A DNA stretch of 64,000 nucleotides, taken from contig NZ_AULM01000002.1 of NCBI RefSeq assembly GCF_000422285.1, positions 248,001 through 312,000 on the forward strand, given 5' to 3'. The notes below the pieces were generated by a model, which was not told where the DNA came from, made no database searches, and saw only the letters and a program-made list of their open reading frames with translations. The stretch is from Desulfatiglans anilini DSM 4660. Its GTDB lineage: Bacteria > Desulfobacterota > DSM-4660 > Desulfatiglandales > Desulfatiglandaceae. The position numbers and the translations under genes were made by a program. This document shows positions 1-64,000 of the stretch, in pieces. Positions within the stretch are counted from its first letter, which is position 1, and each line of letters starts with the position of its first letter.

Positions 1-21
1 CCGAAGCCCCCGTCTGGTGTT

Positions 22-3000
22 TCAACCGGCCTGGTCGATCATGGCCATGATCTGCGAGGTGTCGAATCCCTTGAGGTGAATGGCCCCCGACCGGCAGGAG
101 GCGGCGCACAGACCGCAGCCCTTGCAAAGCTCCGACTGGATTTCGGCCTTGCCGGTCTTCTCGTTGAACCGGGGGGCCGAGTAGGGGCAGATGGTCACGC
201 AGACGCCGCACTGGCTGCAGAAGTTCGGGTCGACCTGGGCGACCGTGCCGCTGACCGGGATGATCTTCGCGGAGAGCAGGGTGACTGCCCGGGCGGCGGC
301 CGCCTGGGCCTGGGTGATGGATTCGTCGATCGGTTTGGGCGCATGGGCGAGCCCGCAAACGAACACCCCGTCCGTGGCGAAATCCACCGGACGCAGCTTG
401 ACGTGGGCCTCGGCGTAGAATCCGTCATCGTTCTGGGAAACCTTGTAGAACTGGGCGAGCGGGCTTTCCTTTTCGGGAACCACGGCCGAGGCGAGCACCA
501 GGAAGTCCGGCTGGATCTCCATGGGGCGCCGCAGGACGCGGTCGATGAAGCCGACCGAGAGCTTATTGTCTTTGACGGCCACATCCAGGCCCTTCTCGGA
601 GTTGTAGCGCACAAAGTGGATGCCGCGGGTGCGCGCCTCCCGGTAGAGGTCTTCGCGCAGTCCGTAAGGGCGCATATCCCGGTAGACAATGAAGATGTCC
701 ATCCGTGGATTGATGTCCTTCAGCTTGAGGGCGCTCTTGATGGACTGGGTGCAGCAGACCTTCGAGCAGTAGGGGCGCTCGGGGATGCGGGAGCCCACGC
801 ACTGGACGAAGACCGCCGTGTCGGCCTTTTCGAGTTCCGGGTCCTGATCGATGAAACGCTGTTGGAGTTCAAGCCCCGTCATGACGCGGGGGTCCTGCCC
901 GTAGAGATACTGGTCGGGCTTGTACTCGGAGGCCCCTGAAGCGAAGATCGTTACGCCGTGTTCCAGGACCTGGTCTTCGCCGTTCGTCCGGATGGTGGTG
1001 CGGAAATTCCCGACAAACCCGTCGACCTGCGTGATCTGGGAGTTGAGGAAGACCTGGATCCGCTCGTTGGACCGGGTGGCTTCGATCATCTTGGCGAGCT
1101 GGGCCTGAATGTCTTCCCCTCTCCAGGTCTCGTGCAGATGGATGGCATTCCCGCCGAGCGCGCCGGTCTTCTCGACCAGGTACGTATCGTATCCCTGATC
1201 GGCCAGATTGCGTGCGGCGGCCATGCCGGCGATTCCCCCGCCGATGATCAGGGCCGACGGGGTGATCTGGAGCTTCGGTTCGGGAAGGGGTTCGAGGAGG
1301 GCGACCTTCGCGACGGCCATCCTGACCAGGTCCTTGGCCTTGGCCGTGGCGGCGTCCGGGTCGTCCTTGTGGACCCAGGAGCACTGATTCCGGATATTGG
1401 CCATCTCGAACAGATATTTGTTGATGCCCGCGTTGGTCAGCGTCTCCTGGAAGAGCGGCTCGTGCGTCTTGGGTGTGCAGGCGGCGACCACCACGCGGTT
1501 GAGGTGCTGTTCCTCGATCACCTGCCGCATTTTGTCCTGGGTGTCCTGGGAGCAGCTGAACATGTTCTGTTCGGCGTAGGCGACGCCCGGAAGCCCCTTG
1601 GCGAACTCGACGACGGAAGGAACATCAACCGTCCCGGCGATATTGGTGCCGCAGCAGCACACGAACACCCCGATACGGGTCGGCTCGCCGCGGATGTCGA
1701 TCTCTTTCGGGATCTCTTTGGTCTTCGTCAGAGACCAGCGCGCCTCGGTGAGCCGGCTGCCGGCCACCCCGGCCGCTGCACTGGAATCCACGACGGAGGT
1801 GGGGATGTCCTTCGGGCCTTGACAGACACCGCAGACGTAAACGCCCGGGCGCGAGCTTTCAACCGGGGCGAAGCTGCTGGTGCTGGCGAAGTTGTAGTGG
1901 TCCAGCTTGACCCCGAACCGGGCGGCGAGCTCCGCCGATTCCGGATTGGCCTCGAGGCCCACCGACAGGACCACGATGTCGAAGTCCTCCTCGATCCGTT
2001 TGCCGGCTTCGTCCACATAACGGAGCAGGAGGCGTCCGTCTTCGAGGGGCGTGATGTTGGTGATCCTGGACTTGATGAAGCGCACGCCCATCTGATCCTT
2101 GGCGCGGTTGTAATAGCGCTCGAAATCCTTCCCATAGGTCCGGATGTCGATATAGAAGATGGTCGTGTCGAGCCCTTCCTTGCTGTGCTCCTTGGCGAGC
2201 ATCGCCTCTTTGATGGCGTAGGTGCAGCAGACGCCGGAGCAGTACCCCTTCGCCCCCAGGTGCTCGTCCCGGGACCCGACGCACTGCAGCCAGGCGATCT
2301 TCTTCGGCTCCTTGTGGTCCAGGGGCCTGACCAGATGGCCGCCGTAAGGGCCGGACGAAGAGAGGATCCGCTCGAACTCGAGGCTCGTCACGATGTTGGG
2401 GTGTTTGGCGTAGCCGTAAGTATCGTGGACCGCTGGGTCGAAGACCTGGCCGCCGAGCGCGAGGAGGATGGAGCCGACCTGCAGGTCGAGGTCTCTGCCT
2501 TTGTCCTCGTAGTTGATCGCCCCGGCCGGGCAGACCTTTTCACAGGTCCTGCACTTGCCCTTCGTCAGATAGATGCAGTTCTTGTCGTCGATCGCGTATT
2601 TGAGCGGCACCGCCTGCGGGTATTTGACATAGATGGCTTTGCGCTTGACCAGCCGCTCGTCGTATTCGTTGCCCACCTTTTTGGGGCATTTTTCGGCGCA
2701 CAGCCCGCAGGCGATGCACTTGTCAAGGTCCACGTACCTCGGGTGCTGTTTGACCTTGACGCGGAAATCCCCTTCAGTCCCCGAGACGTCTGTAACCTCG
2801 GAGAGGGTCAACAGTTCGATATTGATATGCCGGCCGACCTCGACCAGTTTGGGAGAGATAATTCACATGGCGCAATCGTTGGTCGGGAAGGTCTTGTCCA
2901 GCTGGGACATCATGCCGCCGATGGAACTGGATCTCTCGACCAGGTAAACGAAATAACCGGAATCGGCCAGGTCAAGCGCGGCCTGCATCCCCGTTATGCC

Positions 3001-3042
3001 ACCCCCAACGACCATCACAGCGCCGGTTTTATTCTGTGACAT
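22..3042 (-). CDS. hdrA: Selenocysteine-containing HdrA-like flavoprotein subunit
   Basis: Cytoplasmic FAD/Fe-S subunit of a heterodisulfide-reductase-like complex; in this family HdrA is the flavin site where electrons are split or confurcated. The ATG at 3042 follows an AGGAG site overlapping the end of hdrB. Residues 12-19 carry a GxGxxG FAD motif. The frame has one in-frame TGA (codon 60, bases 2865-2863) at [19 protein letters not shown], exactly where the family has Cys in its NDCAMC motif, and a bacterial SECIS-like hairpin follows. Read through, the product is 1006 aa. After the N-terminal flavin half come ferredoxin motifs ([11 protein letters not shown] and following), a CCCGTNIAG segment, a second FAD domain ([14 protein letters not shown]) and two C-terminal 4Fe-4S motifs ([22 protein letters not shown]). 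It is therefore the long, two-flavin-domain form. A start at the internal TTG at 2811 would lose the first FAD motif. It is the third gene of the leftward Hdr operon. Partners such as MvhD could lie beyond the left edge. Confidence 0.9.
2830..2865 (-). promoter_or_regulatory. UGA(Sec) codon with SECIS-like hairpin in hdrA
   Basis: On the minus strand the in-frame TGA (2865-2863) is followed after 15 nt by CTGGTC-GAGGTC-GGCCGG (2847-2830): a 6-bp stem including two or three G-U pairs and a six-base loop containing GGUC. The loop resembles the AGGUCU loop of the E. coli fdhF SECIS, and the loop GG sits about 23 nt after the UGA, in the range SelB needs. The hairpin was folded by eye, not computed. 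Confidence 0.75.
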
Positions 3043-3045
3043 GGT

Positions 3046-3930
3046 TTACTCCTCTTTGCCGGTATCGAAAAAAGACGTGACACCGCTGATGTCGATCTTG
3101 TTCCGCTTGATCCCGAGCGTCTCGGCATCGATGCCCATGCAGAGCCCGAGCAGTTGTGGATAAAGGATCGAAGCGAGATATTCCTTGTTGCCGTTATGGG
3201 AAACGATCGTCTGCTGGACCGTGTCGAACTGCTGCTGGCACCAGGGACAGGCCGTGCAGAGAAAGTCGGCTCCGGCCTTTTTTCCGTCCCGCAGTTTCTT
3301 GCGCGTCAGATCGAGCGACACGCGATCATTGATGCCCAGAAGCGGGGCACCGCAGCACTCGAGGCGCGTCGGCCAGTCGACCGGTTTGGCTCCGAGCAGT
3401 TTCACGAGCTCTTCGAAAAGGGTGGGAGCGACCGGATCGTCGAACTGGGTGACCTCGCTCGGGCGCAGGGCGTGACAGCCGTAGTGGGCGGCGATGCTGA
3501 GTCCCTTGAAGCTGGTCTTCAGGGTGTCTTTGAGCGTTTTGATGCCGATCTCGCGGTGCAGAAAAGGCAGAAGATGTTTGATCTCGGTCTTGCCCTCGTA
3601 ATGGAGACCCTCCCGGTCCAGGATCCGGTTGACGTCGCGTTTGAGGTCTTCATCCCCCCGGAGGGTGTATTGGGCCTTCCTGAGCGTACCGTAGCAGCAC
3701 TTGCACAGGGTCAGCATGTCCAGACCGGCCTGTTCGGCGAGGGCCAGGTTCTTGGCGGAGGAGACCAGAAAGGCCATCTCGTCGATATTGCGCAGCGGGT
3801 AGCCGCAGCAGTTGAATTCGCGGAAATCCCGGAGTTCGACCCCGAGGCGCGCCAGGACGGCGCGTGAAGCCGTCTCGTATTGTGGAACACGGGCCGGGAT
3901 GTTGCAGCCTAGGAAAAATGCAAAGTTCAT
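3046..3930 (-). CDS. hdrB: HdrB-like protein with two CCG domains
   Basis: 294 aa, the normal length of HdrB, the subunit that in methanogens carries two non-cubane 4Fe-4S clusters and reduces a disulfide. Both cysteine-rich CCG motifs are complete: C9, C41-C42 (FNCCGYP) and C76/C78-C79 (CKCCYG) in the first; C152 (YGCHALRP), C192-C193 (ECCGAPL), C225 and C228/C231 (CTACPWC) in the second. The stop codon is 3 nt before the hdrA start, so the two are translationally linked. A GAGGT site precedes the ATG. The real substrate is unknown: bacteria of this kind lack CoM/CoB, so a different disulfide or a protein partner is likely. Confidence 0.88.
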   Translation of the reverse strand: MNFAFFLGCNIPARVPQYETASRAVLARLGVELRDFREFNCCGYPLRNIDEMAFLVSSAKNLALAEQAGLDMLTLCKCCYGTLRKAQYTLRGDEDLKRDVNRILDREGLHYEGKTEIKHLLPFLHREIGIKTLKDTLKTSFKGLSIAAHYGCHALRPSEVTQFDDPVAPTLFEELVKLLGAKPVDWPTRLECCGAPLLGINDRVSLDLTRKKLRDGKKAGADFLCTACPWCQQQFDTVQQTIVSHNGNKEYLASILYPQLLGLCMGIDAETLGIKRNKIDISGVTSFFDTGKEE

Positions 3931-4078
3931 GGTTGGTACCTCAATTCCGTTCCATCATGACCAGACCCGGTCGGCCTGGCTCGAAGACTCGCACCGGCCC
4001 GCGCCCGGATCGCCCCGCCCGTGGCGGTTTGAATCTACGGAAACGGCCCGGCAGGATTGTTTCCAGAAGGACAGCCGA

Positions 4079-5851
4079 TCAGGCGGCCTGGCTTATGGCC
4101 CCGGACTTTCCGGCGGATTTCTCCTGATTGCGGATCGCCACATGCTTCAGTTCATACAGGATATCCGTAACCCGCACGTTCTGGGGGCAGTGCTCTTGAC
4201 ACTGATAACAGGTCAGGCAATCCCAGATCATGCGGGAACCGGCAGCCATATCGACGAGGCCCAGCCCGAGGGAGCACATGATCTGATGCGGCAGGAGCCC
4301 AAGGGCCTTTTCGGGTTCTTCGCAGCTGCCGACGACCGGGCAGACCGTGGTGCAGTTCTGGCATCCGAAGCAGTAGCTGAAAGTGTTTGCGCGGCTCAGT
4401 GCCGCCGCTTTGCCCGATGCCGGCGCATGGAGGGCGATGGGGCGGTTCTGGGCCTTCAGGGCCTCGAAATCCAGGACAAGCCGCCTCTTGGCCGATTCGC
4501 TCGGCTCCGGATAATCGTCGGAGACGAGGCCTTTGCGGAACATCCCGACGACGTAAGACAGCGGAGAGAGCACGACCGGGTCGGCGTAGCCTTTCTCGAA
4601 CTGCACCTCCCGGAGGTTGAGCCACATCTCCCTCAGGTTGATGCCGGAGGGGCAGACGACGGTGCAGCGGTCGCAGCTCGTGCAGACCCAGATGCCTTCG
4701 ATCAACGCCCGGTTCTCCTCGGGGCTGAGGGTCTTACGGGAAGCCCATTTCTTGAGCACGGCCATTTTTTCGGACGGGAGGATGCATTCGTTCCCGATGG
4801 CGGCGAAGGCCCCGGCGGCCGAACAGCGCAGACTGCAGGTGCCGCAGTGCGTACAGGCATCGAGCTCCATCACCTGGCGGGTGGCGACGTTGGCCGGATC
4901 GGACGTTGCGGGGTCCATCACGGCGTTGGCCAGCAGGCTGACCGGTGTGGCAAAAAGGTGAAACATCTTGCTGAAAGGCAGATAGGCCAGACCGAAGAAG
5001 CATGCCCACAAATGGATGTACCAGAGGAAGGTGCCCGCGCCGGCCCGGTCCAGGCCGAGGGCGATGGGGCTGATGAGCTTCGCCAGCGGATATCCGGTGA
5101 AGGCCCACTGCGGCGCGGAGTGGCATGCCGCGCAGCTCATTTCGTGCATATCCCCGCCGTCGGCAAGGGTCTCGGCGTCGAAGGGCGGCTTGACGCCAGG
5201 GGAGACGACGCCGAAATGTTCGACCCAGTAGCTCTCGAGCGGCCTGACGTCCTCCGGGTCGGTCGAGTCGGCATAGTCCTCCACCATGCGCATGAAGTCG
5301 GAGTGAGACGTGATCTTGACCGCCTCGAGGAAGATCCCCGAAAGGATGATGACGGCGACGATGAGGATGGCATATTTATCCATCCCGCTGGTCCTGAGGC
5401 GGGGCACCTTGAGGATGAACCGCCGGTAGACGGCGATGGCCACGCCGACCACGACCATGGCGCCGAAGAGGTTTCTCAGGAACATGTAGGGATTGAGGGT
5501 CGAGGCGTAATCCGGGAAAACCGCGACGGTCAGGATGCTTCCGAGGGCGTGCATCAGCAGGAGCAGCGTGAATCCCCAGAAGATCAGCATGTGCATGACC
5601 CAGCGCAGGGTGTCTTCCTTGAGGATGCGCTGCTGCCAGAGGACGTCGACAAGGAAGGCCTTGATCAGGGTTCCCATCCTGGCGCTGAACAGGACCGCCA
5701 GGATGCCTTTCATGGCGGCTCCGATGCGCTCGCCGGTCGAGAAGCTCTTCCCGCCCATGCCCACCTGACGGGTGAACCATGTGCCGATCTTGTAAATCAG
5801 GCCGATGAGAAAAATGGCCAAAGAGGTATAGAGCGAGACGGTGAAAAACAT
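4079..5851 (-). CDS. Membrane cytochrome / HdrC-like Fe-S fusion protein
   Basis: 590 aa and first gene of the leftward operon, with a strong GAGGAGGT site before the ATG. Hydrophobic segments at about residues 4-25, 85-112, 125-147, 158-178 and 272-300 form a NarI/HdrE-like membrane part. Between the fourth and fifth lies one CAACH haem-c motif (240-244). The C-terminal half has four CxxCxxCx3C sets (333-343, 390-400, 494-504, 545-555), that is, two HdrC-like two-cluster modules in a row. There is no CCG domain; HdrB is encoded separately by the next gene. I infer that it anchors HdrAB to the membrane and links quinone or periplasmic electron carriers to it. The layout recalls QmoC and the NarI-like subunits of Dsr/Tmc complexes but with a different domain order and an added c-type haem. 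The exact family name is uncertain. Confidence 0.8.
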   Translation of the reverse strand: MFFTVSLYTSLAIFLIGLIYKIGTWFTRQVGMGGKSFSTGERIGAAMKGILAVLFSARMGTLIKAFLVDVLWQQRILKEDTLRWVMHMLIFWGFTLLLLMHALGSILTVAVFPDYASTLNPYMFLRNLFGAMVVVGVAIAVYRRFILKVPRLRTSGMDKYAILIVAVIILSGIFLEAVKITSHSDFMRMVEDYADSTDPEDVRPLESYWVEHFGVVSPGVKPPFDAETLADGGDMHEMSCAACHSAPQWAFTGYPLAKLISPIALGLDRAGAGTFLWYIHLWACFFGLAYLPFSKMFHLFATPVSLLANAVMDPATSDPANVATRQVMELDACTHCGTCSLRCSAAGAFAAIGNECILPSEKMAVLKKWASRKTLSPEENRALIEGIWVCTSCDRCTVVCPSGINLREMWLNLREVQFEKGYADPVVLSPLSYVVGMFRKGLVSDDYPEPSESAKRRLVLDFEALKAQNRPIALHAPASGKAAALSRANTFSYCFGCQNCTTVCPVVGSCEEPEKALGLLPHQIMCSLGLGLVDMAAGSRMIWDCLTCYQCQEHCPQNVRVTDILYELKHVAIRNQEKSAGKSGAISQAA

Positions 5852-5939
5852 GCGTGGACCTCCTCATGATTCCCTTGAAGAGCGAAAAAGCGCCGGATTT
5901 CAAGGCGATTCGCCCCAGATTGGCTTTTTACGATCAACC

Positions 5940-5968
5940 CTTATAGCGATTGTGATGGGATTTGTCAA
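5940..5968 (-). promoter_or_regulatory. Sigma70-type promoter of the Hdr operon
   Basis: Reading leftward: TTGACA (5968-5963), a 17-nt spacer, then TATAAG (5945-5940). The -35 is perfect and the -10 matches 5 of 6. It lies about 90 nt before the ATG of the membrane subunit and points into the operon. Confidence 0.72.
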
Positions 5969-6096
5969 AAGAATATATTCACAAACTTTTCCGATTGTTG
6001 TGTTATGATGCCGCCGCTGGCGAATTGCGGAACGCTTGCGGCGAGAGAGGAAAAACTCTCGCTTACGGATCGGAAACTCGGCTGCACCGGGGAAAC

Positions 6097-7065
6097 ATGA
6101 TCGGGATCGACATAACTTACAGGGCCCTGTACGACGAATGCCGTCTTTGCCCGCGCGACTGCAGGGTGGACCGCTCGGTCCGACGGGGGGTTTGCGGAGA
6201 GGCCGACACCCTGCGGGTGGCCTATGTCGGGCCGCATTTCGGCGAGGAGCCGCCGATCAGCGGGGAAAGCGGATCGGGCACCGTCTTTTTCACCGGCTGT
6301 GCCGTGCGCTGCAGCTTCTGTCAAAATCATCAGATCTCCCGCGGAGGTTTGGGGGAGGCGCTCACGGCAGAGGATCTGGCGGGGCGGATCATCGATATGG
6401 CGGTGCGGCACCGTGTGCACAATATCAATTTTGTCACGCCCGACCATTTTTTCCCCGATGTCTTCGAGGTCGTGTCGATCTGCCGGGATAGAAGGGGAGT
6501 CCGTCTACCTCTGGTATACAACCTCTCGGGGTATCAGCAGATCGAGTCGCTGCAGCAGGCGGAGCCTTTTGCGGATGTCTACCTGCCGGATTTCAAGTAT
6601 TCGGATTCGGAACTCGCGCGCAAACTGTCGCGGTGTCCGGATTATCCGGGGAAGGCTTTGGATGCGGTCGCCGAGATGATCCGGCAGAAGGGATTTCTGG
6701 ATTCGTTTGAAACGGATGGCGCGCCGGCCGGCAAGGGCGTGCTGGTCCGGCACCTGATCCTCCCCGGGGAGGTGGAAAATTCGATGGACGCCTTGACCAT
6801 GCTTTTCCTGGAATTTGGTGACAGGCTCCCTCTGAGTTTGATGTCGCAGTACCACCCCGTGACCCCCCAGGCCCACGCCCCCCTCAACCGCCGGCTGTCC
6901 AAGGATGAGTTCGACCGGGTCTTCGATCACGCGCTCGCCCTGGGATTCAGAAACCTGTTCGTACAGTTCCCTGAGGAGGTTCCGGCGGGGGGGGAAGGAT
7001 TCTCATGGAGACCGCTGGTCCCCGATTTCACCGCCGAGGAGCCTTTCGCCCCCATCCTCGGCTAG
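6097..7065 (+). CDS. Radical SAM protein, PflA-like activase family
   Basis: About 322 aa. A CxxxCxxC radical-SAM cluster motif is seen in FFTGCAVRCSFCQNHQIS, preceded by an N-terminal cysteine-rich segment (CRLCPRDC and a later RRGVCGE), typical of the stand-alone family annotated as pyruvate formate-lyase activating enzyme-like or AmmeMemoRadiSam enzymes. It would cleave S-adenosylmethionine to make a radical; the substrate is unknown, and no glycyl-radical enzyme lies next to it. The frame is open from 5962, but residues before the ATG at 6097 look non-coding and the family starts close to this methionine. The ribosome site is weak. It is divergent from the Hdr operon, so they share the upstream region. 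Confidence 0.75.
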   Translation: MIGIDITYRALYDECRLCPRDCRVDRSVRRGVCGEADTLRVAYVGPHFGEEPPISGESGSGTVFFTGCAVRCSFCQNHQISRGGLGEALTAEDLAGRIIDMAVRHRVHNINFVTPDHFFPDVFEVVSICRDRRGVRLPLVYNLSGYQQIESLQQAEPFADVYLPDFKYSDSELARKLSRCPDYPGKALDAVAEMIRQKGFLDSFETDGAPAGKGVLVRHLILPGEVENSMDALTMLFLEFGDRLPLSLMSQYHPVTPQAHAPLNRRLSKDEFDRVFDHALALGFRNLFVQFPEEVPAGGEGFSWRPLVPDFTAEEPFAPILG

Positions 7066-7078
7066 ACCGGGCGTGAAC

Positions 7079-7120
7079 CTGCAGATTGACGCCGAGATTG
7101 GCAAAAGAGCCCATTTGCGG
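7079..7120 (-). repeat. Fragment of the long palindromic repeat family
   Basis: GACGCCGAGATTGGCAAAAG and its flanks match, in reverse orientation, the left arm of the palindromes at 27026, 33280 and 33470. Only this arm is present. It lies between the radical-SAM gene and the HdrD-like gene. Confidence 0.5.
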
Positions 7121-7226
7121 CGGTCCGGTTTCCGCTCCCCTCCGGGAGCGAGGTCCTCTGCAGGCAGGCGCTTTCGGCGTCTCACGTGCCGCATGGAGGT
7201 CCTGTCTTTTCACCCGTCATCTTCTG

Positions 7227-7255
7227 TTGACATTAATGAAGGCGTTTGTTAAAAA
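7227..7255 (+). promoter_or_regulatory. Candidate promoter of the HdrD-like gene
   Basis: TTGACA (7227-7232), a 17-nt spacer and TAAAAA (7250-7255), about 70 nt before the ATG at 7328. The -35 is perfect and the -10 matches 4 of 6. Confidence 0.55.
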
Positions 7256-7327
7256 AATCACATTCTTTGGATTGCCCCCGTCCGGCTGAACCGGAGAGGC
7301 CAAAATTCTGAAAGGAGCACACACCTC

Positions 7328-8476
7328 ATGGAAGCATTAACCCCGCTGTATGAAGTCAATGAGGCCCTCGTGGCGATGGGGGCCGAGAAACTCAATCTCT
7401 GTATGCAGTGCGGCATGTGCGCCGGGTCCTGTCCGTGGCGGATCGTCGACGGGCCGTTCAATATCCGCAAGATGATTCGCATGGCGCAACTCGGCGTGGA
7501 AGGCTACGAATCGGATGACATTCTTTTTGGCTGCACGACCTGCAACAAGTGCGTTTTGAAATGCCCCAGGGGCGTCACCATTATCGACATCGTCAAGGCC
7601 ATGCGCGGTATGATGGTCGAGGCCGGCTCGCTCCCGGGCGTCCTCAAGACCGCCACCGGAAGTGTCCACAGCCAGGGCAACCCATGGTCCGAACCACGTG
7701 AAAAGCGCGTGCAGTGGATGAGCGGACTCGATATCCCGCAGTTCGACGGCAGCCAGGAATACTTCCTGTTCGTCTGCTGCACCTCCACGATCGACGCGCG
7801 CAGCCAGAAGATCGCCAAGGCTATGGTGAAGGTGCTCAAGGCGGCCGGGGTCTCCTTCGGCGTGATCGGCGAGGAGGAGAACTGCTGCGCGGAATCGGTC
7901 CGCAAGATCGGCGACGAAGAGCTTTTCACGAAGACGGCCGAGAAAAACATCAAGCTTTACAGCGAAAAGGGCGTCAAAAAGGTCATCACCACCTCCCCCC
8001 ATTGTTTTTATACGTTTTCCAAGGAATACCCGGAATTCGGCGCGGATTTCGAGGTGATGCATTACACGCAATTCCTGGCGAAGCTTCTGGAAGAAGGCAA
8101 GATCAAGCTGTCCAAGACCCTGGACACCACGGTCACCTATCATGATCCTTGCTATCTCGGCCGGCACAGCGAGGTGTACGACGAGCCGAGGGCTCTCATC
8201 TCCGCGGCGACCGGCGGAAAGCTCGTCGAGATGAAGCGCATCCGAAAAGACAGTCTGTGCTGCGGCGCCGGCGGCGGGCGGCTTTGGATGGAAACCCCGC
8301 CCGAGTGGCGTTTTTCGGACCTGAGGATCCACGAGGCGTGCGAGACCGGGGCCAAGATCCTCGCGACAGCCTGTCCTTACTGCATCTCCATGCTCGAGGA
8401 CAGCCGCAAGACCACCAACAAGGAAGATGAAATCGAGATCAAGGATATCTCCGAGCTGATTGCCGAAGCGCTCTAA
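7328..8476 (+). CDS. HdrD-like (HdrCB fusion) Fe-S oxidoreductase subunit
   Basis: 382 aa. Two N-terminal 4Fe-4S motifs (C25/C28/C31/C35 and C69/C72/C75/C79) are followed by two CCG-type domains: FVCCTST, ENCCAES and SPHC in the first; DPCYLGRH, LCCGAGGG and ACPYC in the second. This is the arrangement of HdrD, DsrK and the Fe-S subunit of glycolate oxidase, proteins that pass electrons between a membrane cytochrome or flavoprotein and a thiol/disulfide partner. An AGGAG lies about 12 nt before the ATG. It is a single-gene unit with its own candidate promoter and a terminator. It sits 2 kb from the Hdr operon, so the two may work together, but that is inference. No membrane partner is adjacent. 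Confidence 0.85.
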   Translation: MEALTPLYEVNEALVAMGAEKLNLCMQCGMCAGSCPWRIVDGPFNIRKMIRMAQLGVEGYESDDILFGCTTCNKCVLKCPRGVTIIDIVKAMRGMMVEAGSLPGVLKTATGSVHSQGNPWSEPREKRVQWMSGLDIPQFDGSQEYFLFVCCTSTIDARSQKIAKAMVKVLKAAGVSFGVIGEEENCCAESVRKIGDEELFTKTAEKNIKLYSEKGVKKVITTSPHCFYTFSKEYPEFGADFEVMHYTQFLAKLLEEGKIKLSKTLDTTVTYHDPCYLGRHSEVYDEPRALISAATGGKLVEMKRIRKDSLCCGAGGGRLWMETPPEWRFSDLRIHEACETGAKILATACPYCISMLEDSRKTTNKEDEIEIKDISELIAEAL

Positions 8477-8496
8477 TCCATCGATTGTCCCTTCAT

Positions 8497-8526
8497 AAAA
8501 GCCTTACCTGCCCGGGTAAGGCTTTT
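8497..8526 (+). terminator. Rho-independent terminator after the HdrD-like gene
   Basis: AAAAGCCTTACC, a short loop, then GGTAAGGCTTTTT: a long perfect stem with A-tract and T-tract, 20 nt after the stop codon. It could act in both directions. Confidence 0.88.
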
Positions 8527-8562
8527 TAGCGCGTGGGCCTCGAGCCCGCAGGGCCTGACCCG

Positions 8563-9735
8563 ATGAAAACGGCCTATTTCGACTGCTATGCCGGTGTCAG
8601 CGGCGACATGTTCATCGGTTCGCTGCTGGATGCTGGTCTGCCCTTCGAGGAGCTCCAGGCGGCGCTCGAAACGCTACCGCTTGAGGGATACCGCCTGGCC
8701 ATGCGCGAAGAACGGCGCCAGGGGATCCGGGGAACGCGCTTTCTGGTGGAGATGCTCCAGCATGAGCACGCCCATCGGCGTTTGGGGGACGTCCGTCGCA
8801 TCATCCACAGCTCCGCCCTGAGTGATTGGGCGAAGGGCGCCGCGGAGGCGGTCTTCGAGATCCTGGCCCGGGCGGAGGGGAAGGTCCACGGGCTTTCTCC
8901 GGATGCGGTGACCTTCCACGAGGTCGGAGCGGTCGATTCGATTGTGGATATCGTGGGCGGTGTGTTCGGGGTCGAATCTCTGGGCATCGAAAGCATACAA
9001 GCCTCACCCCTGCCGCTCGGTCGTGGATTTACCTCGTCGGCCCACGGGAGGCTGCCTTTGCCCGCACCCGCCACCCTCGAGATCCTGGCAGGCCTGGAGG
9101 TGAGGGACGCCGGCACGGAGACGGAGACGGTGACCCCGACCGGGGCGGCACTGCTCAAAGCCCTGGCTTCATCCTGGGGCCCGATGCCTGCCATGCGCAT
9201 CCAGCGGATAGGGTACGGTGCCGGCTCGCGGGATCTGCCGGACAGACCGAATTGCCTGAGGGTGCTCATCGGAGATGCGGCGGTTGCCGGAGATGCCGAG
9301 ACCGTCCTCATGCTCGAAACGAACCTCGACGATGCGAGCCCGGAGTTTATGGGCTACATGATGGAGAGGCTTTTCGGCGCCGGAGCGCTGGATGTGGTGT
9401 TCTTCCCTGTGCAGATGAAGAAGAACCGTCCTGGGACGCAGGTGCAGGTCATGGCGCATCCGGTCCGGAAAGACGACCTGACCCGTATTCTGTTCGAAGA
9501 GAGTCTCACGCTCGGGGTCCGGGTTCGGATGTGCGAGCGAGAGGTGCTCGAGCGGGATCTCGTGACGGTTGAGAGCCCCTGGGGGCCCCTCCAGGTCAAA
9601 CGCGTCAAGGATCCGGGAGGCCGCAGGAGGCTTGTGCCGGAATACGAGGCTTGCCGGGCGGTGGCTGTGAGCCGGCGGGTCCCCTTGAGAGACGTCTATG
9701 CCTGGGTGACGGGACTGGGGGATTCCGGCCTGTGA
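8563..9735 (+). CDS. larC: LarC, nickel-pincer cofactor biosynthesis protein
   Basis: 390 aa, full length for the DUF111/LarC family, which inserts nickel into the pyridinium-bis-thiocarboxylate cofactor used by lactate racemase-type enzymes. The start MKTAYFDCYAGVSGDM is the family's N-terminus; the upstream in-frame extension to 8533 runs into the terminator and is rejected. Other conserved pieces seen are FHEVGAVDSIVDIVG, the LETNLDD segment and the KKNRPGTQVQV stretch. No larA, larB or larE gene is adjacent, so partner genes must lie elsewhere. No clear ribosome site is visible. Confidence 0.92.
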   Translation: MKTAYFDCYAGVSGDMFIGSLLDAGLPFEELQAALETLPLEGYRLAMREERRQGIRGTRFLVEMLQHEHAHRRLGDVRRIIHSSALSDWAKGAAEAVFEILARAEGKVHGLSPDAVTFHEVGAVDSIVDIVGGVFGVESLGIESIQASPLPLGRGFTSSAHGRLPLPAPATLEILAGLEVRDAGTETETVTPTGAALLKALASSWGPMPAMRIQRIGYGAGSRDLPDRPNCLRVLIGDAAVAGDAETVLMLETNLDDASPEFMGYMMERLFGAGALDVVFFPVQMKKNRPGTQVQVMAHPVRKDDLTRILFEESLTLGVRVRMCEREVLERDLVTVESPWGPLQVKRVKDPGGRRRLVPEYEACRAVAVSRRVPLRDVYAWVTGLGDSGL

Positions 9736-10029
9736 CGTCCCCCCCATCTCAGGAGCGTGTTGTAAAATCCCTTGTCTACAGGCCGTTAAAAAGTGGTCGG
9801 GCGGAAGGTTTGTCAATTCCGGCGCGATGAGCTGCGCACATGACAAGAGCTGAGCAGTGAAGCGGGATGAGCGCAGCCGAAGGGCGTTTTTCAAGACCTG
9901 TCAGCCGGATACACCCTGTGGAGCGGTTCGGCGATACCGGCCGGCTGAACCGCCTGTCCGGCAAGTGCTGCTGCGATCCGGCCGGCTCCCCCCGCGCAAA
10001 GGGGTGGAAGCGGAGGCAATCCCTGCTTG

Positions 10030-10545
10030 ATGTCCACAGACCGATCTGATACCTTGACTCCCGCAGCCGCGTTCAAGATCGCCTCTCTTTCGGGCAAGGC
10101 GGCCCTCGTCCTGTCGACCTGGTTCGGAAGCGGCCTTGCCCCGGTTGCCTCGGGAACCTTCGGAACCCTGGCGGCTTTGCCTCTGGCCTACCTGGTGAGC
10201 CTTGCGGGAGGCGCAGGAGGGGTGCTGGCGACGCTCGCCCTGATCGGGCTGGCATTCTGGTCCTCGGAGAGGACGCGGCGGCTGCTCCGAAAGGATGATC
10301 CTTCGCCCGTGGTGATCGATGAGGTCGCGGGGACCCTGGTGACCCTCTTTCTGGTCCCGCCTTCCTGGCTGGGTTGGATCGCCGGTTTTTTCCTGTTTCG
10401 TTTCTTCGACATCCTCAAGCCTTATCCGATCAGGCGGCTCGAGAGGTTGAAGGGCGGCTTGGGGATTGTCGCCGATGATCTCCTGGCGGGGGTGTATGCC
10501 CGGGTCGTGCTCGGCCTGATCCTGTGGCTGGTGCCTTCCGCGTGA
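10030..10545 (+). CDS. pgpA: Phosphatidylglycerophosphatase A
   Basis: 171 aa inner-membrane enzyme that removes phosphate from phosphatidylglycerol phosphate in phospholipid synthesis. The PgpA family signatures are present: WFGSGLAPVASGTFGT, VVIDEVAGTLVTL and FFLFRFFDILKPYPI, with three or four hydrophobic segments between. A TTG directly before the ATG at 10030 is an alternative start. It is the first gene of a rightward run pgpA-cinA-thpR-recA, with 87 nt to cinA. Confidence 0.9.
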   Translation: MSTDRSDTLTPAAAFKIASLSGKAALVLSTWFGSGLAPVASGTFGTLAALPLAYLVSLAGGAGGVLATLALIGLAFWSSERTRRLLRKDDPSPVVIDEVAGTLVTLFLVPPSWLGWIAGFFLFRFFDILKPYPIRRLERLKGGLGIVADDLLAGVYARVVLGLILWLVPSA

Positions 10546-10632
10546 GGGCGGAATCCCGCTCCGGTGGCATGCATTCGACCATCGCGGCGGCCGCCCGCCG
10601 TCCGCCCTTGAAAAACATCCGGCACGCGAAAT

Positions 10633-11889
10633 ATGTACGGAGAAATCATCACCATAGGCACTGAGCTCATTTCGGGCAGAACCCTGGACCTGAACGCCTG
10701 GTACGCTGCAGGGCGGTTGACGGCGTCGGGCCTTCGGGTCACGCGGATGACGGCTGTTGGAGACGACCGGGAAAGAGTTACGGATGCCCTTTCGCGTGCA
10801 CTCGGCGAATCGCTGTTCGTCATTGTAACCGGGGGCCTCGGCTCCACCGAAGACGACATGACCACCGCGATTGTGGCTGATGCCTTGAAGCGGCCGCTCT
10901 GCCTCGACCGGCGGATGTTCGATCTGATCAAGAGCCATGCCGAGGCACGCGGTATGGAAATGACGGCGGCGCTTGAAAAGATGGCCTGGATGCCGGGTGG
11001 TGCGCAGGTTCTGAAGCCGGAGGGAAATGCCTGCGGGTTTCGGATGGTCGAGGGGGCTGTCCGGCTGTATTTTCTGCCCGGGGTGCCAGATCAGATGCGT
11101 TATTTGATGGATGAGTGCGTGCTGCCTGATCTTTTGCAGCGGTTCCAGACCTTGCCGGTGCTCCGTCAGCGCATCCTGAAGCTTTACGGCGTCAGTGAAC
11201 CTGTCATTGCGGAGACATTCAAGAGTCTGGAGGCCAAGTCCCCGGATGTTCAATTCGGTTTCTACCCGCGCTTTCCCGAAAACCACATCACGATCAGCCT
11301 GAGAGGCCCCGACGAGCCCTCCGTGAGCCGTGAACTCGACCAGGCCGAATCGGCCGTCCAGGGGCTTTTGGGGGAGTATGTCTTCTCCGCAGGAAGCGAT
11401 ACGATGGAAGAGGTCGTCGGGCGGGGTCTGATAAAGGCTGGCCTGAAACTGGCATCGGCCGAGTCCTGCACCGGGGGGATGATCGGGCAGATGCTGACCA
11501 ACGTACCGGGGAGCTCCGACTACTTCGAAGGAGGCGTGATCTCCTACAGCAACGCCGCGAAGGTGGGTTTTCTGGGGGTTCGGCGGAGGACGCTCGCGCG
11601 GCACGGTGCCGTCAGCCGTGAGACGGCGCTCGAGATGGCCGAAGGGGTCCGCGGACGTATGCACGTGGATATCGGTCTGTCAGTGACAGGTATCGCGGGG
11701 CCTGCGGGCGGTTCGGCTGAAAAACCTGTTGGTACGGTCTATTTCGGATTGGCGCATGAGGGAGCCTCGTTTGCAGAACGATACCGCTTTTGGGGCACCC
11801 GGAAACAGATCCGGAAGAATGCCGCCATGATGGCGCTTGATTGGGTGAGGCGTTTTTTGCATGGAGATCCGTTCCTTTCTGGCGTTTGA
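10633..11889 (+). CDS. cinA: CinA family protein (MoaB-like domain plus PncC amidase)
   Basis: 418 aa with both usual domains. The N-terminal molybdopterin-binding-like part begins MYGEIITIGTELISGR and includes VTGGLGSTEDDMT; the C-terminal NMN/nicotinamide-nucleotide amidohydrolase part has LASAESCTGGMIGQMLTNVPGSS and SVTGIAGPAGGS. Family members recycle NMN to nicotinate mononucleotide and hydrolyse ADP-ribose; in some bacteria the gene is co-expressed with recA. Here it overlaps thpR by 29 nt and precedes recA, the common deltaproteobacterial order. The ribosome site is not obvious. Confidence 0.93.
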   Translation: MYGEIITIGTELISGRTLDLNAWYAAGRLTASGLRVTRMTAVGDDRERVTDALSRALGESLFVIVTGGLGSTEDDMTTAIVADALKRPLCLDRRMFDLIKSHAEARGMEMTAALEKMAWMPGGAQVLKPEGNACGFRMVEGAVRLYFLPGVPDQMRYLMDECVLPDLLQRFQTLPVLRQRILKLYGVSEPVIAETFKSLEAKSPDVQFGFYPRFPENHITISLRGPDEPSVSRELDQAESAVQGLLGEYVFSAGSDTMEEVVGRGLIKAGLKLASAESCTGGMIGQMLTNVPGSSDYFEGGVISYSNAAKVGFLGVRRRTLARHGAVSRETALEMAEGVRGRMHVDIGLSVTGIAGPAGGSAEKPVGTVYFGLAHEGASFAERYRFWGTRKQIRKNAAMMALDWVRRFLHGDPFLSGV

Positions 11890-12436
11890 CTTGCCCGGTG
11901 TCCTGCGGGAGGGAGTCGGCGAAGTCCACCGTGACCTGGTTCCGCGGATGCGGGATGTGCGCTGGGTGGCGCCGGACAACGTGCATCTGACCGTGGTTTT
12001 CCTCGGTCAGGTGCGGCAGGGAGATCTTGACGGCATCGGGTCCGCCGCCGCCGCCGTTTGCCATGCCTTCAGCCCTTTCAGGATCGCCCTCGAAGGGTTG
12101 GGGACCTTCGGTGGGAGCCGTCGGCCGAGAGTCCTCTGGATCGGCCTCGCGGGGGACATCGACCGGATGGGGGGCTTTCGGGACGCTTTGCAGGACGAGC
12201 TGCAACCTTTCGGCATCCAACGTGAGACACGCCCTTTCCGGCCGCATCTCACGCTGGGAAGATTCCGGGAGAATGCACGGCCCGGCGAGGCGCTCGATCG
12301 ATGCCTGAAAGAGCGGGCGGGATGGACAACGCCCCCGGCCGTCCTCGACGAACTGGTTCTTTACCGGAGCGACCTGAGGCCTGGTGGGGCAGTGTATACG
12401 CGCCTCGGCGCCTGGCCGCTCTCCGGGTCGAGATGA
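11861..12436 (+). CDS. thpR: RNA 2',3'-cyclic phosphodiesterase (LigT family)
   Basis: 191 aa. The two catalytic HxT motifs of the 2H phosphoesterase family are present: VHLTVVFLG near residue 45 and RPHLTLGRF near residue 128. The enzyme opens 2',3'-cyclic phosphate ends of RNA. The start MEIRSFLAFDLP is the usual LigT beginning and lies inside the 3' end of cinA, giving translational coupling. Its place between cinA and recA is a conserved neighbourhood. Confidence 0.92.
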   Translation: MEIRSFLAFDLPGVLREGVGEVHRDLVPRMRDVRWVAPDNVHLTVVFLGQVRQGDLDGIGSAAAAVCHAFSPFRIALEGLGTFGGSRRPRVLWIGLAGDIDRMGGFRDALQDELQPFGIQRETRPFRPHLTLGRFRENARPGEALDRCLKERAGWTTPPAVLDELVLYRSDLRPGGAVYTRLGAWPLSGSR

Positions 12437-12799
12437 CTCGCTCTCCGGCCCTCCGGCGGGATGACCGAAGGCCGCGGCCGGTTTTTTCTTCAGGAAGCCT
12501 TTTGGGCGGATATGGATCTCCTTTTGAAAGGGGGACCGGTCGGGCGAGGCCTGTGAAGAAACCGGGACCCACCGCACAGCGGTGGGACTGAGCGCCCTAA
12601 AGGTGCGAAAAGACCGGGACCCGCCGCACGGTGCTGGGATTGAGCGCTTGAAGGTGTGAAGAATCTGGGACCCGCCCCGCTGGGATGGGACTGAGCAGGC
12701 GAGGCCTGCGAAGAGAATTCCCCGTATCCGGACTGGAAAGGTGCACGTGTTTTTTAATCATGCCCGGTTGGAAACCGGCACAGCAGGAGGGTTGATGCG
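12437..12799 (+). other. thpR-recA intergenic region
   Basis: 363 bp without a gene. It holds the three tandem 51-52 bp units described separately. After them comes a short AT-richer stretch (TTTTTTAATCATG near 12750) and the AGGAGG of recA. I see no LexA-type box that I would trust. Confidence 0.6.
12561..12715. repeat. Three tandem 51-52 bp GC-rich repeat units
   Basis: Units start at 12561, 12613 and 12664. Each begins (A)C(C/T)GGGACCC, carries a short inverted repeat around CCGC...GCGG, then GGGA(C/T)TGAGC, and ends near (T/C)G(T/C)GAAGA. A partial unit end lies just upstream (12544-12560). A single copy of the same unit occurs at 27140-27189. The units diverge by several bases, so this is not a recent duplication. 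Confidence 0.8.
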
Positions 12800-13840
12800 A
12801 TGGACCGAGGAAAGGCCGTAGAACAAGCGATTTCACAGATAGAAAAGCAGTTCGGCCGCGGCTCGATCATGAAGATGGGGGAGCAGAAGGTTCTGGACAT
12901 CCCTGCTATTTCAACCGGTTCGCTGGCACTCGACCTCGCCCTCGGGGTCGGCGGGGTGCCCCGCGGACGGGTGGTGGAGATCTACGGCCCGGAGTCGTCG
13001 GGGAAGACCACCCTGGCGCTCCACATCGCGGCGGAGGCCCAGGCAAAGGGTGGAATGGTGGCCTTCATCGATGCGGAGCACGCCCTCGATATCTCCTATG
13101 CCCGAAATCTGGGGGTGGATGTCGACAGCCTCCTGGTTTCGCAGCCGGATACCGGGGAGCAGGCCCTGGACATCGCTGAAATTCTGGTCAGGAGCGGGGC
13201 CATCGATGTCCTGGTGATCGATTCGGTCGCCGCGTTGGTTCCCCGCGCGGAGATCGAGGGGGAAATGGGAGATCAGCATGTCGGACTGCAGGCGCGGCTC
13301 ATGAGCCAGGCCCTGCGCAAGCTGACGGCCACCATCAGCAAATCCCATACCTGCGTGATCTTCATCAATCAGATCCGCATGAAGATCGGCGTGATGTTCG
13401 GGAGCCCCGAGACCACCACGGGCGGGAATGCGCTCAAGTTTTATGCCAGCCAGCGTCTAGACATCCGGCGCATCGCCGCCATCAAAGAGGGTGCCGACAC
13501 GATCGGGAACCGCACCCGGGTAAAGGTGGTCAAGAACAAGATCGCCCCGCCGTTCAAAGAGGCCGAGTTCGACATCATCTACGGCAAGGGCATTTCAAAA
13601 GAGGGGGATATCCTGGATCTCGGCGTGGAGTTGGGCATCGTAGAGAAGAGCGGCGCCTGGTACTCTTTCGGAGAGGACCGGATCGGGCAGGGCCGCGAAA
13701 ACGTGAAGCGTTTCCTGGCGGAGAACACCGATATCCGGGATCGGATCGCGGAGATGATCCTGGAAAAGACCGGCCTGAGGCAGATCGTTTCCAGGGAGGC
13801 CGGAGGGGAGCCGGTTGAGTCCGCCCCCGAATCCGCCTGA
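12800..13840 (+). CDS. recA: Recombinase RecA
   Basis: 346 aa, full length. RecA forms filaments on single-stranded DNA, drives strand exchange and triggers LexA cleavage. Seen directly: Walker [10 protein letters not shown], the MAW-like segment IDAEHALD, Walker B-type [10 protein letters not shown], loop 1 [20 protein letters not shown] and loop 2 region [16 protein letters not shown] strong CAGGAGGG site precedes the ATG. The gene follows thpR and precedes alaS; recX, often between recA and alaS in related genomes, is absent here. Confidence 0.98.
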
Positions 13841-13896
13841 AAGAGAACCGGCGGGTCGACGCCCATCGAGAAAGGGCCTCCATCTGGAGGCGCCTT

Positions 13897-13916
13897 CCCC
13901 CGCAGGGGGTATTTTT
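13897..13916 (+). terminator. Possible weak terminator between recA and alaS
   Basis: CCCCC-gca-GGGGG followed by TATTTTT, with a second small hairpin (GCCTCC-atct-GGAGGC) just before it. The stem is only 5 bp, so it may attenuate rather than stop transcription into alaS. Confidence 0.4.
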
Positions 13917-13936
13917 GAACAGGATGGAACACGTTC

Positions 13937-16594
13937 ATGACGAAGCCAATGGATTTTAGACAGATCAGGCAGGCCTTCCTGGACTACTTCAAAGGCCGGG
14001 GCCATGCGATTGTGGAGAGTTCTTCGCTTATCCCGAGGGACGACCCGACCCTGCTTTTCACCAATGCAGGGATGGTGCAGTTCAAACGAATGTTTCTGGG
14101 AGAGGAAAAGCGGGGCTATACCCGGGCGGCCACGTGCCAGAAATGCGTACGGGCAGGCGGGAAGCACAACGATTTGGACAACGTGGGCTACACGGCCCGC
14201 CACCACACCTTCTTCGAGATGCTCGGCAACTTCTCCTTCGGCGACTATTTCAAGGAAGAAGCGATCGTGTGGGCCTGGGAGCTTCTCACGCAGGTCTACG
14301 GCCTGTCCGAGGAGCGGCTCTATGTCTCCGTCTTCAAGGATGACGACGAGGCGCGGAGAATCTGGGCTGAGAAGGTCGGCGTCCCGGCGGAGAAGATCGT
14401 TCCCCTAGGGGAGAAAGACAATTTCTGGGCCATGGGGGACACGGGGCCCTGCGGACCCTGTTCCGAGATCTATATCGATCAGGGGCCCGAGATCGGATGC
14501 GGCCGCCCCGACTGCTACCCCGGCTGCGACTGCGACCGGTTTCTGGAGATCTGGAATCTGGTCTTCACCCAGTTCGATCGCAGCCCGGACGGAAGCCTGA
14601 CCCCGCTCCCGCGCCCCAACATCGACACAGGGATGGGGCTCGAACGTCTGGCGGCGGTCATCCAGGGGGCTTCTTCCAACTACGGATCGGATATCTTCAA
14701 GGATATTTTGGGCTCCATCGGCGAATTTTCCGGAAGGCGCTACGGAGAAGATGCGCGCCAGGATGTTGCCTTCCGCGTGATTGCGGACCATTCGCGCGCG
14801 GTCACGTTTCTGATCAATGACGGGGTGATGCCCTCCAACGAGGGGCGCGGATATGTCCTGCGGCGGATCATCCGCCGGGCCGTCCGTTTCGGCCAGTTGC
14901 TTGGACTGCAGGATGTGTTCCTCAGTCGGGTGTGCAGCCGGGTGATCGCCGTCATGGCGCCGGATTACCCCGATCTGATCCGTTCGCAGGCCTTCATCGA
15001 AGGCGTGGTGACGAACGAGGAAAAGCGTTTTGCGGATACGCTCCACTACGGTATGCGCGTCCTGGAAGAGGAGATCGAGCGTCTGCGCGCCGGAGGGGCC
15101 CGCTTCGTTCCGGGCGATGTCCTGTTCAAACTCTACGACACCTATGGGCTCTCAGCCGATATCGTCGAGGACGTCGTACGGGATGAGGGCTTTGCCCTCG
15201 ATATGGAGGGCTACGGGGAGGCGATGTCGCGGCAGCGGACGCAGTCCCAGGAGTCCTGGAAGGGGAGCGGTGAAGAAGCGATACCCGAGGGCTACCGGGC
15301 GGTTCTGTCGCGGGGTGTGGCTACACCCTTCGTAGGGTACACCGAACTCGCGTCTGAGGCTGAGGTGGCGGCGGTTCTGGTAGACGGACGTGAACAGGAG
15401 GCTGTTTCGAGTGGTGTCGAGGCCGAATTGATTTTGAGCCGCACACCGTTTTACGGCCAGGCCGGCGGACAGGTGGGTGACCGGGGCTGGATCGAGTCCG
15501 ACGGGGCGCGGTTCGTGGTAAAGGATACGCGTAAATACGGTCAGGATCTGATCGTGCATCAGGGCGTGCTCGAGAGCGGCCGGATCGGCGTAGGGGCGAA
15601 GGTCAAGGCCGTCGTGGACGAAACGCTTCGGCGGGCGACAGCCGCCAACCATTCAGCGACCCACCTCCTGCACGCGGCGCTGCGGGATGTCCTGGGGGAC
15701 CATGTGAAGCAGGCCGGTTCGATGGTTTCCCCCGAACGGCTGCGTTTCGATTTCAGCCACTTCACGCAGGTGTCGGCCGACAAGCTTCTGGATGTGGAGC
15801 GGCGGGTCAATGCCCGCGTCCGCGAGAATCATCCTCTCGAGACCGAGGTCATGACGAGGGAAGAGGCGGCGCATACAGGCGCCATGGCCATTTTCGAAGA
15901 GCGTTACGGCGAGCGGGTGCGGGTGGTCAGCGTCGGGGATGATGTGAGCAAGGAATTGTGCGGCGGGACGCACACCGCACGGACGGGTGATATCGGTCTT
16001 TTCCGGATCGTGAGCGAAGCGGGCGTGGCGGCCAATGTCCGGCGCATAGAGGCCCTGACCGGAGAGGCGGCGCTTCTGCACGACGAGGCGGAGTCTGAGA
16101 CGATCCGGCGCTCTTCCGCCCTCCTCAAGACGACGCCGGATGCCCTGCTCGAGAGGGTCGAACGGCTGGTGCGCGAGCATCGCGAGAAAGACCGGGAGAT
16201 CGAAGTCTTGAAGGCCCGTCTGCTGACCCGCAGGTCGGATGAATGGCTGCAGGATGTCCGTCGGATCGGGGATGTTTCCGTGCTCGCTCAAAAGCTGGAT
16301 GCCGATGGACCGAAGGCCTTGCGTGAGGCCGCGGACCGGATCAGGGACAAGCTCGGTTCGGGGGTGATTCTTCTCGGCGCCGTGCACGAGCAGAAGGTGA
16401 TGCTGATCTGCGTGGTGACGGCCGATCTTCAGGACCGCTTCAAGGCCGGGGAAATCGTCCGCCGGCTTTCTCCCATCGTAGGCGGGAAAGGCGGCGGGCG
16501 GCCCGACATGGCGCAGGGCGGCGGCACCCATCCGGAGAAGCTCGCCGAGGCGATCGAGGCCTTCTACGAACTGATGAGCGGCGGCGACCTGTGA
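13937..16594 (+). CDS. alaS: Alanyl-tRNA synthetase
   Basis: 885 aa, full length. It charges tRNA-Ala and edits mischarged Ser/Gly. The N-terminal class II catalytic core has FFEMLGNFSFGDYFK and the GMGLERL motif; the editing domain has ANHSATHLLHAAL and the zinc motif CGGTHTARTG; the C-terminal part has the DHHA1 segment ending in VGGKGGGRPDMAQGGG. The start MTKPMDFRQIRQAFLDYF is the family N-terminus. It is 96 nt downstream of recA. Confidence 0.98.
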   Translation: MTKPMDFRQIRQAFLDYFKGRGHAIVESSSLIPRDDPTLLFTNAGMVQFKRMFLGEEKRGYTRAATCQKCVRAGGKHNDLDNVGYTARHHTFFEMLGNFSFGDYFKEEAIVWAWELLTQVYGLSEERLYVSVFKDDDEARRIWAEKVGVPAEKIVPLGEKDNFWAMGDTGPCGPCSEIYIDQGPEIGCGRPDCYPGCDCDRFLEIWNLVFTQFDRSPDGSLTPLPRPNIDTGMGLERLAAVIQGASSNYGSDIFKDILGSIGEFSGRRYGEDARQDVAFRVIADHSRAVTFLINDGVMPSNEGRGYVLRRIIRRAVRFGQLLGLQDVFLSRVCSRVIAVMAPDYPDLIRSQAFIEGVVTNEEKRFADTLHYGMRVLEEEIERLRAGGARFVPGDVLFKLYDTYGLSADIVEDVVRDEGFALDMEGYGEAMSRQRTQSQESWKGSGEEAIPEGYRAVLSRGVATPFVGYTELASEAEVAAVLVDGREQEAVSSGVEAELILSRTPFYGQAGGQVGDRGWIESDGARFVVKDTRKYGQDLIVHQGVLESGRIGVGAKVKAVVDETLRRATAANHSATHLLHAALRDVLGDHVKQAGSMVSPERLRFDFSHFTQVSADKLLDVERRVNARVRENHPLETEVMTREEAAHTGAMAIFEERYGERVRVVSVGDDVSKELCGGTHTARTGDIGLFRIVSEAGVAANVRRIEALTGEAALLHDEAESETIRRSSALLKTTPDALLERVERLVREHREKDREIEVLKARLLTRRSDEWLQDVRRIGDVSVLAQKLDADGPKALREAADRIRDKLGSGVILLGAVHEQKVMLICVVTADLQDRFKAGEIVRRLSPIVGGKGGGRPDMAQGGGTHPEKLAEAIEAFYELMSGGDL

Positions 16595-16661
16595 GTCGCC
16601 GCACAGGCAAGGGTGCGGGTTGACGCCGGGATGGGCTGGAAATCCCCTTCCTGGATGGAAG

Positions 16662-17420
16662 CTAATCGAAGATGCGTGCCGGCAGATTCCACCAGGCGGG
16701 TTTCTTTTTCACCGGTTCGGCGGTTTCATCGGCAGGCGGGGCGTCGGCCAGTTTCTCCCGGCTTTTTGACAGGTTGGTCAGGGCTTCGTGGTATTGCCCC
16801 AGGTCGGGGTAGTTTTCGATGAGATATTCATACCGGCCGGCGGCGGCGCCGTAGCGGCCGGTTTTGTAATAAAAATTACCGACATAGAGTTCGTGCCCCG
16901 CGAGCGATTCGTAGCAGTCCCGAACCTTCAGTTTCGCTGACTGGGCGTAGGGGGAATCCGGAAAGCGCCTGATCAGCCGCTCGAAATGCTCTTTGGCCTT
17001 GAGCGTGTATTCCTGATCGCGGTCGACGGATTTCATGCGCTCGTAGTGGCAGAGCCCCATGCGGTAGATGACATAGGGGATGTCGGGGTGGTTCGGGTGG
17101 AGCTTCTCGAAATCGCCGTAAGCGCCGAAGGCTTCCTCGAAAAGCCTCCTGGCGAAATAGGCGTCGGCCAGCTTGAGTTCGGCAGTCAAGGCTTCACGGC
17201 TGTATGGGTACCGGTCGGTGATCTGCTGGAAGGCGTCGATGGCCTCCTGATAGTAGCCCCTGTCCATGGCGTCCATGCCGTCGCTCAGGAGCAGCGTCGG
17301 CCCCTTCTCCGCTTCCTTCTCAGGGGGGAAGACCCAGTGCCACAACGAGCAACCGTTCAGGAGAAATCCCATCAGAACGAGGGCGGCACACCACAGCAAT
17401 ATGCAACGAGGCGTTTTCAT
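16662..17420 (-). CDS. bamD: BamD-like outer-membrane assembly lipoprotein
   Basis: 252 aa. From the ATG at 17420 there is a lipoprotein signal with lipobox LLNGC and the acceptor Cys about residue 23. The rest is TPR-like repeats (YYQEAIDAFQQITDRYPYS, AKEHFERLIRRFPDSPYA, RYGAAAGRYEYLIENYPD), the arrangement of BamD/YfiO, which helps BamA insert beta-barrel proteins from the inner leaflet of the outer membrane. A GTG at 17459 overlapping the trxB stop is an alternative start, but it adds a non-signal-like extension. It is the last gene of the leftward trxA-trxB-bamD run. Confidence 0.88.
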   Translation of the reverse strand: MKTPRCILLWCAALVLMGFLLNGCSLWHWVFPPEKEAEKGPTLLLSDGMDAMDRGYYQEAIDAFQQITDRYPYSREALTAELKLADAYFARRLFEEAFGAYGDFEKLHPNHPDIPYVIYRMGLCHYERMKSVDRDQEYTLKAKEHFERLIRRFPDSPYAQSAKLKVRDCYESLAGHELYVGNFYYKTGRYGAAAGRYEYLIENYPDLGQYHEALTNLSKSREKLADAPPADETAEPVKKKPAWWNLPARIFD

Positions 17421-17455
17421 CTGATCCGTTCGATGCTCACCGTTTTCAAAGATGT

Positions 17456-18391
17456 TCACCCGAAGGTTTCCCGGTGGGCCTTCAGGTCTTCGATATGCTT
17501 CTCCGCTGCAAAGGTGGCGGCGGCCCCTTCTCCGACAGCTGTGGAGACCTGCCGCAGCTGCTTGGAACGGATATCTCCGCCCGCGAAAACACCGGGAACA
17601 GAGGTTTGCATGTTTTCGTCGGTGACCACGAACCCGTAGTCGTCCGTTTTGAGAAGCCCATCGACCAGTTGGTTGTTGGGACTGTACCCGATGAAGATGA
17701 AGGCGCCCTGCACGGGCAGCAAGGAGGTCTCACCGGTCTTTACATTTCGAAGGTCGAGGCCCTCGACGCCGGTCGCCCCGGTAATCCGGGAGCAGACCGT
17801 ATCCCAGATGATGTGGATCTTCTCCGAGGCCATGGCACGCTCCTGCAGGAGTTGAGTGGCCCTGAGCTTGTCGCGGCGGTGGATGAGGTGGACCTTGCTC
17901 GCGAAGCGCGTCAGAAAGAGGGCCTCCTCGACGGCGGTATCTCCGCCTCCGATGACGGCGACTTCCTGGTCGCGGTAGAAGGGGCCGTCACAGGTGGCGC
18001 AGTAGGATACCCCTTTCCCGGTCAGCAGACCTTCACCCTCGACCCCCAGTTTCTGGGGGAAGGCGCCGGTTGCAAGCACGATCGCCAGCGTTTCCAGCTT
18101 TCCTTTATTGGTGTGGATGGTCTTGATGTCTCCATCGAGGTCCAGACGGGTGACTTCCTGGCTCTCGATGTTCAGGCCGAATTTCTCCGCCTGGTTCTTC
18201 ATCCGATCGATCAGCTCGAAGCCGGAGATGCCGTCCGGAAAACCCGGGTAGTTCTCCACCCAATCCGTTGTCAGGATCTGTCCGCCCGGGGCGAATTTTT
18301 CCAGGAGGATCGTGTTGAGCCTGGCCCTGGCGGCATAGAGACCCGCGGTTAAACCGGCTGGGCCCCCTCCGATGATAATGAGGTCATACAT
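17456..18391 (-). CDS. trxB: Thioredoxin reductase
   Basis: 311 aa flavoprotein that passes NADPH electrons to thioredoxin. Seen directly: FAD motif IIGGGPAGLTAGLYAAR at the N-terminus, redox-active CATC within YCATCDGPFY, second nucleotide motif VIGGGDTAVEEALFL and the C-terminal FAGGDIR. It lies 185 nt downstream of trxA on the same strand, so reductase and substrate are encoded together. Confidence 0.97.
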   Translation of the reverse strand: MYDLIIIGGGPAGLTAGLYAARARLNTILLEKFAPGGQILTTDWVENYPGFPDGISGFELIDRMKNQAEKFGLNIESQEVTRLDLDGDIKTIHTNKGKLETLAIVLATGAFPQKLGVEGEGLLTGKGVSYCATCDGPFYRDQEVAVIGGGDTAVEEALFLTRFASKVHLIHRRDKLRATQLLQERAMASEKIHIIWDTVCSRITGATGVEGLDLRNVKTGETSLLPVQGAFIFIGYSPNNQLVDGLLKTDDYGFVVTDENMQTSVPGVFAGGDIRSKQLRQVSTAVGEGAAATFAAEKHIEDLKAHRETFG

Positions 18392-18576
18392 GATGTTGCT
18401 CCAAGAACCGTCTCAAGGTGCGGACAGGCCTTCCCTTCGCAAGACGTTCAGCCCTCCTCGAGGGGCGAGACCGTCGGAAAAGCGGAGGTTCCGGTATCCA
18501 GCATACCCGCACCCTTGCATCCAGAACAGTCGCGCAGTCTGACGGGCGAGCCGTTTGGACAGACAAAAGGCCCGCT

Positions 18577-18900
18577 CTAAAGCAGTTTTTTCAGTTCCTC
18601 TTCGATGTGGCTTTTGGGGTGGGCCCCGATGACCGTCTGCACCAGTTCACCATTCTTGAAAAAAAGCAGGGTCGGGATGTTGCGGATGCCGAAACGGGGA
18701 GCCGTCTGACGGTTTTCATCCACATTCATCTTGGCGATCTTGACCTTGCCCTGGTATTCCTTGGCCAATTCTTCGATCGCGGGCGCCACCATCTTGCAGG
18801 GGCCGCACCATTCCGCCCAGAAATCGACCATGGCCGGAATGTCGGATTTCAAAATCTCGTCATCGAAGGTGCTGTCGGTTACATAAAGCATGTCAGACAT
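18577..18900 (-). CDS. trxA: Thioredoxin
   Basis: 107 aa, standard size. The active site WCGPC lies in [16 protein letters not shown], with the cis-proline segment [14 protein letters not shown] and the C-terminal helix intact. It is a cytoplasmic dithiol carrier, first gene of the leftward set with trxB and bamD. The ATG follows an AAGGAGAGAATCC site. Confidence 0.97.
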
Positions 18901-19119
18901 GGATTCTCTCCTTATGGGGATTCAGGAATAATGTTGGAGCAATCGCTTCGCCGCGCATGCACCGGCAACCGTTATCCTCTCCCGAAAGGCATTCCCTCCG
19001 GGGCTGGTCGGCATGGCCGTTTTCTCTTCGACAGGCGGACGGTGCCCGCCGGTGCGCGGTTCAATGGATTGCAGTCCAAGCGGCCATACGTTGGAAATGA
19101 GGCCAGCGCGCTGGTCCGG

Positions 19120-19302
19120 TCAGGCCGCTGGTTCTTCCAGAACCTTTTGGAGATTCTTCAGAACGGTTACCGGCACTGGTCCCGATTTAGCGTATAAATT
19201 CAGTAAATCATGGGAAATCTTGGCTTTTTCCTGGACTTTGTCCCAGCCAATCCCTTTTTCTTCGATCTGTTTCATCAGTTCGATAAGCTCCGGTGATTCC
19301 AT
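19120..19302 (-). CDS. 60-aa small protein, possible minimal HTH
   Basis: 60 aa with a strong AGGAGG just before the ATG. It begins 14 nt after the rhodanese gene on the same strand, so both are probably on one transcript. The sequence is helical and charged. WDKVQEKAKISHDLLNLYAK followed by PVTVLKNLQKVLEE has the spacing of a Cro/XRE-type helix-turn-helix reduced to its core, but I cannot name a family. It could equally be a small partner of the rhodanese. Confidence 0.6.
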   Translation of the reverse strand: MESPELIELMKQIEEKGIGWDKVQEKAKISHDLLNLYAKSGPVPVTVLKNLQKVLEEPAA

Positions 19303-19316
19303 TTCTGAGACCCTCC

Positions 19317-19940
19317 TTATTTTTCGGCCGGTGCAAGATCGGGCGGATAGATGTATTTTGGATCCATCTCATAGGTCCAGGGCAACCCCCACCACTGCCA
19401 GCCGTTGTGCCGCCTGTGGTTGAACCCATGGATCTTGTTGCGTTTGGCCAACTGCCTGAAATATTTGTGGCGGTTGCTGTCTTCGGAAAACGGAAAAAGC
19501 GACCCTTCGAAGCCGTCTTCTACATTATAGACGTTTTTGAAGCCGGCTTTCAAGAGTTCATCCGCCGCCCGGGCGCTGCGCTCACCGTCCCGGCAGATGA
19601 GGAGCAGGTTGTCCGTCTTCTTGAAGACCTTGGCCACCTGCTCCATGAATTTCTCGTTTTTTGCACTCAGCTGGTAGGCGTATTCCTCATCCGATTTCTT
19701 GAACGTATTCGTGAAGAACTGATAAGGGAAGAGATAAGCCCCCACGGGGTGTCCGACGAACTGGTACTCGGCCCGTGTCCGCACGTCGATGAGGTAGGTG
19801 TCGGGGACCGTGCTGGTCATGTCGAAAGCTTCGATGCTCAAGATCTTCTTCGGCTCCTGAGCGTCGACCGGTCCGGCGGCGCCGAAGGCGCCCAAGAGCG
19901 CCGAAAGCAGTACGACCGTGATGTGAAGCGCGTATTTCAT
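19317..19940 (-). CDS. Exported rhodanese-domain protein
   Basis: 207 aa from the ATG at 19940. A signal peptide is evident: a short basic start, a hydrophobic core (ALHITVVLLSALLGAFGAAG) and a cleavage-type PVDA-Q. The mature part is a rhodanese fold with the active-site loop CRDGERS, preceded by the DVRTRAEYQFVGHP signature. The C-terminal segment is rich in Trp/Pro/Tyr. Family members move sulfane sulfur or act as periplasmic redox/sulfur sensors; the role here is unknown. The frame continues upstream to 20228 but that part looks non-coding. A 60-aa gene follows after 14 nt. Confidence 0.82.
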   Translation of the reverse strand: MKYALHITVVLLSALLGAFGAAGPVDAQEPKKILSIEAFDMTSTVPDTYLIDVRTRAEYQFVGHPVGAYLFPYQFFTNTFKKSDEEYAYQLSAKNEKFMEQVAKVFKKTDNLLLICRDGERSARAADELLKAGFKNVYNVEDGFEGSLFPFSEDSNRHKYFRQLAKRNKIHGFNHRRHNGWQWWGLPWTYEMDPKYIYPPDLAPAEK

Positions 19941-20418
19941 GGTTTCTTTTGTGTGAGGTTGTATAAAAGCACCGGGCCTCTCAGGGGCCTTCCCCTGAAG
20001 ACGTATGCATGGCCACGACCCGGGGATCGGACGCGCGAGCCCGGGGGCGGTCATCCTCGAAGACCAGCTTTGCACGCCCGGTCGAACCGCAATCGGAACA
20101 GCCGATGAGATCATGTCGCAGACCTTTCCAGCCTGCTTTTTCGAGGCAATGACTAAGGTTTTTAATCCAACGGGAGTTTTGCTGTCAATGAAAATCATGG
20201 GTTGCGGACCATGGCCCTTGACAGCCAATTCCGGAATACATTAGATTTCAGGCTGCTCGATGCGCAAGTGCACCGATGCCGACCCAGCGCGGGTGGATGA
20301 GCAGTCCGCAAGAGATTTTCCGCCCTGGGACCTTGCACCGCTTGGGTCATTCTTTAACCGGGGACTGGTCGACGGCCCATGGGACGGCCGTCCAGCCATA
20401 CCATTCAGGAGGACAGCC
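19941..20418. other. Divergent intergenic region
   Basis: 478 bp between the rhodanese (leftward) and the DUF362 gene (rightward). It holds the promoter candidate at 20218 and no gene I can support. Confidence 0.5.
20218..20246 (+). promoter_or_regulatory. Candidate promoter upstream of DUF362 gene
   Basis: TTGACA (20218-20223), a 17-nt spacer and TTAGAT (20241-20246, 3 of 6 in the -10), about 170 nt before the ATG at 20419. Confidence 0.35.
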
Positions 20419-21528
20419 ATGTCGAAAAGCCCGGTCTTTTTCGCTGACTTGCGGACCTCCGTCAAGGAGAGTCTCCTCGGTAAGTTGAGCCGTCTCATGG
20501 AGACGGCAGGACTGAAAGAGGCTGTGCCCAAACGTGGTCTTGTTGCGGTGAAGCTCCATTTTGGTGAACTCGGCAACACGGCCTTCATCCGGCCGCTTTT
20601 TCTCCGCCAGGTGGTTGCGGACATCAAGGCCCTGGGTGCCTGCCCCTTTCTGACCGACAGCAACACGCTCTATGCCGGCACACGGAGCGACAGTGTTTCA
20701 CACCTCGACACGGCTGTAGCGAACGGTTTTTCCTACAGCGTGGTCGGAGCGCCGGTCATCATCGCCGACGGGTTGCGCGGGGCGACGTGCGCCGAGGTCG
20801 AGATTCCCGGGGAGCTGATCCAACGGGCCTATATCGGCAAGGAAATCGTCGAAGCGGATGCCCTGATCAGCGTCGCCCATTTCAAGGGGCATGAACTGTC
20901 CGGGTTCGGCGGGACCATTAAAAACCTCGGGATGGGGTGCGCCAGCCGAAGAGGCAAACTGGATCAGCACAGCGACCTTTCACCGAAGGTCAAGGCCAAG
21001 AAGTGCGTGGGGTGCGGTGCCTGCGTGGAGCACTGCGCCCACGGCGCCCCTTCGATCGGCAAAGGCAAGGCCCGGATCGACCCGGAACGATGCGTCGGCT
21101 GCGGGGAGTGCATTCTCATCTGCCCGAACGGGGCGATCGAGGTGCAGTGGAATGCGGACATCCCCATCTTTCTGAAGAAGATGGTCGAGTACACGCAGGC
21201 GGTGCTGCTCGGGAAGAGCGGACGGGCCTTCTTCATCAACTTTCTGACGAACATCTCTCCGGCTTGCGACTGCTACGGTTTCAGTGACGCCCCCATCGTC
21301 CAGGACGTGGGGATCCTCGCTTCCAGGGATCCGGTTGCCATCGATCAGGCCTCCGTGGATCTCGTCAACCGTCAGCCGGTGTCGGGAACGGCCTGTCTGG
21401 CTGATAAGGCGGAAAACGCGCACGACAAATTCCGCTGCCTTTACCCCAAGGTCGATTGGGAGGCTCAGTTCGTGCATGCCGAACGGATAGGGCTCGGCAG
21501 CCGCGATTATGAACTGATAACCATCTGA
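20419..21528 (+). CDS. DUF362 protein with two 4Fe-4S motifs
   Basis: 369 aa. An excellent AGGAGG precedes the ATG at 20419; the upstream extension to 20260 is rejected. The DUF362 body (VKLHFGELGNT, HFKGHELSGFGGTIKNLGMG) is interrupted by two ferredoxin motifs, CVGCGACVEHC and CVGCGECILIC, around residues 195-235. Such proteins are common in strict anaerobes and are annotated as ferredoxin-like; their substrate is not established. It appears to be a single-gene unit. Confidence 0.85.
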   Translation: MSKSPVFFADLRTSVKESLLGKLSRLMETAGLKEAVPKRGLVAVKLHFGELGNTAFIRPLFLRQVVADIKALGACPFLTDSNTLYAGTRSDSVSHLDTAVANGFSYSVVGAPVIIADGLRGATCAEVEIPGELIQRAYIGKEIVEADALISVAHFKGHELSGFGGTIKNLGMGCASRRGKLDQHSDLSPKVKAKKCVGCGACVEHCAHGAPSIGKGKARIDPERCVGCGECILICPNGAIEVQWNADIPIFLKKMVEYTQAVLLGKSGRAFFINFLTNISPACDCYGFSDAPIVQDVGILASRDPVAIDQASVDLVNRQPVSGTACLADKAENAHDKFRCLYPKVDWEAQFVHAERIGLGSRDYELITI

Positions 21529-21688
21529 TCGGCTGGCCGAAGCGCCTCTTTCGCGTCTTCGGGGAGTGGGGAGCAACCGTAGGCCTGGGAGCCTGCCCGG
21601 CACCTCTGCGGGGGTCTTTACCTGATTGCGCGGAAAGGGCGGCGGGAGTGGTTGCCCTGGAAAGCGTCTGTTTTTGGATACTTGCGGC

Positions 21689-21694
21689 CTATAA
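21689..21694 (+). promoter_or_regulatory. Perfect -10 box just before the ABC operon
   Basis: TATAAT at 21689-21694, only 10 nt before the ATG at 21704, with no good -35. If used, the transcript would be almost leaderless for the 21704 start, or have a leader of about 27 nt for the ATG at 21728. Confidence 0.35.
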
Positions 21695-21703
21695 TGAAGG
21701 TGA

Positions 21704-22672
21704 ATGCATCCAGATGAGCACCCCGGCATGATCGTCGTAGAGGGTTTGAGCAAATACTACGGACGGATACCCGCTGTCACGGACGTTTCGTTCCATGTCG
21801 AACCGGGCGAGATCGTGGGTCTCCTGGGGCCGAACGGGGCCGGGAAGACAACGATCCTTCGGGTCCTCACCGGCTATATGCCGCCGACGTCGGGCCGCGT
21901 GCTCGTCGGAGGCCGGGATGCCTGCCTCGAGTCGCTCGCCGTCCGAAAGGGGATCGGGTTTCTGCCCGAGAACGTTCCGCTTTACAGCGATCTGAGCGTG
22001 CTGCAGTTTCTGCGCTTCGCCGCTTCCGCCAAAGGGGTCGCCCGCGACCGGTTGGCCGCCGAGATCCGGCGCGTCCTCGAGATCAGCGCCCTCATGGGGT
22101 ACGAAAGCCGGTTGATCCGGCATCTGTCGAAGGGTTTGCGGCAGCGTGTGGGGTTGGCACAGGCCCTCCTGAACGATCCGCCGCTGTTGATTCTGGATGA
22201 GCCGACGACGGGCCTCGATCCCTCGCAGATCGTCGAGATGCGGGAGATGATCCGCGGGCTCGGAGGTGAGCGCACGGTGGTGCTGAGCACGCACATCCTT
22301 CCCGAAGTGAGCCAGCTTTGCCGCCGGGTGATCATCATCAACAAGGGCCGGATCGTCGCAGAGGATACGCCTGAGGGGTTGGGGGCCAGGCTCGCGTCCC
22401 GGCGCGGCGTCCGGACGGCCATTCGAGTGGATGCGCCCGAGGCCGCTCTGAACGAGGGGCTTTTGGCCCTGGACGGGGTCCTGGACGTTCATGCGGGCTC
22501 CGAACCGGGCTCCTACGAAGTGGAAAGCGAGCAGGGCCGGGAAGTCCGGGCCGCGATCGCCCGCTTTGTCGTCTCCTCCGGCTGGCCGCTTTACGAGATG
22601 ACCCAGCGCGATCCCAGCCTGGAAGAGATTTTTGTCCGGCTGGTGACGGAAGAAGAGGGGGGGACGCGGTGA
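21704..22672 (+). CDS. ABC transporter ATP-binding protein, GldA-like
   Basis: 322 aa. Walker A GPNGAGKTT, the signature region LSKGLRQRVGLAQ (a variant of LSGGQ), Walker B LLILDEPTTGLDPSQ and the switch His in VVLSTHILPE are present. After the ATPase core comes the C-terminal DUF4162-type extension seen in ABC-2 exporters. It overlaps the permease gene by GTGA and starts a four-gene operon like gldA-gldF-gldG of Bacteroidetes, here followed by a DUF4340 gene. In non-gliding proteobacteria the substrate is unknown. Start could also be the ATG at 21728 (MIVVEGLSKYYG). Confidence 0.88.
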   Translation: MHPDEHPGMIVVEGLSKYYGRIPAVTDVSFHVEPGEIVGLLGPNGAGKTTILRVLTGYMPPTSGRVLVGGRDACLESLAVRKGIGFLPENVPLYSDLSVLQFLRFAASAKGVARDRLAAEIRRVLEISALMGYESRLIRHLSKGLRQRVGLAQALLNDPPLLILDEPTTGLDPSQIVEMREMIRGLGGERTVVLSTHILPEVSQLCRRVIIINKGRIVAEDTPEGLGARLASRRGVRTAIRVDAPEAALNEGLLALDGVLDVHAGSEPGSYEVESEQGREVRAAIARFVVSSGWPLYEMTQRDPSLEEIFVRLVTEEEGGTR

Positions 22673-23442
22673 CAAGGCAGATTGGCGCCGTTATGCGCAA
22701 GGAACTGGCTGTGACGTTCACGTCCCCCATCTTTTACGCCGTCGCCTTCATTTTTCTTTTGATCAGCGGGTATTTCTTCTACTCGGATGTCGCCTATTTC
22801 AACTTTCTGAGCCTGCAGGCGGCCAGCAACCCGTTCATCGTCGAGGGGTTGAATCCGGAGACCATGGTGATCCAACCCTTTTTCGGAAACATTTCGATCA
22901 TCCTGCTCCTGATGCTGCCGCTCCTCACGATGCGTTTGTACGCCGAGGAGAAGAAGACGGGGACGATCGAACTCCTTTTCACCTACCCGCTCAGTGATGT
23001 CGCAACGCTGACCGGCAAGGTGCTCGCCACGTTTGCAGCGCTGCTGGCCCTCCTAGCCGCGGGTTTTCCGTGCTTCCTCCTCTTTTCTACCGTAAGTTTC
23101 GTGGATTGGGGCATGGTGGGCGCCGGGTATCTCGGCCTGCTCCTGATGGGGGGCGCCTTTGTCTCGTTGGGGGTGTTCACCTCTTCCCTGACGGAAAACC
23201 AGGTGGTCGCCGCTGCCTTGAGCTTCGGTCTGCTGCTCCTATTCTGGGCCCTCGGCTGGGCCGAACCTTTGGTCGGCGGACGGGCGGGGCAGTTCCTGGC
23301 TCATCTGGCGATTGCCTCGCACCTGGATTCGTTCGCGCAGGGGCTTGTCGATACCCGTGATGTTCTGTACTACCTATGCTTCGGATTCTTCTGGCTTTTT
23401 CTGACCTTGCGCAGCCTGAACTCGCGTTCCTGGAGGGGTTGA
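22669..23442 (+). CDS. ABC-2 permease, GldF-like
   Basis: 257 aa with about six hydrophobic segments and an early IGAVMRKELAVTFTSPIFYA cytoplasmic start typical of ABC-2/GldF permeases. The KKTGTIELLFTYPLSD segment matches the conserved motif that contacts the ATPase. The GTG start overlaps the stop of the upstream ATPase gene. It should form the membrane part of the exporter with the neighbouring genes. Confidence 0.88.
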   Translation: MTRQIGAVMRKELAVTFTSPIFYAVAFIFLLISGYFFYSDVAYFNFLSLQAASNPFIVEGLNPETMVIQPFFGNISIILLLMLPLLTMRLYAEEKKTGTIELLFTYPLSDVATLTGKVLATFAALLALLAAGFPCFLLFSTVSFVDWGMVGAGYLGLLLMGGAFVSLGVFTSSLTENQVVAAALSFGLLLLFWALGWAEPLVGGRAGQFLAHLAIASHLDSFAQGLVDTRDVLYYLCFGFFWLFLTLRSLNSRSWRG

Positions 23443-23447
23443 GACGA

Positions 23448-24860
23448 ATGGCGGGATCCGCTCGAAAGAAACGGCTGTTGAGGTCCGGCGGTACAGGCGC
23501 CGCCGTCGCGGCCGTGCTAGCGTTGCTGGTTTTCCTGAGCCTTCTTTCCGACAGGTATTATCTCCGTTGGGATCTGACGAAATCGAAACAGAACAGCCTT
23601 TCCGCCGAAACGATCAACGTATTGAAAAACATTCGCGAACCGGTGCAGATCAAGGCCTTTCTGGTCGATGGAAGGGACGGGACCCGCAAGGTCGAAGACC
23701 TTCTGGCGGCCTACCGCTACCACAATCGGCAGGTGGATTACACGGTGATCGACCCGACCCGGAACCCCTCCGAGGCCCGCCGTTATGATGTCACCAGCGA
23801 AAAGACGCTGATCCTGGAGGGGTACGGCCGGAGCCAGACCGTCAAGATCCCGGACGAGCAGAAGATCACCAATGCCCTCCACCGTTTGATGGAGAGTGCT
23901 CCGTGCCGTGTTTACTGGCTCGGCGGCCATGGCGAGCGATCCTTCGAAGGGAAGGAACCCGAGCATCTGATGTCCCTTGCAGATGCCCTGGAAACCGAAA
24001 ACTGCGAGAACACCGCGTTGAATCTCATGCGCGGCGAGCCGCCGCGGGATGCGGATGTGATTATCGTTGCCGCCCCGGAAAAGCCGCTTTTCCCGGAGGA
24101 GATCGAATGGCTCGATGCCTTTCTGGCGGATGGGGGGCGGATCCTGCTCCTTCTCGAACCTTTCCGTGACGGGGGTCTGGGGCCCTTCCTGCGCCGCCAC
24201 GGGATCGGGATCGGTGACGACATCGTGGTGGATCCTTTCAGCCGCGTCATGGGGGGTGACTACCTGATGCCGATGGTCGGTGACTACGGGGATCATGAGA
24301 TTACCAAAGGATTCGATCTGACTTCGATCTTTCCCATGAGCCGCTCCCTCGACGTGCTCGATGCGGAGGAGACATCTTCGGGAGAGGCGGTTTGCCTGGC
24401 TTACACGTCGGAAGATTCCTGGGCGGAGACGGATCGCGCCGCGTTGGACGAGGCCCGCGTGGAGGTGAATGCCACGGACCGGAAGGGCCCCCTTTGTCTG
24501 GCGGCCTTGGTCGAGACGGCGGGTCCCGGACCGAATTCGGGTGAAGGCGTTTCCGGGGAGGCGGCGGAAAAAGAGCAGGCGGTTTCGGAGAACGGGAGAC
24601 TCGCGGTCTTTGGCGACTGCGATTTCGCCTCGAATCAGTTCCTGAGTGTGGCAGGCAATCAGCGGTTCATCCTCAACACGTTTCGCTACCTTGCCGGGAA
24701 ATCCGATTTCATCACCGTCGAACCAAGGCGCGGGAGGCTCGAATCCCTTACCTTGAGCCGGTCCCAGGGGCGGATCTTCTTCCTCTTTCCCGTGGTGGTC
24801 CTGCCCGCGCTTGTTTTGTTGGCGGGCGTCTGGGTCTGGATGCGGAGACGCCCCAAATGA
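23448..24860 (+). CDS. GldG-like membrane-anchored ABC auxiliary protein
   Basis: 470 aa. One N-terminal membrane segment (VAAVLALLVFLSLLS) is followed by the family hallmark YYLRWDLTKSKQNSLSAETI, a large soluble domain with IYWLGGHGER-type sequence, and a C-terminal membrane segment ending in basic residues. This is the GldG/DUF7088 layout, an auxiliary component thought to act on the outer face. An internal GGAGGGG precedes the ATG at 23448. The downstream gene overlaps by ATGA. Confidence 0.85.
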   Translation: MAGSARKKRLLRSGGTGAAVAAVLALLVFLSLLSDRYYLRWDLTKSKQNSLSAETINVLKNIREPVQIKAFLVDGRDGTRKVEDLLAAYRYHNRQVDYTVIDPTRNPSEARRYDVTSEKTLILEGYGRSQTVKIPDEQKITNALHRLMESAPCRVYWLGGHGERSFEGKEPEHLMSLADALETENCENTALNLMRGEPPRDADVIIVAAPEKPLFPEEIEWLDAFLADGGRILLLLEPFRDGGLGPFLRRHGIGIGDDIVVDPFSRVMGGDYLMPMVGDYGDHEITKGFDLTSIFPMSRSLDVLDAEETSSGEAVCLAYTSEDSWAETDRAALDEARVEVNATDRKGPLCLAALVETAGPGPNSGEGVSGEAAEKEQAVSENGRLAVFGDCDFASNQFLSVAGNQRFILNTFRYLAGKSDFITVEPRRGRLESLTLSRSQGRIFFLFPVVVLPALVLLAGVWVWMRRRPK

Positions 24861-25810
24861 AACTCAGACCTGTCATCGTCTATGCCGTCCTGGCTCTTGC
24901 GGCTGCGGCCCTTTATTTCTTCGACCGCAGCCGCCGAGGAGCCGAGGGGGAGGCTGAGAGGCAGGCGCGGCTCGTCTTCGATACGGCTGTGGAAGATATC
25001 GACCGGTTGACGATCAAACGCCCGGGGGAGACGATTCTCATCGCCAAAGAGGCCTGTCCCGGGAAGAAAGGCTGCTGGCGGATCCTCGAACCGGTTGCGA
25101 CGGCGGCGGATACGGCTGCAGTGGAGCGGGTGGCCGCTGATCTGACAGGGCTCATGGCGCTGAGGACTTTCAAGGACGAGAAAGAGGATCTCTCGGCCTT
25201 CGGCCTCGATCGGCCCGATCTGAGCATTCTCTATGAGACGGGCTCCGGGTTCTCCAGCGGGATCACGTTCGGTGAAATGAGCCCGGTCCGGGAGGGGTAT
25301 TACGCCCGCCGAACCGGAAGCCGGGAGATTATGCTCGTGCCGCGGGACATGCGTGAGAAACTGGACAAGACCCTTTTCGACGTGCGGGACAGGCGCCTGT
25401 TCCACTTCGATCCGCGGGAGGTCGTCGAGGCGGATATTGACGGCCCGGAGGTCAGCTGGCGTTTCAGTCGCAGCGGAGACCAGTGGAGGCTTCGGGATGA
25501 CCCTGATTTCATCCCGGACGGCCGCCGGGTGGACACGATCGTAGGTCGTTTCATTTGGGCGGAGGCGGCTTCCTTCGAAGGATCGGACCTCTTCGACGCT
25601 GCGGCTTTCGGGTTGGATTCCCCTCGATACCGCGTACGGCTCTCCGACGGCCGGCGTGCCGAGACGCTGCTGGTCGGCAATCCCGTGGGCGGTGACGAGG
25701 GGCGCTTTTACGGATGCATGCTGGAGGGCACCGAGATCTTTACGGTGCATGACTGGGTGGTCGCGCATCTGCCCGCCGGCAAAGAGGAACTGCGGGTGGA
25801 CTCTGACTAG
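24857..25810 (+). CDS. DUF4340 protein
   Basis: 317 aa, starting within the end of the GldG-like gene. An N-terminal membrane anchor (VIVYAVLALAAAALYFF) precedes a soluble part with DUF4340 features: ILEPVATAADTAAVERV, the FGLDRPDLSI segment, and the repeated theme FGLDSPRYRVRLSDGR. DUF4340 genes regularly end Gld-like ABC operons; the function is unknown, presumably an extracytoplasmic partner of the exporter. Confidence 0.85.
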   Translation: MKLRPVIVYAVLALAAAALYFFDRSRRGAEGEAERQARLVFDTAVEDIDRLTIKRPGETILIAKEACPGKKGCWRILEPVATAADTAAVERVAADLTGLMALRTFKDEKEDLSAFGLDRPDLSILYETGSGFSSGITFGEMSPVREGYYARRTGSREIMLVPRDMREKLDKTLFDVRDRRLFHFDPREVVEADIDGPEVSWRFSRSGDQWRLRDDPDFIPDGRRVDTIVGRFIWAEAASFEGSDLFDAAAFGLDSPRYRVRLSDGRRAETLLVGNPVGGDEGRFYGCMLEGTEIFTVHDWVVAHLPAGKEELRVDSD

Positions 25811-25927
25811 AACTGGGCGGCCGCTGACTGAAAAAATGGTCCTGAGAGATATCCCCCTGTTGTAAGTGGACGCGGGGTATGCTATTGAAAAAAGATTTTT
25901 CGATACGTGCAAAGGAGACTGGAAACC

Positions 25928-27001
25928 ATGGAAATCAGTGTCAATCGGTTGAGCCCGGACAAGCTCAAGAAGCGGCCGGCGGATGAATCCAAATTGGGGT
26001 TCGGGGATATTTTTTCGGACCACATGTTCATGATGGACTACGAAGCGGGCAAGGGGTGGATCAACCCGCGGATCGAACCTTACGGGCCGCTCTCCATCGA
26101 CCCTGCAGCCATGGCGATCCATTACGGCCAGCAGATCTTCGAAGGTCTCAAGGCCTACCGCGGGCGCGAGGACGGGGTGTATCTCTTCAGGCCCCGGGAA
26201 AATTTCGAACGGATGAACCGTTCGGCCCTGCGGCTTTGCATGCCTGAAATTCCGATCGAGGAAGCGATGGCCGGCATGAAATCGCTGGTCCTTCTCGATC
26301 GGGAATGGATACCGCGTTCTCCCGGCACCTCGCTTTACATCCGCCCGACCATGTTTGCAACGGAGCCCCACCTCGGTGTGCGGCCCGCCAGGTCTTACCT
26401 GTTCTACGTCATCATCGGACCCGTGGGCGCCTATTACAAAGAGGGTCTCAACCCGGTCAAGATCTACGTCGAGGATCGCTATGTCCGGGCGGCCCGGGGC
26501 GGGACAGGTGAGGCGAAAACCGCCGGGAACTATGCCGCGAGCCTGCTGGCCGCCGAAAAGGCCAAGGAGAAGGGCTTTACTCAGGTCCTGTGGCTGGATG
26601 CCGCAGAGCGCAAATATGTCGAGGAAGTCGGAACGATGAACATGTTTTTCGTCATCGACGACGAGGTGCTCACGGCCCCGCTGGACGGGAGCATCCTGCC
26701 TGGAGTGACGCGTGACTCGGTTCTGCGGATCGTGCGCGATTGGGGTCTGAAGGTCACCGAGCGGGCGCTCGCTATCGATGAAGTGGTGGCCGCCGCGAAA
26801 AGCGGACGTCTGAAAGAGGCCTTCGGGACAGGTACCGCGGCGGTGATCTCTCCGGTCGGCCAGATTACCTTCAAGGGCGAAGACCATATCGTGGCCGGCG
26901 GAAAAATGGGGACGCTCTCCCAGCGGCTCTATGACGAGATCGTCGGCATCCAGTACGGTGAGCGGGAGGACCGCTACGGCTGGCTCGAGCGTATCGACTG
27001 A
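25928..27001 (+). CDS. ilvE: Branched-chain amino-acid aminotransferase
   Basis: 357 aa, class IV PLP aminotransferase acting in Leu/Ile/Val synthesis and breakdown. Conserved pieces: GQQIFEGLKAYR, SLYIRPTMFATE, the PLP lysine in AKTAGNYAAS, EVGTMNMFFV, and GTGTAAVISPVG. The length and DYEAGKGWINPRIEPYGP segment fit the longer IlvE type. An AAGGAGA lies before the ATG at 25928; an in-frame GTG at 25907 has no ribosome site. It is a single gene, followed by repeats. Confidence 0.95.
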   Translation: MEISVNRLSPDKLKKRPADESKLGFGDIFSDHMFMMDYEAGKGWINPRIEPYGPLSIDPAAMAIHYGQQIFEGLKAYRGREDGVYLFRPRENFERMNRSALRLCMPEIPIEEAMAGMKSLVLLDREWIPRSPGTSLYIRPTMFATEPHLGVRPARSYLFYVIIGPVGAYYKEGLNPVKIYVEDRYVRAARGGTGEAKTAGNYAASLLAAEKAKEKGFTQVLWLDAAERKYVEEVGTMNMFFVIDDEVLTAPLDGSILPGVTRDSVLRIVRDWGLKVTERALAIDEVVAAAKSGRLKEAFGTGTAAVISPVGQITFKGEDHIVAGGKMGTLSQRLYDEIVGIQYGEREDRYGWLERID

Positions 27002-27025
27002 TCAGCCCTTCGCGGCGCGCTGCCA

Positions 27026-27219
27026 GTTTCCATCCGGAAAGGGTCTTTTTGGCCAATCTCGGCGTCCATCTGCGCGTTTGCTTGTGCGGCGACCTGCAGA
27101 TCGCCTCTGTGCAAACGCTTGATTTTCTTTATATTGGCCAGACCGGGACCCGCCGCGAAGCGGTGGGACTGAGCACGCGCAGCGTGTGAAGAAAAATACT
27201 CAATTTCCGTATTGGAAAC
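27026..27219. repeat. Long palindromic repeat, copy A (interrupted)
   Basis: Starts GTTTCCATCCGGAAA and ends with TTTCCGTATTGGAAAC. The left arm (TTTTTGGCCAATCTCGGCGTCCAT), central hairpin (GTTTGC...GCGGCGACCTGCAGATCGCC...GCAAAC) and the right-arm ATATTGGC match copy B at 33280. Between the right-arm ATTGGCC and the terminal sequence sits one 51-bp unit (27140-27189). About 35 bp beyond the palindrome is also shared with the DNA after copy B. Confidence 0.8.
27140..27189. repeat. Single 51-bp GC-rich repeat inside palindrome copy A
   Basis: AGACCGGGACCCGCCGCGAA, then GCGGTGGGACTGAGC, ending GTGTGAAG. It is the same unit that occurs three times in tandem at 12561-12715. Confidence 0.8.
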
Positions 27220-27433
27220 CGGGTTCTACCGGCAAACCATTTCCGGATGGAAACCAGCTAGCAGGCTCGAAGCATCACCGCAACGGTTTGCTGGTCCGGA
27301 CGCGTAGCAATCACGGTTTTTTCCCGCGCTCCAGCAGGGTCGGCCCGCCGGGGCGCCGTCGCATCGACCGGCCGGTTGAAGGGCCGGCCTGCGGCTGTTT
27401 CACCCTCTTAATGCTTCGACCCGAGGAATTTTT

Positions 27434-28474
27434 ATGATCCCCACCATCCAGTGGGACAACGACCATATCCGTATGATCGACCAGCGGAAGCTTCCGGCCC
27501 GGGTCGAATGGTTCGTTGCCCGAAACTACCGCGACGTCATCAAGGCCATCCAGCGGATGGTGATCCGAGGGGCGCCGGCGATCGGCGTTGCCGCCGCCAT
27601 GGGTCTTGCCATGGGCGGGCGAACCATCAAGGCCGGAACCTACGGTCCCTTCATGCGGCGTTTGCAGGCGATGGCGGCCGAGATGGCGGAAGCGCGTCCG
27701 ACGGCGGTCAATCTGCGCTGGGCGTTAGAACGGATGCTCCGTCTGGCCGAGGGGATGTCCCTGGAGCCCGTGGACGTGATCAAGGCCGCCCTGCGTGCGG
27801 AAGCCGACCGGATCCTGGCTGAGGATATCGCCGTCAATCAGTCCATCGGGAGGCACGGGGCATCATTGGTACCCGATGAGGCCACCATCTTGACCCATTG
27901 CAACGCGGGATCACTGGCGACGGGCGGCTACGGAACGGCCCTCGGTGTGATCCGCGCAGCCCGGGATGCGGGAAAGACGGTTCGGGTCTATGCGGACGAG
28001 ACGAGGCCCTGGCTGCAGGGGCTGCGTCTTACGGCCTACGAAATGATGGAAGAAGGCATCCCGGTGTGGGTCATCGCCGACAACGCCGCCGGTTCATTCA
28101 TGCGGCAAGGCCGGATCCAACTGGTCGTCACAGGGGCCGACCGTATCGCGGCCAACGGTGATGTGGCGAACAAGATCGGCACCTACCAGGTGGCGGTCCT
28201 GGCCAAAGAGAACGGCATCCCCTTCTATGTGGCCGCCCCTCTTTCCACCATCGATCCAGCGATCCCCGACGGGGACCACATCCCGGTGGAAGAAAGAGAT
28301 CCGGCGGAGATCTGCCAGGTGGGTGGAAAATGTGTCGGCCCGCAGGGTGTCGCCGCGCTGAACCCGGCTTTCGACATCACACCGGCGCGCTATGTCAAGG
28401 CGATCATCACTGAAAAAGGCATCCTTTACCCGCCTTACTCGGACACCCTCAAGAGGGTGTTGGAGGGCGCCTAG
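27434..28474 (+). CDS. mtnA: Methylthioribose-1-phosphate isomerase
   Basis: 346 aa, full length. Converts 5-methylthioribose-1-phosphate to the ribulose form in methionine salvage; related to eIF2B alpha. Conserved pieces: MVIRGAPAIGVAAAMG, ILTHCNAGSLATGGYGTALG, VYADETRPWLQGLRLTAYE, VVTGADRIAANGDVANKIGTY (split over 28110-28190) and the C-terminal FDITP. AGGAAT precedes the ATG. speD follows, a source of the methylthioadenosine that this pathway recycles. Confidence 0.95.
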   Translation: MIPTIQWDNDHIRMIDQRKLPARVEWFVARNYRDVIKAIQRMVIRGAPAIGVAAAMGLAMGGRTIKAGTYGPFMRRLQAMAAEMAEARPTAVNLRWALERMLRLAEGMSLEPVDVIKAALRAEADRILAEDIAVNQSIGRHGASLVPDEATILTHCNAGSLATGGYGTALGVIRAARDAGKTVRVYADETRPWLQGLRLTAYEMMEEGIPVWVIADNAAGSFMRQGRIQLVVTGADRIAANGDVANKIGTYQVAVLAKENGIPFYVAAPLSTIDPAIPDGDHIPVEERDPAEICQVGGKCVGPQGVAALNPAFDITPARYVKAIITEKGILYPPYSDTLKRVLEGA

Positions 28475-28491
28475 CCACCCTGATTTTATTC

Positions 28492-28520
28492 TTGACCTAT
28501 CGCAATGAATCGCATAAACT
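28492..28520 (+). promoter_or_regulatory. Promoter of speD
   Basis: TTGACC (28492-28497), a 17-nt spacer, TAAACT (28515-28520). It lies about 185 nt before the speD start, giving a long leader that includes a GC-rich stem-prone stretch (GCCGGCAGGGCCGGGCGGCC, 28553 onward) followed by GTTTTT. Confidence 0.5.
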
Positions 28521-28705
28521 TACCCGTTTCAAGAGAGAGGGATTAAAAATATAGCCGGCAGGGCCGGGCGGCCGAATAGGCGTTTTTCCATCTGAAATCA
28601 AGTTGTGCAGAGCATCGGATTTACGGGTGGGAAACGCACTGGGCCGAGGGAAAGGAGTTGGGAACTTCAAAATTTTAATTTAGGAACGAAAGAGAGACAG
28701 GAAAA

Positions 28706-29098
28706 GTGACATCACTGCTTGATCTTGTATTGATCGATTTGTATGAGTGTGATCGCGAGAGCCTCATGGATACCGGACGGATCCGGGAAGGGATGCTCGA
28801 GGCCGCCAGGATCATGGGCGCCGAAGTGGTGGGCGACTCTTTTCACACCTTTGAGCCGTGGGGTGTCAGCGGGACCGTGACGATCGCGGAATCCCACCTT
28901 GCGGTTCACACGTGGCCGGAATATGATTTCGCCGCGGTCACATTCGAAACGTGCGGTCAACATATGGACCACAAAAAGGCCTACAATTATCTGATCGGGT
29001 TCTTCCATGCGCGGAAGCCCAGAATCACGCAGCAGAAACGGGGCTTTATCGAGTCCGCTGAAAACACCGTGCTGCCTTATAAGCAGGTGGTGGGCTGA
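28706..29098 (+). CDS. speD: S-adenosylmethionine decarboxylase proenzyme
   Basis: 130 aa, class 1b prokaryotic SpeD. The self-cleavage serine that becomes the pyruvoyl group lies in AESHLAVHTWPEYDF; FETCGQHMDHKKAYNYL follows with the catalytic Cys. It makes decarboxylated SAM for spermidine synthesis. The GTG start (GTG-ACA-TCA) follows an AGAGAGACAGG site. No speE lies nearby. Together with upstream mtnA it links polyamine synthesis to methylthioadenosine salvage. Confidence 0.94.
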   Translation: MTSLLDLVLIDLYECDRESLMDTGRIREGMLEAARIMGAEVVGDSFHTFEPWGVSGTVTIAESHLAVHTWPEYDFAAVTFETCGQHMDHKKAYNYLIGFFHARKPRITQQKRGFIESAENTVLPYKQVVG

Positions 29099-29136
29099 CT
29101 CAAGGGCCCGAGACCGCGTTTACCCGGTCACCAAAA

Positions 29137-29197
29137 CCTTACCATGACCCGTCATCCCGCTGTGGGGGTTTTTCCTCCGGGCAGGGCCATGGTGAGG
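29137..29197. terminator. Possible bidirectional terminator between speD and tilS
   Basis: CCTTACCATG (29137-29146) pairs with CATGGTGAGG (29188-29197), with A-rich sequence before and TTGTTTTA after. It lies between two converging genes. The loop is large, so confidence is low. Confidence 0.35.
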
Positions 29198-29229
29198 TGT
29201 GCTTGTTTTACCCCTTTCGTATCCAGCGC

Positions 29230-30657
29230 TCATTCGCCCTCGAGGGCGGTGGCCTGCCTCAGATAAGTCCCTTCCAGAACCCGTTTCGTCCCCGAAGTCC
29301 ATTTGAACCGGTCATCGATCCTGAGTCCGCAGACCCAGACGATCTCCGTGTCTGAGCGGTGTGTGAGCACCGGGATTCGCCGTCTTTCGGATCGGGGGAT
29401 CTTCATGTCGATCAGGAAATTCTTCACCTTCCTCGTTCCGGACATGCCGAGCGGCCGGAAGCGATCCCCGGGCCGGATGCTCCTGACGGTGAGCGGAAAG
29501 CGGATTTTGTCGGCGTCGAAATATTCCCTGTGCGGGTTGCCGTCCAGCTGCACTCCATCGGCCCCCTGCATCAGCCGCAGGGTCAAGACCGTTCGAGCCT
29601 CCGGCACCGCACAGACGCCCGGTTCTTCCAGGACATAGGAAAAAGCGCACTCCTCAGGAACTTCCAGCTGGGAGCTTACGATCAGGTGCGTGGGATCAAC
29701 CTCCGCCCGGATCCCGTTGGGCAGGTGCAGGGGCCCGCGGCTTCCGGGGGCGGCGTTTATGGCCTTGACCGCGTCGATGTGCCGGATATCCACGCTTCGC
29801 AGACTCCCCTTGGCAACGACCCTCACGATCTCACGGATGACATGGTTCTGAAGCCCGGCAGGCAGGGAAGTGAAGGCGGCCCTTGGGATTCTTACCCTGC
29901 CGGGTTCACGCCCGCAGCGCTCCTCGATCCACTTGTCCGCGCACTGTTTCAGAAAGGCGTGGTCCAGGCGGAGGATCTCGGCGGTCGCAGCCAGCCTTTC
30001 GACGATCCGGGGCTGAAACGAGGCGAGTAAGGGAATGAGTTCCAGCCTGACGCGGTTTCGCAGGGGATCGAGCGAGCGATTGGAGGAGTCCGTCATGAAA
30101 GGGAGCCCCTTCATCTGCAGATAGGCTTCGATCTCCCCTCGGCTGACCTCGATGAGCGGACGGATGAATCGGCCGCTGCGGACGGGCGCCATGCCGGCGA
30201 GCCCTTCGGTCCCGCTTCCCCGGAGGAGGCGCATGAGGACGGTTTCCGCCTGGTCGTTCATGTGGTGGGCCAGGGCGATCCTGTGGGCGCCGAAGCGGCT
30301 GCGGATTTTCTCCAGAAAGGCATAGCGGGCGAGGCGCGCCTGTTCTTCGAGGGACGGTGTGCGGGGGCTTAGGGGAACCTCCGGCTCTCCGCATGCGCAC
30401 GCGAGGTTGAGCGAGGAGGCCAGGGAGGCTGCGAAAACGGTCTCCTCGGGGTCTTCAGCCGGGCGCAGCCCATGATCGAAGTGGGCGACGGACAGCTCGC
30501 AGCGCAAGGCGCCTGCAAGCGAATGCAGGACGTGGAGGAGGCAGACGGAATCAGCGCCCCCCGAGACGGCGACCAGAATACGCTCCCCCGGCTCGATCAT
30601 CCCGAAGCGCAGGATGGTCTTTTCGATTTTCTTCAAGAAAAGGCGCGTCTTTTCCAT
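29230..30657 (-). CDS. tilS: tRNA(Ile)-lysidine synthetase
   Basis: 475 aa. Modifies C34 of the CAU-anticodon tRNA-Ile so that it reads AUA; essential. The PP-loop is VAVSGGADSVCLLHVL, followed by VAHFDHGLRP, HRIALAHHMNDQAETVLMRLLRGSG, and a C-terminal TilS domain (RPGDRFRPLGMSGTRKVKNF). The ATG at 30657 follows GGCGGAGGCCG; the extension to 30747 is rejected. It is a single leftward gene, convergent with speD. Confidence 0.95.
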   Translation of the reverse strand: MEKTRLFLKKIEKTILRFGMIEPGERILVAVSGGADSVCLLHVLHSLAGALRCELSVAHFDHGLRPAEDPEETVFAASLASSLNLACACGEPEVPLSPRTPSLEEQARLARYAFLEKIRSRFGAHRIALAHHMNDQAETVLMRLLRGSGTEGLAGMAPVRSGRFIRPLIEVSRGEIEAYLQMKGLPFMTDSSNRSLDPLRNRVRLELIPLLASFQPRIVERLAATAEILRLDHAFLKQCADKWIEERCGREPGRVRIPRAAFTSLPAGLQNHVIREIVRVVAKGSLRSVDIRHIDAVKAINAAPGSRGPLHLPNGIRAEVDPTHLIVSSQLEVPEECAFSYVLEEPGVCAVPEARTVLTLRLMQGADGVQLDGNPHREYFDADKIRFPLTVRSIRPGDRFRPLGMSGTRKVKNFLIDMKIPRSERRRIPVLTHRSDTEIVWVCGLRIDDRFKWTSGTKRVLEGTYLRQATALEGE

Positions 30658-31193
30658 CGGCCTCCGCCCATCGGTCGACGATTTCCTTGTCATGCCCACT
30701 GTTTGGGAAGATGATTTTACGGGCTGGTCCCGAGCGTCGCGCCGCATCGGGGTGCACGGCGGGCAAGGCCTTGGCCCGGCAAGCGATCCAGCCGGACGCC
30801 CCTTCGAGTGCGGAAATGGAACGTCTGTTTTGTCCTCGAAGTCGACACCTTAGCATGGTTCGCCGGGGAAGACAATCGGCGGCGGCGGTTCCGGAGACGA
30901 CAATTTCGATTGACGAAGACCGCACCTGGTTATAAACAGGGAAAGGGCGCCGACGCGGCCCGAATCGTCAAAAGGTCTCCTATGAAAGGTTGCGCTGCAT
31001 CCCCCCATAAACAGTTGCCGTGTGCGGCCGCGCTTCCGATCCGGAGGCGGCATCGGCCGGCTGTCCGGGCGGGGTTGGCCGCAGCATGGATGGCTTCCGG
31101 CCGGCGTGGTTGTCCAGGTCACGGCGACGGCATGAACCGCTGACTGAGGGTATTTTTAGAAAGATCCAGGTTTCCGCCACGAAAGGAATCGAT
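30658..31193. other. Divergent intergenic region, tilS / acyl-CoA synthetase
   Basis: 536 bp. I find no supportable gene. It includes the candidate rightward promoter at 30910. Confidence 0.5.
30910..30938 (+). promoter_or_regulatory. Candidate promoter of the acyl-CoA synthetase operon
   Basis: TTGACG (30910-30915), then either TATAAA after 15 nt (30931-30936) or TAAACA after 17 nt (30933-30938). It lies about 255 nt before the first gene. Confidence 0.38.
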
Positions 31194-32609
31194 ATGTCCG
31201 CCACCTCTCCGACCTATGATCTCGATCCTCTTTTCCGCCCTCGCACCGTGGCGGTGATCGGGGCATCCGACAACCCCGGCAAGCTGGGCTACCACGTCAT
31301 GAAGAGTTTGATTGAAGGGGGCTTCGAGGGGGAGATCCTGCCGGTGAATGCCAAGGCGGAACGGGTCATGGGCCTGGCGGCCTACCCGTCCGTGGAGGCC
31401 TGCCCGTCGCGGATCGATCTGGGGATTGTCGTTGTGCCGGCTGCGGCGGTGCCGACTGTGCTCGAGCAGTGCATCCGGAAAAAGGTGGGGGGGCTGGTGC
31501 TCATTTCGGCCGGCTTCAAGGAAATCGAAGATCCGGCCGGGGCCCGGCAGCAGGAGGCCCTGAAGGCGATGGCCGTCGTGAACGGCATCCCGGTTATCGG
31601 TCCGAATACGTTTGGGATGATCAACCTCCACCACCGCTTGAATGCCTCTTTTACGCCCGAGTTTTCGCTTGCCGGCAAAGGGGGCATCGCCCTCGTGAGC
31701 CAGAGCGGCGGGATGTCCCATCTCCTTGCGTTCCTGGCCATGAACGCGGGGATCGGCTTCAGCAAGATCATCGGGTTGGGAAACCGTCTGAACCTGGACT
31801 TCGCCGAGATCCTGCCCTACCTGGCGTCCGATCCCGATACGAGGGTCATCGCGCTTTACATCGAAGGTCTGGATGAGCCGCGGCCGCTTCTGGAGGCGGC
31901 GGAATCCGTGCGGGGAAAGAAGCCTGTCCTCGTTTACAAGACCGGCGCCGCTTCCACGGGCGATCAGGCCTCGATGAGCCACACCGGAAGCCTGGCTGGA
32001 CGCCACGAGATCTATTCGGGGGCCTTCCATCAGGCCGGGATGTTGACAGTCGACGGTTCCGAGGCCATGCTGGATCTCGGGAAGGCGCTCAACGTCTGTT
32101 CCCTGCCCCGAGGTGGCCGGATTGCGATCCTGACCGGGCAGGCAGGGCCAGGCATGGCGGCCGCTGATGCCTGCGAGGCCCTAGGTCTGGAGATCGCGCG
32201 GTTCGGATCCGCCACCCAGTCGGAGGTCGACCGGCTGCTGCCGCCGCTCGCGATGCGCACCAACCCTGTGGACATGGGGCCAGCCTGGTACGACAGCGGC
32301 GCGATCCAGGGGATTATGCGCGCCGTGCTCGAGGACGAGGGGGTGGACGGGATCATCCTCCTCATGATGTATGCCTCTGCCAACAGGGAGGTCGTCCCCG
32401 TCCTTTCAGGGCTTTTGAACGAGTGGCGGCAGAGGAAGCCGCTCGTGAGCTGCCTGGTTTCGCCGGCCGGCATCTGGGACGAGGCGGTCCGTGAGCTCGA
32501 AGAGGGCCGCGCCCTGGCGAATTACCCGACCCCGGAGAGGGCTGCCGAAGCCATGGCCGGGCTGTGCCGATATGCCTGTTTGTCGAATACCGAGTGGAGG
32601 GCATTGTGA
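31194..32609 (+). CDS. ADP-forming acyl-CoA synthetase, alpha subunit
   Basis: 471 aa. A CoA-binding Rossmann domain (RTVAVIGASDNPGKLGYHVM) is followed by succinyl-CoA-synthetase-like ligase domains: VIGPNTFGMIN, GIALVSQSGGM and KTGAASTGDQASMSHTGSLAG, where the His of MSHTGS is the expected phospho-histidine. These enzymes turn an acyl-CoA, ADP and phosphate into the acid, CoA and ATP, the archaeal/anaerobe way of substrate-level phosphorylation. AAGGA precedes the ATG at 31194. The beta subunit follows with a GTGA overlap. The acyl group is not predictable from sequence alone. Confidence 0.88.
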   Translation: MSATSPTYDLDPLFRPRTVAVIGASDNPGKLGYHVMKSLIEGGFEGEILPVNAKAERVMGLAAYPSVEACPSRIDLGIVVVPAAAVPTVLEQCIRKKVGGLVLISAGFKEIEDPAGARQQEALKAMAVVNGIPVIGPNTFGMINLHHRLNASFTPEFSLAGKGGIALVSQSGGMSHLLAFLAMNAGIGFSKIIGLGNRLNLDFAEILPYLASDPDTRVIALYIEGLDEPRPLLEAAESVRGKKPVLVYKTGAASTGDQASMSHTGSLAGRHEIYSGAFHQAGMLTVDGSEAMLDLGKALNVCSLPRGGRIAILTGQAGPGMAAADACEALGLEIARFGSATQSEVDRLLPPLAMRTNPVDMGPAWYDSGAIQGIMRAVLEDEGVDGIILLMMYASANREVVPVLSGLLNEWRQRKPLVSCLVSPAGIWDEAVRELEEGRALANYPTPERAAEAMAGLCRYACLSNTEWRAL

Positions 32610-33277
32610 ATCTGATCACAGAAGCACTGGAAAGGGGTGAGAGCACCCTGTCCGAGCATGCATCCAAGCAGTTGCTCGCCGCCTACGGCATCCCCGTGAC
32701 CCGCGAGGTGGAAGTCCTCCGTCCGGAGGATCTGGCTGGCGCCCTTGACGAGGTCGGGTTTCCCATGGTTTTGAAGGCCTGCGGGGCCCGTTTCACCCAC
32801 AAGACCGAAAGGGGGCTCGTCCGGGTGGACCTGCGCACGAGGGAAGAAGCGCTCCGGGCCTTCGAAGCGATCTGGCCCGAGGCGGAACAGGCTGCCGGCT
32901 CTGTCCTTGTACAAGAAATGGTGGGCGGCCGGAGGGAACTGGTCGCAGGCCTGACCCGCGACCCGCAGTTCGGCCCCTGCGTGATGTTCGGTTTAGGCGG
33001 CATCTTCACCGAGATCCTGCGCGACGTCGTTTTCCGGGTGGCGCCTGTTACGGAACGGGATGCGCAGGACATGTTCTCCGAGATCAAGGGGCGGCGCATC
33101 CTCGATGCGGTGCGCGGGATGCCGCCGGCCGACCGTGATCACTTGGCGCGCATCCTGATCGCGCTGGGCCGGATCGGACTCGAGCACCCTCGCGTGAAGG
33201 AAATCGATGTGAACCCTCTCATCCTCGATGCTGAGCGGCCGGTGGCCGTGGATGCCCTCGTCGTCCTGGGGGACTAG
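32606..33277 (+). CDS. ADP-forming acyl-CoA synthetase, beta (ATP-grasp) subunit
   Basis: 223 aa. The GTG overlaps the stop of the alpha gene and follows TGGAGGG. It has the ATP-grasp fold of the family: LAAYGIPVTRE, GFPMVLKACGARFTHKTERG, VLVQEMVGGRRELVAGL, MFGLGGIFTEIL and the C-terminal EIDVNPLIL. The length fits the separate beta subunit rather than the one-chain fused form. It works with the alpha subunit above to transfer the phosphoryl group to ADP. Confidence 0.88.
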   Translation: MNLITEALERGESTLSEHASKQLLAAYGIPVTREVEVLRPEDLAGALDEVGFPMVLKACGARFTHKTERGLVRVDLRTREEALRAFEAIWPEAEQAAGSVLVQEMVGGRRELVAGLTRDPQFGPCVMFGLGGIFTEILRDVVFRVAPVTERDAQDMFSEIKGRRILDAVRGMPPADRDHLARILIALGRIGLEHPRVKEIDVNPLILDAERPVAVDALVVLGD

Positions 33278-33279
33278 TT

Positions 33280-33420
33280 GTTTCCACCCGGAAATGGTCT
33301 TTTTTGCCAATCTCGGTGTCCATCGGCACGTTTGCTTGTGCGGCGACCTGGAGGTCGCCTCCGCGCAAACGCTTGATTTCCTTGATATTGGCAAAAAATC
33401 CTCATTTCCGGGTGGGAAAC
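33280..33420. repeat. Long palindromic repeat, copy B (intact)
   Basis: 141 bp. GTTTCCACCCGGAAATG at the left end is the near-perfect reverse complement of CATTTCCGGGTGGGAAAC at the right end. Inside, TTTTTTGCCAAT pairs with ATTGGCAAAAAA, then GTTTGC with GCAAAC, and the centre is GGCGACCTGGAGGTCGCC. It would fold as one long interrupted hairpin. It begins 3 bp after the stop of the acyl-CoA synthetase beta gene. Confidence 0.85.
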
Positions 33421-33469
33421 CGGGTGGTACCGGGGGTTATTACCGGATGGAAATTCGTGTTCTTTGGAT

Positions 33470-33551
33470 CCGGAAATGGTCTTTTTTGCCAATCTCGGTG
33501 TCCATCGGCACGTTTGCTTGTGCGGCGACCTGGAGGTCGCCTGTGCGCAAG
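33470..33551. repeat. Long palindromic repeat, copy C (right arm lost)
   Basis: From CCGGAAATGG through the central hairpin it is identical to copy B for about 70 bp, then leaves the repeat soon after the centre (GTGCGCAA then unrelated). The near-identity with copy B suggests recent duplication or gene conversion. Confidence 0.82.
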
Positions 33552-33739
33552 AACGGGAACTTTTTGACATCAAATAAACGGGGACCGGCCCCTCTTCAAA
33601 TCGCAGGCATAAAATATCTGTGGTGCGACGCCGGATGTGCTATGATAGTTTATAATATTGTTATAGGACACTGGGTTGGTGCTGTTGGTTCCATGAACAT
33701 TCAACGTTAGCGCTTTGAGTGGACGAGGGAGGTGCTACC

Positions 33740-34042
33740 GTGGCGAAGGCGAGTGTGAAAAAGAAGAGTACGGCGGGCAGGCGCAAGGTCACCGTTTTTC
33801 TGGAGGCCCCTGACGCGCAAGAGGTGTTTCTGATCGGAGATTTCAACCAGTGGAACACCGCGAACTACCCCATGAAACCGGATAAGGACGGGTTGTGGTC
33901 GCGCACGCTGATGCTCGAGCCCGGGACCTATGAGTACAAGTTCATCGTAGACGGCGAGTGGCAGAACGATCCGGCCAATGCTCAAGCGTGCAAGAACTGT
34001 TTCGGCACCTTCAACAACGTATTGGCGGTATCTCCGAAATAG
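33740..34042 (+). CDS. Small CBM48/AMPK glycogen-binding-like protein
   Basis: 100 aa from the GTG at 33740, which follows GGGAGGTG; an upstream in-frame GTG at 33719 is less likely. After a basic N-terminal tail (KASVKKKSTAGRRK) the whole protein is one carbohydrate-binding module of the isoamylase-N/AMPK-beta type: VFLIGDFNQWN, LEPGTYEYKFIVDGEW and NDP. It stands alone without a catalytic domain. It could bind glycogen-like polymers or serve as an adaptor; neither is proven. Confidence 0.78.
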   Translation: MAKASVKKKSTAGRRKVTVFLEAPDAQEVFLIGDFNQWNTANYPMKPDKDGLWSRTLMLEPGTYEYKFIVDGEWQNDPANAQACKNCFGTFNNVLAVSPK

Positions 34043-34111
34043 GCATCGTCTTTGCCTGTTTCGACGCATGCGGCAGTTCCTGGGGCTGTTTCGCCCGCCT
34101 TTGGGTCCGGT

Positions 34112-34732
34112 TCAGAAGGAGGATGCCTGAGAGGGCGTCAGGTGCCTCGGGGAGGTCCAGTACATTTCTATAAGGGCCTCCTTCAGGGCGGTGTTGATGG
34201 GCAGTCTGCGAAATCCCCTGGCTGGATCGAGGACGGCGATACGGAAAAAGGCGTCCTGGTAGACGGGAGGGAGGATCTCGTTCGCGATGGCTGTCTCCGC
34301 CCGCCTGATTTCATGGGGCGAGGATTCTCTGATCCGTCTGCAGGTCGAAAACTCGAAATCCCCGGTTTTGCGGCGACGGGCGGCAAAGCCGAAAAGCCTG
34401 CAGACCAGGGCCCTGAAACGATAATACCGGCACCGGCCCTGGGTTCCCGTATCGTCATCCGCCTGGTAAAGGACGCAGTCGAAACGCCCTTCCTTTTCTT
34501 TTCCCTCGATCGCATCGGCGATGTGGTCCTCCTCCCCTCTGCGAAAGATCTCCTGGGCCAAAGGGAGGACTTCGAGGACCGTGGCCTCCACCGTCTGACT
34601 CCGGCAGCAGGCCCCGCACCCCGGGGGGCAGGAAAGTCTTGTGAGGCCTTGAAAACGGAGGGCTTCATCGTCCAGCATCGCATAGGCGGCCAGGACATTC
34701 CGGGGAAGATCGAGCGGGCTCTCTTTTTTCAT
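34112..34732 (-). CDS. YkgJ-family cysteine-cluster protein
   Basis: 206 aa. The N-terminal cysteine cluster SCPPGCGACCRSQTVEATV matches the YkgJ/Fe-S cluster protein family, with later conserved cysteines in RFDCVLY, GRCRYYRFRALVCRLF and FSTCRRI. These are predicted zinc- or Fe-S-binding proteins; the biochemical role is unknown. It is leftward, next to an acidic orphan gene, and convergent with the CBM48 gene. Confidence 0.82.
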   Translation of the reverse strand: MKKESPLDLPRNVLAAYAMLDDEALRFQGLTRLSCPPGCGACCRSQTVEATVLEVLPLAQEIFRRGEEDHIADAIEGKEKEGRFDCVLYQADDDTGTQGRCRYYRFRALVCRLFGFAARRRKTGDFEFSTCRRIRESSPHEIRRAETAIANEILPPVYQDAFFRIAVLDPARGFRRLPINTALKEALIEMYWTSPRHLTPSQASSF

Positions 34733-34780
34733 GCTAGGATATGGTCAGCAAAAGGGTCTGTATCTCTCTAGGAAAACGCT

Positions 34781-35158
34781 TTAGCGCATCTTCGGCCGAT
34801 AATCGTCATCGTCGTCATCATCGTCATCGGAATCCAGATCATCGTCGTCCCACTCATAGGCCTCAGCCGCATCCAGCGCGTCTTCTTCGTCTTCATCGTC
34901 GAAGAGGTCATCGAGGAGCGCATAATTCGATACTTGAACGCGGAAGACCCCGTTGGCATCCAATGTGACGACACCGGTCACCTCCACATCCTCGTGCAGG
35001 TAATCGAGCAGTTCTTGGCCCAGGGTGTCCATGTCCACCAGGTATTCTTCTTCATCGGTCTGGATGGCTACAGCGGTCACCTGGCCGTCCTCGTTCCACT
35101 TTGCCGGCGCGACGTATCCTTCGAGCGTCGTTTGTCTTGTCTTTCTCGGCGTTGCCAT
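34781..35158 (-). CDS. Acidic orphan protein with Asp-rich tail
   Basis: 125 aa. The body (TTLEGYVAPAKWNEDGQVTAVAIQTDE-type sequence, broken here for length) forms a compact beta-rich domain of about 80 residues. The C-terminus is almost pure Asp/Glu with a nine-residue Asp run encoded by repeated GAT/GAC codons, then a basic RPKMR end. AGGAGAAAGGAAG precedes the ATG. I do not recognise the family. Acidic tails of this sort often mimic nucleic acid or chaperone partner proteins, but this is inference. Confidence 0.7.
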   Translation of the reverse strand: MATPRKTRQTTLEGYVAPAKWNEDGQVTAVAIQTDEEEYLVDMDTLGQELLDYLHEDVEVTGVVTLDANGVFRVQVSNYALLDDLFDDEDEEDALDAAEAYEWDDDDLDSDDDDDDDDDYRPKMR

Positions 35159-36492
35159 CGTGTGGTTCTTCCTTTCTCCTGTCGGAAGCAGGAGTTCATT
35201 TTTTGAACCGCCTGCAGCCGGCCGCTCCCCTGCAAATTCGACCTGACAAGGTAGCGAGGAATCTCAAAGGCAGGGCTAGGCAGCAGGCCTTCAGCCTTTC
35301 CCGGCCTTCGGTCCATCCTGGGGTTTCCCTCCGGCTCTAGGTTCAGGCTGTTGATCCCGGCCGGTTCGATGCTTCCTTTCCACCGGCATTCCGGGATCGC
35401 CGTTGGACCGGAGGACCCGTCCGCGGCATCCTGTCCCCTCTTCGGCAAGCCCTCCGCCGGGTACTCGAAACGCAAGCACAAATCGTGCCGAGATTCGACT
35501 CGATCCATCGGTCCACGGCGAAAAGGATGAGCCGAAGACATCCATCCGGAAACCCTCCCCAGCCGCATGGAAGCAGAAGAGCTTTTCTCCAACCACAGGA
35601 AATTATATAAAATACACATTCGGGTGCCAAATGGAAGAGCGCCCTCCGTGCATTCGCTTCCTCTTTGGGGCTGCGGCGTGGGAATCGATCGCGAGGGGGC
35701 TTTCCGGCTGCGTCGGCATGTGCCCGTCCAATTCATGAGTGCCTGCCTCCGGTCGATCTCGGGTGGGGCTTTCCATTTCTGCAAGCATGTTTGGGGTTCG
35801 GTGCTAAGGAAGGAATCCTCAGTTCCGAAAAGGTGACGGCCCTGGCCCAGACGGTTCGGCCTTTCTGCTTCTTCCATGTTTGTTGGGCATAGGTTCGAGG
35901 CGGCTGAATGCCTTTCCTTTCTGACGCAGAGAGGTGCGGATTCAAGGGGGGACGAGGCCTTCCGCGCGGCCACGGCAGGGGCGCCTGGCTGCGGAAGCGG
36001 AACATCGGGTTCTCATTTGTGCGGATTGAAACGGCAGGAAGGACAGGTCTGGCGGCCTTCCGAGATGGATTTTCCGCAGACCGGAGAACCTCGGGAACAC
36101 GGATGACAGTCCGCCTCGATCGTGCTATGTAGACGGTGGCCTGCGCCGGTTCAGGGGCGTCTATGGGCGCGCCCCGAATCGCGGGGAGGGCTCCGTTTAG
36201 ACTTGCCCGGCAAGGTCTCATCCGCTGCGGCGAATCCGCGCCCGCGCATCATGATGATTTGGCAAGGCTCCCGCTTCCCGTCCCGAAACGAGCAGGGAAA
36301 GACTTCTGTCGTTTCGCCGCTGTTCCGGAAGATGCGGGGGTCGATTTGGACCGGCGGACAGCCTTGAAGCCTCCGAAAGGACCCGGAGCCCGAATCCTCT
36401 TGCGAGTCTATGAACTCCTGAATCTCCTCCCGGGTCTACGTTCCGAAAGGACCCGGAGCCCGAATCCTCTTGCGAGGGTGGAATAAACGACC
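35159..36492. other. 1.3 kb region without a recognisable gene
   Basis: Several short frames are open, but none has a ribosome site plus plausible protein composition (all are Arg/Pro/Ser/Cys-rich as expected of non-coding GC-rich DNA). An AT-rich patch (TTATATAAAATACAC, near 35603) and the 35-bp direct repeat at 36372/36442 are the only structures I see. It could be decayed DNA or hold an unrecognised RNA. Confidence 0.5.
36372..36476. repeat. 35-bp direct repeat, two copies 70 bp apart
   Basis: TCCGAAAGGACCCGGAGCCC and the following 15 bases (ending CTTGCGAG) occur identically at 36372-36406 and 36442-36476, separated by a 35-bp unique spacer. The second copy ends 16 bp before the ATG of the permease gene. 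Confidence 0.85.
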
Positions 36493-37707
36493 ATGGACGT
36501 CGGTGTGCTCATCGTTTTCGGACTGGTTTATGCGGGGATGATGCTCGGACGCGTGCCAGGCCTCGCCCTCGACCGGACAGGCATCGCGCTCCTCGGCGCC
36601 ATCGCTCTGCTGGCCATGGGGCGCCTGGATGCGCAGCAGGCCTGGGATGCCGTGGATGTTCCGACCATCTCGCTCCTTCTGGGGCTCATGGTGGTGTCCG
36701 CGCAGTTCCGGCTGGGGGGTTTTTACGCCCACGTGACGCGCCGTCTTTCAGCAATGACGATCGGTCCGGGTCTCTTCCTCGGCGGCGTGATCGGACTGTC
36801 CGGCATCCTTTCGGCGCTCCTCGCGAACGACATCGTCTGCCTGGCCATGACCCCGGTCCTGGTGGAAGGCTGCGGACGCCGGCAGTGGGACCCGGTGCCT
36901 TTCCTGCTGGCGCTTGCCTGCGCCGCCAATGTCGGGTCGGCGGCGACCCTCATCGGAAATCCGCAGAACATGCTGATCGGGCAGTCGCTCGACCTTCCGT
37001 TTGGACGATACGCCCTGGACGCGGCGGTGCCTGTGGCCCTCGGACTGGTCAGCGTGTGGCTGGTGATCGCCTGGATTTACAGGGGACGGTGGGGGAAGCC
37101 CGGTGCATCGACCTGCGAAGCGGGGGCCCCTCCTTTCAGCCTTTGGCAGACGGTCAAAGGCCTGGGCGTGCTCGGCTGCCTGGTGACGGCCTTCCTTCTG
37201 GCCGTGTGGCCCCGGGATGTCATGGCCCTCGCTGCGGCCGGCGTCCTTCTCACCAGCCGGCACATGGCCTCGCGCAAAGTCCTCGCCCTGGTGGACTGGC
37301 AGTTGCTGGTGCTCTTCGCCGGACTGTTCGTGGTGAACGCCGCCTTCCAGTCATCCGGTCTGCTCGGCGGCCTGCTCCGGTTCCTGGAAGGGGCCGGCAT
37401 CGATCCGTCACAGCCTGCCTGGCTCTTCGGCATCACCGTCGTCCTGTCGAACCTGGTGTCGAACGTCCCGGCGACGATGCTTCTCCTCCCCGTCGCCACC
37501 CATCCCCAGGCGGGCCTCATCCTCGCGCTCAGCAGCACGCTGGCGGGCAACCTGATTCTGGTGGGGAGCATTGCGAACCTGATCGTCGTAGGACAGGCCG
37601 AGCAGTGCGGCGTCCGGATCTCCTGGTGGGCGCACGCCCGGATCGGCGTCCCGGTGACCCTCTTGACGCTCGGCATCAGCGCTGTGTGGCTTTGGACGGG
37701 CGCGTAG
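36493..37707 (+). CDS. SLC13/ArsB-superfamily anion permease
   Basis: 404 aa with about ten to eleven hydrophobic segments. Motifs of the ion-transporter superfamily are seen twice, reflecting its inverted repeat: LSGILSALLANDIVCLAMTP with AANVGSAATLIGNPQNMLIG in the first half, and VVLSNLVSNVPATMLLLPVA with TLAGNLILVGSIANLIV in the second. It should carry an inorganic or carboxylate anion across the inner membrane. It sits 130 nt upstream of the threonine-synthase-like gene on the same strand, so it may supply or export a substrate of the cluster that follows. Ribosome site GAGGGTGGA is some distance from the ATG. Confidence 0.83.
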   Translation: MDVGVLIVFGLVYAGMMLGRVPGLALDRTGIALLGAIALLAMGRLDAQQAWDAVDVPTISLLLGLMVVSAQFRLGGFYAHVTRRLSAMTIGPGLFLGGVIGLSGILSALLANDIVCLAMTPVLVEGCGRRQWDPVPFLLALACAANVGSAATLIGNPQNMLIGQSLDLPFGRYALDAAVPVALGLVSVWLVIAWIYRGRWGKPGASTCEAGAPPFSLWQTVKGLGVLGCLVTAFLLAVWPRDVMALAAAGVLLTSRHMASRKVLALVDWQLLVLFAGLFVVNAAFQSSGLLGGLLRFLEGAGIDPSQPAWLFGITVVLSNLVSNVPATMLLLPVATHPQAGLILALSSTLAGNLILVGSIANLIVVGQAEQCGVRISWWAHARIGVPVTLLTLGISAVWLWTGA

Positions 37708-37837
37708 GTCCGCTCTGCCCCGGGGGTTGTCTTATCGGCCAGCTTGCGGTATAACCGGGGTGAGCCTTTGATTGTGAAGCGGACCTGCACCGGCCGTCCC
37801 CTCTGTTTCGTGCCCGCGATGGGCGAGGCTGCATTCC

Positions 37838-38923
37838 ATGAATGAAGACTTGAAACCGGAGTTTTTCCTCCTTGACGGGGCGACGCCCCAGTCACCGATC
37901 ATCCCCCCGGAACTCGACGTCCAGACAAGGATCGCCTCCGATCACGGCCGCCCGCTGCCGGATCGCCTCGAGGCCTTCGAAGACATCATGGACAGCGAGA
38001 TCGGTGACACCAACCTTTCGAGGGCGCGCAACATCGAACGGGAGTACGGGCTGCGTCAGATCTACCTCAAGTTCGAGGGGGGCAATCCCACCGGCACCCA
38101 GAAGGACCGGATCGCCTTCGCCCAGGCGATGGATGCGCTTCGCAGACGGTTCGAGATCATTACAACGGCCACCTGCGGCAACTACGGCGTCGCCACAGCG
38201 CTGGCGGCCTCGGTGGTCGGCGTAGGCTGCATCGTCTATATCCCCGAGGGTTATCACACCGGCAGAGTAAAAGAGATGGTCGACCACGGCGCCGAAATCG
38301 TCCGGGTGCCCGGGGACTACGAGGCGGCGGTCATGGCCTCGCGCCGCTTCGCCGAGGGGGACGACATCTATGACGCCAACCCGGGCGGGGCCAACTCGGG
38401 GCTCCAGATGCGGGCGTACGGGGAGATCGCCTACGAGATCTACGACGAGCTGCGCGACGCGCCGGCCGCCGTTGCTGTGCCTGTGTCGAACGGCACGACC
38501 CTGGCCGGGATCTACCGCGGGTTTCTGAGCCTTTACCGCCGGGGGAAGACCTCGCGGATGCCCCGGATGGTGGCGGGTTCATCGTTCGGGAAGAACCCGA
38601 TCGTCAAGGCCTATATGAAAAACACGCCGGGATGCGAAGACCTCGCGCCCGCGCGGATCCGCGAGACGGCGGTGAACGAGCCGCTCATCAACTGGCACGC
38701 GATCGACGGGGACGAGGCGCTTTTGGCCGTCCGGAAGACGGGGGGGTGGGCCGGCTACGCGAGCGACCGCGGGATGACCTCCTGCTCCGGCCTCCTGCGG
38801 CGGCGGGAGGGATTGAATGTCCTGCCGGCCTCCACGGTCGGGTTGATCGTTCTTCTGGACCGCCACCAGAAGACGAAACTGCCGGGGGACCGCTACGTGG
38901 TCATTCTGACGGGGAGAAAATGA
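37838..38923 (+). CDS. Threonine-synthase-like PLP enzyme
   Basis: 361 aa, fold-type II PLP enzyme. Seen: the PLP lysine K89 in GGNPTGTQKDR, the substrate-loop TATCGNYGVATALAASVVG, and VSNGTTLAGIYRGF. It resembles threonine synthases, but it is shorter than standard ThrC and its product is not certain; cysteate- or diaminopropionate-forming relatives exist. It overlaps the next gene (DUF1611) by ATGA, so the two are coupled. I infer that it makes or breaks an amino acid used by the epimerase/creatininase genes downstream. Confidence 0.75.
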   Translation: MNEDLKPEFFLLDGATPQSPIIPPELDVQTRIASDHGRPLPDRLEAFEDIMDSEIGDTNLSRARNIEREYGLRQIYLKFEGGNPTGTQKDRIAFAQAMDALRRRFEIITTATCGNYGVATALAASVVGVGCIVYIPEGYHTGRVKEMVDHGAEIVRVPGDYEAAVMASRRFAEGDDIYDANPGGANSGLQMRAYGEIAYEIYDELRDAPAAVAVPVSNGTTLAGIYRGFLSLYRRGKTSRMPRMVAGSSFGKNPIVKAYMKNTPGCEDLAPARIRETAVNEPLINWHAIDGDEALLAVRKTGGWAGYASDRGMTSCSGLLRRREGLNVLPASTVGLIVLLDRHQKTKLPGDRYVVILTGRK

Positions 38924-40002
38924 TGGAGACCTTTCCGGAAGGCCGTGCCGTCGTCTACTGCCAGGGGGCCTTCAACACCCCGAACGGCAAGACGGCCCAC
39001 GGGCTCGTGCGCAGGACCGAACGCTACCAGGTCCTTTCGGTGGTGGACGCGCGCTTCGACGGGGAAGATGCCGGGCTGATCCTCGACGGCCGTCAGAACG
39101 GGGTGAAGGTCTTTGCCGGCCTCCCCGCGGCCGTGGCCGCCGCGTCGGCTGAGGGGATGCCGGCGACGCATTGCGTCATGGGGCTTGCGCCCGACGGGGG
39201 GCGCTTGAGCCCGGAGGCGCGCCGGGACATGCAAACCGCCCTCGAACTCGGGCTCAACGTGGATTCGGGGCTGCACGATCTCTTGACCGAAGACCCGGAG
39301 CTCGTTGCCGCCGCCGCCCGGGCGGGCGTCCGGATCCGGGATATCCGAAAGACGCCCCCGCGCAGGAGCCTCCATTTTTTCAGCGGCCGCATCGAGGAGG
39401 TCGCATCCCTCAAGGTCGCCCTTCTGGGGACCGATTCGGCGGTCGGGAAACGGACGACGGCCTGGATCCTGATCGACGCCTTGAGGGCGGCCGGCTGCCG
39501 GTGCGAACTGATCGGCACCGGCCAGACCGCCTGGATGCAGGGGGTGCGCTACGGGTTGATCATGGATGCGCTCATCAACGATTTCGTGGCCGGCGAGATC
39601 GAACACGCGGTGTTGTCGGCCTGGGACGAGGTCCGCCCGGACGTCATCGTGATCGAGGGGCAGGGTTCGCTCATGAACCCGGCCTATCCGGGAGGGCTGG
39701 AAATCCTGGCCGCGGGCCGCCCGGACGTGGTGGTGCTGCAGCACGCCCCGGCCCGGAAGGAGTACGACGGGTTTCCGGGGTACCCGATCCATCCCCTGAA
39801 GACGCAGATCCAGGCGGTGGAACTCCTGAGCTCACGGCCCGTGGCGGCCGTGACCCTGAACCGCGAAGGGCTGGACGAGGCGGGAATACAGGCGGCCATC
39901 GAGGCGGTCACCCGGGAGACCGGTCTGCCGGCGATGGAGGTGCTTTACCACCGGCCCGAACCTCTGCTGGCGGCCTTGAAGCCTTATTTGCGCAAGGTGT
40001 GA
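38920..40002 (+). CDS. DUF1611 P-loop protein, DgcN-like
   Basis: 360 aa. An N-terminal Rossmann-type domain (VVDARFDGEDAG) is followed by a P-loop domain with LLGTDSAVGKRTTA (about 169-181), VIVIEGQGSLMNPAYPGG and VLQHAPARKEYDGFPGYP. From memory, DUF1611 includes DgcN, a D-glutamate N-acetyltransferase that works with the enolase-superfamily racemase DgcA in D-Glu breakdown. An enolase-superfamily epimerase lies two genes downstream here, which supports a link with D-amino-acid chemistry. The ATG overlaps the stop of the PLP gene and follows GGGGAG. Confidence 0.75.
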   Translation: MMETFPEGRAVVYCQGAFNTPNGKTAHGLVRRTERYQVLSVVDARFDGEDAGLILDGRQNGVKVFAGLPAAVAAASAEGMPATHCVMGLAPDGGRLSPEARRDMQTALELGLNVDSGLHDLLTEDPELVAAAARAGVRIRDIRKTPPRRSLHFFSGRIEEVASLKVALLGTDSAVGKRTTAWILIDALRAAGCRCELIGTGQTAWMQGVRYGLIMDALINDFVAGEIEHAVLSAWDEVRPDVIVIEGQGSLMNPAYPGGLEILAAGRPDVVVLQHAPARKEYDGFPGYPIHPLKTQIQAVELLSSRPVAAVTLNREGLDEAGIQAAIEAVTRETGLPAMEVLYHRPEPLLAALKPYLRKV

Positions 40003-40075
40003 GACCGGTGCGGCGAGGGGTTCCTCCCGCGCCTGAATGGCTGTTTTTCTCTGAGCGACGTGAGGACGACACCCC

Positions 40076-42505
40076 GTGACCCGCAACAACCGAAACCTTT
40101 CAGGCACGGAGCAGGGCGCCCGGATCGGCGACAAAAACGATTCCGGGCGGGGCGGCACCCTCGATGATCTGAAGGCGATCGAACGGCTGGAGATCGGACC
40201 TGTGCGCATCGAGCCTCGCCGGGTCAGCGCCCCTTACAGGGTGGTGCGCGAGAGTGGGGAAGAGACGAACGAGCTGATCTACCGTTTTGAAGAGGACGTC
40301 TTCGAGAAGAATGAAGCCGCCTCCCTGAACCTGGGAAGCGTCATGTGCGCTCAGGTGGCCCTGAACTACGGGCTGTTCTGCGGAGAAATCGTCTTCAACG
40401 GCTGGTACGACGATCACGACCGGCGGTTTCTCCAGCGTATGTGCGCCAACACGGCGCGGGAGATCTATGTCAAGAAGCTGCTCGAGCCGAACCCGTTCCT
40501 GACCGGCGCGGCCGCCCGGATGGGGGTCGAAAGACGAGAGGATTACGGGCAGGCGGTTCTGCGTTTCGAGACGCCGCCGGCGGGCCACGCCCCAGAGAGT
40601 CGATCGCAGGCGCGTCCGCCCTGGAAGGTCAGCCCCGGCAGGCACCTGGTGCTCTCGAGCGGCGGGAAGGACAGCCTGCTCAGCTACGGTCTGCTCAAGG
40701 AGATCGGCTGCGAAGTCCACCCCGTCTTCGTGAACGAGTCGGGGAGGCATTGGTTTACGGCGCTCAACGCCTACCGGTATTTCGCCGCCGGGGTCCCGTC
40801 GACGGCCAGGGTGTGGACCAACGCCGATCGGATCTTCAACTGGATGCTGCGCCATCTGCCTTTCGTGCGGCCCGATTTTGCGGATATCCGCTCCGATGCT
40901 TATCCGATCCGCCTCTGGACCGTGGCGGTCTTCCTGTTCGGGGTTCTTCCCCTGGCGCGAAAACGCGGCATCGGCCGGATCGTCGTCGGGGACGAGTTCG
41001 ACACGACGAGGCGCTACAGCCACCGCGGCATCACCCACTACGACGGCCTTTACGACCAGAGCCGCTGGTTCGACAACGCGCTGACCCGCTACTATCACCG
41101 CAAGGGCTGGGGCCTTTGCCAGTTCTCCATTCTGCGTCCGCTCTCGGAGATCCTGATCCAGAAGACCCTGCTCGAGCGTTACCCGGAGCTGCAGGCCCGT
41201 CAAGTCTCCTGCCATGCGGCGCACAAGGACGGCGACCGGGTCCGCCCGTGCGGCCGCTGCGAGAAGTGCCGGCGGATCGTGGGCATGATCGAGGCTGTTG
41301 GCGGTGATCCGCATCGCTGCGGCTACACGGACGAGCAGGTGGCCTTCTGCCTGAAGGCCCTGGCGGAAAAGGGCGCCCACCAGGAGAGCGCCGGCGTGCA
41401 GCATCTGCTCTACCTGCTGCGCCGGAAGGGACACGAAGGCATCGCCCACCCATCCGGGCTGCACGTCAGGCCCCGCCCGGAGGTGATGAAGATCCGCTTG
41501 GACCCGGAACGGTCGCCCCCGGAGGAGATCCCGAGGGATCTGCGGCTGCCGCTTTTCACGATCTACGGGGCGCATGCGGACGGAGCCGTGAAACGCAACG
41601 GCCGGCTGTGGATCCCCATCGACCCGATGAGCGATCCGGTCCTGTCGAGGCCTTATCCCTTCGAGCCGCCGAATCGCTCTGCGGCGGATGGCGCTGTGTC
41701 CGGCGGGGGGAGCGGCGATCCATCGAAGAGTTTCCTGCTGGGAGACCTGACCTGGCCGGAGGCGAAGAAACGCTTCCGTGAGGTGGATGTGGCGCTGCTG
41801 CCCGTCGGGGCCATCGAACAGCACGGGCCGCATCTCCCCCTGGACACGGATGCCTTCGACGCGGAATACCTGACCCGCCAGGTGGCGCTCGGCTGCTCCG
41901 AACCGAGGCCGGTCGTCCTCCCCCTGATCCCGTACGGCGTCTCTTATCACCACGACGATTTCAGCGGCACCATCGGGGTCAGCCCCGACAGCCTTTCGCG
42001 GGTGGTTTACGACGTCGGCATGAGCGCGGCCCGCAACGGCGTCACCAAACTGGTGATCATCAACGGCCACGGGGGCAATATCCCGGCGCTCCATTTCGCG
42101 GCGCAGATGATCAACCGCGATGCGCACATCTTCACGTGCGTCGACACGGGCGAGAGCAGCGACGCGGACATCGAGGCCATCGCCGAGACCCCGAACGACG
42201 TCCACGCCGGAGAAATCGAGACCAGCACCTCCCTGGCGGTGCGTCCGGAAGGGGTGCGGATGCAGGCGGCCAGGAAGTTCGTTCCCCGTTTTTCGAGCCG
42301 CTACCTGGATTTTTCGTCCAAGCGCGGGGTGGGGTGGTATGCCCACACGGCGAAGCTTTCCCGCTCCGGTGTCCTGGGGGATCCGACCAGGGCGACGGCT
42401 GAAAAGGGGCGGCGGATGTGGGAGCAGATGATCCGGAACCTGGTGGAGTTCGTCGAGCACCTGAAGGGCCTGACCTTGGACGAACTCTACCAGAGGCGCT
42501 ACTGA
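40076..42505 (+). CDS. MurL-like PP-loop domain fused to a creatininase domain
   Basis: 809 aa, two domains. Residues about 40-430 hold a PP-loop ATPase: SSGGKDS (194-200), FSILRPLSE (350-358) and SCH...CGRCEKC (C392/C395/C398). From memory this trio matches MurL, the ATP-dependent epimerase of UDP-MurNAc-L-Ala-L-Glu, or at least its PP-loop relatives. A Gly/Ser-rich linker (about 530-551) leads to a complete creatininase-family amidohydrolase: [16 protein letters not shown] (577-592), [18 protein letters not shown] and [10 protein letters not shown] supply the usual metal ligands. Creatininase-fold enzymes open cyclic or linear amides. The GTG start has GAGG about 10 nt upstream; an ATG further in would cut the conserved N-terminus. 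The frame is unbroken, with no sign of an internal stop or frameshift. The epimerase gene begins 5 nt after the stop. Confidence 0.8.
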
Positions 42506-42510
42506 CGGCC

Positions 42511-43581
42511 GTGAGAATCGCGTCCATAGAGGCGTGGCCCGTCCACATGGACCTGGCGGAGCCTTACACGATCGCCTACGAGCGGGTCGAGTCGACGACG
42601 AACATCCTGCTGAGGGTCGAGACCGACCAGGGGATTACAGGCTGGGGCTGCGCCGCGCCGGACCTGCACGTGACAGGCGAATCCGCGGAGACGGCCCTCC
42701 GGGCGATCGACGATCTCGCTGCGCCGGTTCTGCGGGGTGCGGACCCCTTGAGGCCGGCGTTGGTGATGACGCGTTTGCGGCGGCGGATCACTGGCATGCC
42801 CTCCGTTCTTGCCGCGGTGGACATGGCCCTGTATGATGTCCTCGGGAAGCGGTGCCGGCTCCCGCTGTGGCGCCTCCTGGGCGGGTACCGTAGCCGGATG
42901 AAGACCAGCGTGACCATCGGGATCATGCCGCCCGCCGAGACGCTCCTCGCCGCCCGGGATTTGACGGCGCGCGGGTTTAGGAGCATCAAGATCAAGGGCG
43001 GGCTGGACGTCGAAGGCGATATCGAACGGGTCTGGAGGGTTCGTGAGGCGGTCGGGAAAGGGACCGAACTGCGCTTCGATGCGAACCAGGGGTTTACGGT
43101 GGAGCAGTCGCTCAGGTTCGTCGAGCGGACCCGGGCGGCCCGCCTCTCGCTCATCGAGCAGCCGACCCCGAGAGGCGAGCCGCAGATGCTCGCACGCGTG
43201 ACCAGCCGCGCCGCGATTCCCGTCATGGCGGACGAGAGCCTGACGAGCCTGCGGGACGCCTTCCGGATCGCCCGAGGCGGTCTGGCCGACATGGTGAACA
43301 TCAAGTTGATGAAGGTCGGGGGCATCTCGGAGGCTCTGCAGATCGACGCCGTGGCGCACTCCGCCGGCCTCGAGGCGATGGTCGGCTGCCTGGACGAGGC
43401 GGCCCTGGGCATTGCCGCGGGGCTTCATTTCGCGTTGGCGCGGCCCAACGTGATCTATGCCGACCTCGACGGCCATCTGGGGCTCCTGGATGACCCAACG
43501 GCGGGGGCGGTCCGCTTGCGGGGCGGATTCCTCTACCCGAATCCGGAGCCGGGTCTGGGATTCAACGTGACGGGTCGATAG
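42511..43581 (+). CDS. Dipeptide epimerase (enolase superfamily)
   Basis: 356 aa from the GTG at 42511. The barrel carries all the catalytic signatures of the muconate-lactonizing subgroup: K160-x-K162 (SIKIKGG), D190-x-N192 (FDANQGF), E216 (IEQPTP), D241-E242-S243 (MADES) and K265/K268 (NIKLMKVGG). Near the C-terminus ADLDG gives the D318-x-D320 pair that in L-Ala-D/L-Glu epimerases binds the dipeptide amino group. So a dipeptide epimerase is more likely than a simple N-acyl amino-acid racemase. It is 5 nt after the MurL-creatininase fusion and 14 nt before an mscS gene. Confidence 0.85.
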
Positions 43582-43595
43582 GAAGGTGGCGGGGT

Positions 43596-45977
43596 GTGAT
43601 ATCTTATAGGAGAATTTTTCCCCTGCTTGTGATGGTGCCGGCCTTGTGGGTGCTCGCGGGGTTTGCGGCCTTGCCCGCCCCGGCGGCGTCCGCCGATACC
43701 GCCGATCCGTATCCTTCGCGGGTCTCCCGCCAGGATATGGAGCGGATGGTCGAACTGTTGGAAGACCCGGCCAGGCGCGAGACGTTCGTCCAGGATCTAA
43801 AGACCCTGCTCGAGCTCGAGGGGGAGCGGAAAAAGGGAGTGACCCCAGAAGGACGGGCACGGGAATCGGAGGGGGAGGAAGAGCTCGCTTTTCTGGATCG
43901 GGCGGCGGCAAGGTTCGAATCGATTTCCACGCACATCATACGGGCTACAGAGGCGGCCTGGGGCCTTTTCGTCCGCACACCCGAGGCGCTGCACGAAACC
44001 CTCGCCCTTGTGCGTCATTCGGAAAGCCGGAAGGGCCTCGCCGTTCTTGCGGGTCACGTTCTGGCGGCGGTTTTTCTGGCCCTGCTCGTTCGCTGGGCGC
44101 TGAACGGCGTCCTAAACCGGACCAGAGAGGGGATGATCCGGAATCCAGGGCATCTTCATCTCGCCCTTGCGAGGGTGTTCGTATCGGGCCTGCCATGCGT
44201 GATGCTCCTGCTTGGTCTTTTCCTGCTTTTCCGATGGATGCCCTCTCTCCCTCGGGTTCAGCTGTTTATCCTCTTCTTTTTCACGGTTCTGATCGGCTAC
44301 CGATGGACGGTGGAACTGCTGAGGGTCTTCCTCGGGCCGGATCCGGATTTGCCCCGCATCCTGAGGATTTCGGACGAGGATGCCAACTATGCCTGGCTTT
44401 GGGGGATGCGGCTGGTTCGGTACGCCTTTTTTTACATCGTTCTGACCCAGTTTCTCCGTTTGCTGAGGATCCCAGCCGATGCCTATGCCTTTATCCGCGG
44501 CGCGCTCCTCCTGGGGTTCCCGGTCATGCTCAGCTCTTTCATCCTTCAGGTTGCGGCCGAAATCCAGACGCGCCTCGGGAAAAGAACGGCCGGCACGGCA
44601 GATCCCGAACCGGTGCTGCACCGGGGCCTCCGCCTGGCGACCCGTTACGGGCGGCTCCTGTTGATTGGATATGTGTGGGCGTTTTTCCTTTTTTTGATCC
44701 TGCACCTCGATGAGGCCTTTTCTTACCTTCTGGCGGCCACGCTCAAGACGGGCGTGGCTGGGGTGTGCCTCTGGCTGGCGTTTCGGGTGCTCGACGGATT
44801 CTTCGGGGCCCTGTTTCATGTCGAGGAGGCCATCAAGACCAGATTTCCGGGGCTCGAAGCAAAGGCGAACCGCTATATCCACCTCTTCCGGAAGGGCCTG
44901 AACGGTGTCCTGGTGATCATGGCCCTAGGGGTCGCAGGGCAGGTATGGGGGGTGCCGGTTCGGGATCTGGTCCTGTCGGACACCGGCTCCATGCTGATCT
45001 GGAGGGGATTCGGCATGGTGCTGACGGTTGCGCTCGCCCTGGTCGTGCTGGAGATCTGCCGGTTCTTGCGCAGGTATCTGCTCAGTGAGGACACTCAGAA
45101 GTGGTTCCAGGTGACCCAGAAGACCAGAACCTTGATCCCCATGCTGCATGCAGGGATCAAGGTGGGCGTCTGGTTCGTGGCGGGGGTGATCGTGCTGGAT
45201 CGTCTGGGGGTGAGCGTCGGCCCGATCCTTGCCGGGGCGGGCATCTTCGGGCTGGCCATCGGATTCGGATCCCAGACCCTCGTTAAAGACCTGATCAACG
45301 GGCTTTTCATCCTCTTCGAGGACAGCATTCGGGTGGGGGACTGGATCAGTCTGGGAGACAAGGGGGGAAACGTCGAGGCCGTCAGCATCCGGACCATCCG
45401 GCTGCGTGATTTGCACGGCAATGTCCACGTCATTCCCAACAGCTCCGTCAATGTACTGACCAATCTGAGCAAGGAGTATTCTCGGGCGGTGATGGATGTC
45501 GGGGTGGCCTATCGTGAGGATGTCGACGAGGTCATGGAGATCCTGAAGGAGATCGGCGCGGAGATGTGTCAGGACCCCGACTACGCCTCGGACATCCTGG
45601 AGCCGTTGGAGGTCTTCGGGCTGGATCGCTTCGAGGACTCGGCGGTGGTGATCCGCGCCCGATTCACTACACGGCCACTCAAACAGTGGGGTATCCGCAG
45701 AGAATTCAATCGCCGGTTGAAGCGCGTCTTCGATGCCCGTGGGATCGAGATTCCGTTTCCGCATCGAACGCTGTACATGGGCGCCCTGAAGGATGGCGAG
45801 GCTCCTCCCCTGTTTTTGAAGATGAAGACGGATGGTGGCGGCGATTCGGGCGCCGTCGATGGGGCGGCCGAGCGAAAGCAAGAACAGACCGGTGCATCGA
45901 TGGATGGGAGCGGCCGTACCAGCGAGACTGGCCGGCCCACGGACTCTGCGCCGGTCGAGAATCATTCTGTGAGGTGA
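43596..45977 (+). CDS. Large MscS-family mechanosensitive channel
   Basis: 793 aa. A signal-like N-terminus (LLVMVPALWVLAGFAALPAPAASA) leads into a charged periplasmic segment, then about ten membrane helices. The pore-lining helix and beta domain of MscS follow at roughly 530-680: AGAGIFGLAIGFGSQTLVKD, GLFILFEDSIRVGDWI, and VHVIPNSS. The tail is hydrophilic and low-complexity. This size and layout fit YbiO/MscK-like channels that release solutes on osmotic downshock. The GTG start follows GGAAGGTGG. It sits 14 nt after the epimerase gene and 9 nt before the histidine kinase, so all may share transcription. Confidence 0.88.
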   Translation: MISYRRIFPLLVMVPALWVLAGFAALPAPAASADTADPYPSRVSRQDMERMVELLEDPARRETFVQDLKTLLELEGERKKGVTPEGRARESEGEEELAFLDRAAARFESISTHIIRATEAAWGLFVRTPEALHETLALVRHSESRKGLAVLAGHVLAAVFLALLVRWALNGVLNRTREGMIRNPGHLHLALARVFVSGLPCVMLLLGLFLLFRWMPSLPRVQLFILFFFTVLIGYRWTVELLRVFLGPDPDLPRILRISDEDANYAWLWGMRLVRYAFFYIVLTQFLRLLRIPADAYAFIRGALLLGFPVMLSSFILQVAAEIQTRLGKRTAGTADPEPVLHRGLRLATRYGRLLLIGYVWAFFLFLILHLDEAFSYLLAATLKTGVAGVCLWLAFRVLDGFFGALFHVEEAIKTRFPGLEAKANRYIHLFRKGLNGVLVIMALGVAGQVWGVPVRDLVLSDTGSMLIWRGFGMVLTVALALVVLEICRFLRRYLLSEDTQKWFQVTQKTRTLIPMLHAGIKVGVWFVAGVIVLDRLGVSVGPILAGAGIFGLAIGFGSQTLVKDLINGLFILFEDSIRVGDWISLGDKGGNVEAVSIRTIRLRDLHGNVHVIPNSSVNVLTNLSKEYSRAVMDVGVAYREDVDEVMEILKEIGAEMCQDPDYASDILEPLEVFGLDRFEDSAVVIRARFTTRPLKQWGIRREFNRRLKRVFDARGIEIPFPHRTLYMGALKDGEAPPLFLKMKTDGGGDSGAVDGAAERKQEQTGASMDGSGRTSETGRPTDSAPVENHSVR

Positions 45978-45986
45978 GATCGAGCG

Positions 45987-47240
45987 ATGCCCTTCAACAA
46001 GGAATATATCTCTTTGCCCTTTGACGAGACCGGCTTCCGCGAGAGGAACCGGGATCTCTCGCTGCTGCTCGACCTGAGTTTTCTGACGGCGTCGACCATC
46101 GATCTGGCCGGGCTTCTGAGCCGGTCCATTGCAAAGATCACCTCCCACTTTCAACTGGACGCGGCCAGGATCTATCTGATGGACGAAGAGGCGGAGTGCA
46201 TGCACCTGGCCGCCAGCCTCGGTATCGAGACCGAGCGCCTGGAGACCGTGCGGCTGGAGGAGGGCTTTTCAGGGAAATCGGCCCGCACCCGTTCGTTCAT
46301 CGCGCAACGGCTGAGCGAACTCGATGACCGGGAGAGGATCAAGCTGCTGGCCGCCAGGGGGATCAAGATCATTATCTGTGTGCCTTTGATATTGATGGAC
46401 AAGGTAGTGGGCGTCCTGAATTTGGCGGCCCGGCACGAGGTCGAGCTGCATCAAGGGATGGTGGACATCCTCAATCTCATCGGCAGCCAGATCGCCGTGG
46501 CCGTCACCAACATCCGCCTGCTCGAAGATATCCGGTCGAAGGCGGAAGAGATTGAAAAAAAGAACGAAACCATCAAGTTTTTCGCCTACTCCATTTCGCA
46601 TGACCTCAAGGGCCCCGCGATCGCCATTTATGGCCTGCTGCGGCGCCTGGAATCGATGATCGACGGCGGGCTCGACGAAAAGGCGAAGACGTGCCTGGAC
46701 CATATCTTCAAGGCTTCGACCCAGCTGCAGCGGCTGGTTGCGGATATCAACGCCTATATCAGCGCCAAGGAAGCCTCTCTGGACATCGAAAAGGTCCCGG
46801 TGAGGGAGGTGCTCGCCGAAATTCGAGAATCCCTGAGGGAAACCCTCTCCTGCCGAGGCATCGCATGGATCGTGCCCGAGGATTTGCCGGTGGTTTCTGC
46901 AGACCGGCTGTCCCTCAGCCGGGTGCTGCGGAATCTGACGGAAAACGCCCTCAAATACGGCGGACCGGGGATGACCGAGATTCGATTCGGATACCGGGAC
47001 GAAGGCGACTTCCACGTCTTCTCGGTTTCGGATAACGGAGTGGGGATCTCCGGAGAAGATGCCGCCCATCTGTTCGAGCTCTTCCGGCGCCACGCCAGTT
47101 CGAAGGGGACCGAAGGATCCGGCATGGGGTTGGCGATTGTCAAGGAGATCATCCAGCGGCACGGGGGTCGTGTTTGGCTGGCCGACAGCGAAGGAAGAGG
47201 GGCGTCTTTCGTGTTCTCGATCAGGAAGGGCCTGGGCTGA
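45987..47240 (+). CDS. GAF-domain sensor histidine kinase
   Basis: 417 aa, no membrane segment. A GAF domain covers about residues 25-175, then a coiled region (SKAEEIEKKNETIKFF), the HisKA helix with the phospho-accepting His in SISHDLKGP, and an HATPase with N-box NLTENALKYG, G1 VSDNGVGIS and G2 GSGMGLAIVKEI. It should be a cytoplasmic sensor of a small molecule or redox state. No response regulator is adjacent, so the partner is unknown. It starts 9 nt after the mscS gene. Confidence 0.9.
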   Translation: MPFNKEYISLPFDETGFRERNRDLSLLLDLSFLTASTIDLAGLLSRSIAKITSHFQLDAARIYLMDEEAECMHLAASLGIETERLETVRLEEGFSGKSARTRSFIAQRLSELDDRERIKLLAARGIKIIICVPLILMDKVVGVLNLAARHEVELHQGMVDILNLIGSQIAVAVTNIRLLEDIRSKAEEIEKKNETIKFFAYSISHDLKGPAIAIYGLLRRLESMIDGGLDEKAKTCLDHIFKASTQLQRLVADINAYISAKEASLDIEKVPVREVLAEIRESLRETLSCRGIAWIVPEDLPVVSADRLSLSRVLRNLTENALKYGGPGMTEIRFGYRDEGDFHVFSVSDNGVGISGEDAAHLFELFRRHASSKGTEGSGMGLAIVKEIIQRHGGRVWLADSEGRGASFVFSIRKGLG

Positions 47241-47317
47241 AAAAGCTGCTCCCAAAAAGCGGGCAAAGTTCGTCCGGGATGGCCTGCGGGATCCCTGCCG
47301 GGCAGGAGGTTTGCTTC

Positions 47318-48382
47318 ATGGGGACCTATCATAGAAAAGTGTCGTCCAAGGCGGGTCTGCCGCCCGGCACCCTGGTGCATGTCGGGGAAAGGAAGGCGGA
47401 AGAGGTTCAGATCGCCCTGATGCAGTACAACGCTTCGGATCTTGTCGAAAGAGAGGTTTCATCGGTTGAAGAGTGTGAAGCCGCGCTCTCTGATGACAAG
47501 GTGTCATGGATCAATGTGAGCGGGGTTCACGAGGCCGGTGTCGTGGGGGCGTTCGGGCGGTTGTTCGGGCTTCATCCCCTGCTGTTGGAGGATGTTTTGC
47601 ACACCGGGCAGCGCCCCAAGCAGGAGGACTATGAGGGCTGTCTCTTCGTTGTCCTTCGGATGTTGACCTTCGATGAAGAAAGTGGAGAGGTGCTGTCCGA
47701 GCAGATAAGCCTCGTCGTCGGGCCTCGCTATGTGCTCTCCTTCCAGGAGCGCGAGGGGGACGTATTCGGCATGCTCCGTGACCGGATCCGTAGCGGGAAG
47801 GGGCGCATCCGGAAAATGGGGGCGGATTATCTCGCCTACGCCTTGATGGATGCGGTGGTGGATCAGTATTTCGTGATTCTAGAGAATTTCGGCGAGCAGC
47901 TCGAGGAGCTTCAGGATCTGGTCCTTTCGGGTCCGATGTCCGACACCCTGGAGAGCATTCAGACCATCAAGCGGGAGATGCTCTGGATGCGGAAGTCGGT
48001 ATGGCCTCTGCGCGAGGTGCTCGGTGGCCTGCAGCGGGGTGAATCGCCGCTGATGGGGCCGGAGGTGCAGCATTTTTTGCGGGATGTCTATGACCACACG
48101 ATCCAGGTGGTGGACACCCTCGAGACCTTCCGGGATATGGCGGCGGCCACGCTCGACGTGTATCTGTCTAGCCTCAGCAACCGCATGAACGAGGTGATGA
48201 AGGTGCTGACGATCATTGCGACCATTTTTATCCCGTTGACCTTTATCGCCGGCGTCTACGGGATGAATTTCAGGTATATGCCCGAACTGGAATGGCGCTG
48301 GGGCTATGCCGCGGTGTGGCTGGTGATGATCGTGGCCGGCGGACTCATGGTCCTGGCGTTCCGCCGCAAGAAATGGCTGTGA
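47318..48382 (+). CDS. corA: CorA magnesium/cobalt transporter
   Basis: 354 aa, full length. The N-terminal cytoplasmic funnel (WINVSGVHE, LHPLLLEDVLHTGQRPKQEDY) leads to two C-terminal membrane helices with the selectivity loop YGMNF and the basic end RRKKWL. It forms pentameric channels for Mg2+. AGGAGG lies about 8 nt before the ATG at 47318; the frame continues upstream without support. Confidence 0.95.
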   Translation: MGTYHRKVSSKAGLPPGTLVHVGERKAEEVQIALMQYNASDLVEREVSSVEECEAALSDDKVSWINVSGVHEAGVVGAFGRLFGLHPLLLEDVLHTGQRPKQEDYEGCLFVVLRMLTFDEESGEVLSEQISLVVGPRYVLSFQEREGDVFGMLRDRIRSGKGRIRKMGADYLAYALMDAVVDQYFVILENFGEQLEELQDLVLSGPMSDTLESIQTIKREMLWMRKSVWPLREVLGGLQRGESPLMGPEVQHFLRDVYDHTIQVVDTLETFRDMAAATLDVYLSSLSNRMNEVMKVLTIIATIFIPLTFIAGVYGMNFRYMPELEWRWGYAAVWLVMIVAGGLMVLAFRRKKWL

Positions 48383-48685
48383 CCCGCTTCTGCCTTCCGG
48401 CCCGGTTCTTCCGGGCCCTGTTCCGCCGCCGCAGGTTTTTGGACGGGCGCGGAACCAAGGACGCCCGGGGGGTGCCGCTCGTGGACCGGTGCCCCATCGG
48501 ATCCGGGCCGGGCGTGTTTCGCTCCGATCTCTATTGATCCTGTTGAACCCATTCTTATGATATACATAAGCGTTCAGGACGGTTGAGTCCAAGGGTGATC
48601 TGCGACGGCAGGAAACCGGAACGGCCGGCCCTGTGCTGCATGCTCCAAACCTTTTGTCGTCTGAAGACGGGGAGGAAGAAGGACG
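48383..48685. other. corA-htpX intergenic region
   Basis: 303 bp with no gene. A perfect 7-bp hairpin (GGCCCGG-ttctt-CCGGGCC, 48399-48417) lies just after corA but lacks a T-tract. TTGAAC at 48543 with CATAAG 16 nt on is a weak promoter candidate for htpX. Confidence 0.45.
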
Positions 48686-49621
48686 ATGGGAAACTGGTTC
48701 AAAACGACGCTTCTGCTCGGGGCGTTGACGCTTCTGATCATGTGGATCGGCCATCTTTTCGGAGGGAAGCAGGGGATGATCCTGGCCTTCATCCTGGCCA
48801 TGGGCATGAATTTTTTCAGCTACTGGTATTCCGACAAGATCGTTCTGCGGATGTACCGGGCGCAGGAGGCTACGGCCGACCGGTATCCCGAGCTGTACCG
48901 GATCGTCTCCGAACTGGTGCAGCGGGCGGGTCTTCCGATGCCCAGGCTTTACGTCATTCCGGAGCAGGCGCCGAACGCCTTCGCTACGGGAAGAGATCCT
49001 GAGCATGCGGTCGTGGCGGTTACGGAGGGGCTCCTGCGGCTGATGAATCGCGAGGAGATCAAAGGGGTCCTCGCCCACGAACTGGCGCACGTAAAACACC
49101 GCGATATTTTGATCGGCTCCATCGCCGCTACGTTGGCCGGCGCGATCATGATCCTGGCCAACATGGCCCGGTGGACGGCTATCTTCGGCGGAGGATCCAG
49201 CCATGATGAAGAAGGTGGGGGCCTCGGGGGCGTCGGGTTGATCGTCATGTCGATCCTGGCACCGGTGGCGGCGATGCTGATCCAGATGGCCATCTCACGT
49301 TCGAGGGAGTATCAGGCCGATGCCGGTGGAGCGTCGTTCGCGGGCAACCCCGAAGGTTTGGCCGGAGCGCTCGAAAAACTCGGAGCCTACTCCAAGCGGC
49401 TTCCCATGCAGGCCAACCCGTCTACAGCCCACATGTTCATTGTGAACCCGCTCTCAGGGCGGAGCCTGATGCAGCTGTTTTCGACCCATCCGCCGATCGA
49501 AGAGCGCATCGCAAGGCTGCGGGGCCAGCGGCCTCAGCAGCCGGCAGCGGGCGGGGACGGCGGCCCTGCTTCGGGTGAAGACCAGGCCAAGGCGGCCTGG
49601 AGGCATTTGTCAGGCTCCTGA
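48686..49621 (+). CDS. htpX: HtpX membrane zinc protease
   Basis: 311 aa. Two N-terminal membrane helices, the [10 protein letters not shown] zinc motif, two further hydrophobic segments, and the third ligand region [15 protein letters not shown]. HtpX removes misfolded inner-membrane proteins under stress together with FtsH. GGGGAGGAAGAAGG precedes the ATG. The C-terminal [22 protein letters not shown] is the family ending. A strong terminator follows. Confidence 0.95.
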
Positions 49622-49711
49622 GATTCCGGTGCCGATTGCCCGGCGGTGCCTGCGGCTCGCTGCGCGAGCGGCCGTGCCGATGGGCGCTGAGACCCGGCGC
49701 GAAGCGTATCC

Positions 49712-49761
49712 CCCGATGGAAACCGATCAGTGTCGTCACGCGGCTTCCATCGGGCTTTTTT
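49712..49761 (+). terminator. Rho-independent terminator of htpX
   Basis: CCCGATGGAA (49712-49721) pairs perfectly with TTCCATCGGG (49745-49754), followed by CTTTTTT. It is about 90 nt after the htpX stop. Confidence 0.8.
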
Positions 49762-49882
49762 GTTCCGGGGCCTGCCTGCCGGTTTCGCGGAACGGGAAAG
49801 CCGATCGCCTGCTCGATACCCATTCAAGGAAAAATCGGTTTTTTTCTTGCTGTGGCACAGGGGGCGCGAACGGGCTGGGTGC

Positions 49883-50467
49883 TCAGGAAAGGTCGAGTCC
49901 TTCGAAGATCCCTGTGGGGTTTTGCTGGATACGCCGTTTCATCTCGAGGATCTCAGGGGGGCGGATGCCGTCTCTCCAGCGGGGGTACCCCCCGAGCCAG
50001 ACGTAGCGGATCAACTCCTGAAAAGCAGGGCGATCGAAGCGGTAAACACCGATGGCGGCTTCCATGCCCTCCTTTTCTACCACGAATGGGATGGGCCGCC
50101 TCTGAGCGTATTTCTGGATCAGGGCTTCCATGTCCTGCCGGGTTTCATGCCCCTCGGGCTTCTGTTTGAAGGCCTCCGGCTGTGGTGGGAAGGGAAACCG
50201 GCGATAGACGTCGCCGAGAAACCCCGTGTAGCGGATGCCGTGAATGGCCCCCATGAGGTCGCCGACGTCCTCGGATCGGTCGATTCGATAAACATCCCAG
50301 GTGCTTCTGTGGCGGCGCGTTCCGTCCGCATCGGCGATTCCGGTCAGGGAGCGGCAGAAAATCGGCGTGAAAAAAAAGAGGCGGTCCAGAAGCAGCATGT
50401 CGGAGTCGATGTTGAAGAAGCCGAAGGCGATGGTCCCATGGCTCGAAGATTCAAACGCTAACGGCAT
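49883..50467 (-). CDS. Conserved-looking protein of unknown function
   Basis: 194 aa. The N-terminal AFGFFNIDSDMLLLDRLFFF has a mixed hydrophobic/acidic pattern, and later RRPIPFVVEKEGMEAAIGVY and the aromatic LIRYVWLGGYPRWRDG look like a folded soluble domain rather than chance translation. Composition and codon use resemble neighbours. I do not recognise a family. It is leftward, convergent with htpX, and 104 nt from the next leftward start at 50572 (GAF gene). Confidence 0.7.
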   Translation of the reverse strand: MPLAFESSSHGTIAFGFFNIDSDMLLLDRLFFFTPIFCRSLTGIADADGTRRHRSTWDVYRIDRSEDVGDLMGAIHGIRYTGFLGDVYRRFPFPPQPEAFKQKPEGHETRQDMEALIQKYAQRRPIPFVVEKEGMEAAIGVYRFDRPAFQELIRYVWLGGYPRWRDGIRPPEILEMKRRIQQNPTGIFEGLDLS

Positions 50468-50571
50468 ACGTCTGCCCTGCTTCTGGTTTGGAGACCCGCC
50501 CGGTCCCGAAAAGGCCGGGTGACCGGCATAGGGATCGGGGCGGGTTCATAGAGGGTTGATGCGGATCCCGT

Positions 50572-51201
50572 CTAGTGCACATCCGCGGGTTTCTGGCCGA
50601 GCGTCCCGACGCTTTTCGGCACCCCCTCGTGGGGCGTCCATTTCTTGCTCTTGAGGCTGCTGGCCGGTCTGCGGGCCTTGAGGATCTCGATGCTGTCTTT
50701 AAGCCCCTTGTACAGGCGTGACATCTCGAGCGCCATCCCGGCTATCTGGGCGACCGCCTGGACGAAATTGACATCTTCCAGACTGGCTTCCCAGGGCTCG
50801 GCGGTGTAGACCCTGAGGGCGCCGATCGGGTTTTCCCTCACAATGATGGGGACGGCTAGGATGGAAGCGATCCCTTCTTTCTTGGCGGCCTCCGGATACT
50901 GGATGCGCGGGTCGTCGGTGACGTCATAGACGGCGACCGGACCGTCGCGCAGGGACGCCGCAATGGACTTGAGGGAGCTGAGCGGGCCTTTGTTCAGGTA
51001 CTCATCGCTCAGGCCCATGGAAGCGGCGACTTCCAGTTCGTTGGTCTTGCGATTGAAGAGGAACAGGGCGCAGGCCTTGGCGTTGAGTGCGCTCTTGACG
51101 CTTTCGACGATCAACAGGGCGACCTCTTCGGGATCTTTGGAGACAACGATGCCGTGGGTCACCTTCAGAAGCGTTTCGTAGTTGAGAATTTGTTTCTGCA
51201 T
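50572..51201 (-). CDS. GAF-domain protein
   Basis: 209 aa. A single GAF domain covers about residues 15-165 (EEVALLIVESVKSALNAKAC, then DPRIQYPEAAKKEGIASILA and VPIIVRENPIGALRVYT), followed by a short helical and basic tail (KSKKWTPHEGV). No output domain is attached, so it may bind a small molecule and act on a partner such as the GAF kinase or NifA-like regulator in this window. AAGGAGG precedes the ATG at 51201; the frame upstream is not supported. Confidence 0.82.
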   Translation of the reverse strand: MQKQILNYETLLKVTHGIVVSKDPEEVALLIVESVKSALNAKACALFLFNRKTNELEVAASMGLSDEYLNKGPLSSLKSIAASLRDGPVAVYDVTDDPRIQYPEAAKKEGIASILAVPIIVRENPIGALRVYTAEPWEASLEDVNFVQAVAQIAGMALEMSRLYKGLKDSIEILKARRPASSLKSKKWTPHEGVPKSVGTLGQKPADVH

Positions 51202-52068
51202 GGGCGCCTCCTTCCCGGACAACGGGTTGCACATCTTCTGGCTGTGCACTCGCGCAGCGGAGCCTCCAAGGAAAATTTCCCGTCCCTGGAGGCTCGGGCA
51301 AGGGCAGTTTGAGACAAGTCCAGGACACGATGCCGCTCCGGTTTTTCGGTGGATTTGCAGGGTGGAACCGATCGGAAAGATCTGCAATTCGCCCAAAGGT
51401 GAGGCTGTGAGCTTGGTGGACCCTTTACCATGCCGACTGGAGCTGGGATCCTTCTGGATCCTGTTTGTCCGGTGCGTGTAACAGGGAGGCTGAACGTTCA
51501 ATGTTTATCATCATACATCTTCCGCGGCTGCGAGTCCATACCTATAAAAGACTCTGCCGGCCTCGACAATTGCGTGAGTCTGGCAGTGGAAGCCAGGCCG
51601 GGTGGCGCCCCTGATGTCCCGGTGCCGGCGGGTGCCGCTTGAACGCAGGGGCCCAGGCCGGGGCGAAGCGCCCGATCCGGGGGAACAGGGGGCGACGGAA
51701 TCACCGTTCTCCGGGACCGGCCAGGCGGCGATTCCGGGGCAGGGCTCTCTGAGGGGGCATCCGGGTCGAAAGGCCGCCAGGTAGCTGTCTCCTGCCTGGA
51801 GCGAAGGCAGGTTCGCGGATGTGTGGTGCCGGGCCCGTGGGGGCAGAGGCAGGCCGAGGGCGGAAAGAGAAACCCGACAGTCCCGGGCGGTCATTCCCGG
51901 TTAGGTCCGAGACGGGCCGGGGTTCACGTGTTGACATGGGCTTGTCGAGTCTTTATATTAAAAAATTCGATTCATATTTGCACCGATTTACATCCATGAA
52001 AACGAATGTGGCATTTACTTTGTGAAAATATTCCGTTTCTAGCAAGGCGCAAAAAAAGGAGTCTAGAC
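51202..52068. other. Intergenic region upstream of the moxR gene
   Basis: 867 bp. From 51202 to 51900 I see no gene (only Pro/Arg/Gly-rich chance frames). The end holds a strong promoter (51931) and an AT-rich leader of about 100 nt before the moxR-like gene. Confidence 0.55.
51931..51959 (+). promoter_or_regulatory. Strong sigma70-type promoter of moxR-coxE
   Basis: TTGACA (51931-51936), 17-nt spacer, TATATT (51954-51959). The -35 is perfect and the -10 is 5 of 6, followed by AT-rich DNA. It points to the gene at 52069. Confidence 0.75.
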
Positions 52069-52941
52069 ATGTCCAAGGTACCATCCCCATCGGCCGCCGG
52101 ATCGGATGGCTGCGTTTTTACCGGGGCGTCGAAGTACGTCCTGGACGAGGAACTGGCCAATATCGTGAACATTTCGATGGCGCTCGAGATGCCCCTGCTT
52201 CTCAAGGGCGAACCCGGTACGGGAAAGACGATGCTTGCGCACGCCATCGCCGAATCGCTGAACATGCGGCTGATCGTTTTGAATGTCAAATCCAGCATGA
52301 AGCTGGTCGAGGCCCTCTACCAGTACGACACGCTCACCCGGTTGAACGACAGCCGCTTCGGCGATTCCCAGCGCGATGTCAGCAACATCGAAGAGTACAT
52401 CAAGATGGGAAAGATCGGGCAGGCGTTTGCAGCCGACCAGAAGGTGGTCCTGCTGATCGACGAGATAGACAAGGCGGACACCGACTTTCAGGATGACATG
52501 CTCGATGTGCTGGACCAGATGGAATTCGACATCATCGAGATCGACAAGACCGTCAAGGCCAAGAATCGCCCGGTCATCATCATCACTTCCAACGCCAAGA
52601 AGGACCTGTCGGATCCCTTCCTGGGCCGCTGCAATTTCCACCATATCGCCTTTCCGGAGCCGGACATGATGCAGAGGATCATCTCGGTGCACTTTCCGGA
52701 TATCAGCCGGGAGCTTTTGGACCATGCGGTGCGGGCGTTCTATCAGCTGCGGGGCATCCGGGGGACGGAGAAGAAGCCCGCCACCCGGGAGTTGATCAAC
52801 TGGATAAGAGCCTTGAAATCCGATCCGGAGTTCAATGTCAAGGACCTCGTCAAGGGCGAACTCCCCTACCTGGGCGTCCTTTTCAAAAAAAGCCCGGATT
52901 TTACCCTGGCCCGCAGTGCCGTCTCCCGCATGCGGATCTGA
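52069..52941 (+). CDS. MoxR-type AAA+ ATPase
   Basis: 290 aa from the ATG at 52069, which follows AAAAAAAGGAG. Walker A KGEPGTGKTMLAHA, Walker B KVVLLIDEIDKAD, and sensor 1 PVIIITSNAKKDLSDPFLGR are intact. The Walker B/arginine-finger spacing fits the MoxR/CoxD group, whose members remodel or insert cofactors into enzymes with a VWA partner. The VWA gene follows 139 nt later, so the pair should work together. The target enzyme is not in the window. Confidence 0.88.
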   Translation: MSKVPSPSAAGSDGCVFTGASKYVLDEELANIVNISMALEMPLLLKGEPGTGKTMLAHAIAESLNMRLIVLNVKSSMKLVEALYQYDTLTRLNDSRFGDSQRDVSNIEEYIKMGKIGQAFAADQKVVLLIDEIDKADTDFQDDMLDVLDQMEFDIIEIDKTVKAKNRPVIIITSNAKKDLSDPFLGRCNFHHIAFPEPDMMQRIISVHFPDISRELLDHAVRAFYQLRGIRGTEKKPATRELINWIRALKSDPEFNVKDLVKGELPYLGVLFKKSPDFTLARSAVSRMRI

Positions 52942-53080
52942 GAGGGCCGACGCGGCATCCCTGCCACCTCGAACCGGCCGGTGCCTGATGCGCCGGTGGA
53001 GGGGATGGCCTGCGCCCATCGGCCTTGGGCGATAGCGAGGCCCGGCGGCAGCCGAATCAATCCTGGACGGACAGGAGCGT

Positions 53081-54274
53081 ATGTTCACCCAATTTTTCTA
53101 TTTATTGCGACAGGTGGGGATCCCGGTATCCCCCACCTCCTTTCTGCGGCTGCAGAAGGCCCTTTCAGAGGGGATGATCACCTCCCTGGGGGAGCTTTAC
53201 ACCGCTGCGCGCGCCATCCTGGTCAAGAGCGAGCGTTATTTCGACCTCTATGACCAGGTCTTCGCCCATCATTTCGAAGGGGCGGAGCTCAAGGCGCCGG
53301 AGGCGTTCGAACTGGAGGAAATGGCGCGGCTCATGCTCGAGGAGTGGCTCAAGGATCCGAAGGCCATTGCCGATGCGCTCGGGGTCGATGAGTCGAAGCT
53401 GAACAAGCTCAGCCCGGAGGAGCTGCTGCAATATTTTCTGGACCGGTTGAAGGAGCAGACCGAGGAGCACCACGGCGGGAGCAAATGGATCGGGACGGGC
53501 GGGACCTCGCCGGTCGGCCATTCCGGATACCATCCGGGCGGTATGCGCGTTGGAGGCGTCTCCCGGAATAAATCAGCGATCAAGGTCGCCATGGACCGCC
53601 GCTACCGGGACTATTCCCAGGGAGGCCCGTTGACTCAGGCCCAGATCGGGGAGGCCCTGAAGCGGCTGCGCAATTTGATGCCGGCCGGTCCAAAGGACCA
53701 GGTGAACGTGGACAAGACGATCTATCAGACCATGCGCAACGCAGGGGAGATCGAAATCGTCTTCGACCGGAGCCTGAAAGACCGCCTCAAGGTCATCCTC
53801 GCCATCGACAACGGGGGCTGGTCGATGGACCCGTACATAGCGGTCGTGCAGACCCTCTTCAACTATGCGCGCTCCCAGTTCAAGGAGTTGAAGACCTTCT
53901 TCTTCCACAACACCATTTACGACAACCTCTGGGAGGATCCCTCCCGGTACCGCAAATCGTTCCGGGTGGATGAACTGGTCAGGCTGGATCCCGATACCCG
54001 TTTCATCATCGTAGGAGACGCCAGCATGGCGCCCTACGAACTCATGGCGACGGACGGCTCGATCCACGTCGAAGAGCGCTCCAACCGGCCGAGCATCGAA
54101 CGGCTGCGGTTCATCGCCGAGACCTTTCGTTTTTCGGCCTGGCTCAACCCGAAGATGTCCGACGAATGGCCCTACACCCGCTCGATCCACGCCATACGCG
54201 AGATATTCCCCATGTTCGAGCTGACCATCGATGGGTTGGAGGAGGCTGTCACTCATCTGATGCGCAAGAACTGA
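53081..54274 (+). CDS. CoxE-like VWA protein
   Basis: 397 aa. The N-terminal half is helical and acidic; a Gly-rich segment (GTGGTSPVGHSGYHPGG) separates it from a C-terminal VWA domain of the CoxE kind. At the metal site the usual DxSxS appears as DNGGWSM, so the MIDAS is altered, although D and one S remain. It partners the MoxR-type ATPase just upstream. Such pairs are chaperones for metal-enzyme maturation in several systems; here the client is unknown. The ribosome site is weak (GGAGCGT before the ATG). Confidence 0.85.
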   Translation: MFTQFFYLLRQVGIPVSPTSFLRLQKALSEGMITSLGELYTAARAILVKSERYFDLYDQVFAHHFEGAELKAPEAFELEEMARLMLEEWLKDPKAIADALGVDESKLNKLSPEELLQYFLDRLKEQTEEHHGGSKWIGTGGTSPVGHSGYHPGGMRVGGVSRNKSAIKVAMDRRYRDYSQGGPLTQAQIGEALKRLRNLMPAGPKDQVNVDKTIYQTMRNAGEIEIVFDRSLKDRLKVILAIDNGGWSMDPYIAVVQTLFNYARSQFKELKTFFFHNTIYDNLWEDPSRYRKSFRVDELVRLDPDTRFIIVGDASMAPYELMATDGSIHVEERSNRPSIERLRFIAETFRFSAWLNPKMSDEWPYTRSIHAIREIFPMFELTIDGLEEAVTHLMRKN

Positions 54275-54406
54275 CCGGTCCGGACGTCTGACGACCGCCT
54301 GGCGCGGCCGAAGTCGGCAGGGTCATGCTCTGCGGGCGCTCGTCCGGCCATGAATCCCCCCTCCTCGATGACCGGCCCGTGAGACCGGGCGGACAGCGGC
54401 CGCCGC

Positions 54407-55105
54407 CTAAAGCCCTGTGCCGGATTCGGCCAGTTGCTGCAATGCGGCAAGGTCGAGGATCTCGATGCGCGGTCCGTTCGAGAGGATCAAACCCCGTTTG
54501 CTCATCCGTCCAAGGATGCGGGAAAGCGTCTCGGGGATGGTGCCGAGCAGGGCGGCCAACTGGGATTTGGAGATGTCGAGTTCGAGATCGAGGCTCCCCC
54601 GGCTTCTCCGGCTGAGGTAGAGCAGATAGGCCGCCAGCCGGCCCGGGACTTCCTTGAGGGAGAGGTCTTCGATCAGTACGGTGAACACGCGGAGGCGCCT
54701 GGCGAGAACGGCCAGCATATCGAGGGCCAGATCGGGATTGCGGCGGATGCAGTCGATGAAGGCCTCCCGTGGAAAAAATAGGAGGGTGCTTTTTTCGATC
54801 GCTTCGGCATGGGCCGGGAAACGCTGCCCGGCGAAAACCGGCACCTCCCCGAACGGTTCGCCGGGACCGAAGATGTGCAGGATCTGTTCCTTCCCGTCCC
54901 AGGAGATCTTGTAGATCTTGACGCGCCCTTCGACCAGCACAAAGAACCCCAGGCCCGGATCCCCCTCGGAAAAGATGACGCCGCCTTTCTCGAAGACGTC
55001 GATCCTCACGATCTGCGCCAATTCCTCCAACTGCCGCGCGGGCAATCCTTCGAACATCGGGATATCCCCGATCGTCCGGGTCAGTTCTGCTGCAGGGGTT
55101 TCCAT
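54407..55105 (-). CDS. Crp/Fnr-family transcription regulator
   Basis: 232 aa. The cyclic-nucleotide-binding fold is clear (IFSEGDPGLGFFVLVEGRVKIY, GEPFGEVPVFAGQRFPAHAEA), then the dimerisation helix and a winged HTH of Crp type (ISKSQLAALLGTIPETLSRILGRMSKRGLI). No N-terminal cysteine set for an Fe-S sensor is seen, so it is not FNR itself. The effector is unknown. It is divergent from the 104-aa gene, with a strong promoter in the 75-bp gap. The start ATG at 55105 is chosen because upstream translation is composed of the other gene's antisense. Confidence 0.9.
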   Translation of the reverse strand: METPAAELTRTIGDIPMFEGLPARQLEELAQIVRIDVFEKGGVIFSEGDPGLGFFVLVEGRVKIYKISWDGKEQILHIFGPGEPFGEVPVFAGQRFPAHAEAIEKSTLLFFPREAFIDCIRRNPDLALDMLAVLARRLRVFTVLIEDLSLKEVPGRLAAYLLYLSRRSRGSLDLELDISKSQLAALLGTIPETLSRILGRMSKRGLILSNGPRIEILDLAALQQLAESGTGL

Positions 55106-55124
55106 CGTTTGCACGCCGCCTTTG

Positions 55125-55153
55125 TTGACTTTGGGGGACCGGGTTTCTATACT
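55125..55153 (+). promoter_or_regulatory. Strong promoter of the 104-aa gene
   Basis: TTGACT (55125-55130), 17-nt spacer, TATACT (55148-55153): 5 of 6 in each box. The start site would fall near 55160, just before the AAAGGA that serves the ATG at 55181. The Crp/Fnr gene starts 20 bp to the left, so autoregulation could affect both. Confidence 0.68.
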
Positions 55154-55180
55154 CGAAATGAAAGGATGGTCCTCGATTTC

Positions 55181-55495
55181 ATGGACGAAAAGGAATACCA
55201 GCGCAAATTCCTGAACCTCAAGATCCTCAAGGGCATTCAGGATTATCTCAAATCCGCCGCGGATCCGGACGCCGCCTTGGATTCGGACAGCGCCGTCTAC
55301 CCGATCAAGGTGCCCCAGGAGTTGCTCTATCAACTGGTCAAATTGCAGGGTGCCGAAGGCGCCGATGAGGCCATCCACCGGATCTTCAGATTGGGCTTGA
55401 CCTTTTGGAGCGAGCGCCTCTTCGAAGAGAGCTTCGGTACGGCCGAAAGTCTGAAAATGTTCATCGAACTGGTGAAAAGCCGCAACAAGGACTGA
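55181..55495 (+). CDS. 104-aa orphan protein divergent from a Crp/Fnr regulator
   Basis: 104 aa. The promoter position and AAAGGA site favour the ATG at 55181 over the ATG at 55166. The protein is helical and charged (DEKEYQRKFLNLKILKGIQD, then YPIKVPQELLYQLVKL and a C-terminal FIELVKSRNKD). I do not know the family. Sharing a control region with the Crp/Fnr gene suggests a common response. Confidence 0.68.
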   Translation: MDEKEYQRKFLNLKILKGIQDYLKSAADPDAALDSDSAVYPIKVPQELLYQLVKLQGAEGADEAIHRIFRLGLTFWSERLFEESFGTAESLKMFIELVKSRNKD

Positions 55496-55594
55496 CGTCG
55501 GCCTTTGCACCACCTCTTGCCCGATGCCCGCCTGTCCGGCTCCTTCCAACTCACGGGAAAGCGTCCCTGCTCGAAGGTGTGATCCGGTTCGCCC

Positions 55595-57127
55595 TCACCG
55601 GTATTTCTTCGGATCGATCCCGTACTTCTTGATCTTGTAACCGTAGATCCTTTCAGTCGTCTGAAGGGCCTTGGCGGCCTGCCGCATGTTGCCGCGCGAA
55701 CTTTTCAGGGCATCGATCAGAAGGTCCCGCTCGAACCGCTCGATGGCGTCCTGCAGCGAATCGGATTGCAGCGTCCCGGTGTCCCTGGCGGTCTGCAGGG
55801 TGGGCGGGAGGTGGTAGCTGTGCAGGACCTGGTCGTCGCAGAGAAGGACGGCCCGCTCGATGCAGTTTTCGAGCTCCCGGACATTCCCAGGCCAGTGGTA
55901 CTGCGTCAGGGCCTCGATGGCGGGGGTCGAGATCCGCTTGATGTCTTTGCTGTACTCCCGGGCGTATTTTTCCAGGAAATAATCGGCCAGGAGCAGGATG
56001 TCCGCCTCCCGTTCGCGAAGGGCCGGGAGGTAGATAGGGTAGACGTTGAGGCGGTAGAAGAGATCCTCGCGGAAGGTTCCGGCCTCGACGGCGGTGGCGA
56101 GATTCTGGTTGGTGGCGGCGATCAGCCGGATGTTGACCTTGATGACCTTGTTGCCCCCCAGCCTTTCGAGTTCTCTCTCCTGCAGGACGCGCAGGAGCTT
56201 TCCCTGGCTTTCGAGGGCCAGAGAGCCGATCTCGTCCAGGAAGATGGTCCCGCCGTGGGCCCGTTCGAACTTGCCGGCCTTCTGCTCGTTCGCCCCCGTA
56301 AAGGCCCCTTTCTCGTATCCGAACAGCTCCGCCTCGACAAGGTTGGCGGGCAGGGCGGCGCAGTTGACTTTGATCAACGGCTGCTCGGCTCGAAGACTGT
56401 TGTAATGGATGGCGTTGGCAACCAGTTCCTTCCCTGTGCCGCTCTCCCCCAGGAGCAGGACGTTCGCGTTGCTTTTGGCGACCTGGGTGATGAGGTAGAA
56501 GACCTCCTGCATCTTCCGGCTGTTGCCGATGATATTGGTGAAGCTGTATTTGCGGTTCAGTTCCTTCCTGAGGAGGATGTTCTCTTCTCGCAGCTGATCG
56601 GTTTCCCGGGTGATCTTTTCGAGCAGGCTCACCTTCTGGGCGATCAGGCTGCTGATGATCGTCAGGAGCCGGACGTCTTCGTCGAGCGAGCTCCCTCCGT
56701 CAGGCATCCGGTCGACGCTCAGGGCCCCCAGGACCTTGGTCCCGTCGATGACGGGCACACAGAGAAACGCGATCTTGGACTTGTCGATCGCTCGCCTCGC
56801 GCCTGTCCGATCCAGGAAGAGGGGCTCTTCGTCCACCTGCGGGATGACCATGGGGCGCCCCGATTCGATCACTCGCCCGGTGATGCCTTCACCCAGGCGA
56901 TACCGCCCGCGGTTCATCTCCGCCGACGAGATGCCATGGGCGACTTCGATATGGATCTCGGAGGTCTCAGGGTTCAGAAGGGTGATCGAACCCCTGTTCA
57001 TCCCTAGATATTCGGAAAGCAGATCCAGGACCTTATAGAGGCTCTTGCGCAGATCGAGCGAGGCGTGGATCGCCTTTGTGATTTCATAAAGACAGGTGAT
57101 CTTATCCAGATGGGTCGCTTCGTCCAT
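55595..57127 (-). CDS. NifA-like sigma54-dependent activator
   Basis: 510 aa. GAF domain at about 15-175, then a sigma54 AAA+ domain (about 195-430) with Walker A GESGTGKE, the sigma54-contact loop [13 protein letters not shown], Walker [11 protein letters not shown] and the [15 protein letters not shown] segment, and a C-terminal Fis-type HTH ([25 protein letters not shown]). This is the NifA arrangement. No nitrogenase genes are in the window, so nif control is only a possibility. GAGG precedes the ATG. Confidence 0.85.
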
Positions 57128-57502
57128 GGAAGAAATGCCTCGCAGCGCAGTCAGGATAGGCTGAACGGATATAAAACCAAATTATACAAAAATGTAGTCG
57201 GCGTGGCAAATGAAATCGGTGCGATGGTCGGCCCCGAAAGCGCCTGGTGATGGGCGTTTCGCCCGCTCGGCGACAGGCCTTCGAGGATGCCGGTGGAAAG
57301 CCGCAGCGCATCGGCTGCTGCCTGCTGCACCGTTCGGAATCGGCGAGGGGATTGGGCCGTTTGTTCGATTCATTCGCCCGTACCCGGGAGGCGGCCCTGA
57401 GGGTTTGTCGGATGGGATTCCCTTGGAGGGTGAGGCGAACCGGATAGCTGAGGCGCCGCGGAGCGGCGGCCGGTCACGCGGCCGGGTTCTGCCTTGGGTG
57501 GC
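57128..57502. other. Intergenic region, NifA-like regulator to small gene
   Basis: 375 bp. AT-rich near 57170-57200, which may hold the leftward promoter of the NifA-like gene; otherwise I see nothing. Confidence 0.45.
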
Positions 57503-57733
57503 CTATTGGCGGGGTATTTCGTAGGTGTCTACGTGCGTCTTCAACCACTCGGCAAGACGTTCATGGGTATCGAGCGCCAGGTTTTTGTTCAGGATGGTGA
57601 CATCCGTGCGACCCGCTTTCCGATCGTGAATAACCATGACACGGGTTGCCAACTGATCCGGCAGACCGATCGCCGCCCAGTTTTCGAAGTCGAAGATCGA
57701 CACGAACTTGTCCACTTCTCTTTCCGTGATCAT
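57503..57733 (-). CDS. 76-aa orphan protein
   Basis: 76 aa. An excellent AAAGGAGGA precedes the ATG at 57733. The sequence begins MITEREVDKFVSIFDFENWA, contains RVMVIHDRKAGRTDVTILN, and ends in a helical TYEIPRQ. Codon use and composition look genuine. I do not recognise the family. It is between the sigma54 regulator and the porin, on the same strand as both. Confidence 0.68.
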   Translation of the reverse strand: MITEREVDKFVSIFDFENWAAIGLPDQLATRVMVIHDRKAGRTDVTILNKNLALDTHERLAEWLKTHVDTYEIPRQ

Positions 57734-57948
57734 ATAGGGTCCTCCTTTCTCTAGCAATGATGGCTTCCGGCATGGATGCCGCTTTCAATTCCCGCCCCAT
57801 CAAGGCCGGCGTCCGATGCACGGCCATCATGGGGCGGGTTTGCGCGTTTCAAGTCCGGGCGGCTGGTTCTACCCGGGGGATGCGGATCGGGTCCGAAAGG
57901 CCCCTGGAGAGGCAGGATCGGGAACTTGGCCTGCCTTCCAGGGCGCGG

Positions 57949-59235
57949 TTACCACTTGACGATGAGGTCGACCTGCAGAAGGTCCTGCTTTTTCACGGGG
58001 TCGACGGCATCGATGGGTTCGACATCGAAGTAGTAATCCAGGCCGATCGTGACATTCTTCGCGAGGCCGAAGACGAACTCGACCTCATGCCCCTCGGCAT
58101 TGGTCGCTCCGCCGTAAAAATCGCTGTCCGGCAGGAAGTCCGGCCAAGCATCCCTTTCCAGTTTGCGGTAATTGTACTTGAGCTGCCAATCGGCGAAGGC
58201 TTTGACCTTTTTTGCGCCCATCTTGGCGCCGAACAGATAACCGGTGTCATCCTTGTCGGCGTCCGATTGGACATACTGACCGAAGAGTGCCGCCATTTGG
58301 ACCGGTCCGCCGAAATGGAAGCCCAATTCACCGTCCACGGTCCAGGCATCGTAATCGTAGATCAGTTTGCCGTTCTTATCGACCGAGTTGCTTTTCGCGC
58401 TGTGGACGAAATTGTTCCCCTTGAGGGCATCGAATTTATAGAAAGAGGGGGCGACCTTCACATAGGCTGCCTCGGTGAAGCTGTACTGGGCCCCGGCCTG
58501 CAAGGCAAGCATCCACGGGTCGCTGGTGTCCGCCTTGTATTCGTCGAGGATGAACCAGGCAGGGACGAAGAAGAGCTTCACACGGCCGTCCTGCATGCTG
58601 TGTTTGAGGGATGCGGCGAAACCGTCCGGATTGATGTCCCCGTCCCACAGGAGGTCCTTGGCGCCCCAGAGCGGGTTCTTGAACTTGCCGCCCAGCAGAT
58701 CGACCCATTCGGCCGGGGCGTACTTGACGAAGGCGTAGTCGATCCGTGCATCCGGGGTCTGGAAGGTGTCCTCGAAGGTCTGGTTGGTGGAGCGCGGGTC
58801 ATCGCTGCCGGAGGCCAGTCCGAAGCCGGCCGTCCACTGCTCGTTCACCTCCGCCTCGAGGCCTACCCGCCAGCGGAAGCGCCAGCGGTCGCGGCTGGGG
58901 CTGTTGTCGTTGTCCATGTCCTCGCTCTGATAACGGAGGCGCAGGTCGCCCTTGAAGTTGATTTTTTCCACCCACTTGGGCAGTTCCACGAGCTTCCCCT
59001 TGGTTTCTTCCTTGGCGGCTTCCTGCGCCACCTGCTGGATCTCGGCCTTCTGGCGTTCCGTCTCGCCCTGCATCTCCGAGAGCAGCTGGCCCGCCTCGTC
59101 GCGTGTCAGCAGCCCTTTCTCGACGAGTTTGTTGACCAGGATATCCACTTCAGCCGCATACGCTGGTCCGGAAAATACCGAGGCCAGAAAGAACGTACAG
59201 ACAGCCAGTAAAAGGAATCGTTTTCTCAAGTCCAA
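57949..59235 (-). CDS. Outer-membrane porin, Porin_5-like
   Basis: 428 aa from a TTG at 59235 that sits 5 nt after AAGGAG; there is no ATG in frame near the signal peptide. The signal is clear (LLLAVCTFFLASVFSGPAYA-A). A coiled segment (LLSEMQGETERQKAEIQQVA) precedes a beta-barrel with alternating aromatic/charged strands (FKGDLRLRYQSEDMDND, RIDYAFVKYAP, YDAWTVDGELGFHFGG) and a terminal aromatic (VDLIVKW), as expected for outer-membrane proteins. The helical linker plus barrel matches the putative-porin family Porin_5. The transported solute is unknown. Confidence 0.85.
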   Translation of the reverse strand: MDLRKRFLLLAVCTFFLASVFSGPAYAAEVDILVNKLVEKGLLTRDEAGQLLSEMQGETERQKAEIQQVAQEAAKEETKGKLVELPKWVEKINFKGDLRLRYQSEDMDNDNSPSRDRWRFRWRVGLEAEVNEQWTAGFGLASGSDDPRSTNQTFEDTFQTPDARIDYAFVKYAPAEWVDLLGGKFKNPLWGAKDLLWDGDINPDGFAASLKHSMQDGRVKLFFVPAWFILDEYKADTSDPWMLALQAGAQYSFTEAAYVKVAPSFYKFDALKGNNFVHSAKSNSVDKNGKLIYDYDAWTVDGELGFHFGGPVQMAALFGQYVQSDADKDDTGYLFGAKMGAKKVKAFADWQLKYNYRKLERDAWPDFLPDSDFYGGATNAEGHEVEFVFGLAKNVTIGLDYYFDVEPIDAVDPVKKQDLLQVDLIVKW

Positions 59236-59632
59236 TGCATCTCCTTGATTTGAATGATAACGTTCACAACCCTCTCCCCCTGTTTCTTCCTCCGCAGCCG
59301 ATTCTGCCTTCACCTCCTCCCCCGGATGATTGTTTTCTGATAGGGCACTATCCCCCGGGGATATTTGGAAAGCATGATCAAAGCATGAGATTTTGATGAG
59401 CGGGAAAGCCTCGCCTGATTGTCGAGGGCGCATCGCCTTGCGGTCGTTGGACCCGGAAACGCCCTGCCAATTTTCGCGGAATATGCTATAATATGAACAA
59501 ATCAGCAGAGAGCGCCGGCGGCCGCTTTGCAAACGGACAACTCCTTCTTTCGAACAGCGGCGGCCGGTCACGAAGGCGTGAAAACGTAAAGACGCTTCCA
59601 GGGTGTGTCCGGTTTGGAAGGTGCGGGCAGCG
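59236..59632. other. Divergent region, porin / tandem Sm-like gene
   Basis: 397 bp with the rightward promoter at 59464 and a GC-rich palindrome (ATCCCCGGGGAT near 59350). No supportable gene. Confidence 0.5.
59464..59492 (+). promoter_or_regulatory. Promoter of the tandem Sm-like gene
   Basis: CTGCCA (59464-59469), 17-nt spacer, TATAAT (59487-59492, 6 of 6). It lies about 140 nt before the ATG at 59633, giving a leader that could itself be regulated. Confidence 0.5.
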
Positions 59633-60211
59633 ATGGGATATCTCAAAGGACTCCAACCCTATCTGGAGAAGAACTACGAGCGGTCGATCTTCGATGCGGC
59701 CGCGCAATCCCGCAAACCCTGGGAATTGCACATCCATGGGCATCGCGTAATTGCGTGCAAAATCTACAAGAACCTGAAATACGATATCCTCTCCTCCCAG
59801 CCTGGCGGGGGGGAGATGCACCTGTCCAAGCTTCAGATCAAGTTGCTCTATCCGCTCGAGGTCGCTTCCAGGGTCAGGGGGATGATCCGGATCGACGAGG
59901 AGGTTCGATCGATGAATCTTGATCCGATCCTGGCAGCGGGCGCCCGCCGTTTCGTCAAGAACAAGAGTCTGTTTCCCCTGATGATGTCGAGAGAAGTGGT
60001 GTTTTTCACCCTGCTCGAGGGCGAGGTGATCCGGGGGATCATCGCCGACTTCAGCCGTTACGACATCACGGTGCATTTGAAGGGCGGCGTTCCGATCGCG
60101 ATCCTCCGGCACGCGATCTACGACCTGAAAAACAGGCGGGGGAGGTCCTTTCTCAAGGACTTTCAAGAGGAGCAGCGGGATTGGGAGAAGAGCGATCTTT
60201 ACGTGCCATAG
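59633..60211 (+). CDS. Probable tandem Sm/Hfq-like RNA-binding protein
   Basis: 192 aa. Residues about 120-166 read like an Hfq Sm fold: REVVFFTLLEGEVIRGIIAD (119-138), FSRYDITVHLKGG (140-152) and ILRHAIYDL (157-165), which lines up with Hfq's VSIYLVNGIKLQGQIESFD and YKHAIS. Residues about 28-73 repeat the pattern more weakly (ELHIHGHRVIACKIYKNLKY, then MHLSKLQIKLLYP). So one chain may carry two Sm domains, against one in ordinary Hfq. Hfq hexamers bind small RNAs and mRNA A-rich tails. I infer an RNA-binding role; no structure prediction was run. GGAAGGTG precedes the ATG. The next gene starts 72 nt later. Confidence 0.65.
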   Translation: MGYLKGLQPYLEKNYERSIFDAAAQSRKPWELHIHGHRVIACKIYKNLKYDILSSQPGGGEMHLSKLQIKLLYPLEVASRVRGMIRIDEEVRSMNLDPILAAGARRFVKNKSLFPLMMSREVVFFTLLEGEVIRGIIADFSRYDITVHLKGGVPIAILRHAIYDLKNRRGRSFLKDFQEEQRDWEKSDLYVP

Positions 60212-60283
60212 GGGCCCGGAGCGCCATCGTGCTTCGAAAACGGGCAGGCGCGGGCCTCGGGGCGAGGAGGTTTAAAGGCAGGG

Positions 60284-61123
60284 ATGAAGATCAGAGCCAA
60301 CGATATAACGATCCGATACAGCCTCGAGGGACCCCCCGAAGCGCCCTTGGTGACGATGAGCCATTCTTTGGGGACCAGCCTTGAACTCTGGGAGCCGCAG
60401 GTCCAGGCGCTGAAGAGCCGCTATCGGGTTCTGCGCTTCGACACACGGGGCCATGGCGGCACCGATGCCCCGCCGGGCCCTTACAGCCTGGAGATGCTGG
60501 CAAGCGACATCTTTGAACTGCTGGGCGTCCTGGGTCTGGGGCCAACGCACTTTATGGGGATCTCCATGGGGGGGATGATCGGCCAGACGCTGGCTTTGCT
60601 GCATCCGGAGGCGTTGAAAAGCCTGATCCTCTGTGACACGACGAGCCGGGTTCCCCCCGAGGCTGCGCCCGTCTGGGAGGAGCGCATCGAGGCCACGCTT
60701 CGGGAAGGGTTGGCTCAGCACGTGGAGCCGACTCTGGAAAGATGGTTCACCCCGCGCTTCCGTGATGAGCACCCGGAGCTCGTGGAGCCCGTGCGCCGCA
60801 TGATCCTGGACACTCCGCCGGAAGGATACGCAGGCTGCTGTCATGCCATCCGGCGGCTCGATTTGACCGAGGCGTTGGGTCGGATCGCTCTTCCGGTGCT
60901 GATCGTCGTCGGCGAAGACGACCCCGGCACGCCGGTCTCCGAGTCGGAGGTCCTGCATGAGCGGATACCAGACTCCCGGCTCGTGGTGTTGAAGTCCGCA
61001 GCCCATCTTTCCAACCGGGAGCAGCCGGCTGCCTTCAACCGGGCCGTCATGGAATTTCTGGGCGATCTGGAGGGCGCCCGGCAGGGATCCGAAGGGCGAT
61101 CATATGAACCGCTCGACGTCTGA
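60284..61123 (+). CDS. Alpha/beta hydrolase, 3-oxoadipate enol-lactonase-like
   Basis: 279 aa. The nucleophile elbow GISMGGMIG, oxyanion segment SHSLGTSLELWEP, acid VVGEDDPGTP and catalytic His in SAAHLSNREQPAAF make a complete triad. The closest named family I recall is PcaD (3-oxoadipate enol-lactonase), but no other protocatechuate genes are here, so a general esterase/lactonase is as likely. GAGGAGG lies further upstream of the ATG. It overlaps a small gene at its 3' end. Confidence 0.85.
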   Translation: MKIRANDITIRYSLEGPPEAPLVTMSHSLGTSLELWEPQVQALKSRYRVLRFDTRGHGGTDAPPGPYSLEMLASDIFELLGVLGLGPTHFMGISMGGMIGQTLALLHPEALKSLILCDTTSRVPPEAAPVWEERIEATLREGLAQHVEPTLERWFTPRFRDEHPELVEPVRRMILDTPPEGYAGCCHAIRRLDLTEALGRIALPVLIVVGEDDPGTPVSESEVLHERIPDSRLVVLKSAAHLSNREQPAAFNRAVMEFLGDLEGARQGSEGRSYEPLDV

Positions 61124-61370
61124 TGGGGGTTTCACGCCCGAGTCATCGACCATGCAGGAGACCTTGACGATCCACGTGGACGATGAAGCGCTTCGGATCC
61201 GGGATCGCAGAGGCCGGGGGGTGGATTTGGAACCCCTGGAGGCCCTGATGCTTCTGGATATCCTGAGGGCCGAAGAGGCGCGTCTGAGGGCTGCTGCGGA
61301 TGCGGCCTGCCCGCTGCCTTTCCGGGTCGCCGTCTCGGGGCAATCGGATGAGCCGGGGACTGTGCGCTGA
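61104..61370 (+). CDS. 88-aa small protein overlapping the hydrolase gene
   Basis: 88 aa with GAAGGGCG before the ATG at 61104, which lies inside the hydrolase's last codons. It contains TLTIHVDDEALRIRDRRGRG and LEPLEALMLLDILRAEEARL, with a sensible hydrophobic pattern. It may start instead at the ATG at 61152. No family recognised. Overlap suggests coupling to the hydrolase. Confidence 0.45.
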   Translation: MNRSTSDGGFTPESSTMQETLTIHVDDEALRIRDRRGRGVDLEPLEALMLLDILRAEEARLRAAADAACPLPFRVAVSGQSDEPGTVR

Positions 61371-61576
61371 CCTCCTTCAGCACCGAAGAGCTCTGGAAGA
61401 ATCCGCCGGAAAGGCGGGCCGCCGCCAATTTGTGACGCTCAACGTTTCCCGCCGCGAGTGACCAAGCGTTTCTTCCGGGTGCCTCAGCGGCCGGAAAAGG
61501 CGCGGGGCGGCGCGCCCTTCCAGTCAGCGTCGATCCGACCGCCGGGATGACTCGCCTGAAAGGCCCTCTCCAGGGA

Positions 61577-62257
61577 TCAGCAGGGGTTGTCACCCGGCTG
61601 GAAGTTGTTCCTCTGGTGGCGGGAGATCTCCCCCTCGATCATGTAGATGACCTCTTCGGCGATGTTCGTGGCATGGTCCGCGATCCGCTCGAGATGACGC
61701 GCCACCAGAAGCATGTTGATCAGGTAGGCGACGCGGTCGGGGTGAAGCATGATGGTGTCTTTGACCTTGTCGTAGATCCGCCGGTTCATTTCATCCACCT
61801 CATCGTCCATGAGGCACACCTTGTAAGCCAGATCGACGTCCATGTTGACCAGTGCGTCCAGGCTGCTCTTGACCATGCTCTCCGCCTTTTCGGTCATCCG
61901 GCTGTAGTCGAAGGGCACGTTCAGGGGCGGGCGCTTCGCAATGTTGACCACCCGCTCCGCGATGTTGACCGCCTCGTCGCCGATCCTCTCGAGATCGTTG
62001 TTGATCTTGATGACCGCCGTGATGAAGCGCAGGTCCACGGCGACCGGCTGGTGCAGGGCGAGGATCTTGAGGCATTCCTCCTCCACTTCGACCTCGATCT
62101 CGTCCACTTCCCGGTCCGCTTTGATGATCTCTCGCGCCAGATCCCCGTCCCGGGTTTCGATGGCCTGGATGGCCATGCGGACCCGGTCCTCCACGAGGGC
62201 CCCCAGGGTGAGGATCCGCTTTTTCAGATGTGCCAGTTCACGCTGAAAGTGCCTCAT
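61577..62257 (-). CDS. phoU: PhoU phosphate-signalling protein
   Basis: 226 aa, all helical, with the two repeats of the family: HLKKRILTLGALVEDRVRMA and LERIGDEAVNIAERV in the first, ALVNMDVDLAYKVCLMDDEV and HLERIADHATNIAEEVIYMI in the second. The E/D-rich helices bind metal clusters. It links the Pst transporter to the PhoR kinase and restrains phosphate uptake. It is the last gene of the leftward pst operon, 172 nt after pstB. Confidence 0.95.
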   Translation of the reverse strand: MRHFQRELAHLKKRILTLGALVEDRVRMAIQAIETRDGDLAREIIKADREVDEIEVEVEEECLKILALHQPVAVDLRFITAVIKINNDLERIGDEAVNIAERVVNIAKRPPLNVPFDYSRMTEKAESMVKSSLDALVNMDVDLAYKVCLMDDEVDEMNRRIYDKVKDTIMLHPDRVAYLINMLLVARHLERIADHATNIAEEVIYMIEGEISRHQRNNFQPGDNPC

Positions 62258-62429
62258 CGCCCTTCCTTTCGATCGGGTTGAATGGCCGCCGAAAAACGCC
62301 CTCCCGGTGCGTCTCGCTCATCCCTTCGCTGCCGTGTGCTCACGGGCACACAGGGTTTCGCGGGATGTTGCGGGGTTCGAATCCGAACATTTTCCTCGGC
62401 CTGTGAGCAGTGGGTTTTTCGACGCCCTG

Positions 62430-63254
62430 TCAACCGAAACGGCCAGTGATGTAATCGGAGGTCTGCTTCAGTTTGGGACGGGTGAAGATGTTTTTGGTTT
62501 CGCCGAACTCGATCAGACGGCCCATGTAAAAGAAGGCGGTGCGGTCCGAGATCCTCGCGGCCTGCTGCATGTTGTGGGTGACGATGATGATCGTGTAGTC
62601 CCGCTTCAGTTCGTGGACCAGTTCTTCGATCTTCTGGGTTGCAATCGGGTCCAGGGCCGATGCGGGTTCATCCATGAGGAGGACCTCGGGTTCGACGGCC
62701 ATGGCGCGCGCGATGCAGAGGCGCTGCTGTTGCCCGCCCGAAAGCCCCAGGGCGGATTCGTTCAGACGGTCCTTGACCTCGTCCCAGAGCGCGGCCCCTT
62801 TGAGGCTCTTCTCCACCGCCTCGGAGATCGTTATGCGGTTTTTGACGCCTTTGACCCGGAGGCCGTAGGCCACGTTTTCGAAGATCGTTTTCGGGAAGGG
62901 GTTCGGCTTCTGGAACACCATCCCGATGCGCCGGCGGAGGCTGACGACATCGAGATCCGGGTGGTAGATGTCCTGACGGTCGAGCAGGATCTCCCCTTCG
63001 ACCCTCGAAGAGGGAATCAGGTCGTTCATGCGGTTCAGGCATCGCAGAAGGGTGCTTTTCCCGCACCCCGAGGGACCGATCAGGGCGGCCACCTGGTTGC
63101 TGAAAAAGTCCAGGTCGATGTGTTGCAGGGCGTGGAACGGGCCGTAGTAAAAATCGAGGCCGCGAACCTGCATCTTGACCTCTTCCTCGATGCCGGCATC
63201 CGGATCGGCGGCGGTGTTCTCGTTCGCGGCGGGGATCGTGGACATTCGGGTCAC
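62430..63254 (-). CDS. pstB: Phosphate ABC transporter ATPase
   Basis: 274 aa. Walker [21 protein letters not shown], the PstB-typical LIPSSRVEG and [20 protein letters not shown], signature [17 protein letters not shown], Walker [15 protein letters not shown] and [13 protein letters not shown]. It overlaps pstA by 4 nt. The N-terminal 20 residues are unconserved; the start could be the internal ATG at MSTIPAANE. Confidence 0.97.
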
Positions 63255-64000
63255 CTCTTCCTTTGGAGTCTTGCGCGGTAGATGATCGCCACCAGGTTCA
63301 GGCCCAGGACGAGGGTGATCAGAACGAGGGCCGTCCCATACTGAAGCGGGCGGGTCTGCTCGATTTCCGTCCCCGCGGTGGCCAGGACGTAGATGTGGTA
63401 GGGGAGGGCCATGATCTCGTCGAAGACCGAAGAGGGCATCGACGGAGTGAAAAAGACGGCCGCGGTGAACATGATCGGGGCGGTTTCACCCGCAGCCCGG
63501 CTGAGGCCCAGGATGGCTCCGGTCAATATGCCCGGCAGGGCCGCCGGCAGCACGACCTTCGATATGGTCTGCCACTTGGTGGCACCGAGCCCCAGGGACG
63601 CCTCCCGGTAGGTCTGGGGAACGGCCTTGAGGGCTTCTTCCGCCGATCCGATGATGACCGGCAGGGTCAGGGCCGCCAGCGTCAGAGAGCCGGCCAGGAT
63701 GCTGACGCCCATCTTGAGATAGACGACGAAAAAGGCGAGCCCGAAGAGGCCGAAGACGACCGACGGAACCCCGGCCAGGTTGTTGATTCCCAGGCGGATG
63801 ATCCGCATCGCCCGTCCGGGTTTGGCGTATTCATGCAGGTAGATGGCCGAGGCGACGCCGATTGGAAGGGCGATCACGATGGCGCCGACGCTGAGGCAGA
63901 GGGTGCCGACGATGCAGGGGAGGATGCCGCCCCGCGTCATCGAATCGATGGGCGGCTGCGTGAGGAAGGTCCAGTTGATGGCCTTCCAGCCGTTTTTGAC
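63251..64000 (-). CDS. pstA: Phosphate ABC transporter permease PstA (5'-partial)
   Basis: Runs off the right edge: the frame stays open to base 64000 ([20 protein letters not shown] precedes [14 protein letters not shown]), and PstA proteins have this segment before the MTxGGI motif, so the start lies outside. At least 249 residues are here. Membrane helices and the permease loop [20 protein letters not shown] are clear. The upstream pstC and pstS would be beyond the window. Confidence 0.93.

Follow-up and report, generated by a model that had tools for sequence, protein, structure and literature searches.

Organization of the Locus

The window, which denotes the whole stretch of DNA analysed (64,000 nucleotides), carries on its minus strand an operon whose first gene, opening with ATG in the ORF list, encodes a membrane cytochrome, here termed CYT. 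Genes for an HdrB and for an HdrA with one selenocysteine (Sec) follow. The features of the operon and the evidence for each are given below.

4079..5851, minus strand: CYT, a 590-aa membrane cytochrome b/c with two dicluster FeS modules (ORF list, Pfam, NCBIfam, family alignment, AlphaFold model)
5120..5134, minus strand: CAACH covalent-haem motif, CYT residues 240-244 (conservation and topology prediction)
4592..4906, minus strand: FeS module 1 of CYT, residues ~316-420, SdhB/FrdB-like dicluster (family profile against PDB sequences)
4121..4459, minus strand: FeS module 2 of CYT, residues ~465-577, HdrC-like dicluster (family profile against PDB; VIA-align)
3046..3930, minus strand: HdrB, 294 aa (ORF list, Pfam/NCBIfam, alignment to HdrB of solved HdrABC structures)
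22..3042, minus strand: HdrA, ~1006 aa, with one Sec, two FAD-type halves, and inserted and C-terminal ferredoxin-type domains (TGA read-through, Pfam/NCBIfam)
2863..2865, minus strand: TGA codon read as Sec (NDCAM-U-I) in HdrA (read-through, TGA/Cys alternation, selB)

An earlier note, made from the sequence of the window, had described an operon of the cytochrome with HdrB and a Sec-containing HdrA, and this arrangement is recovered here, with HdrB at 3930..3046 and HdrA at 3042..22 including its in-frame TGA. Because the next long ORF past HdrA, outside the window, lies on the opposite strand (L009 10280..11992), the operon appears to consist of CYT, HdrB, and HdrA only. On the plus strand, a radical SAM protein (5962..7065; Pfam) is located between the cytochrome operon and a gene at 7328..8476 for a divergent HdrD-like protein, which contains an HdrC-type dicluster and two CCG domains. 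Counterparts of this HdrD-like protein are found in L151, of the same genus (99%), and near CYT in L081 (54%), and other HdrD-like genes directly adjoin CYT in L123 and L139.

The NarI-like membrane part that the earlier note had read in the 590-aa chain is visible to Pfam as Nitrate_red_gam over residues 76-195 (24.6 bits versus a cut-off of 22.9). Dicluster Fe-S domains exceed their Pfam cut-offs at residues 329-404 and 492-559, the chain having four CxxCxxCxxxC motifs that make up two dicluster modules; no CCG domain is present among the Pfam matches of the 590 residues. Pfam thus recognizes only separate domains, and no NCBIfam family reaches its own cut-off on the chain, in keeping so far with the earlier note, which did not recognize the layout as a named complex. 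The best NCBIfam match is NF038018 (QmoC), with 82.7 bits versus a curated cut-off of 300; profile positions 193-319, the NarI part, match the N-terminal part of CYT, and the HdrC part of the profile matches C-terminal stretches. The HdrC model TIGR03290 gives 66 bits (curated cut-off 160), best at residues 492-576. An assignment of CYT as QmoC itself was rejected, since the score is far below the cut-off and the domain order is reversed.

The Two FeS Modules Differ in Type

The earlier note had viewed the four cluster motifs as two HdrC-like pairs. Two dicluster modules are indeed present, but only module 2 is clearly HdrC: when the CYT family profile is run against PDB sequences, module 2 finds HdrC with an E value of 1.2e-18, whereas module 1 is nearer to SdhB/FrdB (best E 4.5e-6). 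A duplication of HdrC was therefore rejected in favour of an SdhB-like and an HdrC-like pair. HdrC models weakly touch module 1 as well, TIGR03290 matching in two stretches. The assignment of module 1 as SdhB-like is drawn from sequence profiles, as VIA-align gives no SdhB match over module 1 alone and places its SdhB-type rows mostly over module 2. Modules of the SdhB/FrdB type feed membrane quinone sites, and module 1 appears closer in sequence to these than to HdrC.

The AlphaFold model of CYT has a mean pLDDT of 74.2, which is moderate, and falls below 50 in the linker of residues 426-493. Its best structural match is EtfD of M. smegmatis (Foldseek E 2.8e-6; Z 23.3 with 338 aligned residues and an rmsd of 3.8), followed in VIA-align by HdrC chains with Z ~10 (module 2 versus 5odc_C, Z 10.7) and by NarI with Z ~9. 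The model shares the overall fold of EtfD, membrane and FeS parts included, but not an EtfD-type CCG domain in the same chain.

A Predicted Periplasmic Haem-c Site

The motif C240AACH244 sits before the last membrane helix, between predicted helices 156-181 and 272-293, which are membrane helices 4 and 5, just where the earlier note had placed it. The charges of the loops (KR 4.6 and DE 0.1 in 143-157, KR 0.2 in 108-121, and an acidic loop 181-271) indicate that CYT has its N terminus outside and its C terminus inside, with the motif loop 181-271 in the periplasm. The haem motif is thus predicted to be periplasmic, and the cytoplasmic placement that would have spoken against the earlier note was not obtained. 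A hydrophobic stretch at ~51-69 could be an extra or in-plane helix; the placement of loop 181-271 is unaffected by it, being set by the positive loop 143-157 and by the final helix, which precedes the FeS domains.

Conservation was counted in 95 of the 101 cytochrome rows, six that are too short (L093, L135-138, L143) being left out. C240, C243, H244, M189, H87, H101, H298, and the 16 cluster cysteines are unchanged in all 95 full-length relatives, and H280 is kept in 94, the exception, L111, having a gap. Within loop 181-275 of CYT, M189, W209, C240, C243, and H244 are the only invariant residues among the 95 relatives. The CxxCH motif, M189, and the 16 cysteines are also invariant in a 12-sequence alignment with divergent members, down to 36% identity. 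A chance CxxCH was rejected, since the motif recurs in 95 of 95 full-length relatives; just two other CxxCH motifs occur in these proteins, each starting at residue 390 inside an FeS motif. Alongside the motif on the predicted periplasmic side, the genome encodes maturation factors (two matches for cytochrome c assembly), as would be expected of a c-type cytochrome. The invariance of M189 invites the guess that it could be the second axial ligand of the haem c. The 18-residue spacing of H280 and H298 equals that of H187 and H205 in NarI.

HdrB and the Selenoprotein HdrA

HdrB aligns over nearly its full length with the HdrB subunits of solved HdrABC complexes. C9, C41, C42, C76, and C79 and C152, C192, C193, C228, and C231 align with those of 5odc_B, so that all ten cysteines of the noncubane clusters, including the bridging ones, are present. 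Among 88 HdrB rows, the bridging sites carry Cys in 85 (C79) and 83 (C231), and the other eight do so in all 88. The score versus TIGR03288, 245.8 bits over residues 3-282, does not reach the curated 345. Since a pure electron wire would not need them, the bridging cysteines favour a disulfide-reducing role; in the passages on EtfD, a cysteine arrangement of the bridging type is absent (PMC13083937).

HdrA scores 851.8 bits versus NF040770 (HdrA2; curated 1100) when the scan covers only the part downstream of the TGA. The inserted ferredoxin-type domain corresponds to the one that binds ferredoxin in the methanogen complex, according to the section describing that complex (PMC9430772). At the TGA site, 66 readable adjacent HdrA genes of relatives have TGA (55) or TGT/TGC (11) and no other codon, and the genome contains selB. 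A SECIS search by folding downstream of the TGA gave no hairpin signal (z-score -0.32 for 52 nt), and Rfam yielded nothing above the gathering score over window positions 1-8000.

Distribution and Gene Neighbourhoods

A phylum search at E<=1e-30 detected CYT relatives in 54 of 395 Desulfobacterota genomes. A species-genome scan returned 391 relatives; the best 80 were retained, and a one-genome oddity or an assembly artefact was rejected on this count. The record titles of the best 80 of 391 name Desulfobacterales, Desulfobacteraceae, Desulfococcaceae, Syntrophaceae, Deltaproteobacteria, and once just Proteobacteria; Desulfatitalea alkaliphila and strain NaphS2 are included. Neighbourhoods were compared over 93 non-redundant rows, window included, which comprise these best 80 of 391 (79 full-length) and loci chosen from the phylum search. 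The sample is non-random, several of the chosen loci having been taken for their divergence, and the duplicates L086 and L098 were dropped.

The triplet, for which the earlier note had suggested a search in other Desulfobacterota, is common in this sample: CYT is followed by HdrB in 88 of 93 loci, with 3 negative and 2 undeterminable, and HdrA comes after in 69, with 14 negative and 10 undeterminable (L083 is counted as lacking HdrA with just 2.7 kb of sequence past HdrB). In L101, L107, and L118, CYT has no neighbouring HdrB despite 2.8 to 10 kb of downstream sequence. By context, the 93 rows are labelled as contig cut (34), Flx (15), no adjacent donor (11), no HdrA (11), NuoE-NuoF (8), formate dehydrogenase (6), MvhD only (3), and no HdrB (3), with single rows for an HdrD-like gene plus second HdrA and for a GltD-type domain inside HdrA. 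The last label was given by hand to L123, whose HdrA contains Pyr_redox and Fer4_20 (GltD-like). Neighbour families were checked on examples: FlpD/MvhD, the NAD/FAD domain, Fer4_22, the molybdopterin domain, and Complex1_51K. NuoE- and/or NuoF-like genes divide HdrA in L054, L055, L058, L059, L061, L067, L080, and L154, and in L055 the second half of HdrA starts with a stretch fused to it, which we take to be NuoG-like. The five commonest informative context states (51 rows) require at least 10 changes on a quick tree in which 29 of 90 inner branches are open, so the contexts have changed repeatedly, with the reservation that a row without an adjacent donor may have one elsewhere in its genome.

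Two further arrangements occur. CYT-HdrB is preceded in L146 by GlpA (576.8 bits versus a cut-off of 552.8) and followed in L144 by GlpK (730 bits versus 590), so that CYT-HdrB takes the position expected of GlpB/GlpC. In L135-138, the chain is encoded in pieces. An FeS protein of 291-293 aa, which matches CYT ~321-579, adjoins HdrB, and in place of the single haem c there are a 716-aa membrane protein with seven CxxCH motifs and a protein of 272-282 aa with six, so that a periplasmic c-haem part is kept but differently built. L136-138 also carry MetF- and MetV-like genes oriented like the operon, and MvhD- and HdrA-like matches lie upstream of them; the pair of L136 scores 136 bits (MTHFR) and 133 bits (DUF5981), and those of L137 and L138 are assigned by likeness of the first residues only.

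The Host Genome

The genome contains dsrA over its cut-off and two DsrC-family genes and thus probably belongs to a sulfate reducer. No donor module is found next to HdrA in the window or in the same-genus L151. Ten FlpD/MvhD-type matches occur, none of which adjoins the CYT operon. At the start of the same contig (C2), L161 803-9059 holds a long HdrA-like protein, an FlpD with a TGA, and FlxC/B/A-like genes; this Flx-type cluster, far from the window operon, is a possible donor. In L164 (2986-8040; genome C20), two HdrA-type flavoproteins, the second with an FlpD domain, are followed by HdrC and HdrB. The cluster resembles QmoAB-HdrCB without the membrane subunit, there being no cytochrome among the listed ORFs.

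A Possible Membrane Dock for HdrA-Type Complexes

The data are best explained, with a probability of roughly 0.55, by a modular membrane dock: CYT, HdrB, and HdrA would form one membrane-bound Hdr-type complex that links HdrA-type flavin complexes to menaquinone and to periplasmic cytochromes. This explanation draws on gene order, motifs and their conservation, module exchange, and TGA/Cys alternation, all read from sequence, and on the predicted topology; from these we infer complex formation, bound cofactors, the ferredoxin branch, the direction, and the part of DsrC. The 14 of 93 loci in which no HdrA follows speak against it, as do the lack of a donor module beside HdrA in the window and L151, the bridging-type cysteines kept by HdrB, and the moderate quality of the CYT model. 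The anchoring, the periplasmic haem site predicted by topology, and the triplet neighbourhoods uphold the earlier proposal of a membrane-anchored Hdr complex wired to periplasmic or quinone electrons, from which the duplicated HdrC has to be removed. That reading was also too narrow, the more informative fact being that the unit occurs widely across Desulfobacterota, where it is paired with different electron-input modules.

In the proposed dock, CYT would hold two b haems, one between H87 and H298 on the cytoplasmic side and one between H101 and H280 on the periplasmic side, and one periplasmic haem c on C240, C243, and H244, perhaps with M189 as the other axial ligand. From outside to inside, the order would be haem c, the two b haems, the SdhB-like dicluster, and the HdrC-like dicluster, with module 2 serving as the canonical HdrC bridge to HdrA and HdrB. 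HdrA would be the flavin hub, fed in relatives by NADH (FlxABCD or NuoEF) or formate (FdhAB-like) modules of the same operon, and in the deep branches CYT-HdrB would serve GlpA (glycerol-3-phosphate) without a neighbouring HdrA. Electrons of the cytosolic donor would enter HdrA, or GlpA, from which one branch would lead to ferredoxin, while the other, after crossing the HdrC-like and SdhB-like clusters, would run over the b haems to menaquinone, to periplasmic cytochromes via haem c, or to both. HdrB could be a relay or could also reduce a disulfide such as that of DsrC. CYT would thus probably wire a soluble, energy-splitting HdrA-HdrB complex to membrane electron carriers and to the outside of the inner membrane too. 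Entry at HdrA or GlpA and exit via CYT is the favoured direction, which the genes suggest but do not settle.

The main rival is the reverse direction, as in DsrMK(J) or Tmc: menaquinol or a periplasmic cytochrome c would reduce CYT, and HdrB would reduce a disulfide, for example the trisulfide of DsrC, while HdrA supplied electrons or drew them off. The preserved cysteines of HdrB, all ten of its catalytic-type noncubane cluster sites, speak for this direction, as do dsrA and the two DsrC-family genes; a periplasmic haem c would suit input from a periplasmic cytochrome, and the split form has 13 haem-c motifs. Murali et al. propose the same in their passage on the HdrA/haem-c/CCG complex of HotSeep-1 (PMC10553843). 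The swappable partners (Flx, NuoEF, formate dehydrogenase, GlpA, MTHFR), however, look like cytosolic electron inputs, and the reverse direction is possible but rather unlikely.

It is improbable that CYT stands in for QmoC and passes electrons to APS reductase, where a Qmo-like cluster lacks a membrane subunit. The genome has no QmoC over the cut-off, QmoC is the best NCBIfam match of CYT, and the cluster of L164 would be in want of a cytochrome, but the low score and reversed domain order of CYT stand against such a role, as does the presence of its own HdrA and HdrB in an operon that in relatives includes modules for NADH or formate. More improbable still is an ETF:menaquinone oxidoreductase of the EtfD/EMO kind, in which HdrB would be the split-off CCG half: EtfD is the closest solved fold (Z 23.3 over 338 residues), but the CYT chain is without a CCG domain, HdrB keeps the bridging cysteines that EtfD lacks, the haem c and second dicluster are extra, and HdrA is the usual partner.

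If the proposed dock is correct, the CYT operon, found in many Desulfobacterota, encodes a candidate membrane dock whose covalent-haem site faces outwards. It would provide a testable route by which sulfate reducers and syntrophs could couple the oxidation of NADH, formate, or methyl-THF to menaquinone and to electron transfer in the periplasm or outside the cell. A wider proposal, whose chances seem somewhat short of even, is that the cytochrome b/c-SdhB-HdrC chain and the catalytic-type HdrB constitute an undescribed, widespread docking unit of Desulfobacterota. At least five cytosolic oxidoreductases (Flx and NuoEF for NADH, formate dehydrogenase, GlpA, and MetFV of the split form) would plug into it, mostly via HdrA. 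Such a unit would allow a three-way exchange among a flavin at the ferredoxin level, a disulfide, and menaquinone or periplasmic cytochromes, and could be the missing membrane link for HdrA-type complexes.

Comparison with Known Systems

No description of the CYT layout was found in the openly licensed literature, which is not a claim of its absence from print. QmoC unites HdrC and a NarI-like domain in one chain and is a partner of HdrA-like flavoproteins; it has one dicluster and is not known to carry a haem c, and its HdrC part is N-terminal to NarI, the reverse of the order in CYT. DsrMKJOP, TmcABC, and Hme combine a NarI-like cytochrome b, an FeS/CCG protein, and a periplasmic haem c. In contrast, CYT unites haem c, cytochrome b, and FeS modules in one chain and is accompanied by a separate HdrB and by HdrA. 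Genes of the type of the soluble NADH/Hdr system FlxABCD-HdrABC come after HdrA in 15 of 93 CYT rows, but in these loci the membrane cytochrome takes the place of the soluble HdrC.

As characterized in the relevant passages, EtfD of M. smegmatis (9ojn) is a menaquinone-linked FeS wire (PMC13083937) and, like CYT, has a cytosolic [4Fe-4S] dicluster downstream of a NarI-like membrane part. CYT differs by the haem-c motif of the periplasmic loop, four haem-b-type histidines (H280 in 94 of 95), and a second dicluster, and its operon encodes the CCG unit as a separate HdrB with catalytic-type cysteines, plus HdrA. The transmembrane and HdrC-like parts are also joined in one chain in HdrF of Desulfobacterium autotrophicum, which, as described by Strittmatter et al., holds an HdrB (CCG) part in addition; the passage on HdrF mentions no haem c (PMC2702500).

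A related idea is already in print for HotSeep-1. The section by Murali et al. on AMM42179-42180 depicts a complex in which HdrA is joined by a CCG-domain protein that binds haems c (PMC10553843), that is, HdrA with a haem-c membrane oxidoreductase; the CCG domain lies within the haem-c protein, and the complex is set apart from CYT by description only. In MetFV-HdrABC-MvhD of Sporomusa and Moorella, the HdrA hub is thought to be docked to the membrane by an unknown dock, and the passages on these complexes describe no membrane cytochrome that carries an HdrC part, as CYT does (PMC8578096, PMC9430772). According to the same passages, HdrA of Moorella has a GltD insert, as does HdrA of L123, and MetFV is encoded beside the Hdr operon, as in L136-138.

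Follow-up and report, generated by a model that had tools for sequence, protein, structure and literature searches.

Does the long open reading frame at this locus of Desulfatiglans anilini DSM 4660 encode a genuine fusion of a PP-loop domain with a creatininase, and if so, what might an ATP-using activating domain and a metal amidohydrolase do in a single polypeptide? A first-pass annotation of the window (the whole stretch of 64,000 nucleotides that was analysed) had described an intact 2430-bp frame encoding a MurL-type PP-loop domain, a flexible Gly/Ser linker and a full creatininase domain with all its ligands, and had suggested that an adenylate or an epimerised peptide could pass straight to hydrolysis. 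The frame is indeed open over 809 codons, and its conservation starts near residue 31 (the start codon of the 809-codon frame is uncertain). The SSGGKDS and FSILRPLSE motifs lie where they had been placed (residues 194–200 and 350–358, respectively), and CGRCEKC is present but occupies residues 392–398 rather than 391–398, residue 391 being the preceding proline. The linker is also found as described (Table 1). The antisense strand of the fusion gene contains a 786-aa open reading frame, which we take as a GC-rich shadow frame.

Table 1. Coordinates in the window of the fusion gene, its parts and the genes around it, with the loci that carry two recurrent types of membrane-protein neighbour.
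Feature	Coordinates or loci	Strand	Basis
PLP-dependent, threonine-synthase-like enzyme (PALP, PRK06381)	37838..38923	+	PF00291, NF004996
DUF1611 protein, DgcN-like, Walker-A P-loop	38920..40002	+	PF07755 209 bits, PF17396 75 bits
Fusion protein	40076..42505	+	809 aa, stop-free frame (translation)
N-terminal QueC/QatC/MurL-like PP-loop domain, about residues 31–530	40166..41665	+	AF2 and MurL profile
PP-loop SSGGKDS, residues 194–200	40655..40675	+	Alignment of 85 sequences
Four-cysteine motif C-x12-C-G-x-C-x2-C, residues 379–398, putative zinc site	41210..41269	+	Alignment
Gly/Ser linker, about residues 532–549	41669..41722	+	AF2 pLDDT <50 over most of it
C-terminal creatininase domain, residues 550–809	41723..42502	+	PF02633, fold match, ligands
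Enolase-superfamily (MR/MLE), dipeptide-epimerase-like enzyme	42511..43581	+	PDB matches; GTG start assumed
MscS-type mechanosensitive channel	43596..45977	+	PF00924 and others
DUF5698-type neighbour (with or without recognised DUF2179)	L008, L014, L016, L020, L037, L039, L045, L061		
YitT-type neighbour (YitT with DUF2179)	L007, L009, L013, L027, L047, L053		

A sequencing or assembly deletion that joined two genes is ruled out, because dozens of independent genomes carry the same fusion in one frame. Among 61 genomes it is found in five, that of D. anilini itself and four others of its family, whose proteins are 54–96% identical to that of the window. A collection-wide scan recovered 122 stretches encoding a relative, and in the best 80 of these loci both domains lie in a single frame in 68. 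Three loci (L038, L068 and L084) have the domains as adjacent separate genes, each with its own start codon and two of them with clear ribosome-binding sites, and these lineages thus supply the Rosetta-stone pattern of split versions side by side. Seven more have a PP-loop gene but lack a creatininase, both within that frame and in the examined stretch; the status of L079, fused or split, is ambiguous, and the contig of L076 ends too early for that locus to be classed. The L045 genome has a creatininase (72% identity) adjoining an epimerase (62%) at 610 kb and its PP-loop gene near 1.12 Mb, and in the L077 genome the creatininase and epimerase lie together on a different contig from the PP-loop gene. 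A search of four of the genomes behind these seven loci (G102, G106, G108 and G110) for a close creatininase relative found none. In a tree that is a quick version with many forks open, fused forms dominate throughout and split forms occur sporadically, a pattern suggestive of an old fusion that later underwent fissions. We conclude that the fusion is authentic, old and functionally linked, within an uncharacterised pathway.

By record titles the carriers span about 13 phyla (Thermodesulfobacteriota, Acidobacteriota, Gemmatimonadota, Planctomycetota, Bacteroidota, Ignavibacteriota, Latescibacterota, Zixibacteriota, Krumholzibacteriota, Calditrichota, Fibrobacterota, Aminicenantes and Spirochaetota); most are MAGs, and complete Desulfosarcina genomes are included. 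In the home phylum the distribution is rare and patchy, with the fusion family in four of 297 sampled genomes and a distant relative in one more. A plasmid or phage origin is rejected, the plasmids and viral contigs searched having yielded no close relative of the fusion. A hypothetical protein of Xanthomonas phage phiXF1 (L091, 2362–3666, + strand) is distant kin of the C-terminal half of the PP-loop domain, in an alignment of 134 columns.

The C-terminal domain is a complete creatininase, as had been claimed. Residues 557–793 match PF02633 from profile position 2 to 238 of 238 with 234 bits (cut-off 31), the residues expected at the metal site (E581, H583, D592, H665 and E713/E715) show little or no variation among 72 relatives, and the structural match to creatininase 1q3k has a TMt of 0.80. 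Whereas domain, ligands and fold place it in the creatininase/MftE family, it differs from creatininase and MftE proper in its position at the C-terminus of a PP-loop protein and in scoring below both NCBIfam equivalog cut-offs (98 of 235 bits for creatininase and 154 of 172 for MftE).

The N-terminal domain is probably kin to MurL, but by its sequence scores it is not MurL itself, so that the claim of a MurL-like domain fused to a creatininase stands as to the fusion and a distant kinship and falls as to MurL proper. Of 41 members, 40 are hit by the MurL profile with E values of at most 0.01 (best E 1.4e-8), and the likeness to MurL (Xanthomonas XOO_1319) extends over the C-terminal half of the domain, with similar domain size and a shared FSxLRPLSE/CGxCxxC region. 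Kinship is probable because one protein (L116) matches both the profile of MurL and the fusion family over the span between the PP-loop region and the cysteine motif. Against MurL proper, the window protein reaches 22.3 bits (E 3.9e-5) on the MurL equivalog NF041275, far below the cut-off of 700, the nearest structures belong to other proteins, no Mur ligase adjoins the gene, and most cluster-bearing genomes keep a glutamate racemase. The fusion further differs from MurL in carrying a creatininase and in having no MurD2 partner, and its carriers often have MurI. A search of the home phylum for true MurL was negative. L116 itself (1207–2568, − strand) is a distant relative of 453 aa that stands alone, has SFGKDS and a cysteine motif, and adjoins an acetoacetyl-CoA-synthetase-like gene.

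Structure prediction places the N-terminal domain more closely. The AF2 model is confident (pLDDT 90, pTM 0.91) and has a PP-loop fold of the QatC/QueC type; the closest solved structures are QatC (Z 15.1, over 319 residues and with the N-terminal extension included), QueC (13.0) and Cap9 (12.5), with the next family at 9.8. Across 85 aligned sequences the S-G-G-K and the last S of the PP-loop are invariant, with Glu replacing Asp in nine, and so are the four cysteines of C-x12-CGxCxxC, a putative zinc site. The QueC hallmarks are an SGGxDS PP-loop and C(x)8CxxCxxC (PMC13329287), compared with which the fusion motif has a longer first spacer, x12. In predicted fold, PP-loop and four-cysteine motif the domain thus resembles QatC (of qatABCD), Cap9 (of type IV CBASS) and QueC, but it is 11–20% identical to them, has an amidohydrolase fused on, and lies in a cluster without queuosine or defence genes. 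The window protein has no match to PF06508 (canonical QueC) at E 0.001, the canonical QueC motifs VPxRN and YPDC are absent from the fusion sequence, and when the N-domain profile was searched against PDB sequences the best hits, around the PP-loop, were no better than E 0.1. We predict from the model a QueC/QatC-type PP-loop domain with a carboxylate-activating scaffold. In two ATP-dependent steps, QueC turns a carboxylate first into an amide and then into a nitrile (PMC13329287). MurL requires ATP and Mg and releases AMP, with adenylation proposed (PMC5808125, PMC8788868), although no known conserved domain was recognised in it and its mechanism was reported as unclear (PMC5808125). From the predicted fold and motifs, taken with the chemistry of QueC and MurL, we infer carboxylate adenylation as the most economical function; a shared fold alone does not prove it.

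The fusion gene is the third in a cluster of four, and the order PLP-dependent enzyme, DUF1611 protein, fusion and MR/MLE enzyme recurs in most of the best 80 of 122 loci; 48 loci, the window included, have all five domains at full or near-full length. The distance matrices of the five domains correlate with r between 0.47 and 0.69, values never reached in 500 permutations and to which shared ancestry contributes. The PLP-dependent enzyme scores 181.6 bits with PF00291 and 410 bits with NF004996 (cut-off 266), and it likely catalyses a reaction other than that of threonine synthase, because the genome has another ThrC over its cut-off. The DUF1611 gene overlaps the PLP-enzyme gene before it, and the pairing of a DUF1611 protein with an MR/MLE enzyme is like that of the DgcN–DgcA D-glutamate pathway. 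However, the two proteins reach only 149 of 480 bits (DgcN) and 151 of 400 bits (DgcA), below both NCBIfam equivalog cut-offs, and the cluster contains two further enzymes.

The flanks vary. The MscS gene starts 14 bases past the cluster in the window, its membership in the system being uncertain, and MscS genes lie near six of the 80 related loci, or seven with the window. Membrane proteins of the DUF2179/YitT type stand beside 14 of the 80 loci, where about 0.2 would be expected given how densely such genes occur in 15 carrier genomes; this background is rough, and only the locus count is set against it, since six of the genomes were picked for having a known DUF2179-type neighbour. Such a protein could serve the pathway as a transporter or sensor. 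To judge by sequence alone, the commonest neighbour family (15 loci) resembles the NtrC-type response regulators; a DHH-family phosphoesterase gene lies near the cluster in four loci (flanks of L006–L009). In the window, some 130 bases separate the cluster from the end of an upstream CitMHS/ArsB-like transporter gene (36493–37707, + strand), which is no recurrent neighbour at other loci.

The MR/MLE protein bears on the question of the substrate. Its best PDB matches are 3jva, 1jpm (YkfB) and 3rit, and the KxK motif, second lysine, three Mg ligands and DxD at strand 8 are kept in 57–58 of 58 relatives. These residues it has in common with the dipeptide epimerases (YkfB, 3jva and Methylococcus 3rit), and with 3rit it also shares GCxDE...DLDG; in such enzymes the DxD motif binds the dipeptide ammonium. 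It differs in having a glutamate (Glu28, in 56 of 58 relatives) at the position of YkfB Arg24, which reportedly binds the substrate gamma-carboxylate, and in the next specificity loop an aspartate (Asp55, in 57 of 58) where 3rit has Glu. These substitutions speak against glutamate at the epimerised position and in favour of a basic or polar residue there.

In the reading that we favour, and to which we give about an even chance of being right, the N-terminal half of the fusion adenylates a carboxylate and the creatininase half hydrolyses an amide, within an ATP-driven dipeptide or N-acyl-amino-acid pathway whose chemical steps and substrate class we infer. The QueC/MurL-type domain would use ATP at its PP-loop to adenylate a small substrate, either an N-acylated amino acid or a dipeptide, at a carboxylate, as fold and motifs suggest. 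The acyl-adenylate might then be epimerised and hydrolysed, as proposed for MurL, or be attacked by an amine to give an amide, as in QueC and Cap9. The creatininase domain, a predicted metal amidohydrolase, would cleave an amide in the same pathway, and the MR/MLE enzyme would epimerise, at the alpha-carbon, a dipeptide-like intermediate whose amino end is free, as the DxD motif implies, with the DUF1611 protein and the PLP enzyme supplying or trapping an intermediate. Overall, the pathway would spend ATP to make or turn over a dipeptide or amino acid that contains a D-residue or is modified in some other way. The epimerised position would probably be occupied by a cationic or polar residue and not by a glutamyl one, and a DUF2179/YitT-type membrane protein may transport or sense the compound in some lineages.

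Several observations speak for this reading: the 68 fused loci, the three adjacent splits and the one creatininase–epimerase pair away from its PP-loop gene; the constancy of the PALP, DUF1611 and MR/MLE neighbours; the predicted QatC/QueC/Cap9 fold, the PP-loop, the four-cysteine motif and the MurL profile matches, with L116 as a bridge; the conserved creatininase ligands; an epimerase closest to dipeptide epimerases, with its KxK and DxD motifs and Glu28 and Asp55; and the ATP use and AMP release of MurL. Hydrolysis is nevertheless not always tied to adenylation, or is done by another enzyme, since seven of the 80 loci have no adjoining creatininase and the search of four of those genomes found no close relative of it. 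Direct channelling of an adenylate or epimerised peptide to hydrolysis, as first suggested, does not look obligatory, because in those four genomes the PP-loop half occurs with no close creatininase relative found. Two potential epimerases in one pathway, the MurL-like domain and the MR/MLE enzyme, would be odd unless the PP-loop domain is a ligase or an amidase-type activator.

The kinship to MurL also raises the idea that the cluster is an alternative supply of D-glutamate for peptidoglycan, in which the MurL-like domain, with the epimerase, yields a D-Glu intermediate from which the creatininase frees D-Glu, replacing MurI. The genome of D. anilini (98.7% complete) and that of a one-contig congener have no MurI match (TIGR00067), a PF01177 search of the former found no match either, and the DUF1611 and MR/MLE pair resembles DgcN and DgcA, which act on D-Glu (PMC12363236, PMC10845958). 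But MurI is over its curated cut-off in 32 of 50 cluster-bearing genomes, two of the same family among them, and is missing over that cut-off in 36 of 56 relatives without the cluster, so there is no pattern of replacement. Moreover, the epimerase carries Glu at the position of YkfB Arg24, Mur ligases are not among the conserved neighbours, and none of the MurD2 type was recognised among the cluster genes and recurrent neighbours. A search for D-aminotransferase found class IV aminotransferases in all genomes and none over the cut-off. The MurI distribution therefore rules out D-Glu supply as the general role; the cluster may serve it in single lineages, and overall we consider this account quite improbable.

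A cyclase paired with a ring-opener is also unlikely, if slightly less so. PP-loop activation would close a lactam or imide and the creatininase would reopen the ring amide, giving an isomerised or epimerised, possibly osmolyte-type product; PP-loop synthetases such as beta-lactam synthetase do cyclise, creatininase itself hydrolyses a cyclic amide, the epimerase is predicted to prefer a cationic substrate, and MscS genes occur near seven loci with the window counted. The MscS link is weak, however, channel genes being common, and no cluster protein resembles known osmolyte synthases. The strongest of the alternatives, possible though still the lesser bet, is that the fusion merely co-regulates its halves, with a creatininase that has no catalytic link to the first domain and acts on different molecules of one pathway: the linker is flexible and poorly predicted, and the halves are encoded separately in three lineages and lie unlinked in one, against which stands the fact that most of the tree has long kept the fusion. 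A protein-modification or defence role, in which a QatC/Cap9-like domain modifies the N-terminus of a protein and the creatininase takes the modification off again, would accord with a nearest fold of QatC, then QueC and Cap9. It is very improbable, as the neighbours are amino-acid enzymes and no close relative lies in viral contigs or plasmids. A defence system of the qatABCD or CBASS kind is rejected, neither the fusion nor its three neighbours matching the PADLOC models at E 0.1.

Returning to the adenylation–hydrolysis reading, the analysis points to a compact, uncharacterised pathway common to about 13 phyla and probably building or reshaping a small peptide, with named isolates such as Desulfosarcina alkanivorans, D. 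widdelii and strain NaphS2 among its carriers. We propose tentatively, and with slightly less assurance than the reading itself, that the PLP enzyme, DUF1611 protein, fusion and epimerase, often with a DUF2179/YitT-type protein, form an undescribed, dispersed pathway to a new peptide-derived metabolite, and that MurL belongs to the QueC-type PP-loop superfamily. MurL would thereby gain a candidate fold and mechanism, a QueC-type PP-loop domain adenylating a carboxylate, and a metabolic branch would be added to the QueC superfamily, which has lately been discussed mainly for queuosine synthesis and phage defence.
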